Shown here piece by piece: positions 1 to 64,000 of a DNA stretch of 64,000 bases. How positions within the stretch are numbered: position 1 is the stretch's first letter; each line of letters starts with the position of its first letter. The notes beneath the pieces were generated by a model. That model ran no database searches, was not told the origin of the DNA, and saw nothing but the letters and a program-made list of their open reading frames with translations. This stretch comes from Stenotrophomonas maltophilia (GTDB lineage Bacteria; Pseudomonadota; Gammaproteobacteria; Xanthomonadales; Xanthomonadaceae): positions 2,542,001-2,606,000 of the forward strand of contig NZ_CP090423.1 in the NCBI RefSeq assembly GCF_023518235.1, read 5' to 3'. Both the position numbers and the translations under genes were made by a program.

Positions 1-9
1 GAAGACCCG

Positions 10-1602
10 ATGTTGGACGCCAACCTGCAGTCGCAGCTGAAGACCTATCTGGAGCGCGTGACCCGCCCGATCCAGATCACCGCGCACGCCGACGACGGCG
101 CCAAGTCGCAGGAAATGCTGGAGCTGCTGCAGACCCTGGAAAGCCTGTCGGACAAGATCTCGCTGCAGGTGCTGCGCGATGGCCAGGGCCGTGTGCCGTC
201 CTTCGACCTGGGCACCCCGGGCCAGGACATCCACCTGACCTTCGCCGGTCTGCCGATGGGCCACGAGTTCACCTCGCTGGTGCTGGCGCTGCTGCAGGTC
301 GGCGGCCACCCGTCCAAGGCCACTGCCGAGCTGATCGAGCAGGTGCAGAACCTGGAGGGCGAGTACCGCTTTGAAACCTACTTCTCGCTGTCCTGCCAGA
401 ACTGCCCGGACGTGGTGCAGGCGCTGAACCTGGCTGCGGTGCTCAACCCGCGCATCCAGCACGTGGCCATCGACGGCGCGCTGTTCCAGGACGAAGTCGA
501 GCAGCGCGAGATCATGTCGGTGCCCACCGTGTACCTCAACGGTGAAGTGTTCGACCAGGGCCGCATGACCCTGGAACAGATCGTGGCCAAGCTGGACACC
601 AACGCCGGCAAGCGCGATGCCGAGAAGATCGCCGCCAAGGACGCCTTCGACGTGCTGGTGGTCGGCGGTGGCCCGGCCGGCGCGGCTGCGGCGATCTACG
701 CCGCGCGCAAGGGCATCCGCACCGGTATCGCCGCCGAGCGTTTCGGTGGCCAGGTGCTGGACACCATGGCAATCGAGAACTTCATCTCGGTGAAGGAGAC
801 CGAAGGCCCGAAGCTGGCCACGGCGCTGGAACAGCACGTGCGCGAGTACGAGGTGGACATCATGAACCTGCAGCGCGCCACTGCGCTGGTGCCGGCCGGT
901 GAAGACGGCCTGGTGCAGGTGCAGCTGGAGAACGGCGCGGTGCTGAAGTCGCGTTCGGTGATCCTGTCCACCGGTGCGCGCTGGCGGCAGATGAACGTGC
1001 CGGGCGAGGACCAGTACCGCAACAAGGGCGTGGCCTACTGCCCGCACTGCGATGGCCCGCTGTTCAAGGGCAAGCGCGTGGCGGTGATCGGCGGTGGCAA
1101 TTCCGGCGTGGAAGCGGCCATCGACCTGGCCGGCATCGTGTCGCATGTGACCCTGCTGGAGTTCGATTCCAGCCTGCGCGCCGATGAAGTGCTGCAGAAG
1201 AAGCTGCGCAGCCTGGCCAACGTCACCGTACTGACCAGCGCCCAGACCACCGAAGTGCTGGGCGACGGCAGCCGCGTCACCGGCCTGGTCTACAAGGACC
1301 GTGTCGGCGGCGACGCCCACCGCGTCGAGCTGGAAGGCATCTTCGTGCAGATCGGCCTGCTGCCCAACACCGAGTGGCTGAAGGATGTGGTGGCGCTGTC
1401 GCCGCGCGGCGAGGTCGTCATCGACGACCGCGGCCAGACCAACCTGCCGGGTGTGTTCGCCGCTGGCGATTGCACGACGGTGCCCTACAAGCAGATCATC
1501 ATCGCCATGGGCGCCGGCTCGACCGCCGCACTGAGCGCGTTCGACCATCTGATCCGCTCGTCGGTGAGCAACAGCAGCGGTGCCGTTGCTGAAGCTGCCT
1601 GA
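10..1602 (+). CDS. ahpF: Alkyl hydroperoxide reductase subunit F (AhpF)
   Basis: Flavoprotein disulfide reductase that passes electrons from NADH to the peroxiredoxin AhpC for peroxide detoxification in the cytoplasm. The 530 residues are the usual AhpF length. An N-terminal double thioredoxin-like module carries the redox pair in SCQNCPD (Cys129 and Cys132). It is followed by a thioredoxin-reductase-like core with the FAD motif [11 protein letters not shown] near residue 217 and the catalytic CPHC at Cys344 and Cys347, plus a C-terminal AAGDC motif typical of the FAD fold. The ATG at base 10 gives the standard AhpF N-terminus (MLDANLQ). The gene is complete, although its upstream partner, normally ahpC, lies outside the window. 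oxyR follows 85 bases downstream on the same strand, a common arrangement in xanthomonads. Confidence 0.97.
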
Positions 1603-1608
1603 TCCACC

Positions 1609-1628
1609 GTTCCCAGATCACCGGGAAC
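1609..1628 (+). other. Short hairpin between ahpF and oxyR
   Basis: A 6-bp inverted repeat GTTCCC / GGGAAC separated by 8 bases lies just after the ahpF stop. No T tract follows, so it is more likely a weak pause or processing hairpin than a true terminator, and some readthrough into oxyR is plausible. Confidence 0.3.
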
Positions 1629-1687
1629 ATTGTCTGCCTGTCGGGTAACCATGCCGTCAGCCGGTCCGTTACCCCTGGGGTGTAAGG

Positions 1688-2653
1688 ATGAACCTACGTG
1701 ATCTGAAGTACCTGGTAGCCCTGGCCGACCACAAGCATTTCGGCCGGGCTGCCGCTTCCTGCTTCGTCAGCCAGCCCACGCTGTCCACGCAGATCCGCAA
1801 GCTGGAAGAAGAGCTGGGCCTGCCGCTGGTGGAACGCGCACCGCGCAAGGTGATGCTGACCCCGGCCGGCCAGGAGGCTGCCGCACGGGCACGGGTGATC
1901 GTGTCCGAAGTGGAACAGTTGAAGGAAGCGGCGCGGCGCAGCCGCGATCCGGAAGCCGGTACGGTGCGCCTGGGGATCTTCCCGACCCTGGGCCCGTACC
2001 TGCTGCCGCATGTGATCCCGCGCATCCGCGAGCGCTTCCCCGAACTGGAACTGCTGCTGGTCGAAGAAAAGAGCGACGTGCTGCTGGACCGCCTGCGCGA
2101 GGGCAAGCTGGACGCCGCACTGCTGGCGCTGCCGGTAATCGACGACCAGCTGCACGCCGAATTCCTGTTCGAGGAGCCGTTCCTGCTGGCCGTGTCCGGG
2201 CGCCACCCGCTGGCCCGCCGCGAACATCTGGACGTGCAGGAGCTGGCCACGCAGAAGCTGCTGCTGCTGGAAGACGGCCATTGCCTTCGCGACCAGGCGC
2301 TGGAAGTGTGCCGCCTGTTCGGCGCCAACGAGAAGTCCGAGTTCCGCGCCACCAGCCTGGAAACCCTGCGCCAGATGGTGGCCGCCGACGTCGGCATCAC
2401 CCTGCTGCCCAGCCTGTCGGTGCAGCCGCCGGTGCCGCGCTCGAACAACATCCGCCTGCTCGATTTCACCGGCGAAGGCCGCCCCAGCCGCCGCATCGCG
2501 ATGATCTGGCGCCGCAGCTCGGCGATGAACGATTTCCTGATGGAACTGGCCGACCAGTTCAAGCGCCTGCCACAGGCACTGTTCACCCTCGATGCGGTGA
2601 ATGCCGGCGTGGGCGACGCCACCGCGCTGCCCGGCCCGGTGCTGAACGGCTGA
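1688..2653 (+). CDS. oxyR: Peroxide-sensing LysR-type regulator OxyR
   Basis: Transcription factor that senses hydrogen peroxide and controls peroxide defence genes such as ahpCF and catalase. It has an N-terminal LysR winged helix-turn-helix (residues 1-60) and a C-terminal substrate-binding-like domain. The redox cysteines fall at residues 199 (in GHCLRDQ) and 208 (in EVCRLF), exactly the numbering of the E. coli OxyR pair, so peroxide sensing by disulfide formation is well supported. Length 321 residues, slightly longer than E. coli OxyR because of the tail. The ATG follows a purine-rich stretch (GGGGTGTAAGG) that serves as ribosome binding site. The position right behind ahpF fits regulator and target being neighbours. 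Confidence 0.97.
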   Translation: MNLRDLKYLVALADHKHFGRAAASCFVSQPTLSTQIRKLEEELGLPLVERAPRKVMLTPAGQEAAARARVIVSEVEQLKEAARRSRDPEAGTVRLGIFPTLGPYLLPHVIPRIRERFPELELLLVEEKSDVLLDRLREGKLDAALLALPVIDDQLHAEFLFEEPFLLAVSGRHPLARREHLDVQELATQKLLLLEDGHCLRDQALEVCRLFGANEKSEFRATSLETLRQMVAADVGITLLPSLSVQPPVPRSNNIRLLDFTGEGRPSRRIAMIWRRSSAMNDFLMELADQFKRLPQALFTLDAVNAGVGDATALPGPVLNG

Positions 2654-2721
2654 GCCCCTGCGGCGCGGGCCTGGAATCGGCAGGAGTCGATTCCGGCCGC
2701 ATTTGTCCCCACAATACAGAC

Positions 2722-2748
2722 AGGCGGCGCCAGCAGGTGCCGCCTTTT
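2722..2748 (+). terminator. Rho-independent terminator after oxyR
   Basis: A 7-bp stem AGGCGGC / GCCGCCT is followed directly by TTTT, 69 bases after the oxyR stop and just before the next gene. It should end the ahpF-oxyR transcript. Confidence 0.65.
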
Positions 2749-2776
2749 GCATGGCTTTCAACCAAGGAGCGTCACC

Positions 2777-3181
2777 ATGAACACCGCCAGCGGCCTGCCG
2801 CCGTCGATTACTGTATCCACCTTCGACATGGACCGCCTGGAGGCCATGCTCGATTCCCCTGCGCTGAGCCAGACGCCTGCCGCGCTCGCGCTTGCCGAAG
2901 AACTCAACCGGGCCACTGTGCTGGCACCGGACCAGATTCCCGAAGGCATCGTCATGATGCATTCGCGCGTGGAGTGCGAAGATGAAGTGTCGGGCGAAAC
3001 GCATGTCCTGACCCTGGTCTTCCCCCGCGAAGCCAACGTCGATGAGGGCAAGGTGTCCGTGCTGGCCCCGGTCGGCAGTGCCCTGCTCGGCCTGGCCATC
3101 GGCCAGAGCATCGACTGGAATGCGCCCGGCGGCCGCAAGCTGCGCCTGCGCGTGACCGCGGTCCACAACGACCGCCCCTGA
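2777..3181 (+). CDS. Rnk-type nucleoside diphosphate kinase regulator, GreA/GreB C-terminal fold
   Basis: A 134-residue protein of the Rnk/GreA-C family. The second half (about residues 60-130) contains the FKBP-like fold typical of the GreA/GreB C-terminal domain, recognisable in the stretch [18 protein letters not shown] and in [12 protein letters not shown]. It lacks the long N-terminal coiled coil of GreA, which is why Rnk is a better match than a transcript cleavage factor. Rnk proteins bind RNA polymerase and influence nucleoside diphosphate kinase levels; that role is inferred from the family. I chose the ATG at 2777, preceded by AAGGAG, rather than an upstream in-frame start at 2747. 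It is flanked by the oxyR terminator and the transaldolase gene. Confidence 0.8.
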
Positions 3182-3231
3182 TTACCGCTGCGCACCGCGC
3201 GCGATTCGATCCCCCTGCACCAGGAGCCGTA

Positions 3232-4188
3232 ATGAGTACCCCGTCCAAACTGTCCCAGCTGCGCGAACTGTCCGTGGTCGTTGCCGATACCGGTGACTAC
3301 GACGCCATCAAGCGCCTGCAGCCGGTGGACTGCACCACCAACCCGACCCTGGTGAAGAAGGCGCTGGACCTGCCGGTCTACGCTGAGCTGATCGAACGCG
3401 AACTCGCTTGGGGCCGCCAGCAGAGCGGTGGCCGCGAAGCCGTGGTGCACGCCGTGGCCGATCGCCTGACCATCGGCGTCGGCGCGCTGCTGAGCACGCT
3501 GGTGCCGGGCCGCGTGTCCACTGAAGTGGACGCCGACCAGGCCCACGACACCGCCGCCACCGTGGCCAAGGCCCGCCAGTTCATCCAGATGTACGCCGAT
3601 GCCGGCGTGCCGCGCGAGAAGATCCTGATCAAGATCGCCGCGACCTGGGAAGGCGTGGAAGCCGCGCGCATCCTGCAGGCCGAAGGCATCGACTGCAACC
3701 TGACCCTGATCTTCAACCCGACCCAGGCGCTGGCCTGCAGCGAAGCCGGCGCGTTCCTGATCTCGCCGTTCGTCGGCCGCATCCTCGATTGGTACGTGGC
3801 CAATGGCCAGACCCCGGCCACCATCGATGAAGACCCGGGCGTGAAGTTCGTGCGCGGCGTGTATGCCGAGTTCAAGCGCCGCGGTTCGCCGACGGTGGTG
3901 ATGGGCGCCTCGTTCCGCTCCACCGCGCAGATCGAAGCGCTGGCCGGCTGCGACCGCCTGACCATTTCGCCGGACCTGCTGGAGAAGCTGGACGCCGACC
4001 ACGGCGAGCTGCCGCGCAAGCTGGTGGCCGGTGCCGCCGACGGCGCGGCGGTGACCCCGATCGACGCAGCGAAGTTCGCGGCGGATCTGGCGGCCGATCC
4101 GATGGCCACCGAGAAGCTGGCCACCGGCATCGATGCGTTTGCCAAGGATCTGCAGGCGCTGCGCGAGCGCATTCGCTCGGAACTGTGA
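3232..4188 (+). CDS. tal: Transaldolase
   Basis: Pentose phosphate pathway enzyme that moves a dihydroxyacetone unit between sedoheptulose-7-phosphate and glyceraldehyde-3-phosphate. The 318 residues match the TalB subfamily. The signature DCTTNPTLV is near residue 30 and the Schiff-base lysine sits in [11 protein letters not shown] (Lys134, equivalent to Lys132 of E. coli TalB). The ATG at 3232 has AGGAG upstream. Transaldolase near oxyR and ahpF may help supply NADPH under oxidative stress, but that is inference. A 590-base gene-free block with large palindromes follows. Confidence 0.96.
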
Positions 4189-4259
4189 TTCCGGCCAACG
4201 GCTGAGCCCCTCGTGGCGGGTCGGTTGGTCGCGAAAGGCATGAAGCAAAAGCCGCGCTG

Positions 4260-4363
4260 GGGCGGGCGGGTTGGGTTCGCGGGAGACGCCGTGAATCCAT
4301 CCCTGGAGGCTTGGCCGCCGCATCCATGCGGCGGACACTCCCGCGAACCCAACCCGCCCGCCC
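4260..4363 (-). repeat. Large three-way-junction palindrome, copy 1
   Basis: Perfect 26-bp outer stem (4260-4285 with 4338-4363) enclosing 52 bases. The interior contains a 9-bp hairpin with CAT-CC-ATG at its tip (4315-4334). Reverse complemented, this interior aligns along its whole length with the interior of the element at 4587-4678, so both belong to one family in opposite orientation. A box GACAGTTTCC (4367-4376) just outside the arm is shared by the family. It lies between the convergent tal and msrA genes. No coding potential is evident. Confidence 0.75.
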
Positions 4364-4441
4364 TCTGACAGTTTCCGGTGGCCGTCCGCCACGGAAGAAA
4401 GAAAGAAGAGCAACAGCGGGTCGCGCGCTTCGCTTGCTCGC

Positions 4442-4464
4442 AGCCGAGCATGGCTCGGCTCTAC
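4442..4464 (-). repeat. SMAG palindromic repeat, monomer
   Basis: A 23-base palindrome with a CCGAGCATGGCTCGG core and CTAC at the right edge, i.e. GTAG on the minus strand. It is a single copy without an inverted partner and sits between the two large palindromes and next to the bidirectional terminator. Confidence 0.85.
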
Positions 4465-4490
4465 AGGAAGCACTGCAGGATCAAACAAAA

Positions 4491-4518
4491 AGGACGCGGC
4501 GAAGGCCGCGTCCTTTTT
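4491..4518. terminator. Bidirectional terminator between tal and msrA
   Basis: Perfect 10-bp stem AGGACGCGGC / GCCGCGTCCT with a GAAG loop, flanked by an A tract on the left (CAAACAAAA) and TTTTT on the right. It can terminate the rightward tal transcript and the leftward transcript that ends with msrA. Confidence 0.85.
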
Positions 4519-4586
4519 CTTTTCCATCAGTTCGTCAGAAACCCGATGCTCTTGCCCACCGTCACCGGGAAACTGTCGAAGGTGGA

Positions 4587-4678
4587 ACGGGGGCGGCTGG
4601 CAGGACCGTTGGCGCCATGGATGGCGCCATCGAGCCCCCATGGACGGGTTTACGGCGTGTCCTGCCAGCCGCCCCCGT
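4587..4678 (+). repeat. Large three-way-junction palindrome, copy 2
   Basis: Perfect 20-bp outer stem (4587-4606 with 4659-4678) around a 52-base interior. The interior has a 9-bp hairpin TGGCGCCAT-GG-ATGGCGCCA (4610-4629), then CGAGC, a small CCCAT/ACGGG hairpin and a terminal ACGGCGT. The box GGAAACTGTC lies at 4568-4577, just upstream of the left arm. The interior matches the copy at 28576-28673 almost base for base while the outer arms differ. Confidence 0.75.
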
Positions 4679-4718
4679 CCCGCCCAGCCATCAGCAACCC
4701 AGAGCCGCTTTGGCTTTC

Positions 4719-4741
4719 AGCCGACTAGCAGTCGGCTCTAC
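4719..4741 (-). repeat. SMAG palindromic repeat, monomer
   Basis: A 23-base palindrome with arms AGCCGACT / AGTCGGCT ending in CTAC (GTAG on the minus strand). It stands alone, 42 bases before the msrA stop codon. Confidence 0.8.
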
Positions 4742-4782
4742 CAGGCTTTGGCTTCTGCCCGCCGCAGGCGGACCTCCGCGCG

Positions 4783-5469
4783 TCAGCGCGGCGCTTCCAC
4801 ATCCAGGCCGATCGGGCAGCTCACGCCGGTGCCGCCAATGCCGCAGTAGCCGTTCGGGTTCTTCGCCAGGTACTGCTGGTGATAATCCTCGGCGTAGTAG
4901 TACGCCGGCGCCGGATACACGATCTCGGTGGTGATCGGGCCGTAGCCGGCTGCATCCAGCTGCGCCTGGTAGGCCTCGCGGCTGGCCAGCGCGGCCTTGT
5001 ACTGCGCCTCGCCGGTGGCGTGGATGGCCGAACGGTACTGGGTGCCGGTGTCGTTGCCCTGGCGCATGCCCTGGGTCGGGTCGTGGCTTTCCCAGAACAG
5101 CTGCAGCAGGCGCTCCAGGCTCACCACGGCCGGATCGAACACCACCTGCACCACTTCGGTGTGGCCAGTCAGGCCCGAACAGACCTCTTCGTAGGTCGGG
5201 TTCGGGGTGATGCCACCGGCATAGCCCACCGAGGTGCTGTACACGCCCGGCTCGGTCCAGAACTTGCGCTCGGCGCCCCAGAAGCAGCCCAATGCGAAAC
5301 GGACCTGCTGCAGGCCGGCGAAGCGATCCTTCAGCGGATGGCTGTTCACGAAGTGCTGGTTGCTGTGCAGCGGCAGCGGCTGCTCACGCCCCGGCAGCGC
5401 TTCTTCCGCACGCGGCAGGCGCTGCCTGAACGCACCGATGCCGAGAATGCCCTGGCCAATACCCAACAT
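4783..5469 (-). CDS. msrA: Peptide methionine-(S)-S-oxide reductase MsrA
   Basis: Repairs methionine sulfoxide in proteins (S epimer), using thioredoxin as reductant. The catalytic motif GCFWG places the nucleophilic cysteine at residue 62, and two more cysteines near the C-terminus ([13 protein letters not shown]) can resolve the sulfenic acid and be reduced by thioredoxin. The 228 residues and the roughly 55-residue N-terminal extension ahead of the core resemble E. coli MsrA. It starts 9 bases after the stop of the small DUF2007 gene, so the two are probably cotranscribed. The location near ahpF and oxyR is consistent with a stress-defence neighbourhood. Confidence 0.96.
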
Positions 5470-5478
5470 GATGCGCTC

Positions 5479-5742
5479 CTACGCCGGCAGTCCGGCAATG
5501 TCATCTGCATCGGAGATGGGGTCGGACGGGGCCGGGCCCAAGTCCAGCGCGGCCACGATGTCCTCGGCCTGCGGGCGCGCGGCATCGGGGATGCCGACCC
5601 GCAGCACGCCGAACAGCGGCAGCTCGCCCATGCCGCCCAGCAGCGACTCGCCGAACACGAAGGCGGGAATGCCGGCATCTTCCAGCGCGTGCTTGACCAG
5701 GTGGGCGTCGAACAGGTTGTCGGCCTTGTACACGATGTGCAT
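5479..5742 (-). CDS. DUF2007-type small protein
   Basis: An 87-residue protein beginning MHIVYKADNLFDAHLVKH, which fits the DUF2007 pattern: a ferredoxin-like fold in which a short strand is followed by a helix that scans for inter-membrane or effector contacts. Some family members are annotated as putative signal-transducing proteins; the function here is unknown. The acidic C-terminal tail (ISDADDIAGLPA) is probably flexible. The ATG at 5742 is the only sensible start. A possible -10 hexamer TATGCT lies about 30 bases upstream. It is followed after 9 bases by msrA. Confidence 0.75.
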   Translation of the reverse strand: MHIVYKADNLFDAHLVKHALEDAGIPAFVFGESLLGGMGELPLFGVLRVGIPDAARPQAEDIVAALDLGPAPSDPISDADDIAGLPA

Positions 5743-5803
5743 GCGGCGGCTCCGTGGGACAGGGGTCCAGCATACGCCTGGGGGCTGAATGCCGGGTGCG
5801 TTC

Positions 5804-5902
5804 TGCCGGCCAGCGGCCGGCACTACCCATCTCCGCGTCAATCCACAATCCGGCGGCCGGCAACCGCAGAAGGTGGGGGGTAGTGCTGGCCGCTGGCCGG
5901 CA
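5804..5902. repeat. SMAG dimer upstream of glnS
   Basis: Two inverted 23-base repeats of the GCCGGCC type: 5804-5826 ends with CTAC (minus orientation) and 5880-5902 starts with GTAG (plus orientation). Here the GTAG ends point inward. The pair lies between the divergent DUF2007 and glnS genes. Confidence 0.8.
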
Positions 5903-5940
5903 GCCCCCTGGCCCACCGGGCAGCTCCGCCCGGTACGCGC

Positions 5941-5946
5941 TAGACT
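5941..5946 (+). promoter_or_regulatory. Probable -10 box for glnS
   Basis: TAGACT 39 bases before the glnS ATG matches the TAnnnT pattern seen upstream of several genes here. No convincing -35 element is visible. Confidence 0.35.
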
Positions 5947-5979
5947 GTTGGTCTTTCTGCCCTTTTTCGCCCCAGACTC

Positions 5980-7728
<1,749 letters not shown>

Positions 7729-7736
7729 GCAACGGC

Positions 7737-7759
7737 GCGGGCGCCCGCACGGCGCCCGC
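7737..7759 (+). other. Hairpin after glnS
   Basis: A perfect 9-bp stem GCGGGCGCC / GGCGCCCGC with a 5-base loop starts 8 bases after the glnS stop. No T tract follows, so it is probably a 3-prime stabilising or pausing hairpin between glnS and the next gene. Confidence 0.35.
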
Positions 7760-7771
7760 TCGACCGCGACG

Positions 7772-8425
7772 ATGATCACCGCCCTGTCCGCCCTGCTCTG
7801 GTTCATCTCGCAGCATCCGCTGCTGACGTTCTTTGCAGCAATGATGCTGGCCGGGCTGGTCTCGTGGTGGCGGCGTTCACCGGTCTACGCCATCGTGGTA
7901 TTCCCGCTGGCGATGCTCAACATCTTCCTCGGCAGCTTCCTCAACGCCACCTTCCTCAATGCGGTGGGCGAGCGCGGAGTGGCGGTGATCGTCAAGGCCG
8001 AGGAAACCAACTCCACGCTCAACGAACAGTACATCTGGCGTTACGAAGCGGTGTTGCGCACCGCCGAGGGCCGCGACGTGGAGGTGGTGTTCCATACCAA
8101 TACCGCCGCGATGTGGCCGCTGGAGAACACGATCCGCATCCCGGCGCAGGACCAGCCATTCGTGGTGAAGTACACCCCGGGTTTCCCGCGCAACTTCGTC
8201 ATCCTCACCAACGAATCTCCGCACGGCATCGCCCAGGCCCGTGCCAGCGCACGCGAGCGGGTGGAGGTGGCGGCGCGCAAACTGCACTTCAGCCCGGGCA
8301 ATACCGATTTCCGTGCGGACTATCGCCGCGAACTACAGACCTGGCTGCGCGACCAGGGCGATGATCCGCAGCAACAGACGGACGCGCAGCGGTATCGCGC
8401 AGAACTCGACGCGCTCGACCGCTAG
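7772..8425 (+). CDS. Membrane protein of unknown function
   Basis: A 217-residue protein that I do not recognise. Two hydrophobic segments lie at about residues 4-30 and 38-62, separated by a short basic linker (WWRRSP). After them comes a soluble domain (about 70-217) rich in beta-type sequence, with the stretch VVFHTNTAAMWPLENTIR, ending in a charged helical tail with several Arg and Gln. The predicted layout is inner-membrane anchored with one large soluble domain. It follows glnS and precedes another unknown gene by 48 bases; none of these neighbours suggests a role. Confidence 0.65.
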   Translation: MITALSALLWFISQHPLLTFFAAMMLAGLVSWWRRSPVYAIVVFPLAMLNIFLGSFLNATFLNAVGERGVAVIVKAEETNSTLNEQYIWRYEAVLRTAEGRDVEVVFHTNTAAMWPLENTIRIPAQDQPFVVKYTPGFPRNFVILTNESPHGIAQARASARERVEVAARKLHFSPGNTDFRADYRRELQTWLRDQGDDPQQQTDAQRYRAELDALDR

Positions 8426-8473
8426 CCCCAGGCCCGGCCTGGATGCCCCATTCCATCCATCCACAGGCCCGAC

Positions 8474-9196
8474 ATGACCACCGGCTCCATCGCCCTTCTC
8501 CCGCTGCTGCAGCAGGTGCTGCAGGAAGACGGCATCGCCTGCCGCGTCGACGGCAGCGCACTGCAGCTGGACAGCGGCCTGCGCCTGACCCCGCATGCGA
8601 TGGCGGCCCAGGCGCGCGACAACGGCGGCTGGCAGACCTCCACGGTCATCGAGATCCAGCATCCCGTACTGTTCGCCGATGGCCTGTTCGAGTACCAGCA
8701 CGCCAACGGTGCCGATGAGCAGGCGTCGCTGCTGTCCGGGCTGCAGACCTGGGTGCGGGTGGACCTGGCGACCCTGCAGACCGCGGTCGGCGCCGCCGAT
8801 GCGCAGGGCCTGCCGATGATGGGCCTGACCTATCCGGCCGGCGACGAAGGCGAGGAACTGCAGCGCACCGTGGTGCTGGGGCCGCTGGCGCATTACCGCG
8901 CACAGGAGGTGGATGCCTCCACCTGCCGCGAGGATGACCACGGCTCCTGCCCCTGCTGTCTGTTCACCAGGAGCATGGACGCCTTCGACGACCTGCTGAA
9001 GGCGCGCCCGTTTCTGGCCATCCGCCTGTTCGCCTCGCGCGACGCCGAGGGCCAGTGCGAGGCCGATTGCCGGGTCAACGGCCATGACTTCGCTGCCGCG
9101 CTGCCGCTGCTGCGCGCCTACGCCGCCAGCTGGCCGCAGGCCGGCCTGGAGTTCCGCAAGCAGTACGTGGTGATCCGCACCGGCGCGCCCGCCTGA
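8474..9196 (+). CDS. Conserved protein of unknown function (possibly DUF6348)
   Basis: A 240-residue soluble protein with no signal peptide or membrane segment. The middle part carries a cluster of cysteines (CREDDHGSCPCCLF, about residues 155-168) followed by TRSMDAFDDLL, and another pair (QCEADCRV) near residue 198. This CPCC-containing pattern reminds me of DUF6348, but I cannot confirm it. The cysteines could bind a metal. Start at the ATG in GACATGACC at 8474. It is cotranscribed at most loosely with the upstream membrane gene (48-base gap). Confidence 0.6.
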   Translation: MTTGSIALLPLLQQVLQEDGIACRVDGSALQLDSGLRLTPHAMAAQARDNGGWQTSTVIEIQHPVLFADGLFEYQHANGADEQASLLSGLQTWVRVDLATLQTAVGAADAQGLPMMGLTYPAGDEGEELQRTVVLGPLAHYRAQEVDASTCREDDHGSCPCCLFTRSMDAFDDLLKARPFLAIRLFASRDAEGQCEADCRVNGHDFAAALPLLRAYAASWPQAGLEFRKQYVVIRTGAPA

Positions 9197-9229
9197 TCCC
9201 GCCCACACCCGGTACAGGCCGGTGCGGCT

Positions 9230-9235
9230 ACACTG
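9230..9235 (+). promoter_or_regulatory. Possible -10 box of the nucleoside deaminase gene
   Basis: TACACT in GGCTACACTGCGC, 57 bases before the ATG, matches the TACnnT hexamers found elsewhere in this window. Confidence 0.3.
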
Positions 9236-9292
9236 CGCGCCGGTTTCCCAAGCAACCGCACTTTCTTCCATCCCACACGAGGCACCCCCGCG

Positions 9293-9853
9293 ATGCTGTA
9301 CGCGCAAGTCCACCTGACCCTTCCCGCCTGGATCCACGACCAGATCGACCTGGATCGTCGATATCCAGGCGATGAGGCCAAGGTCGCACTGGCGATCGAG
9401 CTGTCGCGACTGAATGTCGAGCACGCCAGTGGCGGCCCGTTCGGCGCGGTGGTGTTCGGGCCGGATGACAAGGTCATCGCCGCCGGTGTAAACCGGGTGA
9501 TGCCGCATGCGACATCGCTGGCGCACGCCGAAAACATGGCCTACATGCTGGCCCAGCAGCGCCTGCAGACCCCGCGCCTGAACGCGGTGCTGTCGCCGGT
9601 CACCCTGGCCACCAGCTCGCAGCCGTGCTGCCAGTGCTATGGCGCCACCGTGTGGGCCGGCATCGACCGCCTGCTGATCGGCGCCAGCTCGGCCGACGTC
9701 GAGGAACTGACCCCGTTCGACGAAGGCCCGCTGCCGGCCGACTGGGTCGGCGAACTCAACAAGCGCGGCATCGAAGTGGTGCAGGGCCTGAACCGCGACG
9801 CCGCACGCAGCGTGCTGCGCGCCTATGGGGAAAGCGATGGCGCCCGTTACTGA
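9293..9853 (+). CDS. Nucleoside deaminase (CMP/dCMP deaminase fold)
   Basis: Zinc-dependent deaminase of the cytidine/guanine deaminase superfamily. The zinc site is readable as the HAE motif (SLAHAENMAYML, about residues 78-89) and the second motif SSQPCCQCYGA (about residues 106-116), which contributes the PCxxC cysteines. The N-terminal part up to the GGPFGAVVF segment is typical of guanine deaminase-like and TadA-like enzymes. At 186 residues it is longer than TadA and lacks obvious tRNA-binding features, so a free base or nucleoside is the likelier substrate; the exact one cannot be told. rlmM overlaps its 3-prime end by 17 bases. Confidence 0.8.
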   Translation: MLYAQVHLTLPAWIHDQIDLDRRYPGDEAKVALAIELSRLNVEHASGGPFGAVVFGPDDKVIAAGVNRVMPHATSLAHAENMAYMLAQQRLQTPRLNAVLSPVTLATSSQPCCQCYGATVWAGIDRLLIGASSADVEELTPFDEGPLPADWVGELNKRGIEVVQGLNRDAARSVLRAYGESDGARY

Positions 9854-10904
9854 GGCCGGCATCGGCCTGCTGTGCCTGTGCCGGCAGGGCTTCGAGCCCG
9901 AGCTGGCCGGCGAGCTGCAGTTCCGCGCCGGTGAAGCCGGTTTCGCCGGTTATGCGCGCACCCAGCGCAATGACGGCTACGTGCTGTTCATGTGCGACGA
10001 GGCGGCTGCACTGGCACCACGCCTGCGTTGGCGCGAGCTGATCTTCGCGCGGCAGAAGCTGGTGGTGCTGGCCGAATTGCCGCAGCTGGACCCGGCCGAC
10101 CGCATCAGCCCGATGCTCGAGGTGCTGGCCGATGCGCCGCGCTTCGGTGACCTGTGGGTGGAACACCCGGACTCGGACGCCGGCAAGCCGCTGTCCGGGC
10201 TGGCCCGCGCGTTCGGCAACGCACTGCGCCCGGCGCTGCGCAAGGCCGGCAAGCTGACCGACAAGGCGAACAACCGCCTGCCACGCCTGCACGTGGTGTT
10301 CGTTGACGGCACCCACGCCTTCGTCTGCGTCGCCGACCCGGCCGACAGCGCGCCGTGGGCACTGGGCATTCCGCGCCTGAAGCTGCTGCCCGAAGCGCCC
10401 TCGCGTTCGGCGCTGAAGCTGGACGAAGCGCTGCTGACCCTGCTGACGCCGGAGGAGCGCGAAGCGCTGGTGAAGCCCGGCATGCGCGCGGCCGACCTCG
10501 GTGCCGCGCCCGGTGGGTGGACCTGGGTGCTGACCCGCCAGCACATGCAGGTGCTGAGCATCGACAATGGCCCGCTGCGCCAGCACGTGCTGGATACCGG
10601 CCTGGTCGAGCACCTGCGCGCCGATGGTTTCCACTGGCACCCGGAGCAGCCGCTGGACTGGATGGTCTGCGACATGGTCGAGCAGCCGCGCCGCGTGGCC
10701 GAGCGCATGGCCACCTGGTTCCGCGAAGGCTGGTGCCGCCACGCGATCTTCAACCTGAAACTGCCGATGAAGAAGCGCTGGGACGAGACCCGGCTGTGCC
10801 TGGACCTGTTCCAGGATCAGGCCGGCAAGCCGCTGGTGGTGCGTGCCAAGCAGCTGTACCACGACCGCGAAGAGATCACCGTACTGGCTTCGCCGCTGCG
10901 TTGA
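9837..10904 (+). CDS. rlmM: 23S rRNA 2'-O-ribose methyltransferase RlmM
   Basis: Methylates the 2'-hydroxyl of C2498 in 23S rRNA using S-adenosylmethionine. It has an N-terminal THUMP-like RNA-binding half and a C-terminal Rossmann-fold methyltransferase with the SAM motif DLGAAPGGWT. The catalytic K-D-K-E type residues fit the stretches WMVCDMVEQP and FNLKLPMKKRW. Length 355 residues, normal for the family. I chose the ATG at 9837, inside the end of the deaminase gene, because GGGGAAA sits 4-10 bases ahead of it; an in-frame ATG at 9825 is less likely. The overlap suggests translational coupling with the deaminase. Confidence 0.93.
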   Translation: MAPVTEAGIGLLCLCRQGFEPELAGELQFRAGEAGFAGYARTQRNDGYVLFMCDEAAALAPRLRWRELIFARQKLVVLAELPQLDPADRISPMLEVLADAPRFGDLWVEHPDSDAGKPLSGLARAFGNALRPALRKAGKLTDKANNRLPRLHVVFVDGTHAFVCVADPADSAPWALGIPRLKLLPEAPSRSALKLDEALLTLLTPEEREALVKPGMRAADLGAAPGGWTWVLTRQHMQVLSIDNGPLRQHVLDTGLVEHLRADGFHWHPEQPLDWMVCDMVEQPRRVAERMATWFREGWCRHAIFNLKLPMKKRWDETRLCLDLFQDQAGKPLVVRAKQLYHDREEITVLASPLR

Positions 10905-10953
10905 ACCCATTGCATACGCCGGGCGTGGCCCGGCGCTACCGGGGAACGGAACC

Positions 10954-11349
10954 ATGCGATACCACTCGCTCACCCTGCTGATCACCTTGCTGGCAGCCAC
11001 CCCGGCGATGGCCCAGCAGCTGCCGCACACGCCGGCCCAGAGCCAACCACTCGGCCCGACCGGTGGCGCGATCCGCCAGCAGCCGCTGGATGCTGGCCGG
11101 GTCACCGGCAGCGTGCAGATCGCACAGCCGGTCGGCGAGGCGCAGGTGACCGTGCGCTCGCTGGAACCGAGCAGCGTGCTCGGCCAGTACCGCATCCGCT
11201 TCAACGACCTGGACGTGGATGGCGATGGCTTCATCAGCCGCCAGGAAGCGCAGGCCAACCCGGCGCTGGCCGACGAATTCAACGCGCTGGACCGCCAGCA
11301 CCGCGGCAAGCTCGACCGCGCCGACCTGGCCGGTTGGCTGGTCGATTGA
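10954..11349 (+). CDS. Secreted EF-hand domain protein
   Basis: A 131-residue protein with a signal peptide (MRYHSLTLLITLLAATPAMA, cleavage after AMA). The mature part starts with a Pro/Gln-rich linker and ends in one canonical EF-hand loop, DVDGDGFISRQE (about residues 87-98), and one degenerate loop (LDRQHRGKLDRADL). This resembles the small periplasmic calcium-binding proteins common in xanthomonads. The ligand and role are unknown. Start at 10954, preceded by GGGGAACGGA. It sits 49 bases downstream of rlmM and is followed by a SMAG dimer. Confidence 0.8.
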   Translation: MRYHSLTLLITLLAATPAMAQQLPHTPAQSQPLGPTGGAIRQQPLDAGRVTGSVQIAQPVGEAQVTVRSLEPSSVLGQYRIRFNDLDVDGDGFISRQEAQANPALADEFNALDRQHRGKLDRADLAGWLVD

Positions 11350-11372
11350 AAAGGGGACGGAGCCCGCTCTGG

Positions 11373-11432
11373 GTAGGTGCCAACCTTGGTTGGCACAATG
11401 TCGGAGGCGTGCCAACCAAGGTTGGCACCTAC
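11373..11432. repeat. SMAG dimer, GGTGCCAACC type
   Basis: Two 24-base repeats in opposite orientation, 11373-11396 (GTAG first) and 11409-11432 (CTAC last), with the GTAG ends outward. Together they can fold into one long hairpin. They lie between the convergent EF-hand and ubiquinone hydroxylase genes. Confidence 0.85.
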
Positions 11433-11473
11433 CAGAGCACTACGCTGCGCTTGGTAGCACGCCAGCGATCCGG

Positions 11474-12655
11474 TTACACGCCGGCGGCGCGCTTCCAGAA
11501 TGCCTGCACCAGCGGTGGCCACTTGCCCACGCAGCCCAATGCGCGACCACGGGCCAGGGTCAGGTGCATCTCATCATTGGAAAACAATCGATTGATCGCG
11601 TCGAAGCTGTATGCGGCAATCTGGTTGTCGCTGCGCCGTTCGCGCGCCCAGCGCTGCAGGCGCTGCGGCGACAGGCGCGGCTGGCCGCGGCGTTCGGCCG
11701 ACGGCGCCAGCCACATCTGCAGGGCGGCCACATCACGCAGGCCCAGGTTCACGCCCTGCCCGGCCAGCGGATGCACCACATGCGCCGCATCGCCGAGTGC
11801 CAGCACGCGGCCGGCCACATAGTGCCGGGCCAGCTGCCGGCGCAGCGGGAACGCCGCACGCGGCGAGACCAGCCGCAGTTCGCCCAGGCGCGCGGCGAAG
11901 GCACGGGTCAGTTCGCGATTGAACGCGGCGTCGTCCAGCGCCAGCACGCGTGCGGCTTCATCTTCGGGCAGGGTCCAGACGATCGAGCTGCGGCGCTCGG
12001 CCACCGGCAGCAACGCCAGCGGCCCGCTCGGCAGGAAGCGCTGCCAGGCCGTGGCCTGGTTGGGAAGCTCGCTGTCGACGTAGGCCACCACGCCACGCTG
12101 GTGGTAATCGTGATTTTCAACCTCGATCCCGGCCAGCTGGCGCAGGGTCGATTCGGCGCCGTCGGCCGCCACGGCCAGTCCCGCGTCCAGGCGGCGGCCA
12201 TCGTCCAGGCGCAGGCGCACGCCGTCCTCATCCTGTTCCAGCGCTTCCACCCGCGCCGGGCAGTGCAACTGCACGCCGGCCGCTGGCAGTGCCGCCCACA
12301 GGCGATCCTGCAGCAGGCCGTTCTCGACGATGTAACCCAGCTGGCGACGGCCGAAGCGATCGGCGTCGAACAGCAGATCCTCGCCACCGGCGGCATCCCA
12401 CACCTGCATGCGCCGGTACGGCCAGGCACGGGCCTGGGCGATGCCCGGCCATACGCCCAGGCGCTCCAGCAACTGCACGTTGTCAGCGGCGAAGGCGAAT
12501 ACCCGCAGGTCCGGCTGCGTGGCCTGCCACGCTGCCGGCTCGCGCCCTTCGACCAGCGCTACGGAGAGCCCGGCGTCGGCCAGCGCCAAGGCACAGGCCG
12601 CACCGACCACGCCGCCGCCCACGACGGCCACATCCAGGCGCCCGCGGCGGCTCAT
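11474..12655 (-). CDS. FAD-dependent ubiquinone hydroxylase, UbiI/UbiF/VisC type
   Basis: Monooxygenase of the UbiH/UbiF/COQ6 family acting on the polyprenyl phenol ring in ubiquinone synthesis. The N-terminal Rossmann motif VAVVGGGVVGAACALAL binds FAD, and GDAAHVVHPLAGQGVNLGLR (about residues 290-309) is the second FAD motif typical of the family. Length 393 residues. The start at 12655 overlaps the stop of the upstream hydroxylase gene in an ATGA arrangement, so the two are translationally coupled. Which ring position it hydroxylates cannot be decided from sequence alone; a UbiI-like C5 role is the best guess because the partner looks like UbiH. Confidence 0.85.
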   Translation of the reverse strand: MSRRGRLDVAVVGGGVVGAACALALADAGLSVALVEGREPAAWQATQPDLRVFAFAADNVQLLERLGVWPGIAQARAWPYRRMQVWDAAGGEDLLFDADRFGRRQLGYIVENGLLQDRLWAALPAAGVQLHCPARVEALEQDEDGVRLRLDDGRRLDAGLAVAADGAESTLRQLAGIEVENHDYHQRGVVAYVDSELPNQATAWQRFLPSGPLALLPVAERRSSIVWTLPEDEAARVLALDDAAFNRELTRAFAARLGELRLVSPRAAFPLRRQLARHYVAGRVLALGDAAHVVHPLAGQGVNLGLRDVAALQMWLAPSAERRGQPRLSPQRLQRWARERRSDNQIAAYSFDAINRLFSNDEMHLTLARGRALGCVGKWPPLVQAFWKRAAGV

Positions 12656-13860
12656 GCGGCTTCTCCCCGACACAGGCGCGGCACCTCGCCGCGGAAGCCC
12701 ATCGCACCACCGACCAGCATCGACTGCACCGACGCGCGCTGTGCGGCCACCAGGCCAAGACTGCGCAACGGCCGCATCAACGGCGCCGGGTTGCTGGTCA
12801 ACCGCGCCAAACCTCCGGAGAAGGCCACCGTCTGCCGGCGGTCTTCCTCGCGACGGGCGGCATAGGCCTGCAGCAGCGCCTCACTGCCGGCATCATCGCC
12901 GCCCTCTTCGAGCAGTTCGGCCAGGGTCAGCGCGTCGCGCAGGCCCAGGTTGAAGCCCTGCGCGCCCAGCGGATGAATGGTCTGTGCGGCATTGCCGAGC
13001 AGCACCGCGCGTTCCCCGACCAGCGCGCGTGCCAGCACCTGGATGAGCGGATAGGCACTGCGCGGGCCGGAGTCGAGCAGGCGGCCGGCACGCCAGCCGA
13101 TCGCCGCCTGCAGGCGCTGCAGCCACGCCGCATCGTCCAGCGCCATCACGGTCTCGGCCTGATCACGGGCCACGCCATGCACGGTACCGAAATGGCGGTC
13201 GCCGCGTGGCAGCAGGGCGGTCGGGCCGGTGTCGGTGAAGCGTTCCCAGGCGGTGCCATCCGGTGCGCGCTGGCTGCGCACTCGCGCCACAAACAGGGTC
13301 TGCTGGAAATCATGCCGGTCGACCTCGATGCCCAGTGCACCACGCACACCGCTGGTAGTACCGTCGGCCCCCACCACCAGCCGCGCCAGCAGCACGCGTT
13401 CGCCGGCCTCGTCGGCCACCCGCACCTGACGGTAGCCGTCGACCACCTCGCCCAGGCCCAGGAAGCGCATCGGCCGGTAACGGCGCAGGCGCGGCAGTTC
13501 CTGCAAGCGTGCTTCCAGTGCCTGGCCGAAATCGCGTGCCACCACCACCTGGCCGAACCACGGCCGGTCATAGTCGGCCGCATCAAGCTGCACCCGTCCA
13601 AAGTCGCCGGCACGGCTGACATGGATGCGACGGATCGGGCCCGGTGCCATGGCCAGCTTCTGCATCACCCCCAGCGCGGTCAGCGCGTTGACGGTGGCTG
13701 CGGCGAAGCTGAGGTTGCGCTGGTCGAACACCACCGGCAGCTCGCCGGCCGGGCTGGCCTCGAGCAGGCCTACATCGCGCCCCAGGCGGTCCAGGGCAAT
13801 GGCCAGGCTGGCGCCGACCAGGCCGCCGCCGACGATCAACACGTCATGTCGTTCACTCAT
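12652..13860 (-). CDS. ubiH: 2-octaprenyl-6-methoxyphenol hydroxylase UbiH
   Basis: FAD monooxygenase of ubiquinone biosynthesis. The FAD motif VLIVGGGLVGASLAIAL starts at residue 7, and the C-terminal motif GNAAQTIHPLGAQGFNLGLR is nearly the same as in E. coli UbiH, which is why this one rather than its neighbour is called UbiH. Length 402 residues. The ATG at 13860 is preceded by a TATCAT hexamer ending 7 bases upstream, so the transcript may have almost no leader. Its 3-prime end overlaps the second hydroxylase gene by four bases. Confidence 0.9.
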   Translation of the reverse strand: MSERHDVLIVGGGLVGASLAIALDRLGRDVGLLEASPAGELPVVFDQRNLSFAAATVNALTALGVMQKLAMAPGPIRRIHVSRAGDFGRVQLDAADYDRPWFGQVVVARDFGQALEARLQELPRLRRYRPMRFLGLGEVVDGYRQVRVADEAGERVLLARLVVGADGTTSGVRGALGIEVDRHDFQQTLFVARVRSQRAPDGTAWERFTDTGPTALLPRGDRHFGTVHGVARDQAETVMALDDAAWLQRLQAAIGWRAGRLLDSGPRSAYPLIQVLARALVGERAVLLGNAAQTIHPLGAQGFNLGLRDALTLAELLEEGGDDAGSEALLQAYAARREEDRRQTVAFSGGLARLTSNPAPLMRPLRSLGLVAAQRASVQSMLVGGAMGFRGEVPRLCRGEAA

Positions 13861-13967
13861 GGCGTGGATGATACGCGCTCGCCCCCCCGGCAGCCCCACC
13901 GCACCCACCTGCGCCGACCGGCGTGGCGGGCTAGAATGAAAGCTGAATCCGCTCCGGGCCCGCCCCC

Positions 13968-14552
13968 ATGTCCGACACCGCCAACCGCGCTTTCGTCCTG
14001 TCCGTGCTCGTTTTGTTGCTGGCGGCGACCCGGGTCAACCACTTCGCGGCCATCCCCGACGCATCCTGGGCGGTGTTCTTCATCGGTGGCTTCTACCTGG
14101 CGCGCTGGACGCGCTGGGCGTTCCCGCTGCTGATGGTGTTTGCAGTGCTGGTGGACTGGATCGTGATCCGCAGCAGCGGCCTGGATTTCTGGCAGCACTA
14201 CTGCGTATCGCCCGGTTACTGGCTGCTGCTGCCGGCGTACTTCTCGCTGTGGGCCGGTGGCCTGCTGCTCGGCCGCAACTACCAGGGTGCACGCTGGCCG
14301 GTGCTGGCCAAGGGTGCGCTGCTGCTGGTGGCCTCGGTGGCGCTCTGCCATCTGCTGGCGCAGGGCGGCTTCTACTGGACCACGCGCAACGTGGCCGAAC
14401 CGACGCTGGCCGGCTGGGCACAGAACTATGCACAGTGGTTCGGCCCTTACCTGCGCACCACCGCGATCTATGTGGCGCTGGCCGCGGCGCTGCAGCTGGC
14501 GGTGGAGCAGGTGCTGAAGCTCCAGCAGGCCCGCCGCGACATCCATCACTGA
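13968..14552 (+). CDS. Multi-pass membrane protein, possible cobalamin-transport component
   Basis: A 194-residue very hydrophobic protein with about five membrane segments. The N-terminal pattern TRVNHFAAIPDASWAVFFIGGFYL resembles small integral membrane proteins (DUF6580-like) that are sometimes annotated as cobalamin transporters or ECF-type S components. The neighbour 8 bases downstream is a cobalamin adenosyltransferase, and that pairing is the main argument for a vitamin B12 role; the function is otherwise inferred. A possible -10 hexamer TAGAAT (13932-13937) lies 30 bases before the start. Confidence 0.7.
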   Translation: MSDTANRAFVLSVLVLLLAATRVNHFAAIPDASWAVFFIGGFYLARWTRWAFPLLMVFAVLVDWIVIRSSGLDFWQHYCVSPGYWLLLPAYFSLWAGGLLLGRNYQGARWPVLAKGALLLVASVALCHLLAQGGFYWTTRNVAEPTLAGWAQNYAQWFGPYLRTTAIYVALAAALQLAVEQVLKLQQARRDIHH

Positions 14553-14560
14553 GCCGCGCC

Positions 14561-15115
14561 ATGGGCCACCGCCTCTCGCGCATCTATACCCGCACCGGCG
14601 ACGACGGCAGCACCGGCCTCGGCGACGGCCGCCGCGTGGCCAAGGATGACGCCCGTGTCGCCTCCTATGGCACCGTTGACGAGGCCAACGCCGCGCTGGG
14701 GCTGCTGCTGGCCACGACGCTGCCCGACGATGTGCGGGCGCTGCTGGTGCATCTGCAGCACCAGCTGTTCGACCTGGGTGCGGAGCTGTGCATCCCCGGC
14801 CATGCCGCGATCCACGCTGCCGACGTCTCGGCGCTGGAGCAGCAGCTGGACCACTACAACGCCGGCCTGCCGATGCTGAAGGAGTTCATCCTGCCGGCCG
14901 GCGGCGAGGCCGCCGCACGCTGCCATCTGGCGCGCACCATCGTGCGCCGCGCCGAGCGCGAGACCGTTGCCCTGGCCCGCCACGAAAGCGTGCGCAGCGA
15001 GGCCCTGCAGTACCTCAACCGGCTGTCGGACCTGCTGTTCGTGCTGGCCCGGGTACTGGCCCGTGCCGACGGCCACGGCGAGGTGCTGTGGCAGCCCCAG
15101 CCGCGTACGCGCTGA
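14561..15115 (+). CDS. Cob(I)alamin adenosyltransferase, PduO type
   Basis: Transfers the adenosyl group of ATP to cob(I)alamin to make adenosylcobalamin. It matches the PduO-type family: the N-terminal YTRTGDDGSTGLGDGRR motif binds ATP, and the C-terminal RSEALQYLNRLSDLLFVLAR helix carries the conserved Arg, Asn and Asp residues. Length 184 residues, usual for the family. The ATG at 14561 follows the upstream membrane gene by 8 bases, so the two form one transcription unit. The organism may use this for scavenged corrinoid, since no corrin synthesis genes are visible in the window. Confidence 0.92.
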   Translation: MGHRLSRIYTRTGDDGSTGLGDGRRVAKDDARVASYGTVDEANAALGLLLATTLPDDVRALLVHLQHQLFDLGAELCIPGHAAIHAADVSALEQQLDHYNAGLPMLKEFILPAGGEAAARCHLARTIVRRAERETVALARHESVRSEALQYLNRLSDLLFVLARVLARADGHGEVLWQPQPRTR

Positions 15116-15124
15116 GTCGGCACG

Positions 15125-16063
15125 ATGCTGGTCTTCACCCATCCCGCCTGCCTGCTGCACGACCCCGGCCCGGGCCACCCGGAATGCCCGCAACGCCTGC
15201 AGTCCGTGCTCGATGCACTGCAGGCCGCCTTCCCGGGCCAGCTGGACTGGCGCGAAGCACCGCCGGCCAAGTTCGGTGAACTCAGCCGCGTCCACGACAG
15301 TGCCCTGCTCGACTTCGTGCTGCAGCCGCAGACCGCGCCGCTGCGCCAGCTGGACATGGACACCTGGACCTCGCCGGGTTCGGCCAGTGCCGCCGTGCAT
15401 GCGGCCGGCGCCGGTGTGGCCGCCGTCGATGCGGTGATGCTGGGCGAGGATCCGCTGGCCTTCTGCGCGGTGCGGCCGCCGGGCCATCACGCCACCAGCA
15501 GCACCGCCATGGGCTTCTGCCTGCTCAACAACATCGCCATCGCGGCCGCCTATGCGCGCGATCGCCATGGCCTGGAGCGGATCGCGGTGGTCGACTTCGA
15601 CGTGCACCACGGCAACGGTACCCAGGACATCTTCCAGCACGACGCCCGGGTCTCGTACTACAGCACCCACCAGGCCGGCCTGTTCCCCAATTCCGGCCTG
15701 CGCCGCGACCGCGGTGCCGGCAATCTGATGAACATCCTGCTGCCTCCGGGCAGTGGCGGTTTCCGCTTCCGCAATGTCTGGGCCGACGAGATGCTGCCGG
15801 CCATCGACGACTTCCGACCGCAGCTGCTGCTGATCTCGGCCGGCTTCGATGCCCATCTGCGCGATCCACAGGCCGACCTGATGCTGGAAACCGACGATTT
15901 CGCCTGGATCAGCGCTGAACTTCACGCGCTGGCACGGCGCCACGCGGCCGGCCGGGTGGTGTCGATGCTGGAGGGCGGATACGACCTGCAGGCCCTAGCC
16001 GAGTGCAGCGTCGCCCATGTCCGGGCCCTGATGTCACCGGCCCGGGGCGCCCCCGCCGGATGA
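15125..16063 (+). CDS. Histone deacetylase-family amidohydrolase
   Basis: A 312-residue zinc-dependent deacetylase-fold enzyme (arginase/deacetylase superfamily, AcuC and class II HDAC-like). Recognisable active-site elements are RPPGHHA (about residues 118-124), DFDVHHGNGTQDIF (about 157-170, with metal-binding Asp and His) and SAGFDAH (about 238-244). Bacterial members remove acetyl groups from polyamines, small amides or protein lysines; which applies here is unknown. It follows the adenosyltransferase gene by 9 bases. The lptD gene starts a short way downstream and may be read through from it. Confidence 0.85.
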   Translation: MLVFTHPACLLHDPGPGHPECPQRLQSVLDALQAAFPGQLDWREAPPAKFGELSRVHDSALLDFVLQPQTAPLRQLDMDTWTSPGSASAAVHAAGAGVAAVDAVMLGEDPLAFCAVRPPGHHATSSTAMGFCLLNNIAIAAAYARDRHGLERIAVVDFDVHHGNGTQDIFQHDARVSYYSTHQAGLFPNSGLRRDRGAGNLMNILLPPGSGGFRFRNVWADEMLPAIDDFRPQLLLISAGFDAHLRDPQADLMLETDDFAWISAELHALARRHAAGRVVSMLEGGYDLQALAECSVAHVRALMSPARGAPAG

Positions 16064-16152
16064 ACCCGAACCGGTGCGACGCGGCCTCCTTCATTGCCCC
16101 TATGCAAGGGATGGGGCAAGCTACCGTCCGTTTTCGCCCGAATCCGAACCGC

Positions 16153-18633
16153 GTGCGCCGAGCCCTCCGCCTGCTTCCCCTGCCTCTGAGCATCGCCATC
16201 TGCCTGCCGGCAATGGCCGATGAAAAGCCGCTCAACTGGGGCCTGTGCCCGGCCACCGACGTCATTCCCGCGTTTTCTGATGCGCCCACCCCGGTCCCGG
16301 GGCAGGACAAGGCCGCCGCCAGCGCCGCGCGCGAGCAGCAGCCCACCGACATCGAAGGCGACCAGCTGCTCGGCACCACCACCGTGCCGCAGTACGAGGG
16401 CAACGTGGCGCTGCGCCGGGGCGACCAGTTCGTCGGTACCGACAAGCTCAGCTTCGACACCGAGTCCGGCAACTACATCGCCGACGGCAATGTCCGCTAC
16501 CAGGACTCCTCGATCCGCATGGTCGCCAAGCGCGCCGAGGGCAACCAGGAAAGCGACACCCACAAGATCACCGACATCAAGTACCAGCTGGTCTCGCGCC
16601 GCGGCAACGGCGATGCCGAGTCGGTGGACCTGCAGGGTGCGGTCGGGCAGATGCACCGCTCCACCTACACCACCTGCGACCCGTCGCAGCCGGTGTGGAA
16701 GCTGTCGGCGCCGCAGATCGAAGTGGACAACGACGAAGGCTTCGGCACCGCCCGCAACGCCGTGCTGCGCATCGGCAAGGTGCCGGTGCTGTGGGCGCCG
16801 TACTTCAAGTTCCCGATCGATGACCGCCGCAAGACCGGCCTGCTGTTCCCGCAGCTGGGCATGTCCGGGCGCAACGGTTTCGACTACGCGCAGCCGATCT
16901 ACTTCAATCTGGCGCCGAACTACGACGACACCCTGACCCCGCGCTACATGAGCCGGCGCGGCCTGATGCTCGACAACGAGTTCCGCTACCTCTACAACGG
17001 TGGCCGCGGCGAACTGCTGACCGCCTTCATGCCCAACGACAAGCTGCGCGACCGTGACCGCGGCCGGGTGATGTTCAGTGGCTACCACAACGTGGACGAG
17101 CACTGGCAGGCGCGCGCCAGCCTGGCCTGGGTCAGCGACGAGCGCTATGTCGAGGACTTCGCCAACCGCCTGGTCGGTGTGACCGCCTCCAACCTGCAGA
17201 GCACCGTGGGCCTGTACGGCACGGGCACGAACTGGACGGCCGGCATCATGGCCGACCGCTGGCAGCTGACCGACTACACGCTTGACGAGAATGCCCTGCC
17301 CTACAACCGCCAGCCGCGGGTGTATTTCAACTGGGACAAGCCGATCAGGCCGTGGCTGGAAACCGGACTGTACGCCGAAGCGGTGAGATTCACCCACGAC
17401 GACGTGAACCTCAAGTACGGTACCGATGCGGGCCCCGACCTGCAGTACACCCGTACCGGCCAGACCGTGCGCGCCTATGGCGGCTCGCGCCTTGACGTCA
17501 AGCCTTACGTGTCCTTCCCCATCAGCGGCGCGGCCTGGTACATCACCCCGACGCTGGCGTACCGCTACACGGCCTACCAGCTGGACCGTGGCCTGGCCGA
17601 CAGGATACGCAGCACCGTGCTGACCTCGGAGGGCGTGGACGTGGCCACCGCCACCCCGGAACAGCTGCGCGGCAACACCTCGCCCAGCCGCAGCCTGCCG
17701 ATCGGCAGCATCGACGCCGGCCTGTTCTTCGACCGCGAGACGAGCATTGGCGGCAAGTCGTTCCTGCAGACCCTGGAGCCGCGCCTGTTCTACCTGCGCA
17801 CGCCGTACCGCAACCAGGACGACCTGCCGATCTTCGACACCCGCGACTTCACCTTCAGCTGGGGTCAGCTGTTCCGCGACTCGCGCTACACCGGTGCCGA
17901 CCGCCAGAACGATGCCAACCAGCTGACCCTGGCCCTGGGCACCCGCTTCATCGACCAGACCACCGGCAAGGAGCGGTTCTCGGCCGCGATCGGCCAGATC
18001 CAGTACTTCGACGAGTCGCGGGTGACCGTCACCCCCGGCGGTGCGCCGGTGGAAAAGGGCAAGTCGGCCTGGATCGCCGACGGCAACTACATGATCAACG
18101 ACCGCTGGACGTTGGGCGCCACCTACCAGTGGGACCCCAAGTACAAGCGCGAGGATCTGGCCAGCGTCCGTGCCCGCTACCTGATGCCCAACGATGGCGT
18201 GGTCAACCTGAGCTACCGCTACCGCATCAACTCCGGTGCCCCGGCCAACGCCAACAAGCATGACCGGACCCTGCTGGAACAGGCCGACCTGTCGTTCCTG
18301 TACCCGCTGAATGCGCGCTGGAGCCTGGTCGGCCGCTACTACTACTCCCTGCAGGACAAGGAACCGCTGGAAATCATCGCCGGCGTGCAGTGGGACAGCT
18401 GCTGCCTGGCCGTGCGCGCGGTCGCCCGCCGCTACGTGCGCAACCGCGAGGGCGAGATGAACAACGCCATCCAGCTGGAGTTCGTGCTCAAGGGCCTGAG
18501 CTCTCTCGGCCAGGACACGGACCGTACCCTGCGCCGTGCTATCCTCGGCTATAACCGCGACGACCTCTATCTGGTGCCGCCGAGCAACACCGGGGCGACC
18601 CGGGACGACTACGATCCGAACCTGATCCCATGA
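16153..18633 (+). CDS. lptD: LPS-assembly protein LptD
   Basis: Outer membrane beta-barrel that inserts lipopolysaccharide into the outer leaflet together with LptE. From the GTG at 16153 the protein is 826 residues and opens with a clean signal peptide (MRRALRLLPLPLSIAICLPAMA, cleavage before DEKPL). I prefer this start to the in-frame ATG at 16060, which would put about 30 extra polar residues ahead of it. After the OstA-like N-terminal domain (about 60-250) come the barrel strands. Cysteines for the interdomain disulfides appear in LCPATD, YTTCDPS and DSCCLAV. It is the first gene of lptD-surA-pdxA-rsmA-apaG-apaH, an order also known from E. coli. Confidence 0.9.
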   Translation: MRRALRLLPLPLSIAICLPAMADEKPLNWGLCPATDVIPAFSDAPTPVPGQDKAAASAAREQQPTDIEGDQLLGTTTVPQYEGNVALRRGDQFVGTDKLSFDTESGNYIADGNVRYQDSSIRMVAKRAEGNQESDTHKITDIKYQLVSRRGNGDAESVDLQGAVGQMHRSTYTTCDPSQPVWKLSAPQIEVDNDEGFGTARNAVLRIGKVPVLWAPYFKFPIDDRRKTGLLFPQLGMSGRNGFDYAQPIYFNLAPNYDDTLTPRYMSRRGLMLDNEFRYLYNGGRGELLTAFMPNDKLRDRDRGRVMFSGYHNVDEHWQARASLAWVSDERYVEDFANRLVGVTASNLQSTVGLYGTGTNWTAGIMADRWQLTDYTLDENALPYNRQPRVYFNWDKPIRPWLETGLYAEAVRFTHDDVNLKYGTDAGPDLQYTRTGQTVRAYGGSRLDVKPYVSFPISGAAWYITPTLAYRYTAYQLDRGLADRIRSTVLTSEGVDVATATPEQLRGNTSPSRSLPIGSIDAGLFFDRETSIGGKSFLQTLEPRLFYLRTPYRNQDDLPIFDTRDFTFSWGQLFRDSRYTGADRQNDANQLTLALGTRFIDQTTGKERFSAAIGQIQYFDESRVTVTPGGAPVEKGKSAWIADGNYMINDRWTLGATYQWDPKYKREDLASVRARYLMPNDGVVNLSYRYRINSGAPANANKHDRTLLEQADLSFLYPLNARWSLVGRYYYSLQDKEPLEIIAGVQWDSCCLAVRAVARRYVRNREGEMNNAIQLEFVLKGLSSLGQDTDRTLRRAILGYNRDDLYLVPPSNTGATRDDYDPNLIP

Positions 18634-19976
18634 CCAAGCGCTTCCCCGTTCTTCTCGCCTCACTGCTGGCGGTGTCCAGCGTGTCCGCCCCCCTGCAGGT
18701 GCTTGCCCAGCAGGCGCAGCCGCTTGACCGCATCGCCGCCGTCGTCGATGAGGACGTGATCCTGCAGAGCGAACTCCAGCGCGCGATCGCCAACATCAAG
18801 GCCCAGTACGTCGGCCGTGAAAACCAGCTGCCGCCGGAAGACGTGCTCAGCCGCCAGGTGCTTGAGCGCCTGGTGCTGGTCAAGCTGCAGGTGGCGCGCG
18901 CCCAGGGCAGCGGCATCCGCATCAGCGACCAGGAGCTGAACCAGGCGATGAATGCCATCGCCCAGCAGAATGGTTCCAATCTGGACGCCCTGCGCCAGCG
19001 CCTGGCCCATGACGGCGTGGATTTCAATGATTTCCGTGCCTCGGTCCGCGACGAGATCACCGTGCAGCGCCTGCGCCAGAGCTTCGCGCAGAGCCGCATC
19101 AGCGTCAGCGAGGGCGAAGTCGATGCCGCGCTGAAGCAGCAGGCCACCGTCGGCAACCAGTACCACCTGGCGCACATCCTGGTGGCCCTGCCCGACGGCG
19201 CCAATGCCGACCAGATCGCCACCGGCCAGAAAAAGGCCGACGGCGTGAAGGCCCTGCTCGACAAGGGCGAGCTGGACTTCAACGCCGCCGCCGTGCGCTA
19301 TTCGGACAGCCCCAACGCGCTGGAAGGCGGCGACCTGGGCTGGCGCACCCTGGATGAAATTCCGCAGGCCTTCGCCCAGCTGATGGAGAAGATGAAGGCC
19401 GGCGACGTGGTCGGCCCGATCCGTGGCCCCAGCGGCTTCCAGCTGCTGAAACTGGTGGAAGTGCGTGATGCCAGCGCAGCCGCCGCCGGCGAGCACACCG
19501 TCACCGAGTATCACGGTCGCCATATCCTGGTGCGCGTGGACGATAACCAGACCGACGCCGCTGCCAAGGCCAAGATCGACACCCTGCGTGCACGCATCGC
19601 CGGCGGTGCCGACTTCCAGACCGTGGCCAAGGAGTCCTCCGAGGACAACAACAGCAAGGGCCAGGGCGGTGACCTGGGCTGGTTCCCGGCCGACGCGTTC
19701 GGTCCGGCCTTCGGCCAGCAGGTGGGTGGCCTGCAGGACGGTGGCGTCAGCCAGCCGTTCCGCACCGACGCCGGTTGGCACATCGTGCAGCGCGTGGCCA
19801 CCCGCCAGACCGACGTGACTACCGACAACCAGCGCGCGCAGGTCCGCGAGACCATCGGCCGCCGCAAGCTGGAAGACGAGTACAACCGCTTCCTGCAGGA
19901 ACTGCGTGGCGAAGCGTACGTCAGCTTCCGCAGCGGCGACCGCGCGGAAAACACCGCCACGCCGCCGCAGTCCTGA
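18630..19976 (+). CDS. surA: Periplasmic chaperone and peptidyl-prolyl isomerase SurA
   Basis: Folds and escorts outer membrane proteins, including LptD, through the periplasm. It has a signal peptide with cleavage after residue 26 (VLAQQ), an N-terminal SurA domain with helices, and two parvulin PPIase domains, recognisable by YHLAHILVALP near residue 175 and YHGRHILVRVDDNQ near residue 293. Length 448 residues. The start overlaps the lptD stop (ATGA), so translation is coupled. The pairing of a chaperone with its client's gene is conserved in gammaproteobacteria. Confidence 0.95.
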   Translation: MTKRFPVLLASLLAVSSVSAPLQVLAQQAQPLDRIAAVVDEDVILQSELQRAIANIKAQYVGRENQLPPEDVLSRQVLERLVLVKLQVARAQGSGIRISDQELNQAMNAIAQQNGSNLDALRQRLAHDGVDFNDFRASVRDEITVQRLRQSFAQSRISVSEGEVDAALKQQATVGNQYHLAHILVALPDGANADQIATGQKKADGVKALLDKGELDFNAAAVRYSDSPNALEGGDLGWRTLDEIPQAFAQLMEKMKAGDVVGPIRGPSGFQLLKLVEVRDASAAAAGEHTVTEYHGRHILVRVDDNQTDAAAKAKIDTLRARIAGGADFQTVAKESSEDNNSKGQGGDLGWFPADAFGPAFGQQVGGLQDGGVSQPFRTDAGWHIVQRVATRQTDVTTDNQRAQVRETIGRRKLEDEYNRFLQELRGEAYVSFRSGDRAENTATPPQS

Positions 19977-19979
19977 CCG

Positions 19980-20960
19980 ATGCGCCCCGAGCTCGCGCTG
20001 GTACCGGGCGAGCCCGCCGGGATCGGCCCGGAACTGTGTGTCCGCCTTGTCCAGCAGCCGCGTGAAGATTGCCGGCTGCTGGCGTTCGCCGACCCGGACA
20101 CCCTGCGCGCGGCCGCTGCCGCGCTGAACCTGCCCCTGCAACTGCTGCCCGAAGACGCCGAAGCCCGCGTCCCCGGCGATCTGCGCCTGCGCGTGGTGGC
20201 CAATGCCGTGCCCAGCCGTTTCGGCCAGGCCGACCCGGCCAACGCCGGCGCGGTCATCGGCGCCCTGCTCGGCGCCGGGCAGGCCTGCCTGTCCGGGGAG
20301 CTGCACGGCGTGGTCACCGGGCCGGTGCACAAGGCGGTCATCAACGACGGCGGCATTGCCTACAGCGGCACCACCGAACTGCTGGCCGACCAGGCCGGGG
20401 TCAAGGTGGTGATGATGCTGGCCAACAGCATCGTGCGCGTGGCCCTGGCCACCACCCACCTGCCGCTGCGCGATGTGGCCGATGCCATCACCGTGCACGG
20501 CCTGGAACATACCCTGCGCACCGTGCATGCCGCGCTGCGCCGTGAGTTCGGCCTGCCGGCACCGCGTATCGCCGTGCTTGGCCTGAACCCGCATGCCGGA
20601 GAAGACGGCCACCTGGGCCGTGAGGAGCTGGACCTGATCATCCCGTTGCTGCAGCGCCTGCGCGCCGAAGGCATGGAGCTGATCGGCCCGCTGCCGGCCG
20701 ACACCGCGTTCCTGCCAGCCAAGCTGGCCGGTTTCGACACCGTGCTGGCGATGTACCACGACCAGGGCCTGCCGGTGCTGAAGTATTCCGGCTTCGAGCA
20801 GGCGGTGAACCTGACCCTGGGCCTGCCCTACCCGCGTGTGGCGGTGGACCATGGCACCGCCCTGGACCTGGCCGGGCGCGGCATTGCCGACCCCTCCAGC
20901 CTGCAGGCGGCGACGGCGCTGTGTGCGCAGCTGGCGCGGCAACGTACACTGAGCGCATGA
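19980..20960 (+). CDS. pdxA: 4-hydroxythreonine-4-phosphate dehydrogenase
   Basis: Oxidises 4-phosphohydroxy-L-threonine in pyridoxal 5'-phosphate synthesis. The 326-residue protein starts with MRPELALVPGEPAGIGPELC, typical of PdxA, and contains the conserved metal-binding histidines in GPVHKA and MYHDQGLPVLKY as well as the NPHAGEDGHLG loop. It begins 3 bases after the surA stop and its own stop overlaps the rsmA start (ATGA). An ordinary member of the surA-pdxA-rsmA operon. Confidence 0.95.
   Translation: MRPELALVPGEPAGIGPELCVRLVQQPREDCRLLAFADPDTLRAAAAALNLPLQLLPEDAEARVPGDLRLRVVANAVPSRFGQADPANAGAVIGALLGAGQACLSGELHGVVTGPVHKAVINDGGIAYSGTTELLADQAGVKVVMMLANSIVRVALATTHLPLRDVADAITVHGLEHTLRTVHAALRREFGLPAPRIAVLGLNPHAGEDGHLGREELDLIIPLLQRLRAEGMELIGPLPADTAFLPAKLAGFDTVLAMYHDQGLPVLKYSGFEQAVNLTLGLPYPRVAVDHGTALDLAGRGIADPSSLQAATALCAQLARQRTLSA
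20945..20950 (+). promoter_or_regulatory. -10-like hexamer directly before rsmA
   Basis: TACACT within the end of pdxA, exactly six bases before the rsmA ATG. Transcription would start at or next to the start codon, giving a leaderless message. The same spacing occurs at five other genes in this window. Confidence 0.4.
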
Positions 20961-21760
20961 ATTCCCCGCATTCCCCCTCCGGCCCGGTGTTTACCGCCCC
21001 GGCCAAGAAGCAGCTTGGCCAGCATTTCCTGGCCGATCGCCACTACATCGACAAGATCGTGATGGCGGTCAATCCGAAAGAAGGCGATCGCCTGGTTGAA
21101 ATCGGCCCCGGCCAGGGCGCGATCACGCTGCCGCTGCTGCGCGTGCATCCGCAACTGACGGTGATCGAGTTCGACCGCGACCTGATCGCGCCGCTGACCG
21201 CCGCCGCCGAGCCGCTGGGCGAGCTGATCATCGTCCACCGCGACGTGCTGCGCGTGGATTTCACCGAGCTGGCCGCCGGCCAGCCGATCCGCCTGGTCGG
21301 CAACCTGCCCTACAACATCTCCTCGCCGATCCTGTTCCATGCGCTGGAGCACGCCGCGGTGATCCGCGACATGCACTTCATGCTGCAGAAGGAAGTGGTC
21401 GACCGCATGGCCGCCGGCCCGGGCAGCAAGGTCTATGGCCGCCTCAGCGTGATGCTGCAGGCGTACTGCCAGGTGACCTCATTGTTCGTGGTACCGCCGG
21501 GCGCGTTCCGGCCGCCGCCGAAGGTCGACTCGGCCGTGGTACGGCTGGTACCGCGCGACCCGGCCACGATCAACATCCACGACCACAAGCGCTTCGCCGA
21601 GGTGGTCAAGGCCGCGTTCGGGCAGCGCCGCAAGACCCTGCGCAACGCGCTCAACAACGTGGTCTCCGCCGAGCAGTTCGTTGCCGCCGGCGTGCGTCCC
21701 GATGCCCGCGCCGAACAGCTGGAAGTGGCCGAATTCATCGCTTTGGCCAATGCCTCCTGA
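20957..21760 (+). CDS. rsmA: 16S rRNA dimethyladenosine transferase RsmA (KsgA)
   Basis: Dimethylates A1518 and A1519 near the 3-prime end of 16S rRNA. The start is supported by the classical KKQLGQHFL motif at residues 16-24; SAM is bound by [10 protein letters not shown] and the catalytic motif is NLPYNISSP. Length 267 residues. The ATG at 20957 overlaps the pdxA stop. A TACACT hexamer ends six bases upstream and there is no ribosome binding site, so a leaderless message from an internal promoter is possible in addition to coupled translation. Confidence 0.96.
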
Positions 21761-21761
21761 T

Positions 21762-21767
21762 TACACT
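21762..21767 (+). promoter_or_regulatory. -10-like hexamer directly before apaG
   Basis: TACACT ends six bases before the apaG ATG at 21774. It is one of six identically spaced hexamers suggesting leaderless transcripts. Confidence 0.45.
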
Positions 21768-21773
21768 GCCGGT

Positions 21774-22157
21774 ATGGAAGACGCTGACGTTTACGCCATC
21801 TCCGTCGAAGTCGCGCCGCGCTTCCTCGACGATCAATCCGCGCCGGAAGACGGCCGCTATGCGTTCGCCTATACGATCCGCATCCACAACCAGGGACAGG
21901 TCGCCGCGCGCCTGGTCGCACGCCACTGGCGCATCACCGATGCCAACGGTCGCGTCGAGCATGTCGATGGTGATGGCGTGATCGGCGAGCAGCCGCGACT
22001 GCGCCCCGGTGAAGACTTCCGTTACACGTCCGGTGTCATGCTGGGGACCGATCACGGCACCATGCAGGGGCATTACGACATGGTCGCTGACGATGGCACC
22101 GAATTCGCCGCGCCGGTCGCACCGTTCGTGCTGGCCGTGCCGCGTACCCTGCACTGA
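21774..22157 (+). CDS. apaG: ApaG domain protein
   Basis: A 127-residue single-domain protein with the immunoglobulin-like ApaG fold; recognisable elements are [13 protein letters not shown] and [19 protein letters not shown]. It has been linked to divalent metal handling and is always near apaH, but its biochemical role is not settled. The start at 21774 is chosen because of the TACACT hexamer six bases ahead; an ATG at 21750 would overlap rsmA. The position between rsmA and apaH is as in E. coli. Confidence 0.92.
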
Positions 22158-22172
22158 CACGGAGGCCGAACG

Positions 22173-23198
22173 ATGAGTGTGTGGGCGATCGGCGACCTGC
22201 AGGGCTGCTATGACGTCACCCAGCGATTGCTGGAGAAGATCCGCTTCGACCCGGCGCAGGACACCCTGTGGTTCTGCGGCGATCTGGTCAACCGTGGCGG
22301 CCAGTCGCTGGAAACGTTGCGGCTGGTGCACTCGCTGCGCGAGCACAGCGTGGTGGTGCTGGGCAATCATGATCTTTCGCTGCTGGCCGTCGGTGCACGC
22401 ACCGAAGAGGAACAGCGCAAGGTCAATCCGGACCTGCTGCGCATCGTGCAGGCCGAAGACCGCGACGAACTGCTGGATTGGCTGCGCCTGCAGAAGCTGG
22501 TGCACGTGGACCGTGAGCTGGGCTGGATGATGGTGCATGCCGGCCTGGCGCCGAAGTGGACCACGCAGATGGCCGAGAAGCATGCCGCCGAAGTGGAAGT
22601 GCAGCTGCACGGCGCCGGCTACCGCAAGCTGTTCCGCAACATGTACGGCGACAAGCCGAGCTGGGCGCCGAACCTGTCCGGCTATGACCGCTCGCGGGCG
22701 ATCATCAACGTGCTCACCCGCATGCGTTACTGCACGCCGCGCGGGCGTATCGGCATCGAGGACAAGGGCACGCCGGGCACCCAGGAACAGGGGTTGTATC
22801 CCTGGTTCGAAGTTCCGGGCCGGGTCGAGCGCGACCTCAAGGTCGTCTGCGGCCACTGGTCGGCCCTGGGCCTGACCATTACCCAGGGCGTGCACGCCAT
22901 CGATACCGGCGCGGTGTGGGGCGGCAAGCTGACCGCACTGCAGCTGGACACCGACGAACTGCGCGTGGTGCAGGTGCCGGGCCGCGATGTGCCGGCACCG
23001 GTGCCCAACGCCCGCCCGCCGGCGCGCCCTGCGCACGAGCGGCCGTCTGCGGCGCCGCAGGGCAAGGAACACGGCGGCGGCAACACGCCCGCGGCCAACC
23101 CGGGCAACCGTGGACCGCGTCGCCGCCGCCGTCGAGGCGGGGGTGGCGGGGGTGGCTCCACTGGCCCCGGCAACAACGGCGCCCCGCCGCAGGCATGA
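22173..23198 (+). CDS. apaH: Bis(5'-nucleosyl)-tetraphosphatase ApaH with an Arg/Gly-rich tail
   Basis: Symmetrical Ap4A hydrolase, which also removes Np4 caps from bacterial mRNA. The metallophosphatase core has the usual motifs: GDLQGCYD (about residues 7-14), GDLVNRGGQSL (about 37-47) and GNHDLSLL (about 65-72). At 341 residues it is about 60 longer than E. coli ApaH. The extra part (about residues 275-341) is Pro/Ala-rich and then strongly basic and glycine-rich, with six consecutive arginines followed by seven glycines. That tail looks disordered and could bind RNA. AGG-rich ribosome binding site before the ATG. Confidence 0.93.
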   Translation: MSVWAIGDLQGCYDVTQRLLEKIRFDPAQDTLWFCGDLVNRGGQSLETLRLVHSLREHSVVVLGNHDLSLLAVGARTEEEQRKVNPDLLRIVQAEDRDELLDWLRLQKLVHVDRELGWMMVHAGLAPKWTTQMAEKHAAEVEVQLHGAGYRKLFRNMYGDKPSWAPNLSGYDRSRAIINVLTRMRYCTPRGRIGIEDKGTPGTQEQGLYPWFEVPGRVERDLKVVCGHWSALGLTITQGVHAIDTGAVWGGKLTALQLDTDELRVVQVPGRDVPAPVPNARPPARPAHERPSAAPQGKEHGGGNTPAANPGNRGPRRRRRRGGGGGGGSTGPGNNGAPPQA

Positions 23199-23839
23199 TG
23201 CGCGCGGGCCGGGCACCAGGGACGGTGCTGCTGCTGACGCTGGCCATCGCCAGCGGCTGCCAGCCTGCTCCGCCTCCCTTCCCCGGCACAGCGCAGAGCG
23301 AAGACCGCCGCCCGGCGCAGCAGGCTGCATCGCAGCCGCTGGTGGCCGCCGCGCGTGCGCAGATCGGCGTCACCACCCGCTACGACCCGGCCTACCGGGT
23401 GCTGGCCTACCCCGGCGGCGACGTGCCGGCCGATCGTGGGGTCTGCACCGACGTGGTGGTGCGAGCACTGCGCAGCCAAGGCCTGGACCTGCAGGCCCGC
23501 GTGCATGAGGACATGCGCGACGACTTCAGCGCCTATCCAGCGATCTGGGGCCTGTCACGGCCGGACCGCAACATCGACCATCGGCGCGTGCCGAACCTGA
23601 TGCGCTGGTTTGAGCGGCAGGGGTGGCAGCAGCCAATCACTGCCGCTGCCGCCGACTACGCGGCGGGCGACATCGTCGCCTGGAAGCTCAACGGCAATGG
23701 CCTGCTGCATGTGGGCATCGTCTCCGACCGCCGCCTGGCCGATGGCACGCCGCTGGTGCTGCACAACATCGCGCGCGGCACGCGCGAAGAGAACCTGATG
23801 TTCCAGCACGCCATCATCGGCCATTACCGGATGCCGTGA
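23195..23839 (+). CDS. DUF1287 lipoprotein
   Basis: A 214-residue protein with a lipoprotein signal peptide; the lipobox is IASGC at about residues 18-22. The mature part has the DUF1287 signature: QIGVTTRYDPAYRVLAYPGGDVP, then GVCTDVVVRALR with a conserved Cys, and an HVGIV motif with a His near the end. This resembles the papain-like NlpC/P60 arrangement (Cys, His), so a hydrolase role in the cell envelope is plausible but unproven. The start overlaps the apaH stop (ATGA), and a second ATG follows directly. It closes the lptD operon. Confidence 0.8.
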   Translation: MMRAGRAPGTVLLLTLAIASGCQPAPPPFPGTAQSEDRRPAQQAASQPLVAAARAQIGVTTRYDPAYRVLAYPGGDVPADRGVCTDVVVRALRSQGLDLQARVHEDMRDDFSAYPAIWGLSRPDRNIDHRRVPNLMRWFERQGWQQPITAAAADYAAGDIVAWKLNGNGLLHVGIVSDRRLADGTPLVLHNIARGTREENLMFQHAIIGHYRMP

Positions 23840-23859
23840 ACGTTACAACGCCCGGCTTT

Positions 23860-23927
23860 GTAGAGCCGAGCCATGCTCGGCTACGACATGTGTCAACCAA
23901 CAGCAGCCGAGCATGGCTCGGCTCTAC
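23860..23927. repeat. SMAG dimer between DUF1287 gene and folA
   Basis: Inverted 23-base repeats, 23860-23882 (GTAG first) and 23905-23927 (CTAC last), of the GAGCCGAGCC type, with the GTAG ends outward. The long hairpin lies between two convergent transcription units and may act as their 3-prime end. Confidence 0.85.
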
Positions 23928-23939
23928 AGGAAACCGCGA

Positions 23940-24431
23940 TCAGCGGCGCACGTAGTGTACGAAGCGGAACGCGTAGGCGTGTCGTTCGTCGGCCGGGTGC
24001 GGCTCGCTGCTCACTTCCTGCCAGTCCTGCGCATCCATTTCAGGGAAATGCGTGTCAGCCGGCACCTCCGCGTCGACCCAGGTCAGGTACAGGTCGCTGG
24101 CCTGGTCGAGCAACTGGTGGAATATCTCGCCGCCACCGATGATGCACAGCTCACTGGCGCCCTCGCCTTCGGCAATCGCCTTGGCCTCCTCCAGCGACGT
24201 CACCGCGCGCATGCCTTCGAACGGCACCTGACCGCTGCGGGTGAGCACCAGGTTGGTCCGCCCCGGCAGCACGCGGCCGATCGATTCGGCGGTCTTGCGC
24301 CCCATCAGGATCGGCTTGCCCAGGGTGAGCGCCTTGAAGTGCTTGAAATCATCCGGCAGGTGCCAGGGCATGGTGTTGCCCTGGCCGATGCCACGGTTGC
24401 GGTCCAGCGCCACGATCATCGACAGCTTCAT
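23940..24431 (-). CDS. folA: Dihydrofolate reductase
   Basis: Reduces dihydrofolate to tetrahydrofolate with NADPH and is the target of trimethoprim. The 163-residue protein begins MKLSMIVALDRNRGIGQGN and has the substrate motif MPWHLPDDFKHFK (Trp22 and Asp27 equivalents), GRKTAESIGR and the GGGEIF loop. The start at 24431 lies 5 bases after the thyA stop, so the lgt-thyA-folA genes are cotranscribed. Grouping with thyA makes metabolic sense because thymidylate synthase makes the dihydrofolate that FolA recycles. In E. coli folA also sits next to apaH, but facing the same way. Confidence 0.96.
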   Translation of the reverse strand: MKLSMIVALDRNRGIGQGNTMPWHLPDDFKHFKALTLGKPILMGRKTAESIGRVLPGRTNLVLTRSGQVPFEGMRAVTSLEEAKAIAEGEGASELCIIGGGEIFHQLLDQASDLYLTWVDAEVPADTHFPEMDAQDWQEVSSEPHPADERHAYAFRFVHYVRR

Positions 24432-24436
24432 CGCGC

Positions 24437-25231
24437 TCACACCGCCACCGGCGCCTTGATGGCCGGATGCGGGTCGTAGCCGTCGATGCGGATGTCGTCG
24501 AACTGGAAACCGAACAGATCGGTCACTTCGGGGTTCAACCACAGCTTGGGCAGCGCACGCGGTTCACGCGACAACTGCTCGCGGGCCTGCTCGAAATGGT
24601 TGGAGTACAGATGCGCATCGCCCAGCGTATGCACGAAATCCCCCACGCCCAGGCCGGTGGCCTGCGCCACCATGTGGGTCAGCAGCGCGTAGCTGGCGAT
24701 GTTGAACGGCACGCCGAGGAAGATGTCGCCACTGCGCTGGTACAGCTGGCAGCTGAGCTTGCCGTCCACCACATAGAACTGGAACAGGTTGTGGCACGGC
24801 ATCAGCGCCATCTGCGGGAGCTCGCCCACGTTCCAGGCGCTGACCACCAGCCGCCGCGAATCGGGGTTGCGCTTGATCTCGTCCACCAGCCACTGCATCT
24901 GGTCGATCGCGCCGCCATCAGCAGTGGCCCAGCTGCGCCACTGCTTGCCGTACACCGGGCCGAGATCGCCGTTGGCGTCGGCCCACTCGTCCCAGATCCG
25001 CACCTGGTTGTCCTTCAGGTAACCGATATTGGTGTCGCCCTTCAGGAACCACAGCAGCTCGTGGATGATCGAGCGCAGGTGCAGCTTCTTGGTGGTGACC
25101 AGCGGGAAGCCTTCGTTGAGGTTGAAGCGCATCTGCCAGCCGAACACGCTGCGGGTGCCGGTGCCGGTGCGATCACTCTTCTCCGCGCCGTGTTCGAGCA
25201 CATGCGAGAGCAGGTCCAGGTAGGGCTTCAT
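24437..25231 (-). CDS. thyA: Thymidylate synthase
   Basis: Makes dTMP from dUMP with methylene-tetrahydrofolate. 264 residues as in E. coli. It has the N-terminal [15 protein letters not shown], the active-site cysteine in [13 protein letters not shown] (about residue 146), and the nucleotide-binding region [17 protein letters not shown]. The start at 25231 overlaps the lgt stop (ATGA). The lgt-thyA pair is also found in E. coli. Confidence 0.97.
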
Positions 25232-26121
25232 GCCTTGCCCTCGGCGGCCACCGGCGGCTGCGGCTGCGGCTGCAGCACCGGCGCACGGCGCGACATCACC
25301 AGCAGCACCAGGCCGAAGGCGATCAGCGGCAGGCTCAGGATCTGGCCACGGGTCAGCCAGTCGAACGCGACGTAGACACCGTTGTCGGGCATGCGCACGA
25401 ACTCCACCGCGAAGCGGAACAGGCCGTACATCAGCGCGAACAGGCCACCGACGAGGTAGCGATGGCGCGGCTTTGCCGACACCGCCCACAGCACCACGAA
25501 CATCACCAGCCCCTCCAGGAATGCTTCATACAGCTGGGAGGGATGACGGGCGAACGGGTTCAGCGCGCCGCTGGCGAACTGCGCCTGCAGCGTCGCGTGA
25601 TCGAGCTGGTTCAGCGGCGCCGGCAGGCCGGACGGGAACACCACGCCCCACGTGCCATCGGTGTACTTGCCCCACAGCTCGGCGCCGATGAAGTTGCCGA
25701 TGCGGCCGAACCCCAGGCCCAGCGGCACCAGCGGCGCCATGAAATCCATGGTGTCGAAGAAATGCAGCTTGTGCTTGCGCGACCACCACCAGCAGGCACC
25801 AAGCACGCCCAGCAGGCCGCCGTGGAAGCTCATGCCGCCATCCCACACCTTGAACAGCAGCAGCGGGTTGTGCAGGAAATCGCCGAGCGCGTAGAACAGC
25901 ATGTAGCCGATGCGTCCGCCCAGCACCACGCCCAGCATGGCGTAGAACAGCAGGTCGGAGAAGCCGTTGGCATCGACGCCCGGCAGGCGCCCGTCGGCGA
26001 TGCGCTTGCGGCCCAGCAGCCAGGCGGCGGTGAAGCCGAGCAGGTACATGATGCCGTACCAATGCACCTTGATCGGCCCCAGCGAGAGGGCGATGGGGTC
26101 GATGTCGTGGAAATAGATCAT
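25228..26121 (-). CDS. lgt: Prolipoprotein diacylglyceryl transferase
   Basis: Inner membrane enzyme that attaches diacylglycerol to the lipobox cysteine of prolipoproteins. The 297-residue protein has about seven membrane segments. The Lgt signature [15 protein letters not shown] is at about residues 147-161 and the HGGLLG motif with the essential His is near residue 105. Start at ATG 26121; a TAAAAT hexamer at 26148-26153 (minus strand) lies 26 bases upstream and is probably its -10 box. The C-terminus is Pro/Gln-rich. First gene of lgt-thyA-folA. Confidence 0.96.
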
Positions 26122-26147
26122 GGAAGACGCCTGGCAGGAGTACGGAC

Positions 26148-26153
26148 ATTTTA
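26148..26153 (-). promoter_or_regulatory. Probable -10 box of the lgt-thyA-folA operon
   Basis: TAAAAT on the minus strand. A GC-rich palindrome (GGCCCGGCCCCGGGCC, around 26161-26176) lies just upstream and could end the transcript of the preceding TPM gene. No clear -35 element is visible. Confidence 0.4.
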
Positions 26154-26216
26154 GCGTCCCGGCCCGGCCCCGGGCCGGCATCGGCACGGGTCGGCCCGCA
26201 CATCGCAGAACGGGGT

Positions 26217-26711
26217 TCAGCCCAGGATCTGCGGGGTGTCCGGCAACGCGTCATCCTCGGACCGCGCCGCGGCCGGAAAGTGCCCTTCAATCAGGCTCGA
26301 CACCTCATCGATGGCCCCCTGCAGCGCCGCCACCGGATTGGCCCCGCGCAGGCCCTCGCGCAGATGGGTGCAGACCCGCTGCCATTGCGCCGGGCTGACC
26401 CGTCCGTGCAGGCCACGGTCGGCCACGATCTCGATGGCGTGGTCGGCCAGCAGCAGGTAGATCAGCACGCCATTGTTATGGGCGGTATCCCAGGTGCGCA
26501 GGCGGGCGAAGGCCTGCTCGGCGGCCTGGCGCGGGGTGACCCGCTGCCACAGCGCGTCCAGCGGCAGGTCGGCCTCCACCGCGAACATCACCTGCCCGCC
26601 ATGGCGCTGCTCACCGGCGGCGATGGCCTCGGTGATCGCCTGCAGCGTGGCCGGCGGGAACGCCCGCCGTACCGAGGGCGAGAACACATGGCGACACAGA
26701 CGTTGGATCAT
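26217..26711 (-). CDS. TPM-domain protein without signal peptide
   Basis: A 164-residue TPM-domain protein (named after TLP18.3, Psb32 and MOLO-1). The domain spans about residues 35-125 and contains [32 protein letters not shown], written here as one feature rather than a motif. Unlike its neighbour it has neither a signal peptide nor membrane segments. Family members are membrane-linked proteins with reported phosphatase activity in some cases; the function is uncertain. Its ATG shares one base with the stop of the upstream TPM gene (TGATG), and a GTG just ahead is an alternative start. Confidence 0.75.
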
Positions 26712-27598
26712 CACCAGCCTCCCGAAGCACCGCCGCCGCCGGAGCGGCCACCGCCGCCGCCCCAGCCACCGCCGCCACCGAATCCCCCCCCGCCGCCAAA
26801 GCCGCCTCCGCCGCCCCAGCTGCCCCCGCCCCAGCCGCCGCCACCGGCAAAGCGGCCCGGGTGGCCGGACAGCATCGCCACGATCAGGCCTACGATGCCC
26901 GCCAGGCCACTGGCCAGCAGGGTGGAGGTGAACAGGAACGCCGCCAGTGCTGCACCGGCACCACCCAGCAGGCCACGCAGCGGTCGCGGTACGCGCGAGA
27001 ACACGCCGCGCAGGATGCTGCCGGCGAACACGCCGATGAACAGCGCCAGGAACCAGGTATCGCCGCCACCCTCGGGCTCGCGGCCACGCTGGCTGCTGAC
27101 CGGCGCAGGCAGTGCTTCACCGTCGACGATCTTCACCAGCACTGCAGTGGCATCGGTGATGCCACCGGCGTAGTCACCGGCGCGGAAACGCGGCACCAGA
27201 TATTCCTGGATGACACGGTTGGCGATGGCGTCGGGGATCGCCCCTTCCAGGCCGTAGCCCGGTTCGATGCGCACGCGCCGGTCGTCCTTGGCCACCACCA
27301 GCAGCACACCGTCATCCACGCCCTTGCGGCCGATCTGCCATTGGTCGAAGACGCGGGTGGTGTACTGCGCGATGTCTTCCGGTTGAGTCGTGGGTACCAC
27401 CAGCACCTGCAGCTGGCTGCCCTTGCGCTGCTGGAGGTCCAGCGCCTGCTGTACCAGCGCCTGCTTCTGCGTGGCATCCAGCGTGCCGGTGGTATCGACC
27501 ACCGGCGAATCCAGCGCCGGAATCGGCGCCAGCGGCTGCGCCTGCGACGCCAGCGGCAGCCACAGCAGCAGGGCCAACAGCGCAGTGGCCAGGCGCAT
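26711..27598 (-). CDS. TPM-domain membrane protein (YgcG type) with a glycine-rich tail
   Basis: A 295-residue protein with a signal peptide (MRLATALLALLLWLPLASQA), a periplasmic TPM domain (about residues 30-165, with VDDGVLLVVAKDDRRVRIEPG), membrane segments between about 185 and 235, and a C-terminal tail almost entirely of Gly, Trp, Phe and Ser. This layout is the classic YgcG type. The tail is encoded by GC-rich, repetitive triplets at 26711-26850, which makes the region prone to slippage. It is part of lemA-TPM-TPM; such groupings of LemA with TPM proteins are common in many bacteria, with an envelope role that is still unclear. Confidence 0.85.
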   Translation of the reverse strand: MRLATALLALLLWLPLASQAQPLAPIPALDSPVVDTTGTLDATQKQALVQQALDLQQRKGSQLQVLVVPTTQPEDIAQYTTRVFDQWQIGRKGVDDGVLLVVAKDDRRVRIEPGYGLEGAIPDAIANRVIQEYLVPRFRAGDYAGGITDATAVLVKIVDGEALPAPVSSQRGREPEGGGDTWFLALFIGVFAGSILRGVFSRVPRPLRGLLGGAGAALAAFLFTSTLLASGLAGIVGLIVAMLSGHPGRFAGGGGWGGGSWGGGGGFGGGGGFGGGGGWGGGGGRSGGGGASGGW

Positions 27599-27601
27599 GG
27601 G

Positions 27602-28222
27602 TCAGTGACCCGGCTGCGGGGCCGGCTGCTGCTGCGGTGCGTTGCCGAAATCGACCGCCGGCGCGTTGGAGATCTGCGCTTCGTTCTCCACGGCGAAGTT
27701 CGGCTTGGTCTTGTAGCCGAAGATCTTGGCGGTGATCACCTGCGGGAACGAGCGGATGTAGGTGTTGTAGTCCTGCACCTGCTGGATGTAGCGGCCACGG
27801 GCGACGGTGATGCGGTTTTCGGTGCCTTCCAGCTGCGCCTGCAGGTCGCGGAAATTCTGGTCCGACTTCAGCACCGGGTAGTTCTCGGTGACCACCAGCA
27901 GCCGCGACAGCGCACTGCCGAGCTCGCCCTGTGCCTGCTGGAACTGCTTGAGCGAGGCTTCGTCATCGGCGTTGACATTGATCTGGCCGACGCGCGAACG
28001 GGCGTTGGTGACTTCGGTCAGCACGCGCTCTTCCTGGCTGGCGAAGCCCTTCACGGTCTGCACCAGGTTGGGCACCAGATCGGCACGGCGCTTGTACTGG
28101 TTGAGCACTTCGGACCAGCTGGCCTTGACCGCCTCATCCTTCTGCTGGATGGCGTTGTAGCCGCAGCCGGACAACAGGGAGGCCAGCAGCATCAGGGGCA
28201 GGACACGGGTGAACAGGCGCAT
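27602..28222 (-). CDS. LemA family lipoprotein
   Basis: A 206-residue LemA protein. The N-terminus is a lipoprotein signal with lipobox LLSGC at about residue 20. The rest is a predicted all-helical LemA domain, recognisable by NQYKRRADLVPNLVQTVKGFA and by NRITVARGRYIQQVQDYN. LemA proteins are membrane-attached and of unknown function. It is the first gene of a three-gene unit with the two TPM proteins (gap of 3 bases to the next). Two large palindromes occupy the upstream intergenic region. Confidence 0.9.
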   Translation of the reverse strand: MRLFTRVLPLMLLASLLSGCGYNAIQQKDEAVKASWSEVLNQYKRRADLVPNLVQTVKGFASQEERVLTEVTNARSRVGQINVNADDEASLKQFQQAQGELGSALSRLLVVTENYPVLKSDQNFRDLQAQLEGTENRITVARGRYIQQVQDYNTYIRSFPQVITAKIFGYKTKPNFAVENEAQISNAPAVDFGNAPQQQPAPQPGH

Positions 28223-28328
28223 GGCGGAGGTTCCGGGTGGGCTTGGCGCCGAGCATGCCATGGTTCGGGTGAAAGACCGGCCATCGGGCGCTGCCCCCTC
28301 CGCGGTGTGGTCCAGCCAGCTCGGGGTG

Positions 28329-28432
28329 GGCCGGGAGGGTGGGTCGGCTGGGGGCCGCTGCAAGTACGTCCATGTAAGCTCGGTCGCCGCATCCATGCGG
28401 CTCACGCCCCCAGCCGACCCACCCTCCCGGCC
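28329..28432 (-). repeat. Large three-way-junction palindrome, copy 3
   Basis: Perfect 27-bp outer stem (28329-28355 with 28406-28432) around 50 bases. The interior keeps the GCCGCAT-CC-ATGCGGC hairpin seen in copy 1, while the outer stem sequence is unrelated to copy 1. The box GACAATTTCC lies just outside the arm at 28436-28445. It starts 106 bases upstream of the lemA ATG. Confidence 0.75.
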
Positions 28433-28505
28433 ACGGACAATTTCCTGCGCACCGCGGGAAGATCAAAAGAAAAATCAAAAGCAAAAGCCGGTTCTTCAGG
28501 CATTC

Positions 28506-28529
28506 GTGTCGACCAAGGTCGACACCTAC
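28506..28529 (-). repeat. SMAG palindromic repeat, GTCGACC type, monomer
   Basis: A 24-base palindrome GTGTCGACC-AAGGTCGACAC followed by CTAC, so GTAG on the minus strand. As at the 4.2-4.8 kb locus, a lone SMAG sits between two large palindromes. Confidence 0.8.
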
Positions 28530-28575
28530 CAAAGCAGAACGCCGTTCCGACCGATCGCGGCAATCTGTCGGAGGT

Positions 28576-28673
28576 GGGGCGGTGTGGGTTGGCAGGACCG
28601 TTGGCGCCATGGATGGCGCCATCGAGCCCCCATGGATGGGTTCACGGCGTGTCCTGCCAACCCACACCGCCCC
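28576..28673 (+). repeat. Large three-way-junction palindrome, copy 4
   Basis: Perfect 23-bp outer stem (28576-28598 with 28651-28673) around a 52-base interior that differs from copy 2 at only a few positions. One of those differences restores pairing in the small second hairpin (CCCAT-GG-ATGGG). A degenerate form of the flanking box (GGCAATCTGTC) lies upstream. Beyond the element the sequence to 28783 contains a GCAGGGCTGCAAGCCCTGC palindrome and no gene. Confidence 0.75.
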
Positions 28674-28783
28674 GCCCAACCATCAGAAAACCAGCGCCGG
28701 CTGTTGCGGTTGCTGTTGCTTCGGCGGTTGCCTTCGCCTTTAGCGGGTGCAGGGCTGCAAGCCCTGCCGGAACCCCATATCAC

Positions 28784-29944
28784 TCAGCAGGCCTCGACCA
28801 CCGCAGTGCGGGGACGCCCCAGCCATGCCAGCAGCAGGCCCGATGCCGCCAGCAGGCCACCGGCCACCGGAATGGCCGCGTAGCCCAGGCCCAGGCTGAT
28901 CACCGCCCCACCCAGCGCAGCCCCCAGCGCATTGCCCAGGTTGAACGCACCCACGTTGATCGACGAGGCCAGGCCCGGCGCTTCGCTGGCCGCCTGCATC
29001 ACCCGGATCTGCAGCGGCGGCACGATGGCGAAGGTCGCCGCACCAAACAACAGCACGCCCAACGCGGCGGTAGCGTGGCTCATGAAGGCCAGCGGCAGCA
29101 CGAACATCAGCACGGCCAGGACCGCCAGCAGGATGCGGGTGGCGCCATCCAGCGACCAGTCGGCCATGCGACCACCGATGCCGTTGCCGAGGGTGAAACC
29201 GATGCCGATCAGCGCCAGCGATACCGCGATGAACGCGTTGGAGGCAGCGGTCAGTTCAGTCAGCACCGGCGCCACGTAGGTGTAGAGGGTGAACATCGCG
29301 CCCGCACCCAGTACCGTGGTGGCCATCGCCAGCAGCACCTGCGGCTGCGCGATGGCCTTCATCTCGCGGCGCACGTCCGGGCGCGGGCCAGGCGCCGAGG
29401 CCGGAAGGGCCAACCCCAGCGCGGTGATCGCGACCAGGCCCAGCACCGCCGTGCCGGCAAAGGACAGGCGCCAGCCCAGCTGCTGGCCCACCCAGGTGGC
29501 CAGCGGCACGCCACCGATGTTGGCGATGGTCAGGCCCATGAACATGGTGGCCACGGCAGCGGCCTGCTTTTCCTTCGGTACCAGGCTGGCGGCGACCACC
29601 GCGCCGATGCCGAAGAAGGCACCGTGGTTGAGGCTGGTGACCAGCCGCGACAACAGCAGCAGGCCGTAGTTCGGCGCCAGCGCGGACAGCAGGTTGCCGA
29701 CCACGAAGATCGACATCAGCAGCATCAGCGCGGTGCGCTTGCCGAAGCGCCCCATCAGCAGGGTCATCACCGGGGCACCGAGCATCACGCCCACGGCATA
29801 GGCGGTGATCAGCATGCCGGCGGTGGGAATGCCGACGCCGACGCCGTCGGCGATGACCGGCAGCAGGCCCATCGGCGCGAATTCAGTGGTGCCGATGGCG
29901 AAAGCGCCGACGGCGAGGGCCAGCAGGGCGGCTCGGGAGTTCAT
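28784..29944 (-). CDS. MFS transporter, DHA1 family (drug or metabolite exporter)
   Basis: A 386-residue major facilitator protein with 12 predicted membrane segments. The N-terminal pattern GAFAIGTTEFAPMGLLPVIA and the loop motif MGRFGKRTALMLL between segments 2 and 3 are typical of the AraJ/YdhP group of DHA1 exporters. The second motif SRLVTSLNHGAFFGIGA is in segment 4. Substrates in this group include arabinose-type sugars, purine derivatives and drugs; none can be assigned from sequence. The gene has 265 bases between its start and terC, including a SMAG dimer, so it is likely transcribed on its own. Confidence 0.85.
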   Translation of the reverse strand: MNSRAALLALAVGAFAIGTTEFAPMGLLPVIADGVGVGIPTAGMLITAYAVGVMLGAPVMTLLMGRFGKRTALMLLMSIFVVGNLLSALAPNYGLLLLSRLVTSLNHGAFFGIGAVVAASLVPKEKQAAAVATMFMGLTIANIGGVPLATWVGQQLGWRLSFAGTAVLGLVAITALGLALPASAPGPRPDVRREMKAIAQPQVLLAMATTVLGAGAMFTLYTYVAPVLTELTAASNAFIAVSLALIGIGFTLGNGIGGRMADWSLDGATRILLAVLAVLMFVLPLAFMSHATAALGVLLFGAATFAIVPPLQIRVMQAASEAPGLASSINVGAFNLGNALGAALGGAVISLGLGYAAIPVAGGLLAASGLLLAWLGRPRTAVVEAC

Positions 29945-30067
29945 GGGGGTTTCTGGGGGAGGAAACGGGAAGCTGCGTAGCCTGCGCGCTTTGCCGCCGC
30001 CGATTAAGCCTCGCCGCGGGAAAACAGTGTTGACCCCGGTTCACAGGTGGCGACCGTAACCGCCCCT

Positions 30068-30136
30068 GTAGAGCCGAGCCCACGCTCGGCTGCCGTACAC
30101 CGCGGCAAAAGCAGCCGAGCGTGGGCTCGGCTCTAC
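30068..30136. repeat. SMAG dimer, GAGCCGAGCCCACG type
   Basis: Inverted 24-base repeats at 30068-30091 (GTAG first) and 30113-30136 (CTAC last), GTAG ends outward, between terC and the MFS gene. Confidence 0.85.
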
Positions 30137-30170
30137 AGGATCCCGCAAGACCGATACCTGCCCCATAACG

Positions 30171-30200
30171 CCGAACCCCCGGCGTTGGCCGGGGGTTCGG
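30171..30200 (-). terminator. GC-rich hairpin after terC
   Basis: A 13-bp perfect stem, CCGAACCCCCGGC with its complement around a GTTG loop, immediately downstream of the terC stop. The T tract is poor, so termination may be partial. Confidence 0.5.
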
Positions 30201-30209
30201 GGTCATGCG

Positions 30210-30959
30210 TTACCAGTCGCCGGCACCCGGCACGTGGTGGTCGCGTGCGCGGCGGCGCATCAGCAGGTTCAGCCACTCCACCAGCACCGAGAAACCCATC
30301 GCGGCGTAGATGTAGGGCTTGGGCACGTGCACGTCCAGACCGTCCAGGATCAGCACCGCACCGATCAGCAGGATGAAGGCCAGTGCCAGCATCTTCACGG
30401 TCGGGTTGGCGTCGATGAAGCGGCCCAGCGGGTTGGCCGCCAGCAGCATCACCAGCACCGACAGCAGGATGGCGGCGACCATCACCGGAATGTGGTCGGC
30501 GATGCCGACGGCGGTGATCACCGAATCCAGCGAGAACACGATGTCGATGATGGCGATCTGCAGGATGACCATGCCGAATACGCCCGACGCCTTGCTGGTG
30601 GCCGGGTTCTCGTCTTCGCCACCGGTGATCAGCTCCTTGATCTCCATGTAGCCCTTGATGATCAGGAACAGGCCACCGACGATCAGCACCAGGTCGCGGA
30701 TGGAGATGCCCATGCCGGCCACGGTGAACAGGTTGGCCGACATGTGTGCCAGGTAGGCCAGCGACACCAGCAGCGCGATGCGGGTGATGCACGCCACGGC
30801 GATGCCGAGCTTGCGTGCGAACGGACGGCGCTCTTCGGGCAGCTTGCTGACCGCGATGGAAATGAACACCAGGTTGTCGATGCCGAGCACGATTTCCAGC
30901 GCGCTGAGGGTGAACAGGGTCACCCAGGCGTTGGGGTCGGCGAGGAACTCAAAGGACAT
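30210..30959 (-). CDS. TerC family integral membrane protein
   Basis: A 249-residue membrane protein with about seven segments. The family signatures are SALEIVLGIDNLVFISI near residue 20 and IIDIVFSLDSVITAVG near residue 135, each with conserved acidic residues in the membrane. TerC proteins are linked to tellurite resistance and, more generally, to metal (Mn) handling during protein secretion. The usual Mn-sensing leader of some terC genes is absent: only 33 bases separate it from dgkA. GAAGAGA upstream serves as ribosome binding site. Confidence 0.9.
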   Translation of the reverse strand: MSFEFLADPNAWVTLFTLSALEIVLGIDNLVFISIAVSKLPEERRPFARKLGIAVACITRIALLVSLAYLAHMSANLFTVAGMGISIRDLVLIVGGLFLIIKGYMEIKELITGGEDENPATSKASGVFGMVILQIAIIDIVFSLDSVITAVGIADHIPVMVAAILLSVLVMLLAANPLGRFIDANPTVKMLALAFILLIGAVLILDGLDVHVPKPYIYAAMGFSVLVEWLNLLMRRRARDHHVPGAGDW

Positions 30960-30992
30960 GGAATCTCTTCAAGGCAGTGGGGGAATGGGGTT

Positions 30993-31388
30993 TCAGCCGT
31001 AGGTTCCGGCCAGCGCGTGCGGCACCACGACCAGGGCCCAGCACAGCAGCACGTTCATCATCAGCACGAACACCGCCGCCGAGCCCATGTCCTTGGCGCG
31101 GCCGGCCAGCTCGTGGATCTCGCTGCCATAGCGTTCGATCACCGCCTCGATGGCCGAGTTGGCCAGCTCCATCGCCAGCACCAGCAGCATCGAGCCGATC
31201 AGCAGCGCGCGCTCCACCGGGGTCTGGCCCAGCCAGATTGCGAGCGGGGTCAACAGCACCAGCAGGTAGACCTCCAGCCGGAACGAGGACTCGTGCAGCC
31301 AGGCGGCACGCAGGCCCTGCCAGGACCAGCGGGCGGCCTGGAAGATGCGACGCGGGCCCCGGGGCATGTGGCCGAAGTGGTCAGCCAC
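30993..31388 (-). CDS. dgkA: Diacylglycerol kinase DgkA
   Basis: Small inner-membrane kinase that recycles diacylglycerol to phosphatidic acid. Three membrane segments, with the conserved ELANSAIEAVIERYGSE and HELAGRAKDMGSAAVF stretches that form the active site. I place the start at a GTG (31388), giving 131 residues (VADHFGHMPRGPRR...), close to E. coli DgkA. ATG 31367 is a shorter option and there is no obvious ribosome binding site for either. It is cotranscribed with terC, 33 bases downstream. Confidence 0.88.
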   Translation of the reverse strand: MADHFGHMPRGPRRIFQAARWSWQGLRAAWLHESSFRLEVYLLVLLTPLAIWLGQTPVERALLIGSMLLVLAMELANSAIEAVIERYGSEIHELAGRAKDMGSAAVFVLMMNVLLCWALVVVPHALAGTYG

Positions 31389-31566
31389 GGGCGAAGCATC
31401 CAGCAACAGGGGCGCGGCGCAGCGACCGCTCAGACGCACGGCAGGGAATCATGAGTGCACAGGAATAGGCAGATGGACGCCATTTTGCCACAAGGCCAGC
31501 CGCCATACCCTGGATCGCCCCGGCGAATGGCCTGCCTGAGGCAAGCACCGCATCGCCGCGCCCTTT

Positions 31567-31572
31567 TAAGAT
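31567..31572 (+). promoter_or_regulatory. Possible -10 box of the SGNH hydrolase gene
   Basis: TAAGAT within CTTTTAAGATGGGGG, 27 bases before the ATG. No good -35 sequence is visible. Confidence 0.35.
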
Positions 31573-31599
31573 GGGGGTCCCCGCCTGCTGGAGCACCAG

Positions 31600-32301
31600 A
31601 TGTCCCGCCGCCCTACCTGCCTGCTGATGCTGGGCCTGCTGAGCGCCGCACCGTTGGCGCAGGCCCTGAGCCCCCCCTCGGCACCGCGTGTGCCCGAACA
31701 GGTCTCCAACGTGGCCTGGGCCGACGACATGGCCCGTTTCGCCCGCGCTGACCGCACCAGCCCGCCACCGCGCGGTGGCATCGAGTTCATCGGCAGCTCC
31801 TCCATCCGCTACTGGGAGAGCCTGGCCACCGACTTCCCCGGCCAGCCGGTGTTCAATCGCGGCTTCGGCGGTTCGGAAGTGCGTGACAGCACCTGGTATG
31901 CCGACCGCATCGTAGTGCCGTATGCACCGTGCAAGGTGTTCTTCTACGCCGGTGACAACGACCTCAACAGCGGCCGCAGCGCGACCCAGGTGCGCGACGA
32001 CGTGGTCGCCTTCGTGCAGCGCGTGCATCGCGACCTGCCGAAGACCACGGTGGAGTACCTGTCGATCAAGCCGAGCCCGTCGCGTGCGCACCTGCTGCCG
32101 GCGATCAACCAGGCCAACACGCTGATCAAGGCCGCGTTGGCCAGACTGCCCAATACCGGCTACACCGACATCTATACGCCGATGCTCGGTACCGACGGCC
32201 AGCCGGATGCGAAGCTGTTCCGCGAGGACATGCTGCACATGACCCCGGCCGGCTATGCGATCTGGACCCAGGCGCTGGCGCCGAAGGTCAACTGCAACTG
32301 A
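31600..32301 (+). CDS. Secreted SGNH/GDSL-type hydrolase
   Basis: A 233-residue protein with a signal peptide (cleavage after AQA, residue 22). It shows the SGNH blocks: FIGSSSIRYW (block I with nucleophilic Ser), FNRGFGGSEV (Gly block), YAGDNDLNSG (Asn block) and DMLHMTPAGY (Asp/His block). Such proteins are esterases or lipases that act on lipids, acylated sugars or acetylated polysaccharides; the substrate is unknown. It stands alone, divergent from dgkA and convergent with the histidine kinase gene. Confidence 0.85.
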   Translation: MSRRPTCLLMLGLLSAAPLAQALSPPSAPRVPEQVSNVAWADDMARFARADRTSPPPRGGIEFIGSSSIRYWESLATDFPGQPVFNRGFGGSEVRDSTWYADRIVVPYAPCKVFFYAGDNDLNSGRSATQVRDDVVAFVQRVHRDLPKTTVEYLSIKPSPSRAHLLPAINQANTLIKAALARLPNTGYTDIYTPMLGTDGQPDAKLFREDMLHMTPAGYAIWTQALAPKVNCN

Positions 32302-32309
32302 GCAACCCC

Positions 32310-32332
32310 ATCCACGCATGGCGTGGATCTAC
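32310..32332 (-). repeat. SMAG palindromic repeat, GATCCACGCC type, monomer
   Basis: A 23-base palindrome ATCCACGC-ATG-GCGTGGAT plus CTAC (GTAG on the minus strand) just after the hydrolase stop. Confidence 0.85.
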
Positions 32333-32360
32333 TGTGGATCGCGGGAAACTGTCGAAGGCG

Positions 32361-32536
32361 GGGCGGTGTGGATTTGCAGGACCGTTGGCGCCATGGATGG
32401 CGCCATCGAGCCCCCATGGGTGAGGGCGCTTTGCTTGCGAAGCACTGCTTCGCAAGCGCCCGAACGCCCAGCCGCTAGCGGCTGGGCCGGACCGCGGAGC
32501 GGGGTTTACGGCGTGTCCTGCAAACCCACACCGCCC
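32361..32536 (+). repeat. Large three-way-junction palindrome, copy 5, with internal insertion
   Basis: Outer arms 32361-32382 and 32515-32536 pair over 22 bases with one mismatch. The first interior hairpin is the same as in copies 2 and 4, but the interior is 132 bases instead of 52. The extra 80 or so bases sit in the tip of the second small hairpin and themselves contain two hairpins: GCTTGCGAAGC-act-GCTTCGCAAGC and GCCCAGCCGC-ta-GCGGCTGGGC. The box GGAAACTGTC is at 32344-32353. It lies between convergent genes. Confidence 0.7.
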
Positions 32537-32611
32537 TGCCCCCCGGAGAATGCCTGCTTCTGAAGTTGACGTTGCCTCGGCGGGTGCCGGGCGCAGCCCG
32601 GCAAAAGTCCT

Positions 32612-33883
32612 CTAGCGGAAGATCACCGTGGCCTCGGTGCCCTGCCCCGGTTCGCTGCTCAGGCTGACCTTCCAGCCGAAGCGGTCGCACAGCCGGCGCA
32701 CGATCGACAGGCCCAGGCCGGTGCCCTGCGGGCGGCTCGGCTCGGCGCGGTAGAACGGCTCGAATGCCCGCGCCAGTGCCTCGGCCGACATGCCGATGCC
32801 GGTATCGCGCACCACCACCCGATCGTTGTGCACGGACACGTCGATGCGCCCGTCGTCGGTGTAGCTGCAGGCATTGCGCACCAGATTGCTGACCACCACC
32901 TGCAGCACCCGCGGCGGCGCATGCAGCTGCACCGGGCCATCACTGTGCAGGTGCACCGACACCGGACGGCTGCCCAGCAGTTCGTTGGCGTTGTCCACTT
33001 CGTAGCGGACGATGTCGTTGACGTCGAACAGTTCGATCTGCGGCTCGACGTCGGCCTCGCGGGCCAGGATCAGGAACGCATCGATCACCGCCTCCATGTC
33101 ACGGCCGGCACGCTGGATGCGCTGCAGGCTGCGGCGCAGGCGCGGCTGCAGGGTCTCATCGCCCAGCGCCATGTCGCTGGCCACGCGGATGACGGTCAGT
33201 GGCGTGCGCAGCTCGTGGCTGGCATCGCGGGTGAAGTTGCGTTCGCGCGCGACGTGCGCGCTGACCCGGTTGGCCAGCGAATGCAGCGCAGCGGCCAGCT
33301 GCCGGGTCTCACCCTGCATGTCCGCCGGCAGCTTGTTCGGCTCCAGATCGGCCGCCTCCGGGTGACCCGGGTCCCAGCGCGATACCCGTCGTGCCAGCCA
33401 GTTCACCGGCGATACCAGCCGTTTGGATGCACGGTAGGTCACCCAACTGGCGCCATACACGGCCAGCAGGGTCAGCAATACCGGCACGATGCCGAACCAG
33501 AACGCCAGCATTTCCGCGCGCGAGCGCAGGAACACCAGGTACAGGCGGCCGGCCGGGCGTACATCCACCAGCACCAGCTGATCGTCCTTGGGCAGCTCGT
33601 GGAAGCCCGGTTCCAGGTTGCGCAGGTTGGCCGGCAGGCTCAGCGCCGACTGCCCGTTTTCCAGCAGGTAGCCGCGGATGTTCTGGGTGTTCGGTGGTGG
33701 CTGCACCGGCGAGGCGTCGTGCAGCGTCCAGTAGTACGCCGCCTCCTCGCGCAGGGCCGCGCCGACCAGGCTGTGCTTGATCACCAGCGATACCAGCCAG
33801 GCACCCAGCAGGATGCCCAGGCTGGCCAGCACTGCCTGCAGGATGAAAGCGATACGGATCTTGCGCGGCAGGCCGTGCGGCAT
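32612..33883 (-). CDS. Sensor histidine kinase of a two-component system
   Basis: A 423-residue membrane kinase. Two membrane segments (about residues 12-35 and 128-150) flank a periplasmic sensing domain of roughly 90 residues, followed by a HAMP-like linker. The phosphoacceptor box is DASHELRTPLTVIR (about residue 215), the N box is NLVRNACSYT, and ATP is bound by DTGIGM and GTGLGLSI. It lies 155 bases downstream of its response regulator, an unusually long gap that contains a GC hairpin near 33954-33972. The signal is unknown. Confidence 0.9.
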   Translation of the reverse strand: MPHGLPRKIRIAFILQAVLASLGILLGAWLVSLVIKHSLVGAALREEAAYYWTLHDASPVQPPPNTQNIRGYLLENGQSALSLPANLRNLEPGFHELPKDDQLVLVDVRPAGRLYLVFLRSRAEMLAFWFGIVPVLLTLLAVYGASWVTYRASKRLVSPVNWLARRVSRWDPGHPEAADLEPNKLPADMQGETRQLAAALHSLANRVSAHVARERNFTRDASHELRTPLTVIRVASDMALGDETLQPRLRRSLQRIQRAGRDMEAVIDAFLILAREADVEPQIELFDVNDIVRYEVDNANELLGSRPVSVHLHSDGPVQLHAPPRVLQVVVSNLVRNACSYTDDGRIDVSVHNDRVVVRDTGIGMSAEALARAFEPFYRAEPSRPQGTGLGLSIVRRLCDRFGWKVSLSSEPGQGTEATVIFR

Positions 33884-34038
33884 TGCGGAGTCCCGGTCAG
33901 AGCGCTGCGATTATAGGCAGCGCACCGCGCCGTAGTCGTACACGGCAGATGACCGCCGGCGCTGCCGGCGGCTCATCGACCTGATCCTGCGGGGCCGTTG
34001 CCCGGCCGTGCCTGCATCTGCACCGGCGCGGGCTCCGC

Positions 34039-34752
34039 TCAGGCCATCGGCTGGGCAATGTCGGCAATGCGGTAACCGGCACTCTGCACGGTGTGCAGCA
34101 GCGGACGGTCGAACGGCTTGTCGATGATCTTGCGCAGGTTGTACAGATGGCTGCGCAGGGTGTCCGAATCGGGCAGGCCGTTGCCCCAGATCTCGCGTTC
34201 GATTTCCTGGCGGGTGACCACGCGCGGCGATTCGCGCATCAGGATGGTCAGCAGGCGCAGGCCGATCGGCGACAGCTGCAGCTCGGTACCGGCACGGGTT
34301 GCACGCATGCTGACCGGATCGAGCACCAGGTCGGCGACCTTGAGCACTTCCGAACCGACCTGGCGACGTTCGCGGCGGATCAGCGCGCGCAGGCGGGCTT
34401 CCAGTTCCTGGATCGCGAACGGCTTGGTCAGGTAGTCATCGGCACCGAAACCCAGGCCGGTGAGCTTGTCGTCCAGCGTGTCGCGTGCGGTGAGCATCAG
34501 CACCGGGGTGGATTTGCGCGCATCGTTGCGCAGGCGACGGCACACTTCGATGCCATCCAGGCGCGGCAACATCAAGTCGAGCACCACGACGTCATAGCTG
34601 TTTTCCGCCGCAAGGCGGTAGCCATCCAGGCCGTCCTGTGCATAGTCGACTTCGAAGCCGCGACCTTCCAGGTATTCCCCGATCATCTCGGAGATGTTGC
34701 GGTTGTCTTCGACCACCAGCACCAAGCCGGAGGTCTCCTTCGTCTGACGCAT
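34039..34752 (-). CDS. OmpR-family response regulator
   Basis: A 237-residue DNA-binding response regulator. The receiver domain (about residues 10-120) has acidic pocket residues in VVEDN, the phosphoacceptor Asp in VVVLDLMLPRLDG and the conserved Lys in DDYLTKPF. The C-terminal winged helix (about 135-230) ends with RSHLYNLRKIIDKPF and the wing in LHTVQSAGYRI. The ATG at 34752 has GAGGGA upstream. It forms a pair with the kinase downstream. It shares strand with tesA but has 87 bases in between. Confidence 0.92.
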   Translation of the reverse strand: MRQTKETSGLVLVVEDNRNISEMIGEYLEGRGFEVDYAQDGLDGYRLAAENSYDVVVLDLMLPRLDGIEVCRRLRNDARKSTPVLMLTARDTLDDKLTGLGFGADDYLTKPFAIQELEARLRALIRRERRQVGSEVLKVADLVLDPVSMRATRAGTELQLSPIGLRLLTILMRESPRVVTRQEIEREIWGNGLPDSDTLRSHLYNLRKIIDKPFDRPLLHTVQSAGYRIADIAQPMA

Positions 34753-34839
34753 GTGATTCCCTCTAACTTCAGCTTTGTGAAACATGCCGTATCGACGGTG
34801 GACGTGATGTGAAGTTCCGTCAAGAGGAAATCAAACGGT

Positions 34840-35484
34840 TCAGAGCAGCGGCCTGAGCAGCGGCCAGACATTGTCCAGCACCTTCGGCTGCGCCTGCGCG
34901 GTGGGGTGCAGACCGTCGGCCTGCATCATGCCCGGTTGCAGCGCCACGCCTTCCAGCAGGAACGGCAGCAGCGGCACCTTGTACTGCGTGGACAGCGCGC
35001 GATAGACCGCGGCCAGGCGCTGGCGGTAGGCCAGGCCATAGTTGGGCGGCACGTCGATGCCCAGCAGCAGCACCTTGGCCCCGGCCTTCTGGCTGGCCTG
35101 CACCATCTTTTCCAGGTTGGCCTGCACCTGCAGCGGGGTCAGCCCGCGCAGCGCGTCGTTGCCGCCCAGCGCGATCACCACCACACTCGGCTTCTCCTTC
35201 GCCAGCAGGCCCGGCAGGCGGGTCAGCGCGCCGGCGGTGGTTTCCCCGCTCATGCTGGCATTGACGATGCGCGGTGGGGTTTTCGACTGCTGCCTGACCC
35301 GCTTGTCCAGCAGGCTGACCCAACCGGCATCGGCGGGGATATTGTGGGCGGCACTTAGGCTGTCGCCAAGCACCAGCACGGTACCGGCCGGACCTTTGGC
35401 ACAGGCCAGCCCGGGCAACAGCAGCAACGCTAGCAGCAGCACCATCATCGCGCCGGCTCGCCGGCTCCATCCCGTCTTGCGCAT
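34840..35484 (-). CDS. tesA: Multifunctional acyl-CoA thioesterase/lysophospholipase TesA
   Basis: Periplasmic SGNH esterase (thioesterase I, protease I, lysophospholipase L1). A signal peptide (about 29 residues, ends LACA) precedes the blocks [13 protein letters not shown] (Ser), [22 protein letters not shown] (Asn) and [10 protein letters not shown] (Asp/His). Length 214 residues. The start at 35484 has GAGGAG ahead. The gene is divergent from an ABC transporter of the YbbA/YbbP type, the same arrangement as tesA-ybbA-ybbP in E. coli. Confidence 0.94.
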
Positions 35485-35559
35485 TGGAGTCTCCTCATCG
35501 ACAGCCTGTCCCCCCGCAGCGCGTCCGTCGCCATCGCCGTCGACCAGGTCGGCAAATCC

Positions 35560-36207
35560 GTGCAGGGCCCGGAGGGTGAAGTCCACATACTGGACAACAT
35601 CACCCTGGCCGTCCATGAAGGCACCAGCGTGGCCATCGTTGGCGCTTCAGGTTCCGGCAAGACCACCCTGCTCGGCCTGCTGGCCGGGCTGGACCTGCCC
35701 AGCCGTGGCCGCATCGCGGTGGCCGGGCAGGATCTGGGCAGCCTGGACGAAGAAGCGCGGGCGCAGCTGCGCGCGCGCACCGTCGGCTTCGTGTTCCAGA
35801 GCTTCCACCTGCTGCCGGCGCTGACCGCCGCCGAGAACGTCGCGCTGCCACTGGAACTGGCCGGCCGCGAGGACCGCGCGCGGGTCGATGAGGTACTGGC
35901 CCAGGTCGGCCTGTCCCACCGTGCCCGCCACTATCCGCGCCAGTTGTCCGGTGGCGAGCAGCAGCGCGTGGCACTGGCACGCGCCTTCGTCACCCGCCCG
36001 CACATCCTGTTTGCCGACGAACCGACCGGCTCGCTGGACCACGCCACCGGCCAGCACATCAGCGACCTGCTGTTCGAACTCAATGCCGGCAGCGGCACCA
36101 CGCTGGTGCTGGTCACCCATGACCTGCGCCTGGCCCAGCGCTGCCAGTACATCCACCGCATCGACAACGGCCGCCTGCTGCCGGTCGAACACGGGGCCCA
36201 GGCATGA
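35560..36207 (+). CDS. ABC transporter ATP-binding protein, YbbA/LolD type
   Basis: A 215-residue ATPase with Walker A (GASGSGKTT), the Q loop ([10 protein letters not shown]), the ABC signature ([14 protein letters not shown]), and Walker B (ILFADEPTG). The only normal start codon in frame is GTG 35560, but the translation upstream from there to about 35497 ([20 protein letters not shown]) matches the missing first beta strand of YbbA, so the true protein is probably longer by about 20 residues. GGAG at 35486-35489 sits seven bases ahead of an ATC codon at 35497. The downstream permease overlaps it by ATGA. Presumed role: envelope lipid or peptide export with the YbbP-like permease. Confidence 0.85.
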
Positions 36208-38720
36208 ACCTGCTGCGCCATGCGTGGCGCGCGCTGCGCCGCGAAGCCCTGGCCGGCGACCTGCTGACCGTGTTCGCCGCACTGGTGCTGGGCGTGGCGG
36301 TGATGACCGCGGTCGGCACGCTGGTGAACCGGGTCAACTTGGCCCTGACCGGCAGCGCGGCGGAGATGCTCGGCGGCGACCTCGGCATCGCAGGCCGCAC
36401 CGATCCGGCAGCGGCCTTCGCCGAAGAAGCGCAGCGCCGTGGCCTGGCACACACCCGCATCGCCAGTTTCGGCAGCGTGCTGTTCCAGGGCGATGCCAGC
36501 CAGATGGCCAGCATCAAGGCGGTGCAGGCCGGCTACCCATTGCGCGGCACGCTGCGGGTGCGCGCCACGCCCGGCGGCGCGCTGATCGACAACGCCGGCA
36601 TGCCGCCGCAGGGCCAGGCCTATGCCGACCCGCGCCTGCTGCAGGGGCTGGGGCTGAAGGCCGGCGATGACCTCGAATTCGGCAGCGGCACGCTGCGCAT
36701 CGCCGGCATCATCGAGTCCGAGCCGGACACAGGCGGCGACCTGCTGACGCTCTCGCCCACCCTGCTGGTCAACCGCGCCGATGTGGAAGGCACCGGGCTG
36801 CTCGGCCCCGGCAGCCGGGTCAACTATCGCCTGATGTTCGCCGGCCCGGCCGACCAGGTTGCCGCGCTGCGCCAGTGGCTGCTGCCCCAGGTGAAGGGCC
36901 AGCGCCTGCTGAGTGTGGACGACACCCAGCGCGGCGTGCGCCAGGCCTTCGACCTGGCCGGCCGCTTCCTCGGCCTGAGTGCGCTGCTGGCGGTACTGCT
37001 GGCCGGCGTGGCGACCGCACTGGCGGCCAACCGTTTCGCCCTGCGCCGCATCGACCAGGTGGCGGTGCTGCGCTGCCTGGGCGCACGCCAGCGCGACGTC
37101 CTGCTTGGCCTGGCGCTGCAGCTGCTGATGCTGGCGGTACCGGCCTGCGCACTCGGCATCGGCCTGGGCATGGCGGCGCAGGAGGGGCTGGTGCAGGTGC
37201 TGGGCAGCCTGGTGCCGCAGCGCCTGCCGCTGCCCGAAGCGATGCCGGCACTGACCGGCGCCGGCATCGGCCTGCTGCTGCTGTTCGGCTTTGGCCTGCC
37301 GCCGCTGCTGCGCCTGCGCGGGGTGCCGCCGATGCGCGTGCTCAACCGCTCCTTCGCCGCGCTGCCGCCGGCCTCGCTGCTGGCCTACGTGGCCGCGCTG
37401 GGCGCCAGCCTGCTGCTGGCGGTGCAGGTCACCGGTGACCTGAAACTGGCGCTGTGGGTGCTCGGCGGCCTGGCGGCACTGGCGGTGGCGGCCGGCGCGG
37501 TCGGCTTCGTGCTGCTGCAGCTGCTGCGCGGCCTGCAGCACCGCCTGCACGGCAACTGGCGGCTGGGCCTGGCCGCACTGACCCGGCGCCGGCTGCTGGC
37601 GGTGATGCAGCTGGTCGGGCTGTCGCTGTCGCTGTGTGCGTTGCTGCTGCTGGCGGTGACCGGACCGGGCCTGCTGCAGCAGTGGCGCGAGCGGCTGCCG
37701 GCCGATACGCCGAACTACTTCCTGATCAACATACAGCCCGAACAGCGCCAGGACGTGCTGGCCGCGCTGCGCGTGCTCGGCGCCAACGACGCCAGCATCG
37801 AACCGATGGCCACCGGCCGCCTGATCGCGATCAACGGCAAGCCGCCGCTGCGGGTGGACCGCACGCCGGAACAGAGCGGTCAAGCGGATCAGGGCGAAGG
37901 CCAGCGCGATGACGACGACGAGAACCGGCCGTTGAACTTCAGCTGGCGCAGTACCTTCCCGCCGGCCAACACGCTGGTCGACGGCACCTTCTGGAAGGCC
38001 GACAGCACGGCGCCGGAAGCGTCGGTGGAGATCGGTTGGGCCAAGCGTTACGGCGTGCATCCGGGCGACCGCATCAGCATTGCGGTGGGCGAGCAGCAAC
38101 GCGAGTTCACCGTCACCAGCGTACGCAAGGCCGACTGGAACACCTTCCGGCCCAACTTCTTCGTGCTGTTGAACCCCAATGCGGTGGGTGACACCCCGCA
38201 CAACCTGCTGTCGGCATTCCATCTGCCGGCCGGCAAGGCCGCCGGGCTGGGCGAGCTGGTGCGCGCGCAGCCGAACCTGTCGCTGCTGGATGTGGATGCG
38301 GTGATCTCGCAGGTGCGCGATGTGATGGAGCGGGTGGCGCAGGCGGTGCAGCTGGTGATGGTGTTCAGCCTGCTGGCCGGCGTGCTGGTGCTGCTGGCCG
38401 CGCTGCAGGCCACGGCCGGCGAACGCCGCTACGACAGCGCGGTACTGCGCACGCTGGGCGCGACCCGGCGGCAGCTGCGTGGTGCGGTGCTGGTCGAGTT
38501 CGGTGCGCTGGGCACGCTGGCCGCGTTGCTGGCGGTGGGCTCGGCCGCGGCCATCGGTGTGGTGGTTTCGCAGAAGGTGTTCGAGCTGCCGCTGCTGCCG
38601 CCCTGGCCGGGCCTGCTGCTGGGCGGGCTGGTCGGTATCGGGCTGAGCCTGCTGGCCGGCTGGTGGGGCACCCGCCGCATCCTGCACACGCCGCCGGCGC
38701 TGGCCCTGCGCGAAGCCTGA
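36204..38720 (+). CDS. FtsX-like permease of an ABC transporter, YbbP type
   Basis: An 838-residue membrane protein with FtsX/MacB-like repeats. A first membrane segment (about residues 18-40) is followed by a large periplasmic domain (about 45-245), a block of several segments, another periplasmic domain with an acidic insert ([16 protein letters not shown], about residue 565), and three segments at the C-terminus. Start overlaps the ATPase stop. The pair resembles YbbA-YbbP next to tesA in E. coli; substrate unknown but a lipid or lysophospholipid role fits the neighbour. Confidence 0.9.
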
Positions 38721-38736
38721 CGCGACGCCGGACCCG

Positions 38737-38869
38737 GTAGATCCACGCCACGCGTGGATGCGGGAAAGAGCGTGCCGAGCAAGCTCGGCACCTACCAAAG
38801 CGGGGCTTCGGTAGATTCACGCCACGCGTGGTTGCGGGAAAGAGCGTGCCGAGCAAGCTCGGCAACTGC
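38737..38869. repeat. Tandem 74-bp duplication of a SMAG pair
   Basis: The sequence from 38736 repeats from 38810 with a 74-bp period. Each unit carries two different SMAGs, one GATCCACGCC type in plus orientation (38737-38759, 38811-38833) and one GTGCCGAGC type in minus orientation (38772-38795, 38846-38869). The second copy has several substitutions, including loss of the CTAC edge (CTGC), so it is decaying. Confidence 0.75.
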
Positions 38870-38905
38870 CAGAACGAAGCGGAGCCAGTCGAGTCTGACC
38901 CGACG

Positions 38906-39832
38906 TTATCGGGCCTTTTCCACGTACTCGGCGAATACCGCGTCGATCTGCGTGTCCTTCACCTTCTTGCCGGCCTGGATCTCTTCGGCCTGGGTGAACA
39001 GCGGGATGATCATCGCCATGCCGTCCAGCTTGGTCTTCAGATGCACGCCCGGGGCCTGGCCGAGGAAGCCGTCCCAGCGCTGGCGCACCTTGGCCCAGTA
39101 GCCGGCGGTGGCTTTCCAGTAGTTGCGCGCCGGCGTGAAGTCGATCTCGGTGGTCTTCACGTAGTCGTTGAAACCGAACTCGCGGGCGATCTCCACCTGG
39201 CTGCCATCGGCGTTGCGCTGCACCTTGGTGTTGAACTGTTCGTGGGTCCAGCCGTTCGGGGTCAGCGTGTGGCGGTTGATCACGGCCAGCGCGTTGTAGT
39301 CGCTGCGCTTGGTGTACTCACGACGCGGCAGCGGGCGCCAGCTCAGGTCGCTGGTCCAGCTCGGCACGTTGTTGGTGTAGTTCCATTTGCCGGTGCCGCA
39401 GTAGCGCGGGGCATCGCTCACTTCGTACACGCACTGGGTCCAGGCGCCCTGGTTCACGGCGGCCGGAATATTGCGTACCTGCCAGGTCTGGTCGGCACTG
39501 AACTCGAAGCGGTTGGGCGCTTCGTACACCCAGTCCTGGCGCCAGTGCTTGGTGATGTGGCCGCTCTTCTCGTCCAGCAGCAGATGCTGCAGCACGATGC
39601 GCTTGGGAGTGTCCTCGACCACGATGACCACTTCGTTGCCGCCGCTGCGCATGGCCGGCGCACGCTCGTAGCCCGGCTTCAGCAGCACGGTTTCGTCGAA
39701 GGCGAAATCAACGGTGTACTCGCCCTGCATGGCCAGGATGCTGTCATGGTCGCGGGCGACGTCGGAGGGCTGCGCGCTGGCAACGCCGCTGGCGGCGAGC
39801 AACAGCAGGGCGCTGGCTGTCTGGAACTTCAT
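38906..39832 (-). CDS. DUF6607-type periplasmic protein of the haem locus
   Basis: A 308-residue secreted protein with a signal peptide (MKFQTASALLLLAASGVASA). I recognise it only as a DUF6607-like family: sequence around TGKWNYTNNVPSWTSDLSW and HTLTPNGWTHEQFNTKVQ is characteristic, with many aromatic residues. Two cysteines (TQCVYEV and RYCGTG) may form a disulfide. It is the last gene in a row with a TonB receptor for haem and a hemin-associated protein, so a role in haem binding or processing is inferred. Start at 39832 (GAAGGAAGA upstream). Confidence 0.75.
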   Translation of the reverse strand: MKFQTASALLLLAASGVASAQPSDVARDHDSILAMQGEYTVDFAFDETVLLKPGYERAPAMRSGGNEVVIVVEDTPKRIVLQHLLLDEKSGHITKHWRQDWVYEAPNRFEFSADQTWQVRNIPAAVNQGAWTQCVYEVSDAPRYCGTGKWNYTNNVPSWTSDLSWRPLPRREYTKRSDYNALAVINRHTLTPNGWTHEQFNTKVQRNADGSQVEIAREFGFNDYVKTTEIDFTPARNYWKATAGYWAKVRQRWDGFLGQAPGVHLKTKLDGMAMIIPLFTQAEEIQAGKKVKDTQIDAVFAEYVEKAR

Positions 39833-39905
39833 CGGGGTCTTCCTTCGGGGTTGCAGGTTCGTTGAGAGGCCATCGGTGGCCGACAGGCGTTCCATCAGGA
39901 AACGA

Positions 39906-40508
39906 TCACAGGCGGATCAGCGGCAGGTCGCCGGGGACGCGTTGCGCCGGGCGCCGCGCCGCATCGGCGCAGCAGCAGTCGTCGATCGCCAGTTCGCCCT
40001 CGGCACCTTCCATGCGTGCGATGCGGCGTGCCGTGGCCGCGCCCAGTGACGACAACGTGGACAGGCTCGCGGCCAGCGTGCGGCCCTCGTCGGCGGCGTG
40101 CAGGCGCAGTGCGCACAGGCGCCAGCGCTGCCCGCCCAGATGACCGGCCAGGCGCCGCCACAGGCGTTCGCCCACGCTGCCATCGCTGTCGTGCTCCGGG
40201 CCCGGTGGCAGCGATGCGACCAGCCGGTCCCAGGCCAGGAAATCGCTGTCCGGCAGCAGGTACAGCCGCCACACGCAGCGGCCGCGTCCGTCGAGGAAGC
40301 ACAGGCTTTCGCGCAGACCCTCGCTGTCCACGCCCTGGCAGGCGTGCACGCGCACCGCCTGGTGCCAGCCACCCAGTTCGCTGCCGTCAGCGTGGTACAG
40401 GCACAGCACGGTGCCCAGCGCTGCCAGCTGCGCCGGCGTGGGCCAGGCCTGCTGCGAAGGGCGCGGCAGGGCGGACGACAGACGACGGGCGGACAGGGCT
40501 CGGCTCAT
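39906..40508 (-). CDS. Hemin-associated protein of unknown function with a CCC motif
   Basis: A 200-residue cytoplasmic protein without a signal peptide. It resembles proteins annotated as hemin transport or utilisation factors in xanthomonad haem loci. Notable is a C-terminal cysteine triplet (AIDDCCCADAARR, about residue 177), plus several His and Trp residues that could bind haem. It starts 4 bases after the stop of the TonB receptor gene, so it is cotranscribed. The biochemical function is unknown; haem or iron binding is a guess from context and the Cys cluster. Confidence 0.65.
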   Translation of the reverse strand: MSRALSARRLSSALPRPSQQAWPTPAQLAALGTVLCLYHADGSELGGWHQAVRVHACQGVDSEGLRESLCFLDGRGRCVWRLYLLPDSDFLAWDRLVASLPPGPEHDSDGSVGERLWRRLAGHLGGQRWRLCALRLHAADEGRTLAASLSTLSSLGAATARRIARMEGAEGELAIDDCCCADAARRPAQRVPGDLPLIRL

Positions 40509-40512
40509 GGGA

Positions 40513-42714
40513 TCACCAGGACACGGCAAGGCTGGCCGACAGGGTGCGGCCGGGGCTGGTATAGCGGTCCAGCACGCGGCTGGTCGGCGACAGCGTCGAC
40601 CCCACGCTGGAGACGTTGGACCAATCGATGTAGCGCTTGTCGCCCAGGTTGAACACGCCGACGTTGAAGGTGGCGCCCGGGGCGAAGTTCCAGTGCGCCA
40701 TCAGGTCGGCCACACCGTAGCCGGCCGGGCGGTACACCGTGGCCGAAGCGACGCGGTCCTTGCGCTTGACGAAGGTGCCGGCCAGTTCCACGCCCCAGGT
40801 GTCGGTGTCATACATCAGCCCGACGGTGCCACGCAGCGGGTCGACCGAATCCAGCGGAACATCCTCGGTCTTGTTGTCGCCACGCGACCACGCCACCGCA
40901 CTGCGCAGTGCCCAACCCTGCAGGCTCGGGCTGATCTGGCCGAAGTCGACGCCGGCCTTCAGTTCGGCGCCGTAGATACGTGCGTCGGCGATGTTGCGCG
41001 ACTGGAACACCATCAGGCCCTGTGCGTTGGTACCCACCAGCGACTGCGACTCGATGAAGTCCTTGTACTCGTTGTAGTAGCCGCTGACGCTGACGTAGGC
41101 GGCCGGCGACAGGAAGCGCAGGCCCAGTTCCATGCCATCACTGGTTTCCGGCTTCAGGTCCGGATTGGGAATGGCGGTGTAGCCGAAGGCGAAATTGGTG
41201 AAGCCGAGGTTGACATCGTTGTAGGGCGGCGAACGGAAGCCGTGCGAGTAGCCGGCAAACAGCGACCATTGGTCGGTGAAGCGGTAGACCAGGCCGAACT
41301 TCGGCGAGACGCTGGTCTTGGTCAGCTTGGCCACCGCCACGCCCGGGTTGTCTTCGGCGAAGATGCTGTCCACCTCCGGCTTCAGTTCGTAGCGGTCCAC
41401 GCGCACGCCGGGCACCAGCGACAGCTTGTCGCCCGCCAGGCGCATTTCATCCTGTGCGTACAGTCCCAGCTCGGTGGTCTTGCTGATCGGGAAATCGCGG
41501 ACTGGGAACGCATCGGGCAGGATGGTGGTGCTGGTCTGGCCGTTGGCCAGGACCTGGAAGCCATCGCGCTTCTGCCGGATCTCGGTGCGTGCGCCCTCGA
41601 AGCCATAGGTCAACGCGTGCTCGACGCTGCCGGTGCTGAAGGCCTTGTTGAACTGGGCCTGCAGGCCATACACGCGCTGGTCGAAGTTGAACTCGCGGTG
41701 ACGACGGCTGCGGTTGGCACGGTCTTCGTCGGTGATCTGGGTGGTTTCGCTGTGCTGGGTATACAGCTGCCAGTGCAGGCTGTCGGCGAAGCTCTTGTCC
41801 AGCGCATCCATTTCATGCGCGAACGACACGCGGGTGCGGTTCTGCGTATCGCGTGCCTTCATGCCGGTGGTAGTGGTGCGGTCGATCGAGGACAACACGT
41901 TGGTATCGGTGTTGTCTTCGTTGCCTTCCACGGTCAGGCGGAAGCGTTGGTCCTCGCTCGGTGCGTAGACCAGCTTGGCCAGGCCGCTGCGACCGTCGCG
42001 GTCCTGCGGATTGGGGGCGGTGCGGGTGTTGTCCAGGCTGCGCACGTCGCCCTTGTTGTCGGTTTCCTGGCCCTGGCGATGGTTGATGTTGACCATGCCG
42101 CTCCAGTGCTCACCACCGAAGGCGCTGGTCACCCCGCCAAGCAGGCCTTTCCACTCGCCGTCGTAGCCGAACTTCAGGCCGACGTAGCTGTCCTTGCCGT
42201 CCTTGAGGTAATCGGCCGGGTCTTTGGTGACGAACGCCACCACACCACCGAGTGCGTCCGAGCCGTACAACGAGCTGGCCGGGCCGCGCACGATCTCCAC
42301 GCGCTTGAGCGTGTCCAGATCGGTGAAGTTGCGGTTGGCGTTGGAGAACGAGCCGATGTTGAAGCTGGTCGGCATGGCGATGCCATCGGTCTGCACGCGC
42401 ACGCGATTGCCGTCCAGGCCGCGGATGCGGATGCTGCCCAGGCCGAAGCGCGCCGCGCTGCGGCTGACCGACAGGCCGGGCTCGTAGCGCAGCAGATCCT
42501 TGATGTCCTGCACCAGATGGCGATCCATCTGTTCGCGGTCGATCACATCGACGGTGGCGGCAACGTCGCTGACCGCGCGCTCGGTGCGCGTGGCGGTGAC
42601 CTGCACGCGGTCGAATTCGCGCGCCTCGGGGGCGGCGCTGGCCGCAGCAGCGGCGTGTGCGGACAGCGGCAGCGCGATCCAGACGGCAAGGCAGAGGGCG
42701 GTATGGCGGGTCAT
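40513..42714 (-). CDS. TonB-dependent haem/haemoglobin receptor
   Basis: A 733-residue outer membrane receptor. Signal peptide (cleavage near AAAAA, residue 25) is followed by a TonB box-like EFDRVQVTATRTER, the plug domain with RFGLGSIRIRGLDGNRV (about 90-106) and the barrel. The haem-receptor hallmark is FRSPPYNDVNLGF, a variant of the FRAP box, with NPDLKPETSDG (NPDL box) following. The barrel ends with the C-terminal aromatic (SLAVSW). Function: import of haem or haemoglobin across the outer membrane powered by TonB. It lies between hemP and a hemin-associated gene and is covered by the Fur-type promoter upstream of hemP. Confidence 0.88.
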   Translation of the reverse strand: MTRHTALCLAVWIALPLSAHAAAAASAAPEAREFDRVQVTATRTERAVSDVAATVDVIDREQMDRHLVQDIKDLLRYEPGLSVSRSAARFGLGSIRIRGLDGNRVRVQTDGIAMPTSFNIGSFSNANRNFTDLDTLKRVEIVRGPASSLYGSDALGGVVAFVTKDPADYLKDGKDSYVGLKFGYDGEWKGLLGGVTSAFGGEHWSGMVNINHRQGQETDNKGDVRSLDNTRTAPNPQDRDGRSGLAKLVYAPSEDQRFRLTVEGNEDNTDTNVLSSIDRTTTTGMKARDTQNRTRVSFAHEMDALDKSFADSLHWQLYTQHSETTQITDEDRANRSRRHREFNFDQRVYGLQAQFNKAFSTGSVEHALTYGFEGARTEIRQKRDGFQVLANGQTSTTILPDAFPVRDFPISKTTELGLYAQDEMRLAGDKLSLVPGVRVDRYELKPEVDSIFAEDNPGVAVAKLTKTSVSPKFGLVYRFTDQWSLFAGYSHGFRSPPYNDVNLGFTNFAFGYTAIPNPDLKPETSDGMELGLRFLSPAAYVSVSGYYNEYKDFIESQSLVGTNAQGLMVFQSRNIADARIYGAELKAGVDFGQISPSLQGWALRSAVAWSRGDNKTEDVPLDSVDPLRGTVGLMYDTDTWGVELAGTFVKRKDRVASATVYRPAGYGVADLMAHWNFAPGATFNVGVFNLGDKRYIDWSNVSSVGSTLSPTSRVLDRYTSPGRTLSASLAVSW

Positions 42715-42807
42715 CGGGTTCGGTCGGTCAGGCAGGGGAACCCCCGGTTACCGGCACACCCGGAAGGTGCACGCGGTAGACCGAGGGGGAGAGAGCGGGC
42801 GCGGACG

Positions 42808-42858
42808 GGTCGCCCACCCTGCCGGCGCTGCCGGCAGGAGGGAGGGAGGCGGGCGACC
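42808..42858 (-). other. Two-tiered hairpin between hemP and the receptor gene
   Basis: An outer 8-bp stem GGTCGCCC / GGGCGACC (42808-42815 and 42851-42858) encloses an inner 8-bp stem CCTGCCGG / CCGGCAGG (42818-42838). It lies directly after hemP and 94 bases before the receptor. No T tract follows on the minus strand, so partial termination or mRNA stabilisation is more likely than full termination. Confidence 0.5.
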
Positions 42859-42867
42859 AGACCGCGG

Positions 42868-43068
42868 TTACTTGGTCAGGATCAGCTTGTCGTTGCTGGT
42901 GTGCCGCAGGCGATAGAAGCGGTCGCCGTGCTGGATCAGGATTTCACGACGGCCCTTGAGCAGGGCTTCGCTGTCGATGACCTCTTCCGGCGGAACGACG
43001 CGGACCGGACGATCGCGGAGGGTCAGCGTTTCGGGGCGCAGCAGTACAGGTTGAGCATTCATGAGCAT
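42868..43068 (-). CDS. hemP: HemP family hemin uptake protein
   Basis: A 66-residue protein of the HemP type. The signature is the C-terminal part REILIQHGDRFYRLRHTSNDKLILTK, which is nearly the family consensus. HemP proteins are small factors next to haem receptors in many proteobacteria and in some organisms act as DNA-binding activators of the receptor gene. Start at ATG 43068 with a second ATG 6 bases later; neither has a good ribosome binding site. The Fur-type box lies 29 bases upstream. Confidence 0.85.
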   Translation of the reverse strand: MLMNAQPVLLRPETLTLRDRPVRVVPPEEVIDSEALLKGRREILIQHGDRFYRLRHTSNDKLILTK

Positions 43069-43096
43069 CTGGACTCGTGCGAGGGACGAGTTAAAT

Positions 43097-43115
43097 GATA
43101 ATGATTCTCAGTTGA
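43097..43115 (-). promoter_or_regulatory. Fur box and promoter of the haem operon
   Basis: GATAATGATTCTCAGTTGA resembles the Fur consensus over its first 14 bases. On the minus strand a -10-like TATCAT lies inside it, with TTGATT 16 bases upstream as a -35. Fur plus iron would therefore block the promoter of hemP and the receptor, turning the operon on under iron limitation. This lies in an AT-rich patch, which is rare in this window. Confidence 0.7.
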
Positions 43116-43155
43116 CAATCAACAACCATTCTCACTTTCATTGATGAGATTAATG

Positions 43156-43175
43156 ATCGAATTCGTAAATTCGAT
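43156..43175. promoter_or_regulatory. Perfect AT-rich palindrome upstream of hemP
   Basis: ATCGAATT-cgta-AATTCGAT, a perfect 8-bp inverted repeat with a 4-base spacer, 88 bases before hemP and upstream of the Fur box. It has operator geometry and is not a SMAG element. The binding protein is unknown. Confidence 0.45.
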
Positions 43176-43208
43176 AGATCTAGTCAATCAAAAGGGCGTG
43201 GCACCTTT

Positions 43209-43296
43209 GTAGAGTCGAGCCATGCTCGACTGCTCTTGGCGCCGTCGCCTGGAAACACCCGCGCTGCGCGCGAAGTCGAGCATGGCTCGACTCTAC
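43209..43296. repeat. SMAG dimer, GAGTCGAGCC type
   Basis: Inverted repeats at 43209-43231 (GTAG first) and 43274-43296 (CTAC last), GTAG ends outward, just after the aldo/keto reductase stop and upstream of hemP. Confidence 0.85.
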
Positions 43297-43305
43297 AAAG
43301 GGTTG

Positions 43306-44277
43306 TCAGGCGAACGCGGCTTCTACCTGCGCCCAGCCGGCGGCATCCACCCGCTCCAGCACGTCCAGCGCCTGCAGGTTCTGCAGCAGCTGCTCGACCC
43401 GGCTGGCGCCGAGGATCACGCTGGACACGTTCGGGTTGCGCAGGCACCAGGCAATGGCCAGCGTGGCCGGGGCCTGGCCCAGCGCGCGCGCCACTTCGCT
43501 GAAACGGCGTACCTGCGCCAGGCGCGCTTCGGCGTCGGCCCCCAGCACCAGGTCCTGCAGCCATTCCATGCCTTCCCGGCCCAGCCGTGCATCGGCGGGA
43601 ATGCCCTGGTCGTACTTGCCGGTCAGCAGGCCCGAGGCCAGCGGCGAGAAGACGGTGGTGCCCAGGCCGGCGCGGGCGTACAGCGGCGCGTACTCGACTT
43701 CGACCCGCTCGCGGTGCAGCAGGTTGTACTGCGGCTGCTCCATCGACGGGCCCTGCAGGTTGTGTGCTTCGGCAACGTCCAGCGCCTGCTGGATCTGCGC
43801 AGCCGACCATTCCGAAGTGCCCCAGTAGAGGATCTTGCCCTGCCGCACCAGGGTGTCCATGGCATGCACGGTCTCGGCAACCGGTGCGTCCGGGTCCGGG
43901 CGGTGGCAGTAGTAAAGGTCCAGGTAGTCCACCCGCAGACGCTTGAGCGCGGCGTGGCAGGCGTCGGTCACGTGCTTGCGCGACAGGCCGCGCTGGGTCG
44001 GCCGCGGGTCCTTGGCGCTACCGAAGAACACCTTGCTGGACACGCAGAAGCCATCGCGCGGCAGGCGCAGGTCGGCAATCACATCGCCCATCACCTGTTC
44101 GGCGCGGCCGTTGGCATAGCCCTCGGCGTTGTCGAAGAAGTTGACGCCGTGGTCCCAGGCGGCGGCCACCAGGTTGCGGGCCTCGTCGCGCGGGATCTGG
44201 TCACCGAAGGTCACCCAGGCGCCGAAGGACAGGGCGGAAATCGGCAGGCCGGTGGAGCCCAGGCGACGGTAGTGCAT
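43306..44277 (-). CDS. Aldo/keto reductase, KCNAB/YghZ-like
   Basis: A 323-residue NADPH-dependent reductase in the aldo/keto reductase superfamily, TIM-barrel fold. Catalytic residues can be placed: Asp and Tyr in FFDNAEGYANGRAE (about residue 50), Lys in SSKVFF (about 81) and His in YCHRPDPDA (about 119). The similarity to voltage-gated potassium channel beta subunits and E. coli YghZ is visible in GLSRKHVTDACHAALKRL. Substrates of this group include methylglyoxal and other aldehydes. Start at 44277 with AGGAGA upstream. It is divergent from the nucleoside permease gene. Confidence 0.9.
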   Translation of the reverse strand: MHYRRLGSTGLPISALSFGAWVTFGDQIPRDEARNLVAAAWDHGVNFFDNAEGYANGRAEQVMGDVIADLRLPRDGFCVSSKVFFGSAKDPRPTQRGLSRKHVTDACHAALKRLRVDYLDLYYCHRPDPDAPVAETVHAMDTLVRQGKILYWGTSEWSAAQIQQALDVAEAHNLQGPSMEQPQYNLLHRERVEVEYAPLYARAGLGTTVFSPLASGLLTGKYDQGIPADARLGREGMEWLQDLVLGADAEARLAQVRRFSEVARALGQAPATLAIAWCLRNPNVSSVILGASRVEQLLQNLQALDVLERVDAAGWAQVEAAFA

Positions 44278-44470
44278 GCAAATCTCCTGCTGCGGGCCCG
44301 CATCCGGGCCGGGATCGAACCCCATTCTACCTGCCGGCGCCGGCCGCAAGCCCTTGCCGTTGCTGGCCTGATCGGTACCGATGGCCGCCTGCACGCTGCT
44401 TTTCCTTGCCCCGGCCCCGGCCCTGCACTAGGCTTCCCGTTTTTCGCGACGCCCCAGGGGAGTCACTCAC

Positions 44471-45769
44471 ATGGTCGAAGGTTTGGGCAGGATCGGCTTC
44501 GGCCTGTTCGGGTTGGCGGTGCTGATCGGCATCACCTGGTTGTTTTCCAACAACAAGCGCGCGGTTGACTGGAAGCTGGTTGCCACCGGTATCACCCTGC
44601 AGATCGCCTTTGCGGCGCTGGTGATCCTGGTGCCGGGCGGCCGCGACGTGTTCGACGCGCTGGGCCACGGCTTCGTCAAGGTCCTGAGCTTCGTCAACGA
44701 AGGCTCGAAGTTCATCTTCGGCTCGCTGATGGACACCCAGAACTACGGCTTCATCTTCGCCTTCCAGGTGCTGCCGACCATCATCTTCTTCTCGGCGCTG
44801 ATGGGCGTGATGTACCACCTCAACGTCATGCAGGCGATCGTGCGCGTGATGGCGTGGGCGATCACCAAGGTGATGCGCGTGTCCGGTGCGGAAACCACCA
44901 GCGTCTGCGCCAGCGTGTTCATCGGCCAGACCGAGGCGCCGCTGACCGTGCGCCCGTACATCGCCAAGATGACCCAGTCCGAGCTGCTGACCATGATGAT
45001 CGGCGGCATGGCGCACATCGCCGGCGGCGTGCTGGCGGCCTATGTGGGCATGCTCGGCGGCGGCGACCCGGTGCAGCAGGCGTTCTACGCCAAGCACCTG
45101 CTGGCGGCGAGCATCATGGCGGCGCCGGCCACCCTGGTCGTGGCCAAGCTGCTGATTCCGGAAACCGGCACCCCGCTGACCCGCGGCACGGTGAAGATGG
45201 AAGTGGAGAAGACCTCCAGCAACATCATCGACGCAGCCGCCGCCGGCGCCGGTGACGGCCTGAAGCTGGCGCTGAACATCGGCGCCATGCTGCTGGCCTT
45301 CATCGCCCTGATCGCCCTGCTGAACGCCCCGCTGACCTGGATCGGTGATGTCACCGGCCTGGCCGCGATGATCGGCAAGCCGACCAACCTGTCGACCATC
45401 TTCGGTTACGTGCTGGCCCCGATCGCCTGGGTGATCGGCACCCCGTGGGCCGACGCCACCACGGTCGGTTCGCTGATCGGCCAGAAGGTGGTGATCAACG
45501 AATTCGTGGCCTACACCGAACTGTCGCAGATCGTGAACGGCCAGATCGCCGGCGTGACCCTGTCCGACGAAGGCCGCCTGATCGCCACCTACGCGCTGTG
45601 CGGCTTCGCCAACTTCAGCTCGATCGCCATCCAGATCGGCGGTATCGGCGGTCTGGCCCCGGAACGTCGCCACGACCTGGCCAAGTTCGGCCTGCGCGCG
45701 GTGCTGGGCGGTACCATTGCCACCTTCATGACGGCCACCATCGCCGGCGTGCTGACGCACTTCAGTTGA
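44471..45769 (+). CDS. Concentrative nucleoside transporter (NupC/CNT family)
   Basis: A 432-residue inner-membrane nucleoside importer driven by a cation gradient. CNT signatures are SVFIGQTEAPLTVRPY (about 152-167), GGMAHIAGGVLAAYVGML (about 178-195) and the C-terminal LCGFANFSSIAIQIGG (about 376-391). Nine or more membrane segments are predicted. The next gene, a ribokinase-like sugar kinase, follows after 25 bases, so uptake of nucleosides can be tied to phosphorylation of nucleosides or ribose. A possible -10 hexamer TAGGCT lies about 40 bases ahead of the start. Confidence 0.93.
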   Translation: MVEGLGRIGFGLFGLAVLIGITWLFSNNKRAVDWKLVATGITLQIAFAALVILVPGGRDVFDALGHGFVKVLSFVNEGSKFIFGSLMDTQNYGFIFAFQVLPTIIFFSALMGVMYHLNVMQAIVRVMAWAITKVMRVSGAETTSVCASVFIGQTEAPLTVRPYIAKMTQSELLTMMIGGMAHIAGGVLAAYVGMLGGGDPVQQAFYAKHLLAASIMAAPATLVVAKLLIPETGTPLTRGTVKMEVEKTSSNIIDAAAAGAGDGLKLALNIGAMLLAFIALIALLNAPLTWIGDVTGLAAMIGKPTNLSTIFGYVLAPIAWVIGTPWADATTVGSLIGQKVVINEFVAYTELSQIVNGQIAGVTLSDEGRLIATYALCGFANFSSIAIQIGGIGGLAPERRHDLAKFGLRAVLGGTIATFMTATIAGVLTHFS

Positions 45770-45794
45770 ACCCTTGGTTGAGAAAAGATTCCCT

Positions 45795-46751
45795 ATGAGC
45801 AGCAGTGTCGTTGTCGTCGGTTCCTTCAATGTCGATCACGTGTGGCGGTGCGAGTCGCTGCCGGCACCGGGCGCGACCATTGCCGGCCGCTACAGCACCG
45901 GCCCGGGTGGCAAGGGCTTCAACCAGGCCGTGGCCGCCTGCCGCGCCGGCGCCGAGACGCACTTCGTGTGCGCGCTCGGCGATGACGCCGGTGGTGCCAC
46001 CGCACGCGAACTGGCAGCGCAGGATGGTTTCGGGCTGATCGCCGAGGCCAGCAGCGAGCCGACCGGCACCGCGGGCATCTACGTGGACGCGCGTGGCCGC
46101 AACACCATCGTCATCGGCCCCGGCGCCAACGCCGCGCTCAGCACCGACTTCCTGCAGCAGCAGCAGGCGCGGCTGACCGCCGCCAAGGTGGTGCTGGTGC
46201 AGCTGGAATCGCCGGTGCAGACCATTGAAGCGGCACTGGCCACCGCCCGCGAGGCCGGTGTTACCACCGTGCTCAACACTGCGCCGGCCGACGCGCCCTC
46301 GACCATCGGCCTGCTCAAGCTGGCCGATGTGATCACCCCGAACGAGACCGAGTTCGTCGCCCTGCTCGGCCGCCATGTCGGCGAGCGCGTGGATGCCAAC
46401 GACGTGGCCGCGCTGGATGGCGCCAGCCTGCATGCGCTGTGCCGCAAGCTGGTCGGCAACGGCACGGTGGTGGTGACGCTGGGGTCGGTGGGCGTGTTCG
46501 TCTCGCATGCCGACGAAAACCTGCGCGGCGACACCCAGCCCTACTACCGCGTGGGTGCCGAGCAGGTGCAGGCGATCGACACCACCGGTGCCGGTGACGC
46601 CTTCAACGGTGCACTGGCGGCCTCGCTGGCGCAGGTGGCCGACGCCCCGTTCGCCCGCCACGTGCGTTTCGCCAACCAGTTCGCCGGCCGTTCCACCGAG
46701 AAGGAAGGCGCCGCTGCGGCGATGCCGCGCTTCACCCCGGCCGACGTGTAG
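45795..46751 (+). CDS. PfkB-family sugar kinase, ribokinase-like
   Basis: A 318-residue carbohydrate kinase. The family signatures are YSTGPGGKGFNQAVAACRAG (about residues 35-54) and DTTGAGDAFNGAL (about 257-269, with the catalytic Asp). Substrate is probably ribose or a nucleoside, guided by the CNT transporter just upstream. I use the ATG at 45795 and not a TTG upstream. The stop codon TAG is part of a GTAG repeat, and a strong terminator follows 26 bases later. Confidence 0.88.
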   Translation: MSSSVVVVGSFNVDHVWRCESLPAPGATIAGRYSTGPGGKGFNQAVAACRAGAETHFVCALGDDAGGATARELAAQDGFGLIAEASSEPTGTAGIYVDARGRNTIVIGPGANAALSTDFLQQQQARLTAAKVVLVQLESPVQTIEAALATAREAGVTTVLNTAPADAPSTIGLLKLADVITPNETEFVALLGRHVGERVDANDVAALDGASLHALCRKLVGNGTVVVTLGSVGVFVSHADENLRGDTQPYYRVGAEQVQAIDTTGAGDAFNGALAASLAQVADAPFARHVRFANQFAGRSTEKEGAAAAMPRFTPADV

Positions 46752-46770
46752 ATCCACGCCATCTGTGGAT
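46748..46770 (+). repeat. SMAG repeat overlapping the stop codon of the sugar kinase gene
   Basis: GTAG at 46748-46751 followed by ATCCACGCC-ATC-TGTGGAT. The TAG at 46749-46751 is the kinase stop codon, so the repeat begins inside the coding sequence. The right arm has one mismatch. Confidence 0.8.
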
Positions 46771-46777
46771 GAAGAGG

Positions 46778-46807
46778 CCCGGGCATGCAGATGCCCGGGT
46801 TTTTTTT
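46778..46807 (+). terminator. Strong rho-independent terminator after the sugar kinase
   Basis: 9-bp perfect stem CCCGGGCAT / ATGCCCGGG with a GCAG loop followed by eight T. This is the clearest terminator in the window. Confidence 0.92.
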
Positions 46808-46815
46808 GGCCGTCC

Positions 46816-46906
46816 ATCCACGCATGGCGTGGATCTACCGAGGGATGGCCACACCCCCGTGGGAAGCGACCGGGGAGCCCGTGGTAGATCCACGCCATGG
46901 GTAGAT
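46816..46906. repeat. Further SMAG repeats between sugar kinase and dusB
   Basis: A 23-base repeat in minus orientation (46816-46838, CTAC last) and a degenerate one in plus orientation (46884-46906). With the repeat at 46748 this gives three GATCCACGCC-type copies in 160 bases. The rest of the intergenic stretch up to 47062 holds no other feature that I can see. Confidence 0.75.
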
Positions 46907-47062
46907 GCGCGTTACCGGCCCACCCAGCCGCCCACCATCACCCGCGCCTGGGGGCGGCGGAAGCAACCGTCAAGCATCTGCTGATGCCGGTACGGCATGA
47001 GGTCGGTGCCGATCGGCCTGAACCCGGGGCCCACCGACACCGCCCAGGCCCCGCCCGCGCTC

Positions 47063-47068
47063 TACAAT
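47063..47068 (+). promoter_or_regulatory. -10-like hexamer directly before dusB
   Basis: TACAAT ends six bases before the dusB ATG at 47075. The transcript would start at or beside the A of the ATG. No -35 element is obvious. Confidence 0.5.
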
Positions 47069-47074
47069 GGGCGC

Positions 47075-48070
47075 ATGCAGATCGGCCCGTACACCATTGC
47101 CCCCAACGTCGTGCTGGCGCCCATGGCCGGCGTCACCGACAAGCCGTTCCGCCTGCTGTGCAAACGGCTGGGCGCGGGCCTGGCCGCCTCGGAAATGACC
47201 ATCAGCGACCCGCGCTTCTGGAACACGCGCAAGTCGATCCACCGCATGGACCATGACGGCGAGCCGGCGCCGATCAGCGTGCAGATCGCCGGCACCGAGC
47301 CGCAGCAGCTGGCCGAGGCGGCGCGCTACAACGTCGACCATGGCGCGCAGATCATCGACATCAACATGGGCTGCCCGGCCAAGAAGGTGTGCAACGCCTG
47401 GGCCGGTTCGGCGCTGATGCGCGACGAGCAGCTGGTGGCGCGCATCCTGGAAGCGGTGGTCAACGCGGTGGATGTGCCGGTCACCCTGAAGATCCGTACT
47501 GGCTGGGATTGCGACCACCGCAATGGCCCGGTCATTGCCCGCATTGCCGAAGACAGCGGCATCGCCGCGCTGGCCGTGCACGGCCGCACCCGCGACCAGC
47601 ATTACACCGGCCAGGCCGAATACAGCACCATTGCCGAGATCAAGGCCGCGCTGCGCATTCCGGTGATCGCCAATGGCGACATCGATTCGCCGCAGAAGGC
47701 CGCCTACGTGCTGCAGCAGACCGGCGTGGATGCGGTGATGATCGGCCGCTCGGCGCAGGGCCGGCCGTGGATCTTCCGCGAAGTGGCGCATTACCTGGCC
47801 ACCGGGCAGGAACTGCCGCCGCCCTCGCTGGCCGAAGTGCGCGACATCCTGCTGGGCCACCTGCATGCGCTGCATGCCTTCTATGGTGAGCCGCAGGGTG
47901 TGCGCATCGCGCGCAAGCACCTGGGCTGGTATGCCAAGGACCGGCCGGAGAACGCCGCCTTCCGTGCGGTGGTCAACCGTGCCGAAGACCCGCAGAGCCA
48001 GATCGCGCTGACCACCGAGTACTTCGACCGCCTGATCGCCGGGGAACCGGCATTGCCGTCGGCCGCCTGA
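47075..48070 (+). CDS. dusB: tRNA-dihydrouridine synthase B
   Basis: FMN-dependent enzyme that reduces uridine to dihydrouridine in tRNA. The 331-residue protein starts MQIGPYTIAPNVVLAPMAGVTD, which is the DusB type. The active-site Cys lies in INMGCPAKKVCN (about residue 100), and HGRTRDQHYTGQA (about 169) binds FMN phosphate. Unlike E. coli there is no fis gene right after it, since a methyltransferase gene follows. The ATG is 6 bases beyond a TACAAT hexamer without a ribosome binding site. Confidence 0.94.
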   Translation: MQIGPYTIAPNVVLAPMAGVTDKPFRLLCKRLGAGLAASEMTISDPRFWNTRKSIHRMDHDGEPAPISVQIAGTEPQQLAEAARYNVDHGAQIIDINMGCPAKKVCNAWAGSALMRDEQLVARILEAVVNAVDVPVTLKIRTGWDCDHRNGPVIARIAEDSGIAALAVHGRTRDQHYTGQAEYSTIAEIKAALRIPVIANGDIDSPQKAAYVLQQTGVDAVMIGRSAQGRPWIFREVAHYLATGQELPPPSLAEVRDILLGHLHALHAFYGEPQGVRIARKHLGWYAKDRPENAAFRAVVNRAEDPQSQIALTTEYFDRLIAGEPALPSAA

Positions 48071-48084
48071 TCACCTGCGCATTT

Positions 48085-48140
48085 GTAGCGTCGAGCTTGC
48101 TCGACTGGTTTTCAGAACAGTCGAGCAAGCTCGACGCTAC
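48085..48140. repeat. SMAG dimer, GCGTCGAGC type
   Basis: Inverted repeats at 48085-48105 (GTAG first) and 48119-48140 (CTAC last), GTAG ends outward, between dusB and the methyltransferase gene. Confidence 0.85.
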
Positions 48141-48176
48141 GCTCCCCAGCAAACTCGACCTCCACACGAGCCCGCC

Positions 48177-49004
48177 ATGACTCCGCCGATCTCTTCCCCG
48201 ACCTACCTGCACGGATTCTCCGGCACCGAGCAGCAGCGCCTGATGACCCAGGCCCGCCTGCTGGAATCGAGCATCTTCGGCCAGATCGACTACAGCGGCG
48301 CGCGGCGCCTGCTGGAAGTGGGCAGCGGCGTGGGGGCGCAGACCGAGATCCTGCTGCGCCGCTTCCCCGAGCTGCACGTGACCGGCGTGGACCTGAGCGA
48401 GGCCCAGCTGGCCACTGCCCGCGAGAACCTGGCCCGCACGCCGTGGTGCAGCGACCGCTACACGCTGCAGCAGGCCGACGCCGGCGAGCTACCCTTCGAA
48501 GCGCGCAGCTTCGATGCCGCGTTCCTGTGCTGGGTGCTGGAGCATGTACCGTCGCCAGCGCGCGTGCTCAGTGAAGTGCGCCGCGTACTCGCCCCCGGAT
48601 CGCCGGTGTACATCACCGAAGTGATGAACGCCTCGTTCCTGCTCGATCCGTACTCGCCGCACATCTGGCGTTACTGGATGGCCTTCAACGACTTCCAGTA
48701 CGACCATGGCGGCGATCCGTTCGTCGGTGCCAAGCTGGGCAACCTGCTGTTGGCCGGCGGCTTCCGCGATGTGCACACCGAGATCAAGACCATCCACCTG
48801 GACAACCGCGAACCGGCCCGTCGCAAGACGATGATCGCGTTCTGGGAACAGCTGCTGCTGTCGGCCGCCGACCAGCTGCTGCAGGCCGGTACGGTGGATG
48901 AGGAAACGGTGGAAGGCATGCGGCGCGAGTTCCGCCTGGTGCAGAACGATCCGAATGCGGTGTTCTTCTATTCGTTCGTGCAGGGCCGCGCTACGGTGTA
49001 TTGA
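48177..49004 (+). CDS. Class I SAM-dependent methyltransferase
   Basis: A 275-residue methyltransferase with the motif I LLEVGSGVGAQTEILL (about 43-58), the acidic loop VTGVDLSEAQL (about 69) and the motif FDAAFLCWVLEHVPSP (about 112-127). This pattern is typical of small-molecule methyltransferases; the substrate is not evident from neighbours. The C-terminal half contains a long helical region ending FFYSFVQGRATVY. It is flanked by SMAG repeats on both sides and seems to be transcribed alone. Confidence 0.82.
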   Translation: MTPPISSPTYLHGFSGTEQQRLMTQARLLESSIFGQIDYSGARRLLEVGSGVGAQTEILLRRFPELHVTGVDLSEAQLATARENLARTPWCSDRYTLQQADAGELPFEARSFDAAFLCWVLEHVPSPARVLSEVRRVLAPGSPVYITEVMNASFLLDPYSPHIWRYWMAFNDFQYDHGGDPFVGAKLGNLLLAGGFRDVHTEIKTIHLDNREPARRKTMIAFWEQLLLSAADQLLQAGTVDEETVEGMRREFRLVQNDPNAVFFYSFVQGRATVY

Positions 49005-49011
49005 GGGTCCG

Positions 49012-49063
49012 ATCCACGCATGGCGTGGATCTACGGTGCCATCCACGCATGGCGTGGATCTAC
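49012..49063 (-). repeat. Two direct SMAG repeats; one supplies a stop codon
   Basis: Two identical 23-base repeats in the same (minus) orientation, 49012-49034 and 49041-49063. The CTA at 49060-49062 inside the second repeat is, on the minus strand, the TAG stop codon of the membrane hydrolase gene. Direct rather than inverted pairing is uncommon among the repeats of this window. Confidence 0.85.
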
Positions 49064-50091
49064 GGCGCGGTGTGCCAGATCCGCTGCCACATCGCTGCCA
49101 GCCGGCCCTTCATCTCGGCCCGTGCCTGCGGGCTGGCGTAATCGGTGCGGCGCTGCTCGGGCACGATCGCCTGCCACCGCCCGTCCACCTGCTCGGCCAC
49201 CACGAAGTTGAAGGTGTAGTCCGGTTCCAGGCCCATGCGCAGGTCGCTCAGCACCAGCCGGCCTTCCACCACCTGCGCACGCATGAAACCGCGGTTGAAC
49301 CACTGCAGCTGCTGCACCGCAGGAATCGCCGCGGCTTCGCGCAGTGCCTGCACGTTGGACGCATGGCCCTCGAACTGCATCGGCCCCTGGTCGGCCAGCA
49401 GCGAGCGGTCAGCCACCACGTAGCCGCTGGGTGTCATCGCCACCACCCGCCACAGCAGCGTGTTGAACGGCATCGGCACCGAGAAGCGTGGCGCGTCGCC
49501 CAGCCCCATCGCCGCCAGGCTCTGCTGCGCGGCACGGTCGACCTGCGCCTTGGCGATCAGGCCCCAGCCCAGGTAGGCACTGCTGACCAGCAGCGCCAGG
49601 CCCAGCACCGTGCCCGCCCACGGCCGTGCACGTCCGAACCAGGCCAGCACGCAGCCCAGCAGCAGCCACACCGTGTAGGCGGGATCGATGATGAACACGC
49701 TCGAGCCCATCGCCGGATGCGGCCGCAGCGGCCACCACAGCTGCGTGCCGTAGACGGTGAACGCGTCCAGTACCGGATGGGTGACCAGCGCCAGCTGGAT
49801 CGCCCAGAACCAGCGCGTCGGCGATTGCGCGACGCGACCGTTGCCGAAGCGCTTGAACAGCCACCAGATCAATGCGGCCACCCACGGCAGCACCAGCAGC
49901 GAATGGCTGAAGCTGCGGTGCTCGATCATGTTCGCCACCGGATCAGCGGCGGTGAAGCCCAGCCACAACGCGTCGAGGTCCGGCAGGGTACCCAGCGCGG
50001 CACCGGCCAACAGGGCCGCACGGCGATGGCCGGGCGGGGCGATGGCAGCGGCAACGGCGCCACCAAGTACGATCTGGGTCAGGGAATCCAT
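49060..50091 (-). CDS. Membrane-bound metal-dependent hydrolase, YdjM type
   Basis: A 343-residue inner membrane protein of the YdjM/LexA-regulated hydrolase family. The N-terminal part MDSLTQIVLGGAVAAA and the metal-binding residues in GTLPDLDAL, EHRSFSHSL and LVTHPVLDAFTVYGTQ are characteristic; several membrane segments alternate with these. C-terminal residues (about 190-343) form a soluble domain. The physiological substrate is not known. The TAG stop belongs to a SMAG repeat. The TAGCAT hexamer six bases before the ATG suggests a leaderless transcript. Confidence 0.85.
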   Translation of the reverse strand: MDSLTQIVLGGAVAAAIAPPGHRRAALLAGAALGTLPDLDALWLGFTAADPVANMIEHRSFSHSLLVLPWVAALIWWLFKRFGNGRVAQSPTRWFWAIQLALVTHPVLDAFTVYGTQLWWPLRPHPAMGSSVFIIDPAYTVWLLLGCVLAWFGRARPWAGTVLGLALLVSSAYLGWGLIAKAQVDRAAQQSLAAMGLGDAPRFSVPMPFNTLLWRVVAMTPSGYVVADRSLLADQGPMQFEGHASNVQALREAAAIPAVQQLQWFNRGFMRAQVVEGRLVLSDLRMGLEPDYTFNFVVAEQVDGRWQAIVPEQRRTDYASPQARAEMKGRLAAMWQRIWHTAP

Positions 50092-50097
50092 GGCCCG

Positions 50098-50103
50098 ATG
50101 CTA
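50098..50103 (-). promoter_or_regulatory. -10-like hexamer directly before the YdjM-type gene
   Basis: TAGCAT on the minus strand, six bases upstream of the ATG at 50091. It is one of six matching arrangements in this window. Confidence 0.45.
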
Positions 50104-50123
50104 GCGGCTTGCGGGCGGTGCAT

Positions 50124-50193
50124 GTAGAGCCGAGCCCATGCTCGGCTGCTCTTCGTTGCGCGTAACGGCAGCCGAGCATGGGCTCGGCTCTAC
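50124..50193. repeat. SMAG dimer, GAGCCGAGCCCATG type
   Basis: Inverted 24-base repeats at 50124-50147 (GTAG first) and 50170-50193 (CTAC last), GTAG ends outward, between the metallophosphoesterase and YdjM-type genes. Confidence 0.85.
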
Positions 50194-50209
50194 AAGGGGA
50201 CGGACGCGG

Positions 50210-51010
50210 TCATGCCGCCTGTGACAATCGCGCGCCCGGCAACTCCACCAGCGTCTGGCCATTGTGATCGAGCAGGCGCAACGCGCCATCATGGTCCTCG
50301 GCCAGCGCCGTCAGGCTCTCCACCCAGTCGCCGTCATTGGCGTAGACCAGGCCATCGCGCTCCACCAGCGTGGCGCGGTGGATATGCCCGCAGACGATGC
50401 CATCCAGCCCGCGCCGACGCACGTCGTCCAGCCCGGCCTGCACGAAGCGCTCGATATAACGCTCGGCCGCGCCACTGCGCTTCTTCAGGAACTCCGACAG
50501 CGACCAGTAGCGCATGCCCAGCCGGCGCCGCACCGCGTTCAGCGCCTGGTTGCCGGTGAGGATGCGGTAGTACAGCCAGTCACCGAACTTTTCCTGCAGG
50601 CCACCAAAATGGGTCACGCCGTCGTACTCGTCGCCGTGCGCGACCAGCAGCCGGCGCCCGTCGGCAGTCACGTGGATGGCACGCCGGCGCACCTGCATCG
50701 CCGGCAGCATCACCCCGCACACGTGGCGCAGCGAGGCATCGTGATTGCCCGGGATGTAGATGATCTCGGTGCCAGCACGGCGCAGCGCATGCAGGGCCTG
50801 GATGACTTCGCTGTGCGACTGCCGCCAGTTGGCACGGCGATGGGCCATCCACCACAGGTCGATGATGTCACCGACCAGGTACAACCGATCACAGCGCAGC
50901 TGGGAGAGGAACCGCGCCAGCTCGGCGGCATGGCAATGACGCGAACCCAGGTGCACGTCGGAGACGAACACGGCGCGCCGGTGCGGCGACAGGTTCGCCA
51001 GCGTGCTCAT
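50210..51010 (-). CDS. UDP-2,3-diacylglucosamine pyrophosphatase-like metallophosphoesterase
   Basis: A 266-residue cytoplasmic metallophosphoesterase. Motifs: FVSDVHLGS (about 15-23), LVGDIIDLWWM (about 45-55), IPGNHDASLR (about 87-96), VAHGDEYDG (about 122-130) and GHIHRATL (about 207). The GDIIDLWWM variant resembles the LpxH-like group of COG2908, distinct from classical LpxH. Likely substrates are UDP-sugar lipids or related pyrophosphates. It overlaps the preceding acyltransferase gene (ATGA), so both probably act on lipids of the envelope. Confidence 0.8.
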   Translation of the reverse strand: MSTLANLSPHRRAVFVSDVHLGSRHCHAAELARFLSQLRCDRLYLVGDIIDLWWMAHRRANWRQSHSEVIQALHALRRAGTEIIYIPGNHDASLRHVCGVMLPAMQVRRRAIHVTADGRRLLVAHGDEYDGVTHFGGLQEKFGDWLYYRILTGNQALNAVRRRLGMRYWSLSEFLKKRSGAAERYIERFVQAGLDDVRRRGLDGIVCGHIHRATLVERDGLVYANDGDWVESLTALAEDHDGALRLLDHNGQTLVELPGARLSQAA

Positions 51011-52737
51011 GCCGGCGCCCCCGCGTCGCGCAGGTAGCGCTTGCGCTTGTTCGGCCGGATCGCGCACAGGTCCACCTCGATCAGGCCATCGATCGAATCG
51101 CTGAAATCAGGATCGACACCGAAGGCGAGGAAGCGGGCGCCGCCGGGTTCGCACAGATCGGTGTACTGGCGGTACAGCGTCGGCACCCCGGTCCCCAGCG
51201 CGGCCAGGTTGGCCTTGAGCACGTCGAACGCGGCGCCGGCGTCCAGTTCGCCGAAGCTCGGCGGCGCGGCGAAGTACTGGAACGGCCGGTTCGATTCGGC
51301 CAGCCCGGCGGTTCCGCTGTAATAGCGCTGGTAGTAGGCCACCAGCTGCTCGCGCGCGTCGCGTGGCAGCGCCGCGCTGATCGACACCGCGCCGAACAGG
51401 TAGCGGATGCCCGGCCGGCACTGCAGGTAGGCGCCGATGCCCTGCCACAGGTAGTCCAGGCTGCGGCTGCCCCAGTAGTCGGGCACCACGAAGCTGCGGC
51501 CCAGTTCCAGGCCCTCGGCGATGTGGGTGATGGCGTCGTCGGAATAGCGGAACAACGACGCGCTGTAGAGCCCGGACAGGCCGTGCCGGGCCAGCGCCTG
51601 CGCACCGCGCATGATCCGGTAGGCGCCGGCGATGCGCTGCGCGGCCGCGTCCCAGATCACGATGTGTTCGTACTGTGGGTCGTAGTCATCCAGGTCACGG
51701 CTGCGACCGGTGCCCTCACCCACCTGGCGGAAGGTCAGCTCGCGCAGGCGGCCCAGTTCCAGCAGCAGCGGAGAGTCGGCGGTGCAGGTGGCCAGCAGGA
51801 TCTGCTTGCCGTCGGCGGTCTGGCCCAGCTGGGTGGCCGTGGCGATGCCGGCGGCAACCTGCGAGGGCGGCACGGGGGACGCCAGCGGCTCGGGGCCTGC
51901 GAAGGCAGCGGCATTGCCGGCCACACCGTTGCGGCCCAGCGCATACAGCGCGCGGCGCACCGCCAGCAGCTGTGCGCCCGGATCACCGCCCTTGCCCAGC
52001 TGCATCGGCTCGCCGATGCTCAGCCGCAGCGGGCGGCCACGACGGGTGAACATTTCGCGCGCCAGCAGCGCGGTGCCCGCCGGCTTGAACAGGGTCGAGG
52101 CGCCGTAGAACAGCGCCGAGTTGCGCGCCTCCACTCGCACCGGCAGCACCGGCGCGCCGGCGGCGCGGGCAAAGCGGACGAACCCGCGCTGCCAGCGGCC
52201 ATCGCGGATACCGCGCAGCGACAGTCGCGAGACTTCACCGGCCGGGAACACGATCACGCACTGCTCGGCCGCCAACGCTTCTTCGACCGCATGCAGGCTG
52301 CCGCGCTGCGCCTTGCCACCGAGGATGCGTACCGGCAGCAGCAGATCCTGCAGCGGCGCAATCGCCCCCAGCAGGTCGTTGGCCACGATCCGCACGTCGC
52401 GGCGGATGCGGCCGACCGCGTCCAGCAGCGCCAGTGCATCCAGCGCCCCGGACGGATGATTGGCCACGATCAGCAGGCGGCCGCTGGCCGGAATCTTGGC
52501 CAGGGCGGCGGGGTCCACCTGGTACTGGCCGTCGATGAACTCCAGGCCGGCGGCGACGAAGCCGAAGCCGCGCAGGCCTGAGCTGCGCTGCAGGAAGGCC
52601 TCGATCTGGTCCAACCGCGACCAGCGGCCGACGCTGCGCAGCAACGGCCGCGCCAGCTGGCCACGACGGCCATGGAACCAATCGGGGAAGCGTTGCTGGA
52701 GACGCTGTTCGAGTTCCTGCATGGCGGATCCACTCAT
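51007..52737 (-). CDS. OlsF-like bifunctional acyltransferase (possible ornithine lipid synthase)
   Basis: A 576-residue protein with two acyltransferase modules. The N-terminal half (about 60-290) is PlsC/OlsA-like, with an [10 protein letters not shown] motif in place of the usual HX4D and a PAGEVSRLS loop. The C-terminal half (about 340-576) is a GNAT-like OlsB domain with [21 protein letters not shown]. This two-domain order is that of OlsF, which makes ornithine lipids, but other acceptors cannot be excluded. I put the start at ATG 52737; ATG 52722 is an alternative. The phosphoesterase gene overlaps the stop. Confidence 0.75.
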
Positions 52738-52920
52738 GCCCGGCGGCCGGATTGGCCGACAGCCTGCGCCCGGCAGGCGGCAGCCAGATGGCGGTTTTGG
52801 GGCAGAACGATGACGACGGCCCCCCGCCCGTCGGCGTCGCGACCTGCGCGGTCGGGGCCGCCAGGCCGCCCGCCCGTTGTCACGCTGGTGGAACACTGGG
52901 CCTCGAGGCTGGGCCCCAAT

Positions 52921-52953
52921 CCCGCGCTGGCGGCCCCTGCGGGCCTACGCGGG
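52921..52953 (+). other. Hairpin upstream of the metK promoter
   Basis: CCCGCG / CGCGGG encloses GGCCC-ctgc-GGGCC. It is a stable two-tier hairpin about 55 bases before a possible metK -10 box (TATCAT, 53008-53013). I see no match to a SAM riboswitch class here. The remaining sequence between 52738 and 52920 shows nothing I can name. Confidence 0.4.
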
Positions 52954-53007
52954 CTTAACCACCGGCAACCGGTACCGGTTCACAATGCACAGGCGGCGCA
53001 CCCCGTG

Positions 53008-53013
53008 TATCAT
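53008..53013 (+). promoter_or_regulatory. Probable -10 box of metK
   Basis: TATCAT 42 bases before the ATG, with TGCACA 16 bases upstream as a weak -35. Confidence 0.4.
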
Positions 53014-53055
53014 GCGCGCCCATCTTTCCATCCGAATCAAGGGATATACCGCCTG

Positions 53056-54267
53056 ATGTCCAGCTATCTCTTCACCTCCGAGTCGGTCTCCGAAGGCCAT
53101 CCGGACAAGGTTGCCGACCAGATCTCCGATGCGGTGCTGGACGCGATCCTGACCCAGGACCAGCGCGCCCGCGTGGCCTGCGAGACCATGGTCAAGACCG
53201 GTGTTGCCATTGTGGCCGGTGAAATCACCACCAGCGCCTGGATCGACCTGGAAGCGCTGACCCGCAAGGTCATCACGGACATCGGCTACGACAGCTCCGA
53301 CGTCGGCTTCGACGGCGCCACCTGCGGCGTGCTGAACCTGATCGGCAAGCAGTCGCCGCACATCGCCCAGGGCGTGGACCGCAAGAAGCCGGAAGAAATG
53401 GGCGCGGGCGACCAGGGCCTGATGTTCGGCTATGCCACCAACGAGACCGACAGCTACATGCCGGCCGCGATCCACCTGTCGCACCGCTTGGTCGAGCAGC
53501 AGGCCAAGATCCGCAAGAAGAAGAACTCGCCGCTGTCGTGGCTGCGCCCGGACGCCAAGAGCCAGGTCACCCTGCGCTATGAAAACGGCGTGGTCTCGGC
53601 CATCGACGCGGTAGTCCTGTCGACCCAGCACGCCCCGGGCATCAAGCAGAAGGACCTCATCGAGGCCGTCCGCGAAGAGATCATCAAGCCGGTGCTGCCG
53701 GCCAAGTGGCTGCACAAGGGCACCAAGTTCCACATCAACCCGACCGGCAAGTTCGAGATCGGCGGCCCGGTGGGCGACTGCGGCCTGACCGGCCGCAAGA
53801 TCATCGTCGACACCTACGGCGGCTGGGCCCGTCACGGTGGTGGCGCGTTCTCCGGCAAGGACCCGTCCAAGGTCGACCGTTCGGCTGCCTACGCCGCGCG
53901 CTACGTTGCCAAGAACGTCGTTGCCGCCGGCCTGGCCGACCGTTGCGAAGTGCAGGTCTCCTACGCCATCGGCGTGGCTGAGCCGACCTCGATCTCGGTC
54001 ACCACCTTCGGCACCGGCAAGATCAGCGACGACAAGATCGAGAAGCTGATCCGCAAGCACTTCGACCTGCGCCCGTACGGCATCATCAAGATGCTCGACC
54101 TGGTGCACCCGATGTACCAGCAGACCGCGGCCTATGGCCACTTCGGCCGCAAGCCGAAGGAGTTCAGCTACCTCAACGGCGAAGGCGAGACCGTCAACGC
54201 CACGGCCTTCTCCTGGGAGAAGACCGACCGCGCCGCCGCCCTGCGCGCCGATGCGAAGCTGAAGTAA
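53056..54267 (+). CDS. metK: S-adenosylmethionine synthetase
   Basis: Makes S-adenosylmethionine from methionine and ATP. The 403-residue protein begins [21 protein letters not shown] (the HPDK ATP site), and has [17 protein letters not shown] (about residue 116) and the phosphate-binding [15 protein letters not shown] (about 261-275). The ATG at 53056 is preceded by AAGGG about 12 bases upstream. It has its own promoter and terminator. ahcY, 6.4 kb downstream, handles the other half of the methyl cycle. Confidence 0.98.
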
Positions 54268-54275
54268 GAAACACG

Positions 54276-54304
54276 AAGGGCCGCGCAAGCGGCCCTTCTC
54301 TTTT
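54276..54304 (+). terminator. Rho-independent terminator after metK
   Basis: A 9-bp perfect stem AAGGGCCGC / GCGGCCCTT with a GCAA tetraloop, followed by CTCTTTT. Confidence 0.9.
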
Positions 54305-54307
54305 CGG

Positions 54308-54384
54308 GTAGAGCCGGCCGCTGGCCGGCTTTTTCATGATGCCGGGAAAACAGTGCGCGGTTGCTGGCCAGCGGCCGGCACTCC
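54308..54384. repeat. SMAG dimer, GAGCCGGCC type, with decayed partner
   Basis: GTAG repeat at 54308-54330 in plus orientation and a degenerate partner at 54362-54384, in which CTAC has become CTCC. It lies just before the -10 of the thioesterase gene. Confidence 0.75.
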
Positions 54385-54395
54385 CCGGTTGTCGA

Positions 54396-54401
54396 TACAA
54401 T
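54396..54401 (+). promoter_or_regulatory. -10-like hexamer directly before the thioesterase gene
   Basis: TACAAT ends six bases before the ATG at 54408, the same distance as at dusB. A leaderless transcript is expected. Confidence 0.5.
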
Positions 54402-54407
54402 CGGGCC

Positions 54408-54914
54408 ATGTCGACCGAACTGAAAACCCACCAGCTGTCCATGACCGTGCTGATGTCGCCGGAGATGGCCAATTTCTCCGGCAAGGTCCACGGCGGCGCC
54501 ATCCTGCGCCTGCTCGACCAGGTGGCCTACGCCTGCGCCAGCCGCTACGCCGGCCGCTACGTGGTCACCCTGTCGGTGGACCAGGTGATGTTCCGCCAGC
54601 CGATCGCGGTGGGTGAACTGGTCACTTTCCTGGCCTCGGTGAACCATACCGGCACCTCGTCGATGGAAATCGGCATCAAGGTGGTGGCCGAGGACATCCT
54701 CAAGCGCAGCGTGCGCCACGCCAACAGCTGCTTCTTCACCATGGTGGCGGTGGATGAGGACGGTCGGCCGACGCCGGTGCCGCCGTTGCAGCCGGCCACC
54801 TCCGATGAGAAGCGCCGCCAGGCCGCCGCGCAGATCCGCCGCCAGCTGCGCCAGGAAATGGAACAGCGCCATCTGGAACTGCTGGCGTCGAACCCGCCCT
54901 CGGCGGAGGAATGA
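54408..54914 (+). CDS. Acyl-CoA thioesterase (hotdog fold, YciA-like)
   Basis: A 168-residue hotdog-fold thioesterase. The typical motif KVHGGAILRLLDQVAYACASR (about residues 26-46) includes the catalytic Asp-type residue and the dimer helix; the second half has SVRHANSCFFTMVAVDEDGRP. The C-terminus is a charged helix rich in Arg, Gln and Glu. Substrates are probably medium or long chain acyl-CoA. No ribosome binding site precedes the ATG, but a TACAAT hexamer does. Confidence 0.88.
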   Translation: MSTELKTHQLSMTVLMSPEMANFSGKVHGGAILRLLDQVAYACASRYAGRYVVTLSVDQVMFRQPIAVGELVTFLASVNHTGTSSMEIGIKVVAEDILKRSVRHANSCFFTMVAVDEDGRPTPVPPLQPATSDEKRRQAAAQIRRQLRQEMEQRHLELLASNPPSAEE

Positions 54915-54915
54915 G

Positions 54916-54971
54916 GTAGTGCCGGCCGCTGGCCGGCAACCTCCTCATTGCCGGCCAGCGGCCGGCACTAC
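54916..54971. repeat. SMAG dimer, GTGCCGGCCGC type
   Basis: Inverted 23-base repeats at 54916-54938 (GTAG first) and 54949-54971 (CTAC last), GTAG ends outward. It sits between the convergent thioesterase and ppc genes and can form a single long hairpin. Confidence 0.85.
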
Positions 54972-54984
54972 CCTGCCAGGTGGA

Positions 54985-57696
54985 TCACCCGGTGTTCTGC
55001 ACGCCCTGCGAAACACCGTTCACGCAGGCCACCAGCGCGCGCAACAGGTCCTCGTCTTCGCGCCCGCTGGCACGCCAGCGCTGCAGAAGGTCCACCTGCA
55101 GCACGCTGATCGGGTCCACGTAAGGGTTGCGCAGACGGATCGACAGCGCCAGCCGTGCGTCATGGTCCAGCAGCGTCTGCTGGCCCATCAGCGCCAGCAG
55201 CCAATACCGGGTCAATTCCAGCTCGCGCTGCACCTGCGGGAAGAAGCGCGCGTGCAGGTCGCCGGACAGTTTCGAGAACTGCTCGGCAATGGTGATATCG
55301 CCCTTGGACAGCACCATCGCGATGTCGTCCAGGAAGGTGCGGAAGAACGGCCAGTCCCGCGCCATAGCGCGCAGGGTCTGTTCGTGGCCGGCATCCACCG
55401 CCGCCTGCAGGCCACTGCCCACGCCATACCAGCCGGGAATGACCGCGCGCGCCTGGCTCCAGGCAAATACCCAGGGAATCGCGCGCAGGTTGCCCAGCGC
55501 CGCATCCTGGCCCAGTCGTCGCGACGGTCGCGAGCCCAGCGTCATCCGTTCGATCACATCGATCGGCGTGGCGGTGCGGAAGTAGTCCATGAACTGCGGT
55601 TGGCCCACGAACGCACGATAGACTTCACTGCTCGCCGCTGCCACCTGGTCCATCACCGGCCGCCAGTCATCCTCGCGTGGCTCGGCCGCACGCGGGCGCA
55701 GGCTGGCGCGCAGCACCGCGCCGGCGGCCTGTTCCAGTGAACGCAGCGCCAGCGCACGGATGCCGTACTTGCGGTGGATCACCTCGCCCTGCTCGGTCAC
55801 CCGCAGGCGTCCATCGATGCTGCCGCGCGGCGACGCATCGACCGCGTGCGTGGTCTTGCCGCCGCCACGGCTGATCGAGCCGCCACGGCCATGGAAGAAC
55901 GTCAACCCGATGCCGGCCTCGGCCGCCACCTCCAGCAGTTCCACCTGCGCGCGTTGCAGGCCCCAACGTGATGCCGCAATGCCACCGTCCTTGCTGCTGT
56001 CCGAATAGCCGAGCATCACCATCTGCACATCGCCACGGGCACGCAGATGGGCGCGATACACCGGGTCGGCCAACAGGTCACGCAGGGTGGCGGTGCCGCG
56101 CTTGAGGTCGTCCACTGTTTCAAACAGCGGGGCAATGTCCAGCGGCACCGAACCGCCGTCTTCCACCAGGCCACCGCGGCGTGCCAGCGCCAGCACCGCC
56201 AGCACATCGCTGCGGTCGTGCGCCATCGAAATGATGTAGCTGCCGAGTGCATCGCCACCATGTCGTGCGCGCGCATCGGCCAGTGCGGCGAACACCGCAT
56301 CCAGGCGCACGTTGCCTTCATCGTTGCCGGCCGGCAGCGGTGCCTCACCGCTGGCATGCGGGCCCAGCAGCCGCGCACGGTCCAGCGCGTCCAGCGCCTG
56401 CCACGCCTCCTCACCGCCCAGCACCGAGGCCAGTGCACGTGCATGCACGCTCGATTCCTGCCGCACATCCAGGCGTGCCAGATGGAAGCCGAAGGTCTTC
56501 ACCCGCCACAGCAGGCGCTGCACGGCAAAGCCACCGGCATGCTCACCGCGGTGGGCGCGCAGGCTGTCCAGGATCAACTGCAGATCCTCGATCAGTTCAT
56601 CAGGGCCTGCGTAGCCGCCTTCGCCGTCATCCAGCGTGGCCTGCAGGCGCGCCCGCATGCGGTCGTTGAGCAGGCGATACGGCATGTCGGCATGGCGCGG
56701 CCGCGACTGCACCTGCGGCAACAGCTGCTGGTAATGCGCCACGCGCGCCTGCAGCGCATCACTGACACCCACCCGCTCGGTGGACTGGCTGAGCAGGCTG
56801 GCCAGCTGCAGCAGTTCCTTCTGGTAGCGCCCCAGCACTGCCTGCCGCTGTGCATCCAGCGTGTTGCGGATGGTGTGGGCATCCACGTTCGGATTGCCGT
56901 CCATGTCACCGCCCACCCAGGTGCCAAAACGCAGCAGGCGCGGCAACGGCAGTTCTTCGCCATAGGTATCGCGCAGCGCCTGCTGCAGCGATTCGTACAG
57001 CACCGGAATCACCCGGTACAGCACCTGCACCAGGTAGAAACCCACGTGTTCGCGTTCGTCATCCACAGTGGGCCGCACCGGCGAGGAATCGGTGGTCTGC
57101 CACGAGGCGGTCAGCGCCATGCGGAAGCGCGCAGCATCGGCGGCAGCCTCGCCCGGCGTACGCTGGCCGTCGAGGTTGTCGACCAGACTGGCCACCATCA
57201 GCTGCTCTTTTTCCAGCAGCGCGCGGCGCACCGCTTCGGTCGGATGCGCGGTGAACACCGGTTCGATGTCGATGCGCGGCAACCACTGCGCCAGTTCATC
57301 CAGGCTCACGCCCTGCGCCTTGAGGTGCTGCAGGGCATCCTGCAGGCCATCGGGCTGCGGCGCGGCGGTGCCGGCGCGCTGGTAATCGCGGCGGCGCCGG
57401 ATGCGGTGCACGCGCTCGGCGATGTTGACCACCTGGAAGTAGGTGCTGAACGCACGCACCATGGTTTCGGCCTGCTGCGGCGTGCGCCCGGCCAGGCCCT
57501 CGGCCAGCTCCGACAGCGGTGCCTGGTTCTCGCGGCGGGCGATGGCACGGGTACGTACCTCTTCCACATCGTCGAGGAAAGCGGCCGATACCTGTTCCAC
57601 CAACAGGTCGCCGACCAGTGCGCCGAGCCGGCGCACATCATCGCGAAGCGGAAGATCGGGGGAAGCGAATTCGATGCTGCTGCGGTACTCGTTCAT
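54985..57696 (-). CDS. ppc: Phosphoenolpyruvate carboxylase
   Basis: Makes oxaloacetate from phosphoenolpyruvate and bicarbonate, replenishing the TCA cycle. The 903-residue protein has the catalytic His in [15 protein letters not shown] (about 148), the [15 protein letters not shown] region, and the glycine-rich [14 protein letters not shown] loop (about 598-611). The C-terminus ends [11 protein letters not shown], as usual. I chose the ATG at 57696 instead of the upstream TTG. A TAGGCT hexamer about 30 bases upstream may be its -10. Confidence 0.97.
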
Positions 57697-57805
57697 CGGC
57701 GACGCACGGGCCTCGGTCAACGGATCCTGAGCCCAAGCCTATCCCAGAACGGGCGTCGTGCTGCGATGCAAAAATGGTTTCATCTGCACGTATCACGGCG
57801 GACGC

Positions 57806-57880
57806 CGCCGAGCATGGGCTCGGCTCTACAAGTGTGTCATGGCGCGGGACACCGTGTAGCGCCCGAGCCCATGCTCGGGC
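57806..57880. repeat. SMAG dimer between ppc and the S9 peptidase gene
   Basis: Repeats at 57806-57829 (CTAC last) and 57856-57880 (GTAG first). Here the GTAG ends point toward each other, the opposite of most dimers in this window. Confidence 0.8.
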
Positions 57881-57932
57881 GGCGGCGCAGCCGCACAGGC
57901 GGCTCCCGTTGCGGGGGCCGCCGTCATGCACG

Positions 57933-60449
57933 TCAGCGCTTCTTCTTCGCCTTGCCCTGCTCGGCCGGGCCGATGGTCTGCTCCAGCCAGCGCTCGCTTT
58001 CGGCCAGCATGGTCATGATCGATTCGCGTGCGCGGTAGGCATGCGATTCGTTGGGCAGCATCACCAGCCGCGCGGTGCCGCCCAGGCCCTTCACCGCAGC
58101 GAACATGCGCTCGCTCTGGATCGGGAACGTGCCGGAGTTGTTGTCGTCCACGCCATGGATGAACAGGATCGGGTCCTTGATCTTGTCGGCGTAGTTGAAC
58201 GGCGCCATCTTCTGGTACACGTCCTGCGCCTGCCAGTAATTGCGTTCCTCAGCCTGGAAGCCGAACGGGGTAAGCGTGCGGTTGTAGGCGCCGCTGCGCG
58301 CGATGCCGGCCTTGAACAGGCGCGTATGCGCCAGCAGGTTGGCGGTCATGAACGCACCGTAGGAATGGCCACCGATGGCGATGTGCTCGCGATCGGTCAC
58401 GCCACGCCGCACCACTTCATCCACCGCCGCCTGTGCATTGGCCACCAGCTGTTCGATGTAGGTGTCGTTGGGCTCCTTGTCGCCCTCGCCGATGATCGGC
58501 ATCGACGGACTGGCCAGCACCACGTAGCCCTTGGCCAGGAACGCCTGCGGCCCCCAGTAGCTGACCGCATTGAAGCGGTACGGCGAATCGGTCACCTGGC
58601 TGGCCGCCGCCGCGCTCTTGAACTCGCCCGGGTAGGCCCACATCAGCAGCGGACGCGGACCATCGCGCTTCGGGTCGTAGCCCGGCGGCAGCAGCAGGGT
58701 TGCGGTCAGATCGACGCCGTCCTTGCGCTTGTAGCGGATCTGCTCCTTCTGCACGCCCTTCAGCTGCGGCAGCGGGTGGGCGAAGTGGGTCAGCGCGCGC
58801 GGTGCGGCGCTGGCATCGGCCAGCGACTGCACGTGGAAGTTGGCCGGCTCATCCGGGCTCTCGCGGCTCAGCAGCAGCGAACTGCCCTGCGCGTCCAGCA
58901 GCGCCACTGGCGCGGCGTAGCTGGGCGCCTGCGAGTGGAACAGGCGGGTGGCCTTGCCCGTGGCGATGTCGAAGCGGTCCACGAACGGACGATCACCTTC
59001 CGGCGACGCACCGGCACCGGCCAGGTACAGGCTGCCGCCATCGGCGCTGGTCTGCAGCAGCGAGCGGCCACGCTCATCGCTGGCCAGCAGCGGGCGGCCC
59101 GGGTCGGCATAGCGGTCCTGCGCATCCCGGTCCCACAGCAGGCGCGGTTCGGCGCTGGCGTTGTCCGGGGCGATCAGCCAGGTCTTGGTCCTGCGCGTTT
59201 TCCACCACGATTCACCCAGCAGGGCCAGGTCACCCCGGCCCCAGCTGATGCCGGCGAAACGGCTACCGAGCTGGGCCAGGGTCACCGGCGGCGTGTCGAA
59301 CGGCGCGGCCTGCATCAGCACTGCATCGCGCACCTTGGCTTCGCGGTTCGGATCACCGCCATCCTGTGCTTCGGCCCAGACCAGGGTGGCGTCGGCATCG
59401 CCGCGCCAGCTGATGTCACGCACGCCGGTCACCTCGGCGTCATTGCCGGTCGGCAAGCCTTCCACCAGCGGCCGCACCGCCACGGTGTGCACCAGTTTGC
59501 CGCTGGTACGGTCGATCACTTCGATGCGGCGCGGGAAACTGCTCACCGGCACCACGTAGGAGTACGGGCGCTGCACCGGCTGGCGCAGCACGAAGCGGCC
59601 ATCGGGCGACACCGCGAAACCCATGAAGATGCCCGGCGCGCCGATCGCGCGGGTGCTGCCATCCAGGCCGACTTCCATCGGCTGGGTGGTGGCGTAGTAG
59701 TCGAACTGGCGCGCGTCGGCCTCGTTCTTCAGCAGGTCCTGGTAGGTGCGGATCGACACCACGCCGCCGCCCTGGCTGGTCTGCTGCACCGCAGGTCCGG
59801 TCGGGATGCCATCGGCGGCCGGTGCGGCCCCGAGGTTGGCCGGGCGGGTGAACACCACCAGCCCACGGCTGTCCGGCAGCCACTGGTAACCGCTGCCGAT
59901 CACTGTGTTCAGGCCCGCCACCAGGCGCCGGGCGCTGCCGCCGGCCACATCCACCAGCCACAGTTCATTGGCGCCGCTGGCGGCGTCGACCTGGTTGAAG
60001 GCCAGCCACTTCTGGTCCGGCGACCACATCAGGCTGGCGATCGACAGCGTGGCCGGCAGGCCGCTGATCTGCCGCTCCTTGCCATCGGCCACGTTCATCA
60101 GCCACAGCTTCTCGCCGAAGCTGAAGCGGCTGTCGGAGAACGTGCGCGGGTTGATGCGCAGGCCGGCCAGCTTCAGCTCCGGCTGCGCCACCACCTGGAT
60201 CGACGGCAGCGACGGCATCTGCATCAGCGCGGCCACGTCGCGGCGCGGCGACAGGAACAGCGAGGGCGCGCGCGGGGCGTCGACCACCGCCTGCAGCGCG
60301 GCCGAAGGCAGCTCGTAGCCGTTGACGCCCTGCGCCTGCGTCGTGGCGGCCTGCGGTGCCGCCGCCCAGGCCAGCGGGGCCACCGCCAGCAGTCCCATCG
60401 ACAGGACCAGGCCGGTCCAGCGCCGCGTACGGCGCGCGTGCATGCTCAT
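57933..60449 (-). CDS. Secreted S9-family prolyl oligopeptidase/glutamyl endopeptidase-like protein
   Basis: An 838-residue peptidase. Signal peptide (about 30 residues ending AWA), an N-terminal beta-propeller (about 60-560) with repeated strand patterns, and a C-terminal alpha/beta hydrolase (about 590-830) with the nucleophile in GGHSYGAFMTANLLAHT, the Asp in GVDDNNSGTFPIQSERM and the His in NESHAYRARES. It resembles the S9C/D glutamyl endopeptidases and acylaminoacyl peptidase group. Periplasmic location is inferred from the signal. The C-terminus is Lys-rich (GKAKKKR). Start at 60449 with AGGTGG upstream. Confidence 0.87.
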   Translation of the reverse strand: MSMHARRTRRWTGLVLSMGLLAVAPLAWAAAPQAATTQAQGVNGYELPSAALQAVVDAPRAPSLFLSPRRDVAALMQMPSLPSIQVVAQPELKLAGLRINPRTFSDSRFSFGEKLWLMNVADGKERQISGLPATLSIASLMWSPDQKWLAFNQVDAASGANELWLVDVAGGSARRLVAGLNTVIGSGYQWLPDSRGLVVFTRPANLGAAPAADGIPTGPAVQQTSQGGGVVSIRTYQDLLKNEADARQFDYYATTQPMEVGLDGSTRAIGAPGIFMGFAVSPDGRFVLRQPVQRPYSYVVPVSSFPRRIEVIDRTSGKLVHTVAVRPLVEGLPTGNDAEVTGVRDISWRGDADATLVWAEAQDGGDPNREAKVRDAVLMQAAPFDTPPVTLAQLGSRFAGISWGRGDLALLGESWWKTRRTKTWLIAPDNASAEPRLLWDRDAQDRYADPGRPLLASDERGRSLLQTSADGGSLYLAGAGASPEGDRPFVDRFDIATGKATRLFHSQAPSYAAPVALLDAQGSSLLLSRESPDEPANFHVQSLADASAAPRALTHFAHPLPQLKGVQKEQIRYKRKDGVDLTATLLLPPGYDPKRDGPRPLLMWAYPGEFKSAAAASQVTDSPYRFNAVSYWGPQAFLAKGYVVLASPSMPIIGEGDKEPNDTYIEQLVANAQAAVDEVVRRGVTDREHIAIGGHSYGAFMTANLLAHTRLFKAGIARSGAYNRTLTPFGFQAEERNYWQAQDVYQKMAPFNYADKIKDPILFIHGVDDNNSGTFPIQSERMFAAVKGLGGTARLVMLPNESHAYRARESIMTMLAESERWLEQTIGPAEQGKAKKKR

Positions 60450-60552
60450 CGTTCCACCTGTGTGATGCGTGAAAACACCGACCTTAACAGGCCGTGCACG
60501 CCGCCCCACCTGCCGATGGTTGGGTCATCCCGATCTCATGCCGGGGCCGCGA

Positions 60553-60558
60553 TATAAT
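60553..60558 (+). promoter_or_regulatory. -10 box of ahcY
   Basis: TATAAT, a perfect consensus -10, about 15 bases before the riboswitch. The -35 region is weak. Confidence 0.7.
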
Positions 60559-60572
60559 GGGGGTTCTCCCCT

Positions 60573-60649
60573 GCCGAGGGGCGCTGCGACCGGATCCCAC
60601 GAGGCCCGGCCAGGCTCGGTAAGGTGGCTTTGTAACAACGGCGCCCGGC
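60573..60649 (+). ncRNA. S-adenosylhomocysteine (SAH) riboswitch
   Basis: The leader of ahcY has the SAH riboswitch pattern. P1 pairs CCGAG (60574-60578) with CTCGG (60615-60619), CCGG at 60590-60593 pairs with CCGG at 60606-60609 in P2, and GGGCGC (60579-60584) can form a perfect 6-bp pseudoknot with GCGCCC (60641-60646). The stretches GGGGCGCTGCGA and AACGGCGCCC match the family consensus. When SAH accumulates the riboswitch turns on ahcY. It is the expected class and position for this group of bacteria. Confidence 0.88.
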
Positions 60650-60689
60650 TAGATGCGAGCACCCGCTCGCCCACAACCGGAGCTACTGC

Positions 60690-62135
<1,446 letters not shown>

Positions 62136-62147
62136 TGCCGTGCGCGG

Positions 62148-62170
62148 TGCCGGCCAGCGGCCGGCACTAC
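62148..62170 (-). repeat. SMAG repeat after ahcY
   Basis: A 23-base GCCGGCC-type palindrome ending in CTAC, 12 bases after the ahcY stop. Confidence 0.8.
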
Positions 62171-62180
62171 CCGCGTGACC

Positions 62181-62219
62181 GGGGTCGGATCCCTTTCCGC
62201 AGGAAAGGGCTCTGACCCC
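62181..62219. repeat. GGGGTC...GACCCC palindrome of a second repeat family
   Basis: A 39-base imperfect palindrome with arms GGGGTCGGATCCCTTTCC and GGAAAGGGCTCTGACCCC and only two mismatched pairs. It lacks the GTAG edge of SMAG, so it is another family. It sits between ahcY and its terminator. Confidence 0.6.
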
Positions 62220-62234
62220 AGCAACGGTTCGGAC

Positions 62235-62262
62235 AGAACGGGCGCCTTCGGGCGCCCGTTCT
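62235..62262 (+). terminator. Terminator hairpin after ahcY
   Basis: A perfect 12-bp stem AGAACGGGCGCC / GGCGCCCGTTCT with a UUCG tetraloop, followed by GCGTTT. The weak T tract makes termination probable but not certain. Confidence 0.75.
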
Positions 62263-62355
62263 GCGTTTACGTGTGGCCATACATCACGCATCCACGCATG
62301 GCGTGGATGCTCCACCCGCGATAGCCTCGGTCAAGGCAACACATTCCGCACGCGC

Positions 62356-62361
62356 TACGAT
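62356..62361 (+). promoter_or_regulatory. -10-like hexamer directly before ybaK
   Basis: TACGAT ends six bases before the ATG at 62368; one of the six leaderless-type promoters of this window. A decayed SMAG palindrome (62290-62308) lies upstream. Confidence 0.45.
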
Positions 62362-62367
62362 GCGCCC

Positions 62368-62841
62368 ATGACCCCGGCCATCAACCTGCTCAAGCGCGAG
62401 AACATCGCCCACACCGTGCGCAGCTACGTGCACGACGCCCATGCCGAATCCTATGGCGGCGAAGCCGTCGACAAGCTCGGCCTGGACCCGGCCCAGGTGT
62501 TCAAGACCCTGCTGGCCAGCACTGAAACCCACGAACTGCTGGTGGCGATCGTGCCGGTTGCCGGTCAACTCGACCTGAAGGCGCTCGCCGCAGCCGCCGG
62601 CTGCAGGAAGTGCGAGATGGCCGCCGCCGATGCCGCGCAGCGCGCGACCGGCTACCTGGTCGGTGGCATCAGCCCGCTCGGGCAGAAGAAGCGCCTGCGC
62701 ACCTTTCTGGACGCCAGCGCGCAGGCGTTGCCCAGCCTGCACGTCAGCGCCGGACGCCGTGGCCTGGAAGTGGAACTCGCCCCGGCCGACCTGCTGCGGC
62801 TGACCGCGGGCCACTACGCCGCCATCGGCAAGGCGCGCTGA
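62368..62841 (+). CDS. ybaK: Cys-tRNA(Pro) deacylase YbaK
   Basis: Editing enzyme that hydrolyses cysteine from mischarged tRNA-Pro. The 157-residue protein has the family landmarks KTLLASTETHELLVAIVP (about residues 49-66) and ATGYLVGGISPLGQKKRLRTF (about 92-112), including the conserved Lys and the GGISP loop. The ATG at 62368 has a TACGAT hexamer ahead and no ribosome binding site. The next gene starts in the TGATG overlap at its stop. Confidence 0.93.
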   Translation: MTPAINLLKRENIAHTVRSYVHDAHAESYGGEAVDKLGLDPAQVFKTLLASTETHELLVAIVPVAGQLDLKALAAAAGCRKCEMAAADAAQRATGYLVGGISPLGQKKRLRTFLDASAQALPSLHVSAGRRGLEVELAPADLLRLTAGHYAAIGKAR

Positions 62842-63326
62842 TGCGCTGGCCGTGGTCTGCAGTGCCGCCGCCACGGCTTGAGGATGCACAGGCCGATGTG
62901 TTGCTGCAGGATCTGCTGTCGCGCGATGGCCGGCGCGTCACGGATGCCGCGCGCACGCTCGCACGGTTGTTCAGCACGGCATCGCTGGAGGCATTGGCGC
63001 GGCATGCGGAGCTGATCGAGCTACGCTGTCAGGGCCTTGAACTGGGTGGCATGCTGGTCAGCAACCAGGCACACCTGCAGGCGGCGCTGCGACGATTGCG
63101 CTATTGGCAGGCGCGCGAGGGTTGCCTGTGCGCGCTCAATCCCACCTACCCGTTCTTCGATCCGCGTCGTCTGATCGAACAAGGGCAGATGCAGCTGCTC
63201 TCGTTGCAGGAGGCTGAGGATGGTTGGGGCGATTGCCACACGGTCACCTGTGCACACTGCGGCCAACGCTGGCAGGCAATCGACCGCGAATACCATTATC
63301 CGTGGTGGGAATGGAAAACGGCATGA
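62841..63326 (+). CDS. Small protein of unknown function with a C-terminal zinc-ribbon-like pair
   Basis: A 161-residue protein that I do not recognise. It begins MRWPWSAVPPPRLEDAQADV and contains a helical middle. A CLCAL pair (about residue 96) and a CAHCGQRWQAIDREYHY pair (about 139-155) could form a zinc ribbon, since two CxxC- or CxC-type pairs are 40 residues apart. The aromatic C-terminus (YHYPWWEWKTA) is unusual. Start overlaps the ybaK stop (TGATG), so the two are coupled; the reason is unknown. Confidence 0.65.
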   Translation: MRWPWSAVPPPRLEDAQADVLLQDLLSRDGRRVTDAARTLARLFSTASLEALARHAELIELRCQGLELGGMLVSNQAHLQAALRRLRYWQAREGCLCALNPTYPFFDPRRLIEQGQMQLLSLQEAEDGWGDCHTVTCAHCGQRWQAIDREYHYPWWEWKTA

Positions 63327-63394
63327 CCGGATGCAGCCACACATGGCATGGCTCTACTGCAGCCCGGCACATCCACGCCATGCGTAGATGCCGA

Positions 63395-64000
63395 TCATTC
63401 CACAAACTCATACCGCATCGGCACGCGCACGATGGTCAGCGCCGGCACCGGGCTTCCGGTATCGCCACGCACGAATCGCCAACCGCGCAGCTCTTCCACC
63501 GCCGCTTCGTCCAGCACCGCATGGCCACTGGAGGTCTCCACGATCACCGCAGCCACTACGCCCTGCGAATCGATCAGCGCCTTGAGCAGACTGCGCCCGG
63601 AAAGCCCCTGCTCCATGGCTTCGCGCGGATAGCGCTGCAGCTTGCCACGCGGCTGCATCCAGGGCACACCTTCGCCGGCGAACAGGTCCTGGCTGCTGCG
63701 CGCGGCACATCGCTTCGGCGTGCGCAGCAGCAGTGATGGCCGCAGGCTGTCTACCGTCACCTCCGCAGATGCGGCGCAGGCATGCTGCACCAGCACCTCC
63801 AGCATCTGTCGCTGCCGAAGCAGCCCCTTGCCGTCGTGCGCCGTCACCTCTACCACGCAGCGACCGTCCCGGGGCTGCATCGACAATGCAGTCACGTTCG
63901 CATCGCGAAGTCCGGAAACCGTGGCCAGCGGCGCACACGCGGTGTCAGCAGCGGGCTTCGCGGCCAACACCGTGGCCGCGGGCAACAGGCCTGCCAGCAC
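63395..64000 (-). CDS. TonB C-terminal domain protein, N-terminus outside the window
   Basis: At least 201 residues; the reading frame runs off the right edge, and the visible part starts within a hydrophobic stretch (LAGLLPAATVLAAKPAA) that looks like the end of a signal peptide. The C-terminal part (about residues 115-201) matches a TonB C-terminal domain: KLQRYPREAMEQGLSGRSLLK, IDSQGVVAAVIVETSSG, and LDEAAVEELRGWRF. Between them is a Cys-containing region (about 20-115) of unknown fold. Such proteins are secreted relatives of TonB energy transducers. Without membrane segments it probably does not energise receptors directly. Confidence 0.75.
   Translation of the reverse strand: MLAGLLPAATVLAAKPAADTACAPLATVSGLRDANVTALSMQPRDGRCVVEVTAHDGKGLLRQRQMLEVLVQHACAASAEVTVDSLRPSLLLRTPKRCAARSSQDLFAGEGVPWMQPRGKLQRYPREAMEQGLSGRSLLKALIDSQGVVAAVIVETSSGHAVLDEAAVEELRGWRFVRGDTGSPVPALTIVRVPMRYEFVE

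Follow-up and report, generated by a model that had tools for sequence, protein, structure and literature searches.

Five large palindromes in a segment of the Stenotrophomonas maltophilia genome

The segment analysed here, referred to as the window, is a stretch of 64,000 nucleotides from Stenotrophomonas maltophilia (contig NZ_CP090423.1, positions 2,542,001 to 2,606,000 of the forward strand). It carries five copies of a large palindrome which, together with their flanking boxes and internal parts, are located as follows (E values are those of the covariance model R1, see below):

4260..4363, minus strand: copy 1, with a perfect outer stem of 26 bp and with CATGGATG and CAGGGATG as the tips of hairpins 1 and 2 (E 3.3e-27, match at C1:2546259-2546377)
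4367..4376, minus strand: box GGAAACTGTC of copy 1, facing inward
4487..4518, plus strand: strong terminator-like hairpin with a T run, in the spacer of copies 1 and 2
4568..4577, plus strand: box GGAAACTGTC of copy 2, facing inward
4587..4678, plus strand: copy 2, 20-bp perfect outer stem and three-way junction (E 4.7e-30)
4616..4623, plus strand: copy 2 hairpin 1 tip, CATGGATG (CANGGANG)
4639..4646, plus strand: copy 2 hairpin 2 tip, CATGGACG (CANGGANG)
28329..28432, minus strand: copy 3, 26-27-bp outer stem (E 1.3e-21)
28436..28445, minus strand: degenerate box GGAAATTGTC of copy 3
28559..28569, plus strand: degenerate box GGCAATCTGTC of copy 4
28576..28673, plus strand: copy 4, 23-bp perfect outer stem (E 6.6e-31)
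32344..32353, plus strand: box GGAAACTGTC of copy 5
32361..32536, plus strand: copy 5, a singleton with an interrupted hairpin 2 (E 1.3e-25)
32420..32501, plus strand: structured insert of ca. 82 nt within the hairpin 2 loop of copy 5, with ends defined only to within a few G

With copies 1 and 3 turned to match the other three, the common layout consists of the box, a few bases, an outer stem of 20-27 bp and a 3-bp stem (C/U-G-U paired with A-C-G in most of the five copies), followed by hairpins 1 and 2, which are joined by a short linker, and by a GGCGU that precedes the closing arm and is replaced by AGCGG in copy 3. The latter copy also displays G.A/A.G at the base of hairpin 1 and a covariant TAC/GTA stem in hairpin 2. 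Copy 5 is longer because ca. 82 nt lie inside its second hairpin loop. A preliminary description of the window had already recorded these palindromes, with coordinates that were found to be exact or off by a few bases, and its account of perfect or nearly perfect outer stems, of copies 1 and 3 being reversed relative to copies 2, 4 and 5, and of a flanking box that degenerates in copies 3 and 4 was recovered in full: by eye, the stems of copies 1 to 4 are perfect over 26, 20, 26-27 and 23 bp, respectively, that of copy 5 has one A.C mismatch, and the box reads GGAAACTGTC in copies 1, 2 and 5 but GGAAATTGTC and GGCAATCTGTC in copies 3 and 4, respectively. To the conserved tip that it had described it can be added that the tip of the second hairpin is variable (CANGGANG).

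Structured inserts of ca. 80-90 nt occur in several species, either in the hairpin 1 loop (after CATG) or in the hairpin 2 loop, and break the GGA tip. In addition to window positions 32420-32501, they were seen at L109, L130, L327, L328, L330, L332, L340, L341, L345, L346, L486, L487, L492, L494, L495, L498 and L501; by eye they are largely of one kind per loop and may represent a loop-targeted secondary element. Two further palindromic repeats, GTGTCGACCAAGGTCGACAC and ATCCACGCATGGCGTGGATCTAC, which we take to be SMAG/REP-like, are found at window position 28506 and at 32310, 46816, 49012 and 49041, and recur in many pair spacers. Likewise, an inverted repeat, GGGGTCAGATCCGTTTTCC...GGAAAACGGATCTGACCCC in exact or slightly altered form, was noticed by eye in the spacers of L077, L106, L107, L114, L120, L124, L130, L133 and L136.

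An intergenic family arranged mostly as divergent pairs

A BLAST search of the same genome with copy 2 returned 48 matches, 28 of which were combined with the proposed structure to build the covariance model R1. At E<=0.01, this model produced 138 matches, and removal of 14 that overlapped others on the opposite strand before clusters were counted left 124 places. These fall into 76 clusters: 46 pairs in -/+ order, 15 single plus-strand copies, 13 single minus-strand copies, one -/- and one +/+ pair. Divergent order with the boxes face to face is thus the rule (46 of the 48 two-copy clusters), and the gap within a pair ranges from 95 to 197 bp in 46 of 48, the remaining two being 20 and 278 bp. 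At the stricter threshold of E<=1e-13, 119 copies were aligned across 74 fetched loci, L081 and L100 being omitted as they overlap L080 and L099. The five palindromes are members of a dispersed intergenic repeat family and not an artefact. The preliminary description had seen the palindromes themselves and had made their reality depend on further copies, which are plentiful (119 in this genome); it had missed the total of ca. 120 copies, the divergent pairing, the CsrA-type loops and the spread across the class. The only two-copy clusters that depart from -/+ order are L071 (C1:1295996-1296115) and L115 (C1:4088427-4088543), in which, by eye, the core seems inverted relative to its own box, as if flipped between the arms.

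According to gene calls made with our own codon scorer, which render the context counts approximate, 75 of the 76 clusters are intergenic and one overlaps a gene by 6 bases; the neighbouring genes are convergent in 32 cases, tandem in 35 and divergent in 9. Twelve singletons lie between tandem genes, 8 in sense and 4 in antisense, with no clear bias, and between convergent genes read-through from either side meets the antisense strand first. A scan of one cluster (4150-4820) detected no sigma-70-like promoter and two terminator-like sites, both in the spacer and none after the stems; if the sense strand is transcribed, its promoter is not obvious from the sequence. The idea that the outer stem itself acts as a terminator was discarded, no T run being visible by eye 3' of the closing arms.

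Pairing is retained while the arms change

RNA folding gave z-scores of -8.9, -7.9, -8.6 and -8.9 for copies 1 to 4, and none of 200 shuffled sequences folded as well. When the window was sampled with 200,000 random draws (gap fixed at 52, G.U allowed), only 17 had outward stems of at least 20 bp, presumably the palindromes themselves, the next longest stem being 14 bp. Among the 28 copies underlying R1, 97.6% of 1144 cells are paired and 29 of 41 pairs are changed on both sides, with a covariation of 0.366 against 0.100 after shuffling and at most 0.062 when the structure is slid along the alignment. The corresponding values are 96.2% of 4820 cells, 33 of 41 pairs and 0.540 against 0.161 for the 119 copies, and 95.7% of 3810 cells and 0.913 against 0.188 for a class-wide set of 94 copies from 35 genomes and 34 genera, in which the outer arms have almost no sequence in common and yet retain their pairing. 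Across the three alignments slid structures do not exceed 0.112. In 500 class-wide shuffles, the number of further pair types was matched by 22, the number of pairs changed on both sides by 2 and the other three measures by none. As A4 and A6, the two larger alignments, were produced with R1, they lean toward the modelled structure; the first (A3) is a MAFFT alignment made without structure.

Covariation also extends to the two small hairpins. In hairpin 1, C-G and G-C are swapped at several pairs, and its two basal pairs alternate between Watson-Crick and G.A (33 of 119 copies) or, at the next pair, A.G (37 of 119). Below loop 2, CCC/GGG exchanges with UAC/GUA, and because this exchange lies directly beneath the loop its register is that of a hexaloop. 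A single G.U pair of hairpin 2 is retained in 117 of the 119 copies, and 86 of them show no mismatch over 23 outer pairs. The three-way junction put forward in the preliminary description is backed by covariation in both small hairpins, although in copy 3 the fold of minimum energy gives hairpin 2 a pairing other than that of the model. The covariance search and covariation test that it had called for thus brought both further copies and covariation, and arm complementarity, on which it had staked its proposal, lies above the shuffled controls in all three alignments.

Pairing confined to double-stranded DNA predicts G.U and A.C in equal numbers on a given strand. Scored without its three basal pairs, the outer stem contains 55 G.U and 13 A.C cells in the S. 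maltophilia genome and 65 and 16 class-wide; counted as distinct contexts the ratios are 47:13 and 56:16, with binomial p values of 1.2e-5 and 2.4e-6, respectively, for copies that are not independent. An ungapped recount, in which stems were read outward from one anchored pair, gave 66:19 and 68:21. At two orthologous sites (see below) the excess is weak (16:11), which counts against a strand-specific RNA. The strand whose loops read GGA is the predicted functional strand, and single-stranded DNA could equally be the source of the G.U bias. Overall, the selection on structure suggested in the preliminary description is well supported by the covariation of the 28, 119 and 94 copies and appears to be strand-specific.

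Hairpin tips and the CsrA/RsmA consensus

In the class-wide set, 78 of the 94 rows have an aligned 8-nt loop in hairpin 1, with the composition C78 A77 N G78 G77 A78 N G78, and 91 of 94 have one in hairpin 2, with C91 A91 N G91 G91 A91 N G90; all four bases occur at each N of both loops. Rows whose loop is not 8 nt long were set aside (16 of 94 for hairpin 1 and 3 of 94 for hairpin 2 class-wide, and one for each among the 119). Of the 94 copies, 78 contain the motif CANGGANG in the region of hairpin 1 and 90 in that of hairpin 2; the two aligned loops both match it in 72 of 94 copies class-wide and in 111 of 119 in S. maltophilia. GGA persists in 92 of 94 class-wide hairpin 1 regions. The exceptions in this hairpin comprise short loops (CAGGATG, CAGGGAGC), long ones (CAGGGATAG) and loops in which the first A is absent (CCCGGACG), pentaloops and heptaloops being included, and that of L294, CATGGTG, has no GGA. 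Some S. maltophilia copies also have a broken GGA, in both loops for L061. The motif was picked once the copies of this genome were known, and the class-wide set was fetched later; its loop conservation is partly ascertained because the model was trained on S. maltophilia copies and mostly the best matches per genome were taken. The class-wide copies score 54-105 bits, far above what one loop base is worth.

The CsrA/RsmA site is described as an ANGGAN hexaloop with variable N (PMC7652899), and recognition of ANGGAN in a hairpin loop by the CsrA family is also described in PMC3791407. The first of these sources gives the SELEX consensus RUACARGGAUGU, in which AC and GU pair, and an optimum of more than 18 nt for bridging of two sites (PMC7652899). 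Both tips match this published hexaloop with its closing pair, and the two putative sites lie at bridging distance, the GGA-to-GGA spacing being 20 nt in copy 2. Against this reading, hairpin 1 has ca. 7 contiguous pairs here while most SELEX hairpins are described with at most 4 (PMC7652899).

A csrA gene was found in 59 of 64 tested element-bearing genomes and in 14 of 16 element-free genomes; in S. maltophilia it lies at C1:1684838-1684993. None was detected in 5 of the 64, one of which (G255) is 98% complete. As csrA is nearly universal, its co-occurrence with the element says little.

Distribution in other genomes

Of 37 genomes of the same genus searched with R1, 28 carry the element and 9 had no match, which makes it dispensable; copy numbers range from 0 to at least 59 per genome. 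Beyond the genus, R1 detected it in 4 of 24 genomes of the order. A sample of 369 genomes from the whole class, this genus among them, contained 62 positives, and 55 of 271 genera were positive; the 29 positives in a phylum-wide draw of 398 genomes all belong to this same class. The box GGAAACTGTC, at no more than 2 mismatches, accompanies 97 of the 119 S. maltophilia copies and none of the 94 class-wide ones, and is genus-specific.

A 45-base core pattern occurred at 80 or more loci over the named genomes, and the matches listed are from Stenotrophomonas except for [Pseudomonas] hibiscicola and one Aliidiomarina indica. In the latter, a distant gammaproteobacterium, this Stenotrophomonas pattern is found at L196, positions 3867-3911 of NZ_JACAVQ010000001.1. 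Plasmid records searched with one 54-nt core, and phage records searched with another, gave no match at E<=0.01. Three stretches of the IMG/VR viral collection (L504, L505 and L506) carry the hairpin 2 core pattern.

Turnover at orthologous sites

Thirty loci orthologous to the site of copies 1 and 2 were compared, some of them ending inside the region. They have flanks and parts of the spacer in common and carry several types of arm and core. Such replacement was likewise observed at the L087 site, beyond a conserved terminator, and by eye L488 and L491 have a common arm in which one block is changed on both sides. When 83 intact copies from the two sites were grouped by arm (the other 67 of the 150 rows aligned, in which one or both loops are not intact, being left out), 29 doubly changed Watson-Crick states were counted, together with 16 single G.U, 11 single A.C, 1 double G.U and 6 other mismatches. 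Double changes this frequent could reflect rapid compensation, or else template switching or gene conversion from arm to arm. The preliminary description had left the choice between selection on structure and joint copying of the arms; its first half stands, and the second stays in play given these 29 double against 16 and 11 single changes.

Among the ortholog sites examined, no clean empty site was found and replacement was seen instead; L350 has neither copy, yet its entire intergenic stretch differs. Unrelated arms may surround a near-identical core within one genome, as in G367 (by eye), and because of this it was considered that each insertion copies its arm from the target; no before/after insertion site backing such copying was found.

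A proposed transcribed two-site element or a DNA repeat

The reading moderately favoured here is that the element is a transcribed two-site clamp or decoy for RsmA/CsrA, of the TwoAYGGAY kind (see below), with its arms paired on one strand. An outer stem of free sequence would clamp a three-way junction showing two C-G-closed A-N-G-G-A-N hexaloops which, at 20 nt between GGA in copy 2, would make an ideal landing pad for one RsmA/CsrA dimer. The GGA-strand transcript of each copy would bind RsmA/CsrA, and the ca. 120 copies would jointly form a distributed decoy, or act as local UTR elements coupling neighbouring transcripts to RsmA. In this proposal the arms would only fold and insulate the binding module; being purely structural, they would therefore be free to change in sequence as long as pairing is kept, and copies would be exchanged and amplified like other intergenic repeats. 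What we infer, then, is transcription, RsmA/CsrA binding, a decoy effect and a route of copying and spreading; the family and its fold, covarying pairs with a strand bias, the consensus of the loops, the divergent order of the pairs, the spread across the class and kinship have direct support. The chief points against this reading are the lack of a bias toward sense orientation, the dispensability of the element within the genus and a single-stranded DNA alternative that is just as strand-specific.

The main rival, which we regard as unlikely, is a non-autonomous DNA repeat, that is a divergent mobile unit resembling a giant REPIN whose hairpins, as single-stranded DNA, are recognised by the strand-specific enzyme that moves it, HUH/RAYT-like or other, the loops serving as tips for protein recognition. 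It would account well for ca. 120 intergenic copies with 46 of 48 pairs in -/+ order and 46 of 48 gaps of 95-197 bp, for the -/+ pairs of the RF01731-bearing genomes G328, G218 and G322, for copy numbers that differ sharply within the genus (0 to at least 59), and for flanking modules held in common with replacement of a whole module at one site; a strand-specific hairpin of single-stranded DNA would also be expected to favour G.T over A.C. However, the loops fit the CsrA RNA consensus at fixed as well as free positions, which a transposase tip need not do, and no conserved GTAG-type tetranucleotide is visible by eye at the stem foot. The box GGAAACTGTC is moreover confined to the genus, and outside it other orders occur (+/+ in L267, -/- in L309 and +/- in L322). 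Very unlikely, in our view, is a boundary of the REP/BIME type, placed at gene ends to protect mRNA, terminate it or mark DNA without regard to RsmA: such a role would suit very stable stems, a location outside genes for 75 of 76 clusters (32 convergent, 35 tandem, 9 divergent) and the SMAG-like palindromes in the same spacers, but a stem alone would suffice as a barrier and CANGGANG tips kept across 34 genera would be superfluous.

It is also possible, if doubtful, that the arms are complementary mainly through template switching or gene conversion within the palindrome, with no need for selection on pairing. At the two orthologous sites the 29 doubly changed Watson-Crick states slightly exceed the 27 single G.U and A.C states; whole arms have been replaced between species at the same locus, 86 of 119 copies are free of mismatches over 23 outer pairs, and by eye the core seems flipped between the arms in L071 and L115. 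Arm copying leaves unexplained the excess of G.U over A.C, the covariation of the small hairpins, including the alternation of G.A/A.G with Watson-Crick pairs, and the near-invariant G.U of hairpin 2 (117 of 119) and fixed loop bases. Combining it with the two-site RsmA/CsrA reading leads to a bolder proposal, improbable as a whole, in which the family is a self-spreading, genome-wide RsmA/CsrA decoy array in which palindrome copying rewrites the arms pairwise and the CANGGANG tips remain constant throughout Gammaproteobacteria. If this were true, the amount of a global regulator that is free would be determined by the copy number of a repeat, and Xanthomonadaceae would gain an RsmA antagonist that canonical CsrB-type RNAs do not supply. 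Homologues of rsmB are reported missing from Xanthomonas in PMC3937308 and PMC7694677, and the former describes RsmA antagonism there as unclear because they were not found. A candidate RsmA-binding RNA would thus be at hand close to this group, and intergenic palindromes otherwise seen as "junk" are connected with a named regulator through a refutable sequence test. Sister species carrying different palindromes at one genomic site also offer a natural system in which to separate selection for pairing from arm copying.

Comparison with known RNA families and repeats

At gathering score, the only Rfam match in the whole window is a SAH riboswitch at 60570-60653 (57.8 bits). When 4240-4700 was searched at E<=10, the 49 matches listed for copies 1 and 2 did not include TwoAYGGAY (RF01731); the matches were mostly to miRNA hairpin models, dismissed as chance fits to the long stem. 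Over the entire S. maltophilia genome, RF01731 gave 16 matches at E<=10, all 16 on copies of the element, on the same strand and over the full model (1-168), with a best score of 39.6 bits and no copy above the gathering cut-off of 43 bits. Among 340 genomes of the class, 28 were positive for RF01731 at E<=0.01 and 13 above the cut-off; R1 recovered 11 of 29 RF01731 loci at the same place. The reverse search was weaker, as one of 20 R1 loci from other genera reached E<=0.01 with RF01731 (L280, 44 bits, above the cut-off). The alignment of L137 to RF01731 spans both tips and the CGG..GUC joint, and -/+ pairs are also found in the RF01731-bearing genomes G328, G218 and G322. The preliminary description knew of no name for the element; profile matches in both directions make it a relative of TwoAYGGAY, which belongs with CsrB (RF00018) to Rfam clan CL00106. 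It is best called a divergent, strongly amplified TwoAYGGAY relative lying below the Rfam cut-off, and suggests that this family is larger than its cut-off admits.

Like RF01731, the element has two hairpins with A-Y-G-G-A-Y tips within an outer stem and is multi-copy, sometimes with -/+ pairs in other genera. A tandem G.A in one TwoAYGGAY stem is described in PMC4333381 and has its counterpart here (G.A in 33 and next-pair A.G in 37 of 119 copies). Binding of TwoAYGGAY to CsrA was predicted in the same paper, of 2014, on the basis of motif matches (PMC4333381). Unlike RF01731, the tips are ANGGAN, of which AYGGAY is a subset, the arms are hypervariable and here G+C-rich, and ca. 120 copies per genome occur with a genus-specific flanking box. 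The model of the Yersinia RNA Ysr224 (RF02770) aligns with the core on its opposite strand at L137 (30.4 bits, gathering 70) and, also below cut-off, at L267 and L270, which suggests that a Yersinia homologue has already been catalogued as an RNA; its annotated strand is opposite to the GGA strand and counts against a sense RNA. Among the top results of a literature search covering few subscription journals, the element was nowhere found as a dispersed repeat.

The abundant, often paired intergenic palindromes known as SMAG or GTAG REPs of S. maltophilia (PMC2613905, PMC3733652) resemble the element in these respects, and replacement of one element by another at a locus is described (PMC2613905). 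They are, however, units of 20-40 bp with a GTAG and have neither a three-way junction nor GGA tips, and membership of the element in REP/SMAG was rejected on its palindrome of ca. 100 nt and the absence of GTAG at the stem foot in the aligned copies (by eye). RsmU of Xanthomonas campestris, from a related family, is described as a GGA-bearing RsmA-binding RNA derived from a 3' UTR, for which no Rfam homologue is reported (PMC7694677); as described there, it has GGA in common with the element but is a single locus with four GGA motifs. CsrB/CsrC and RsmX/Y/Z likewise carry GGA in hairpin loops with sites at bridging distance; they are, however, encoded by single or few dedicated genes, each with many sites, whereas the element offers two predicted sites in each of more than 100 copies.
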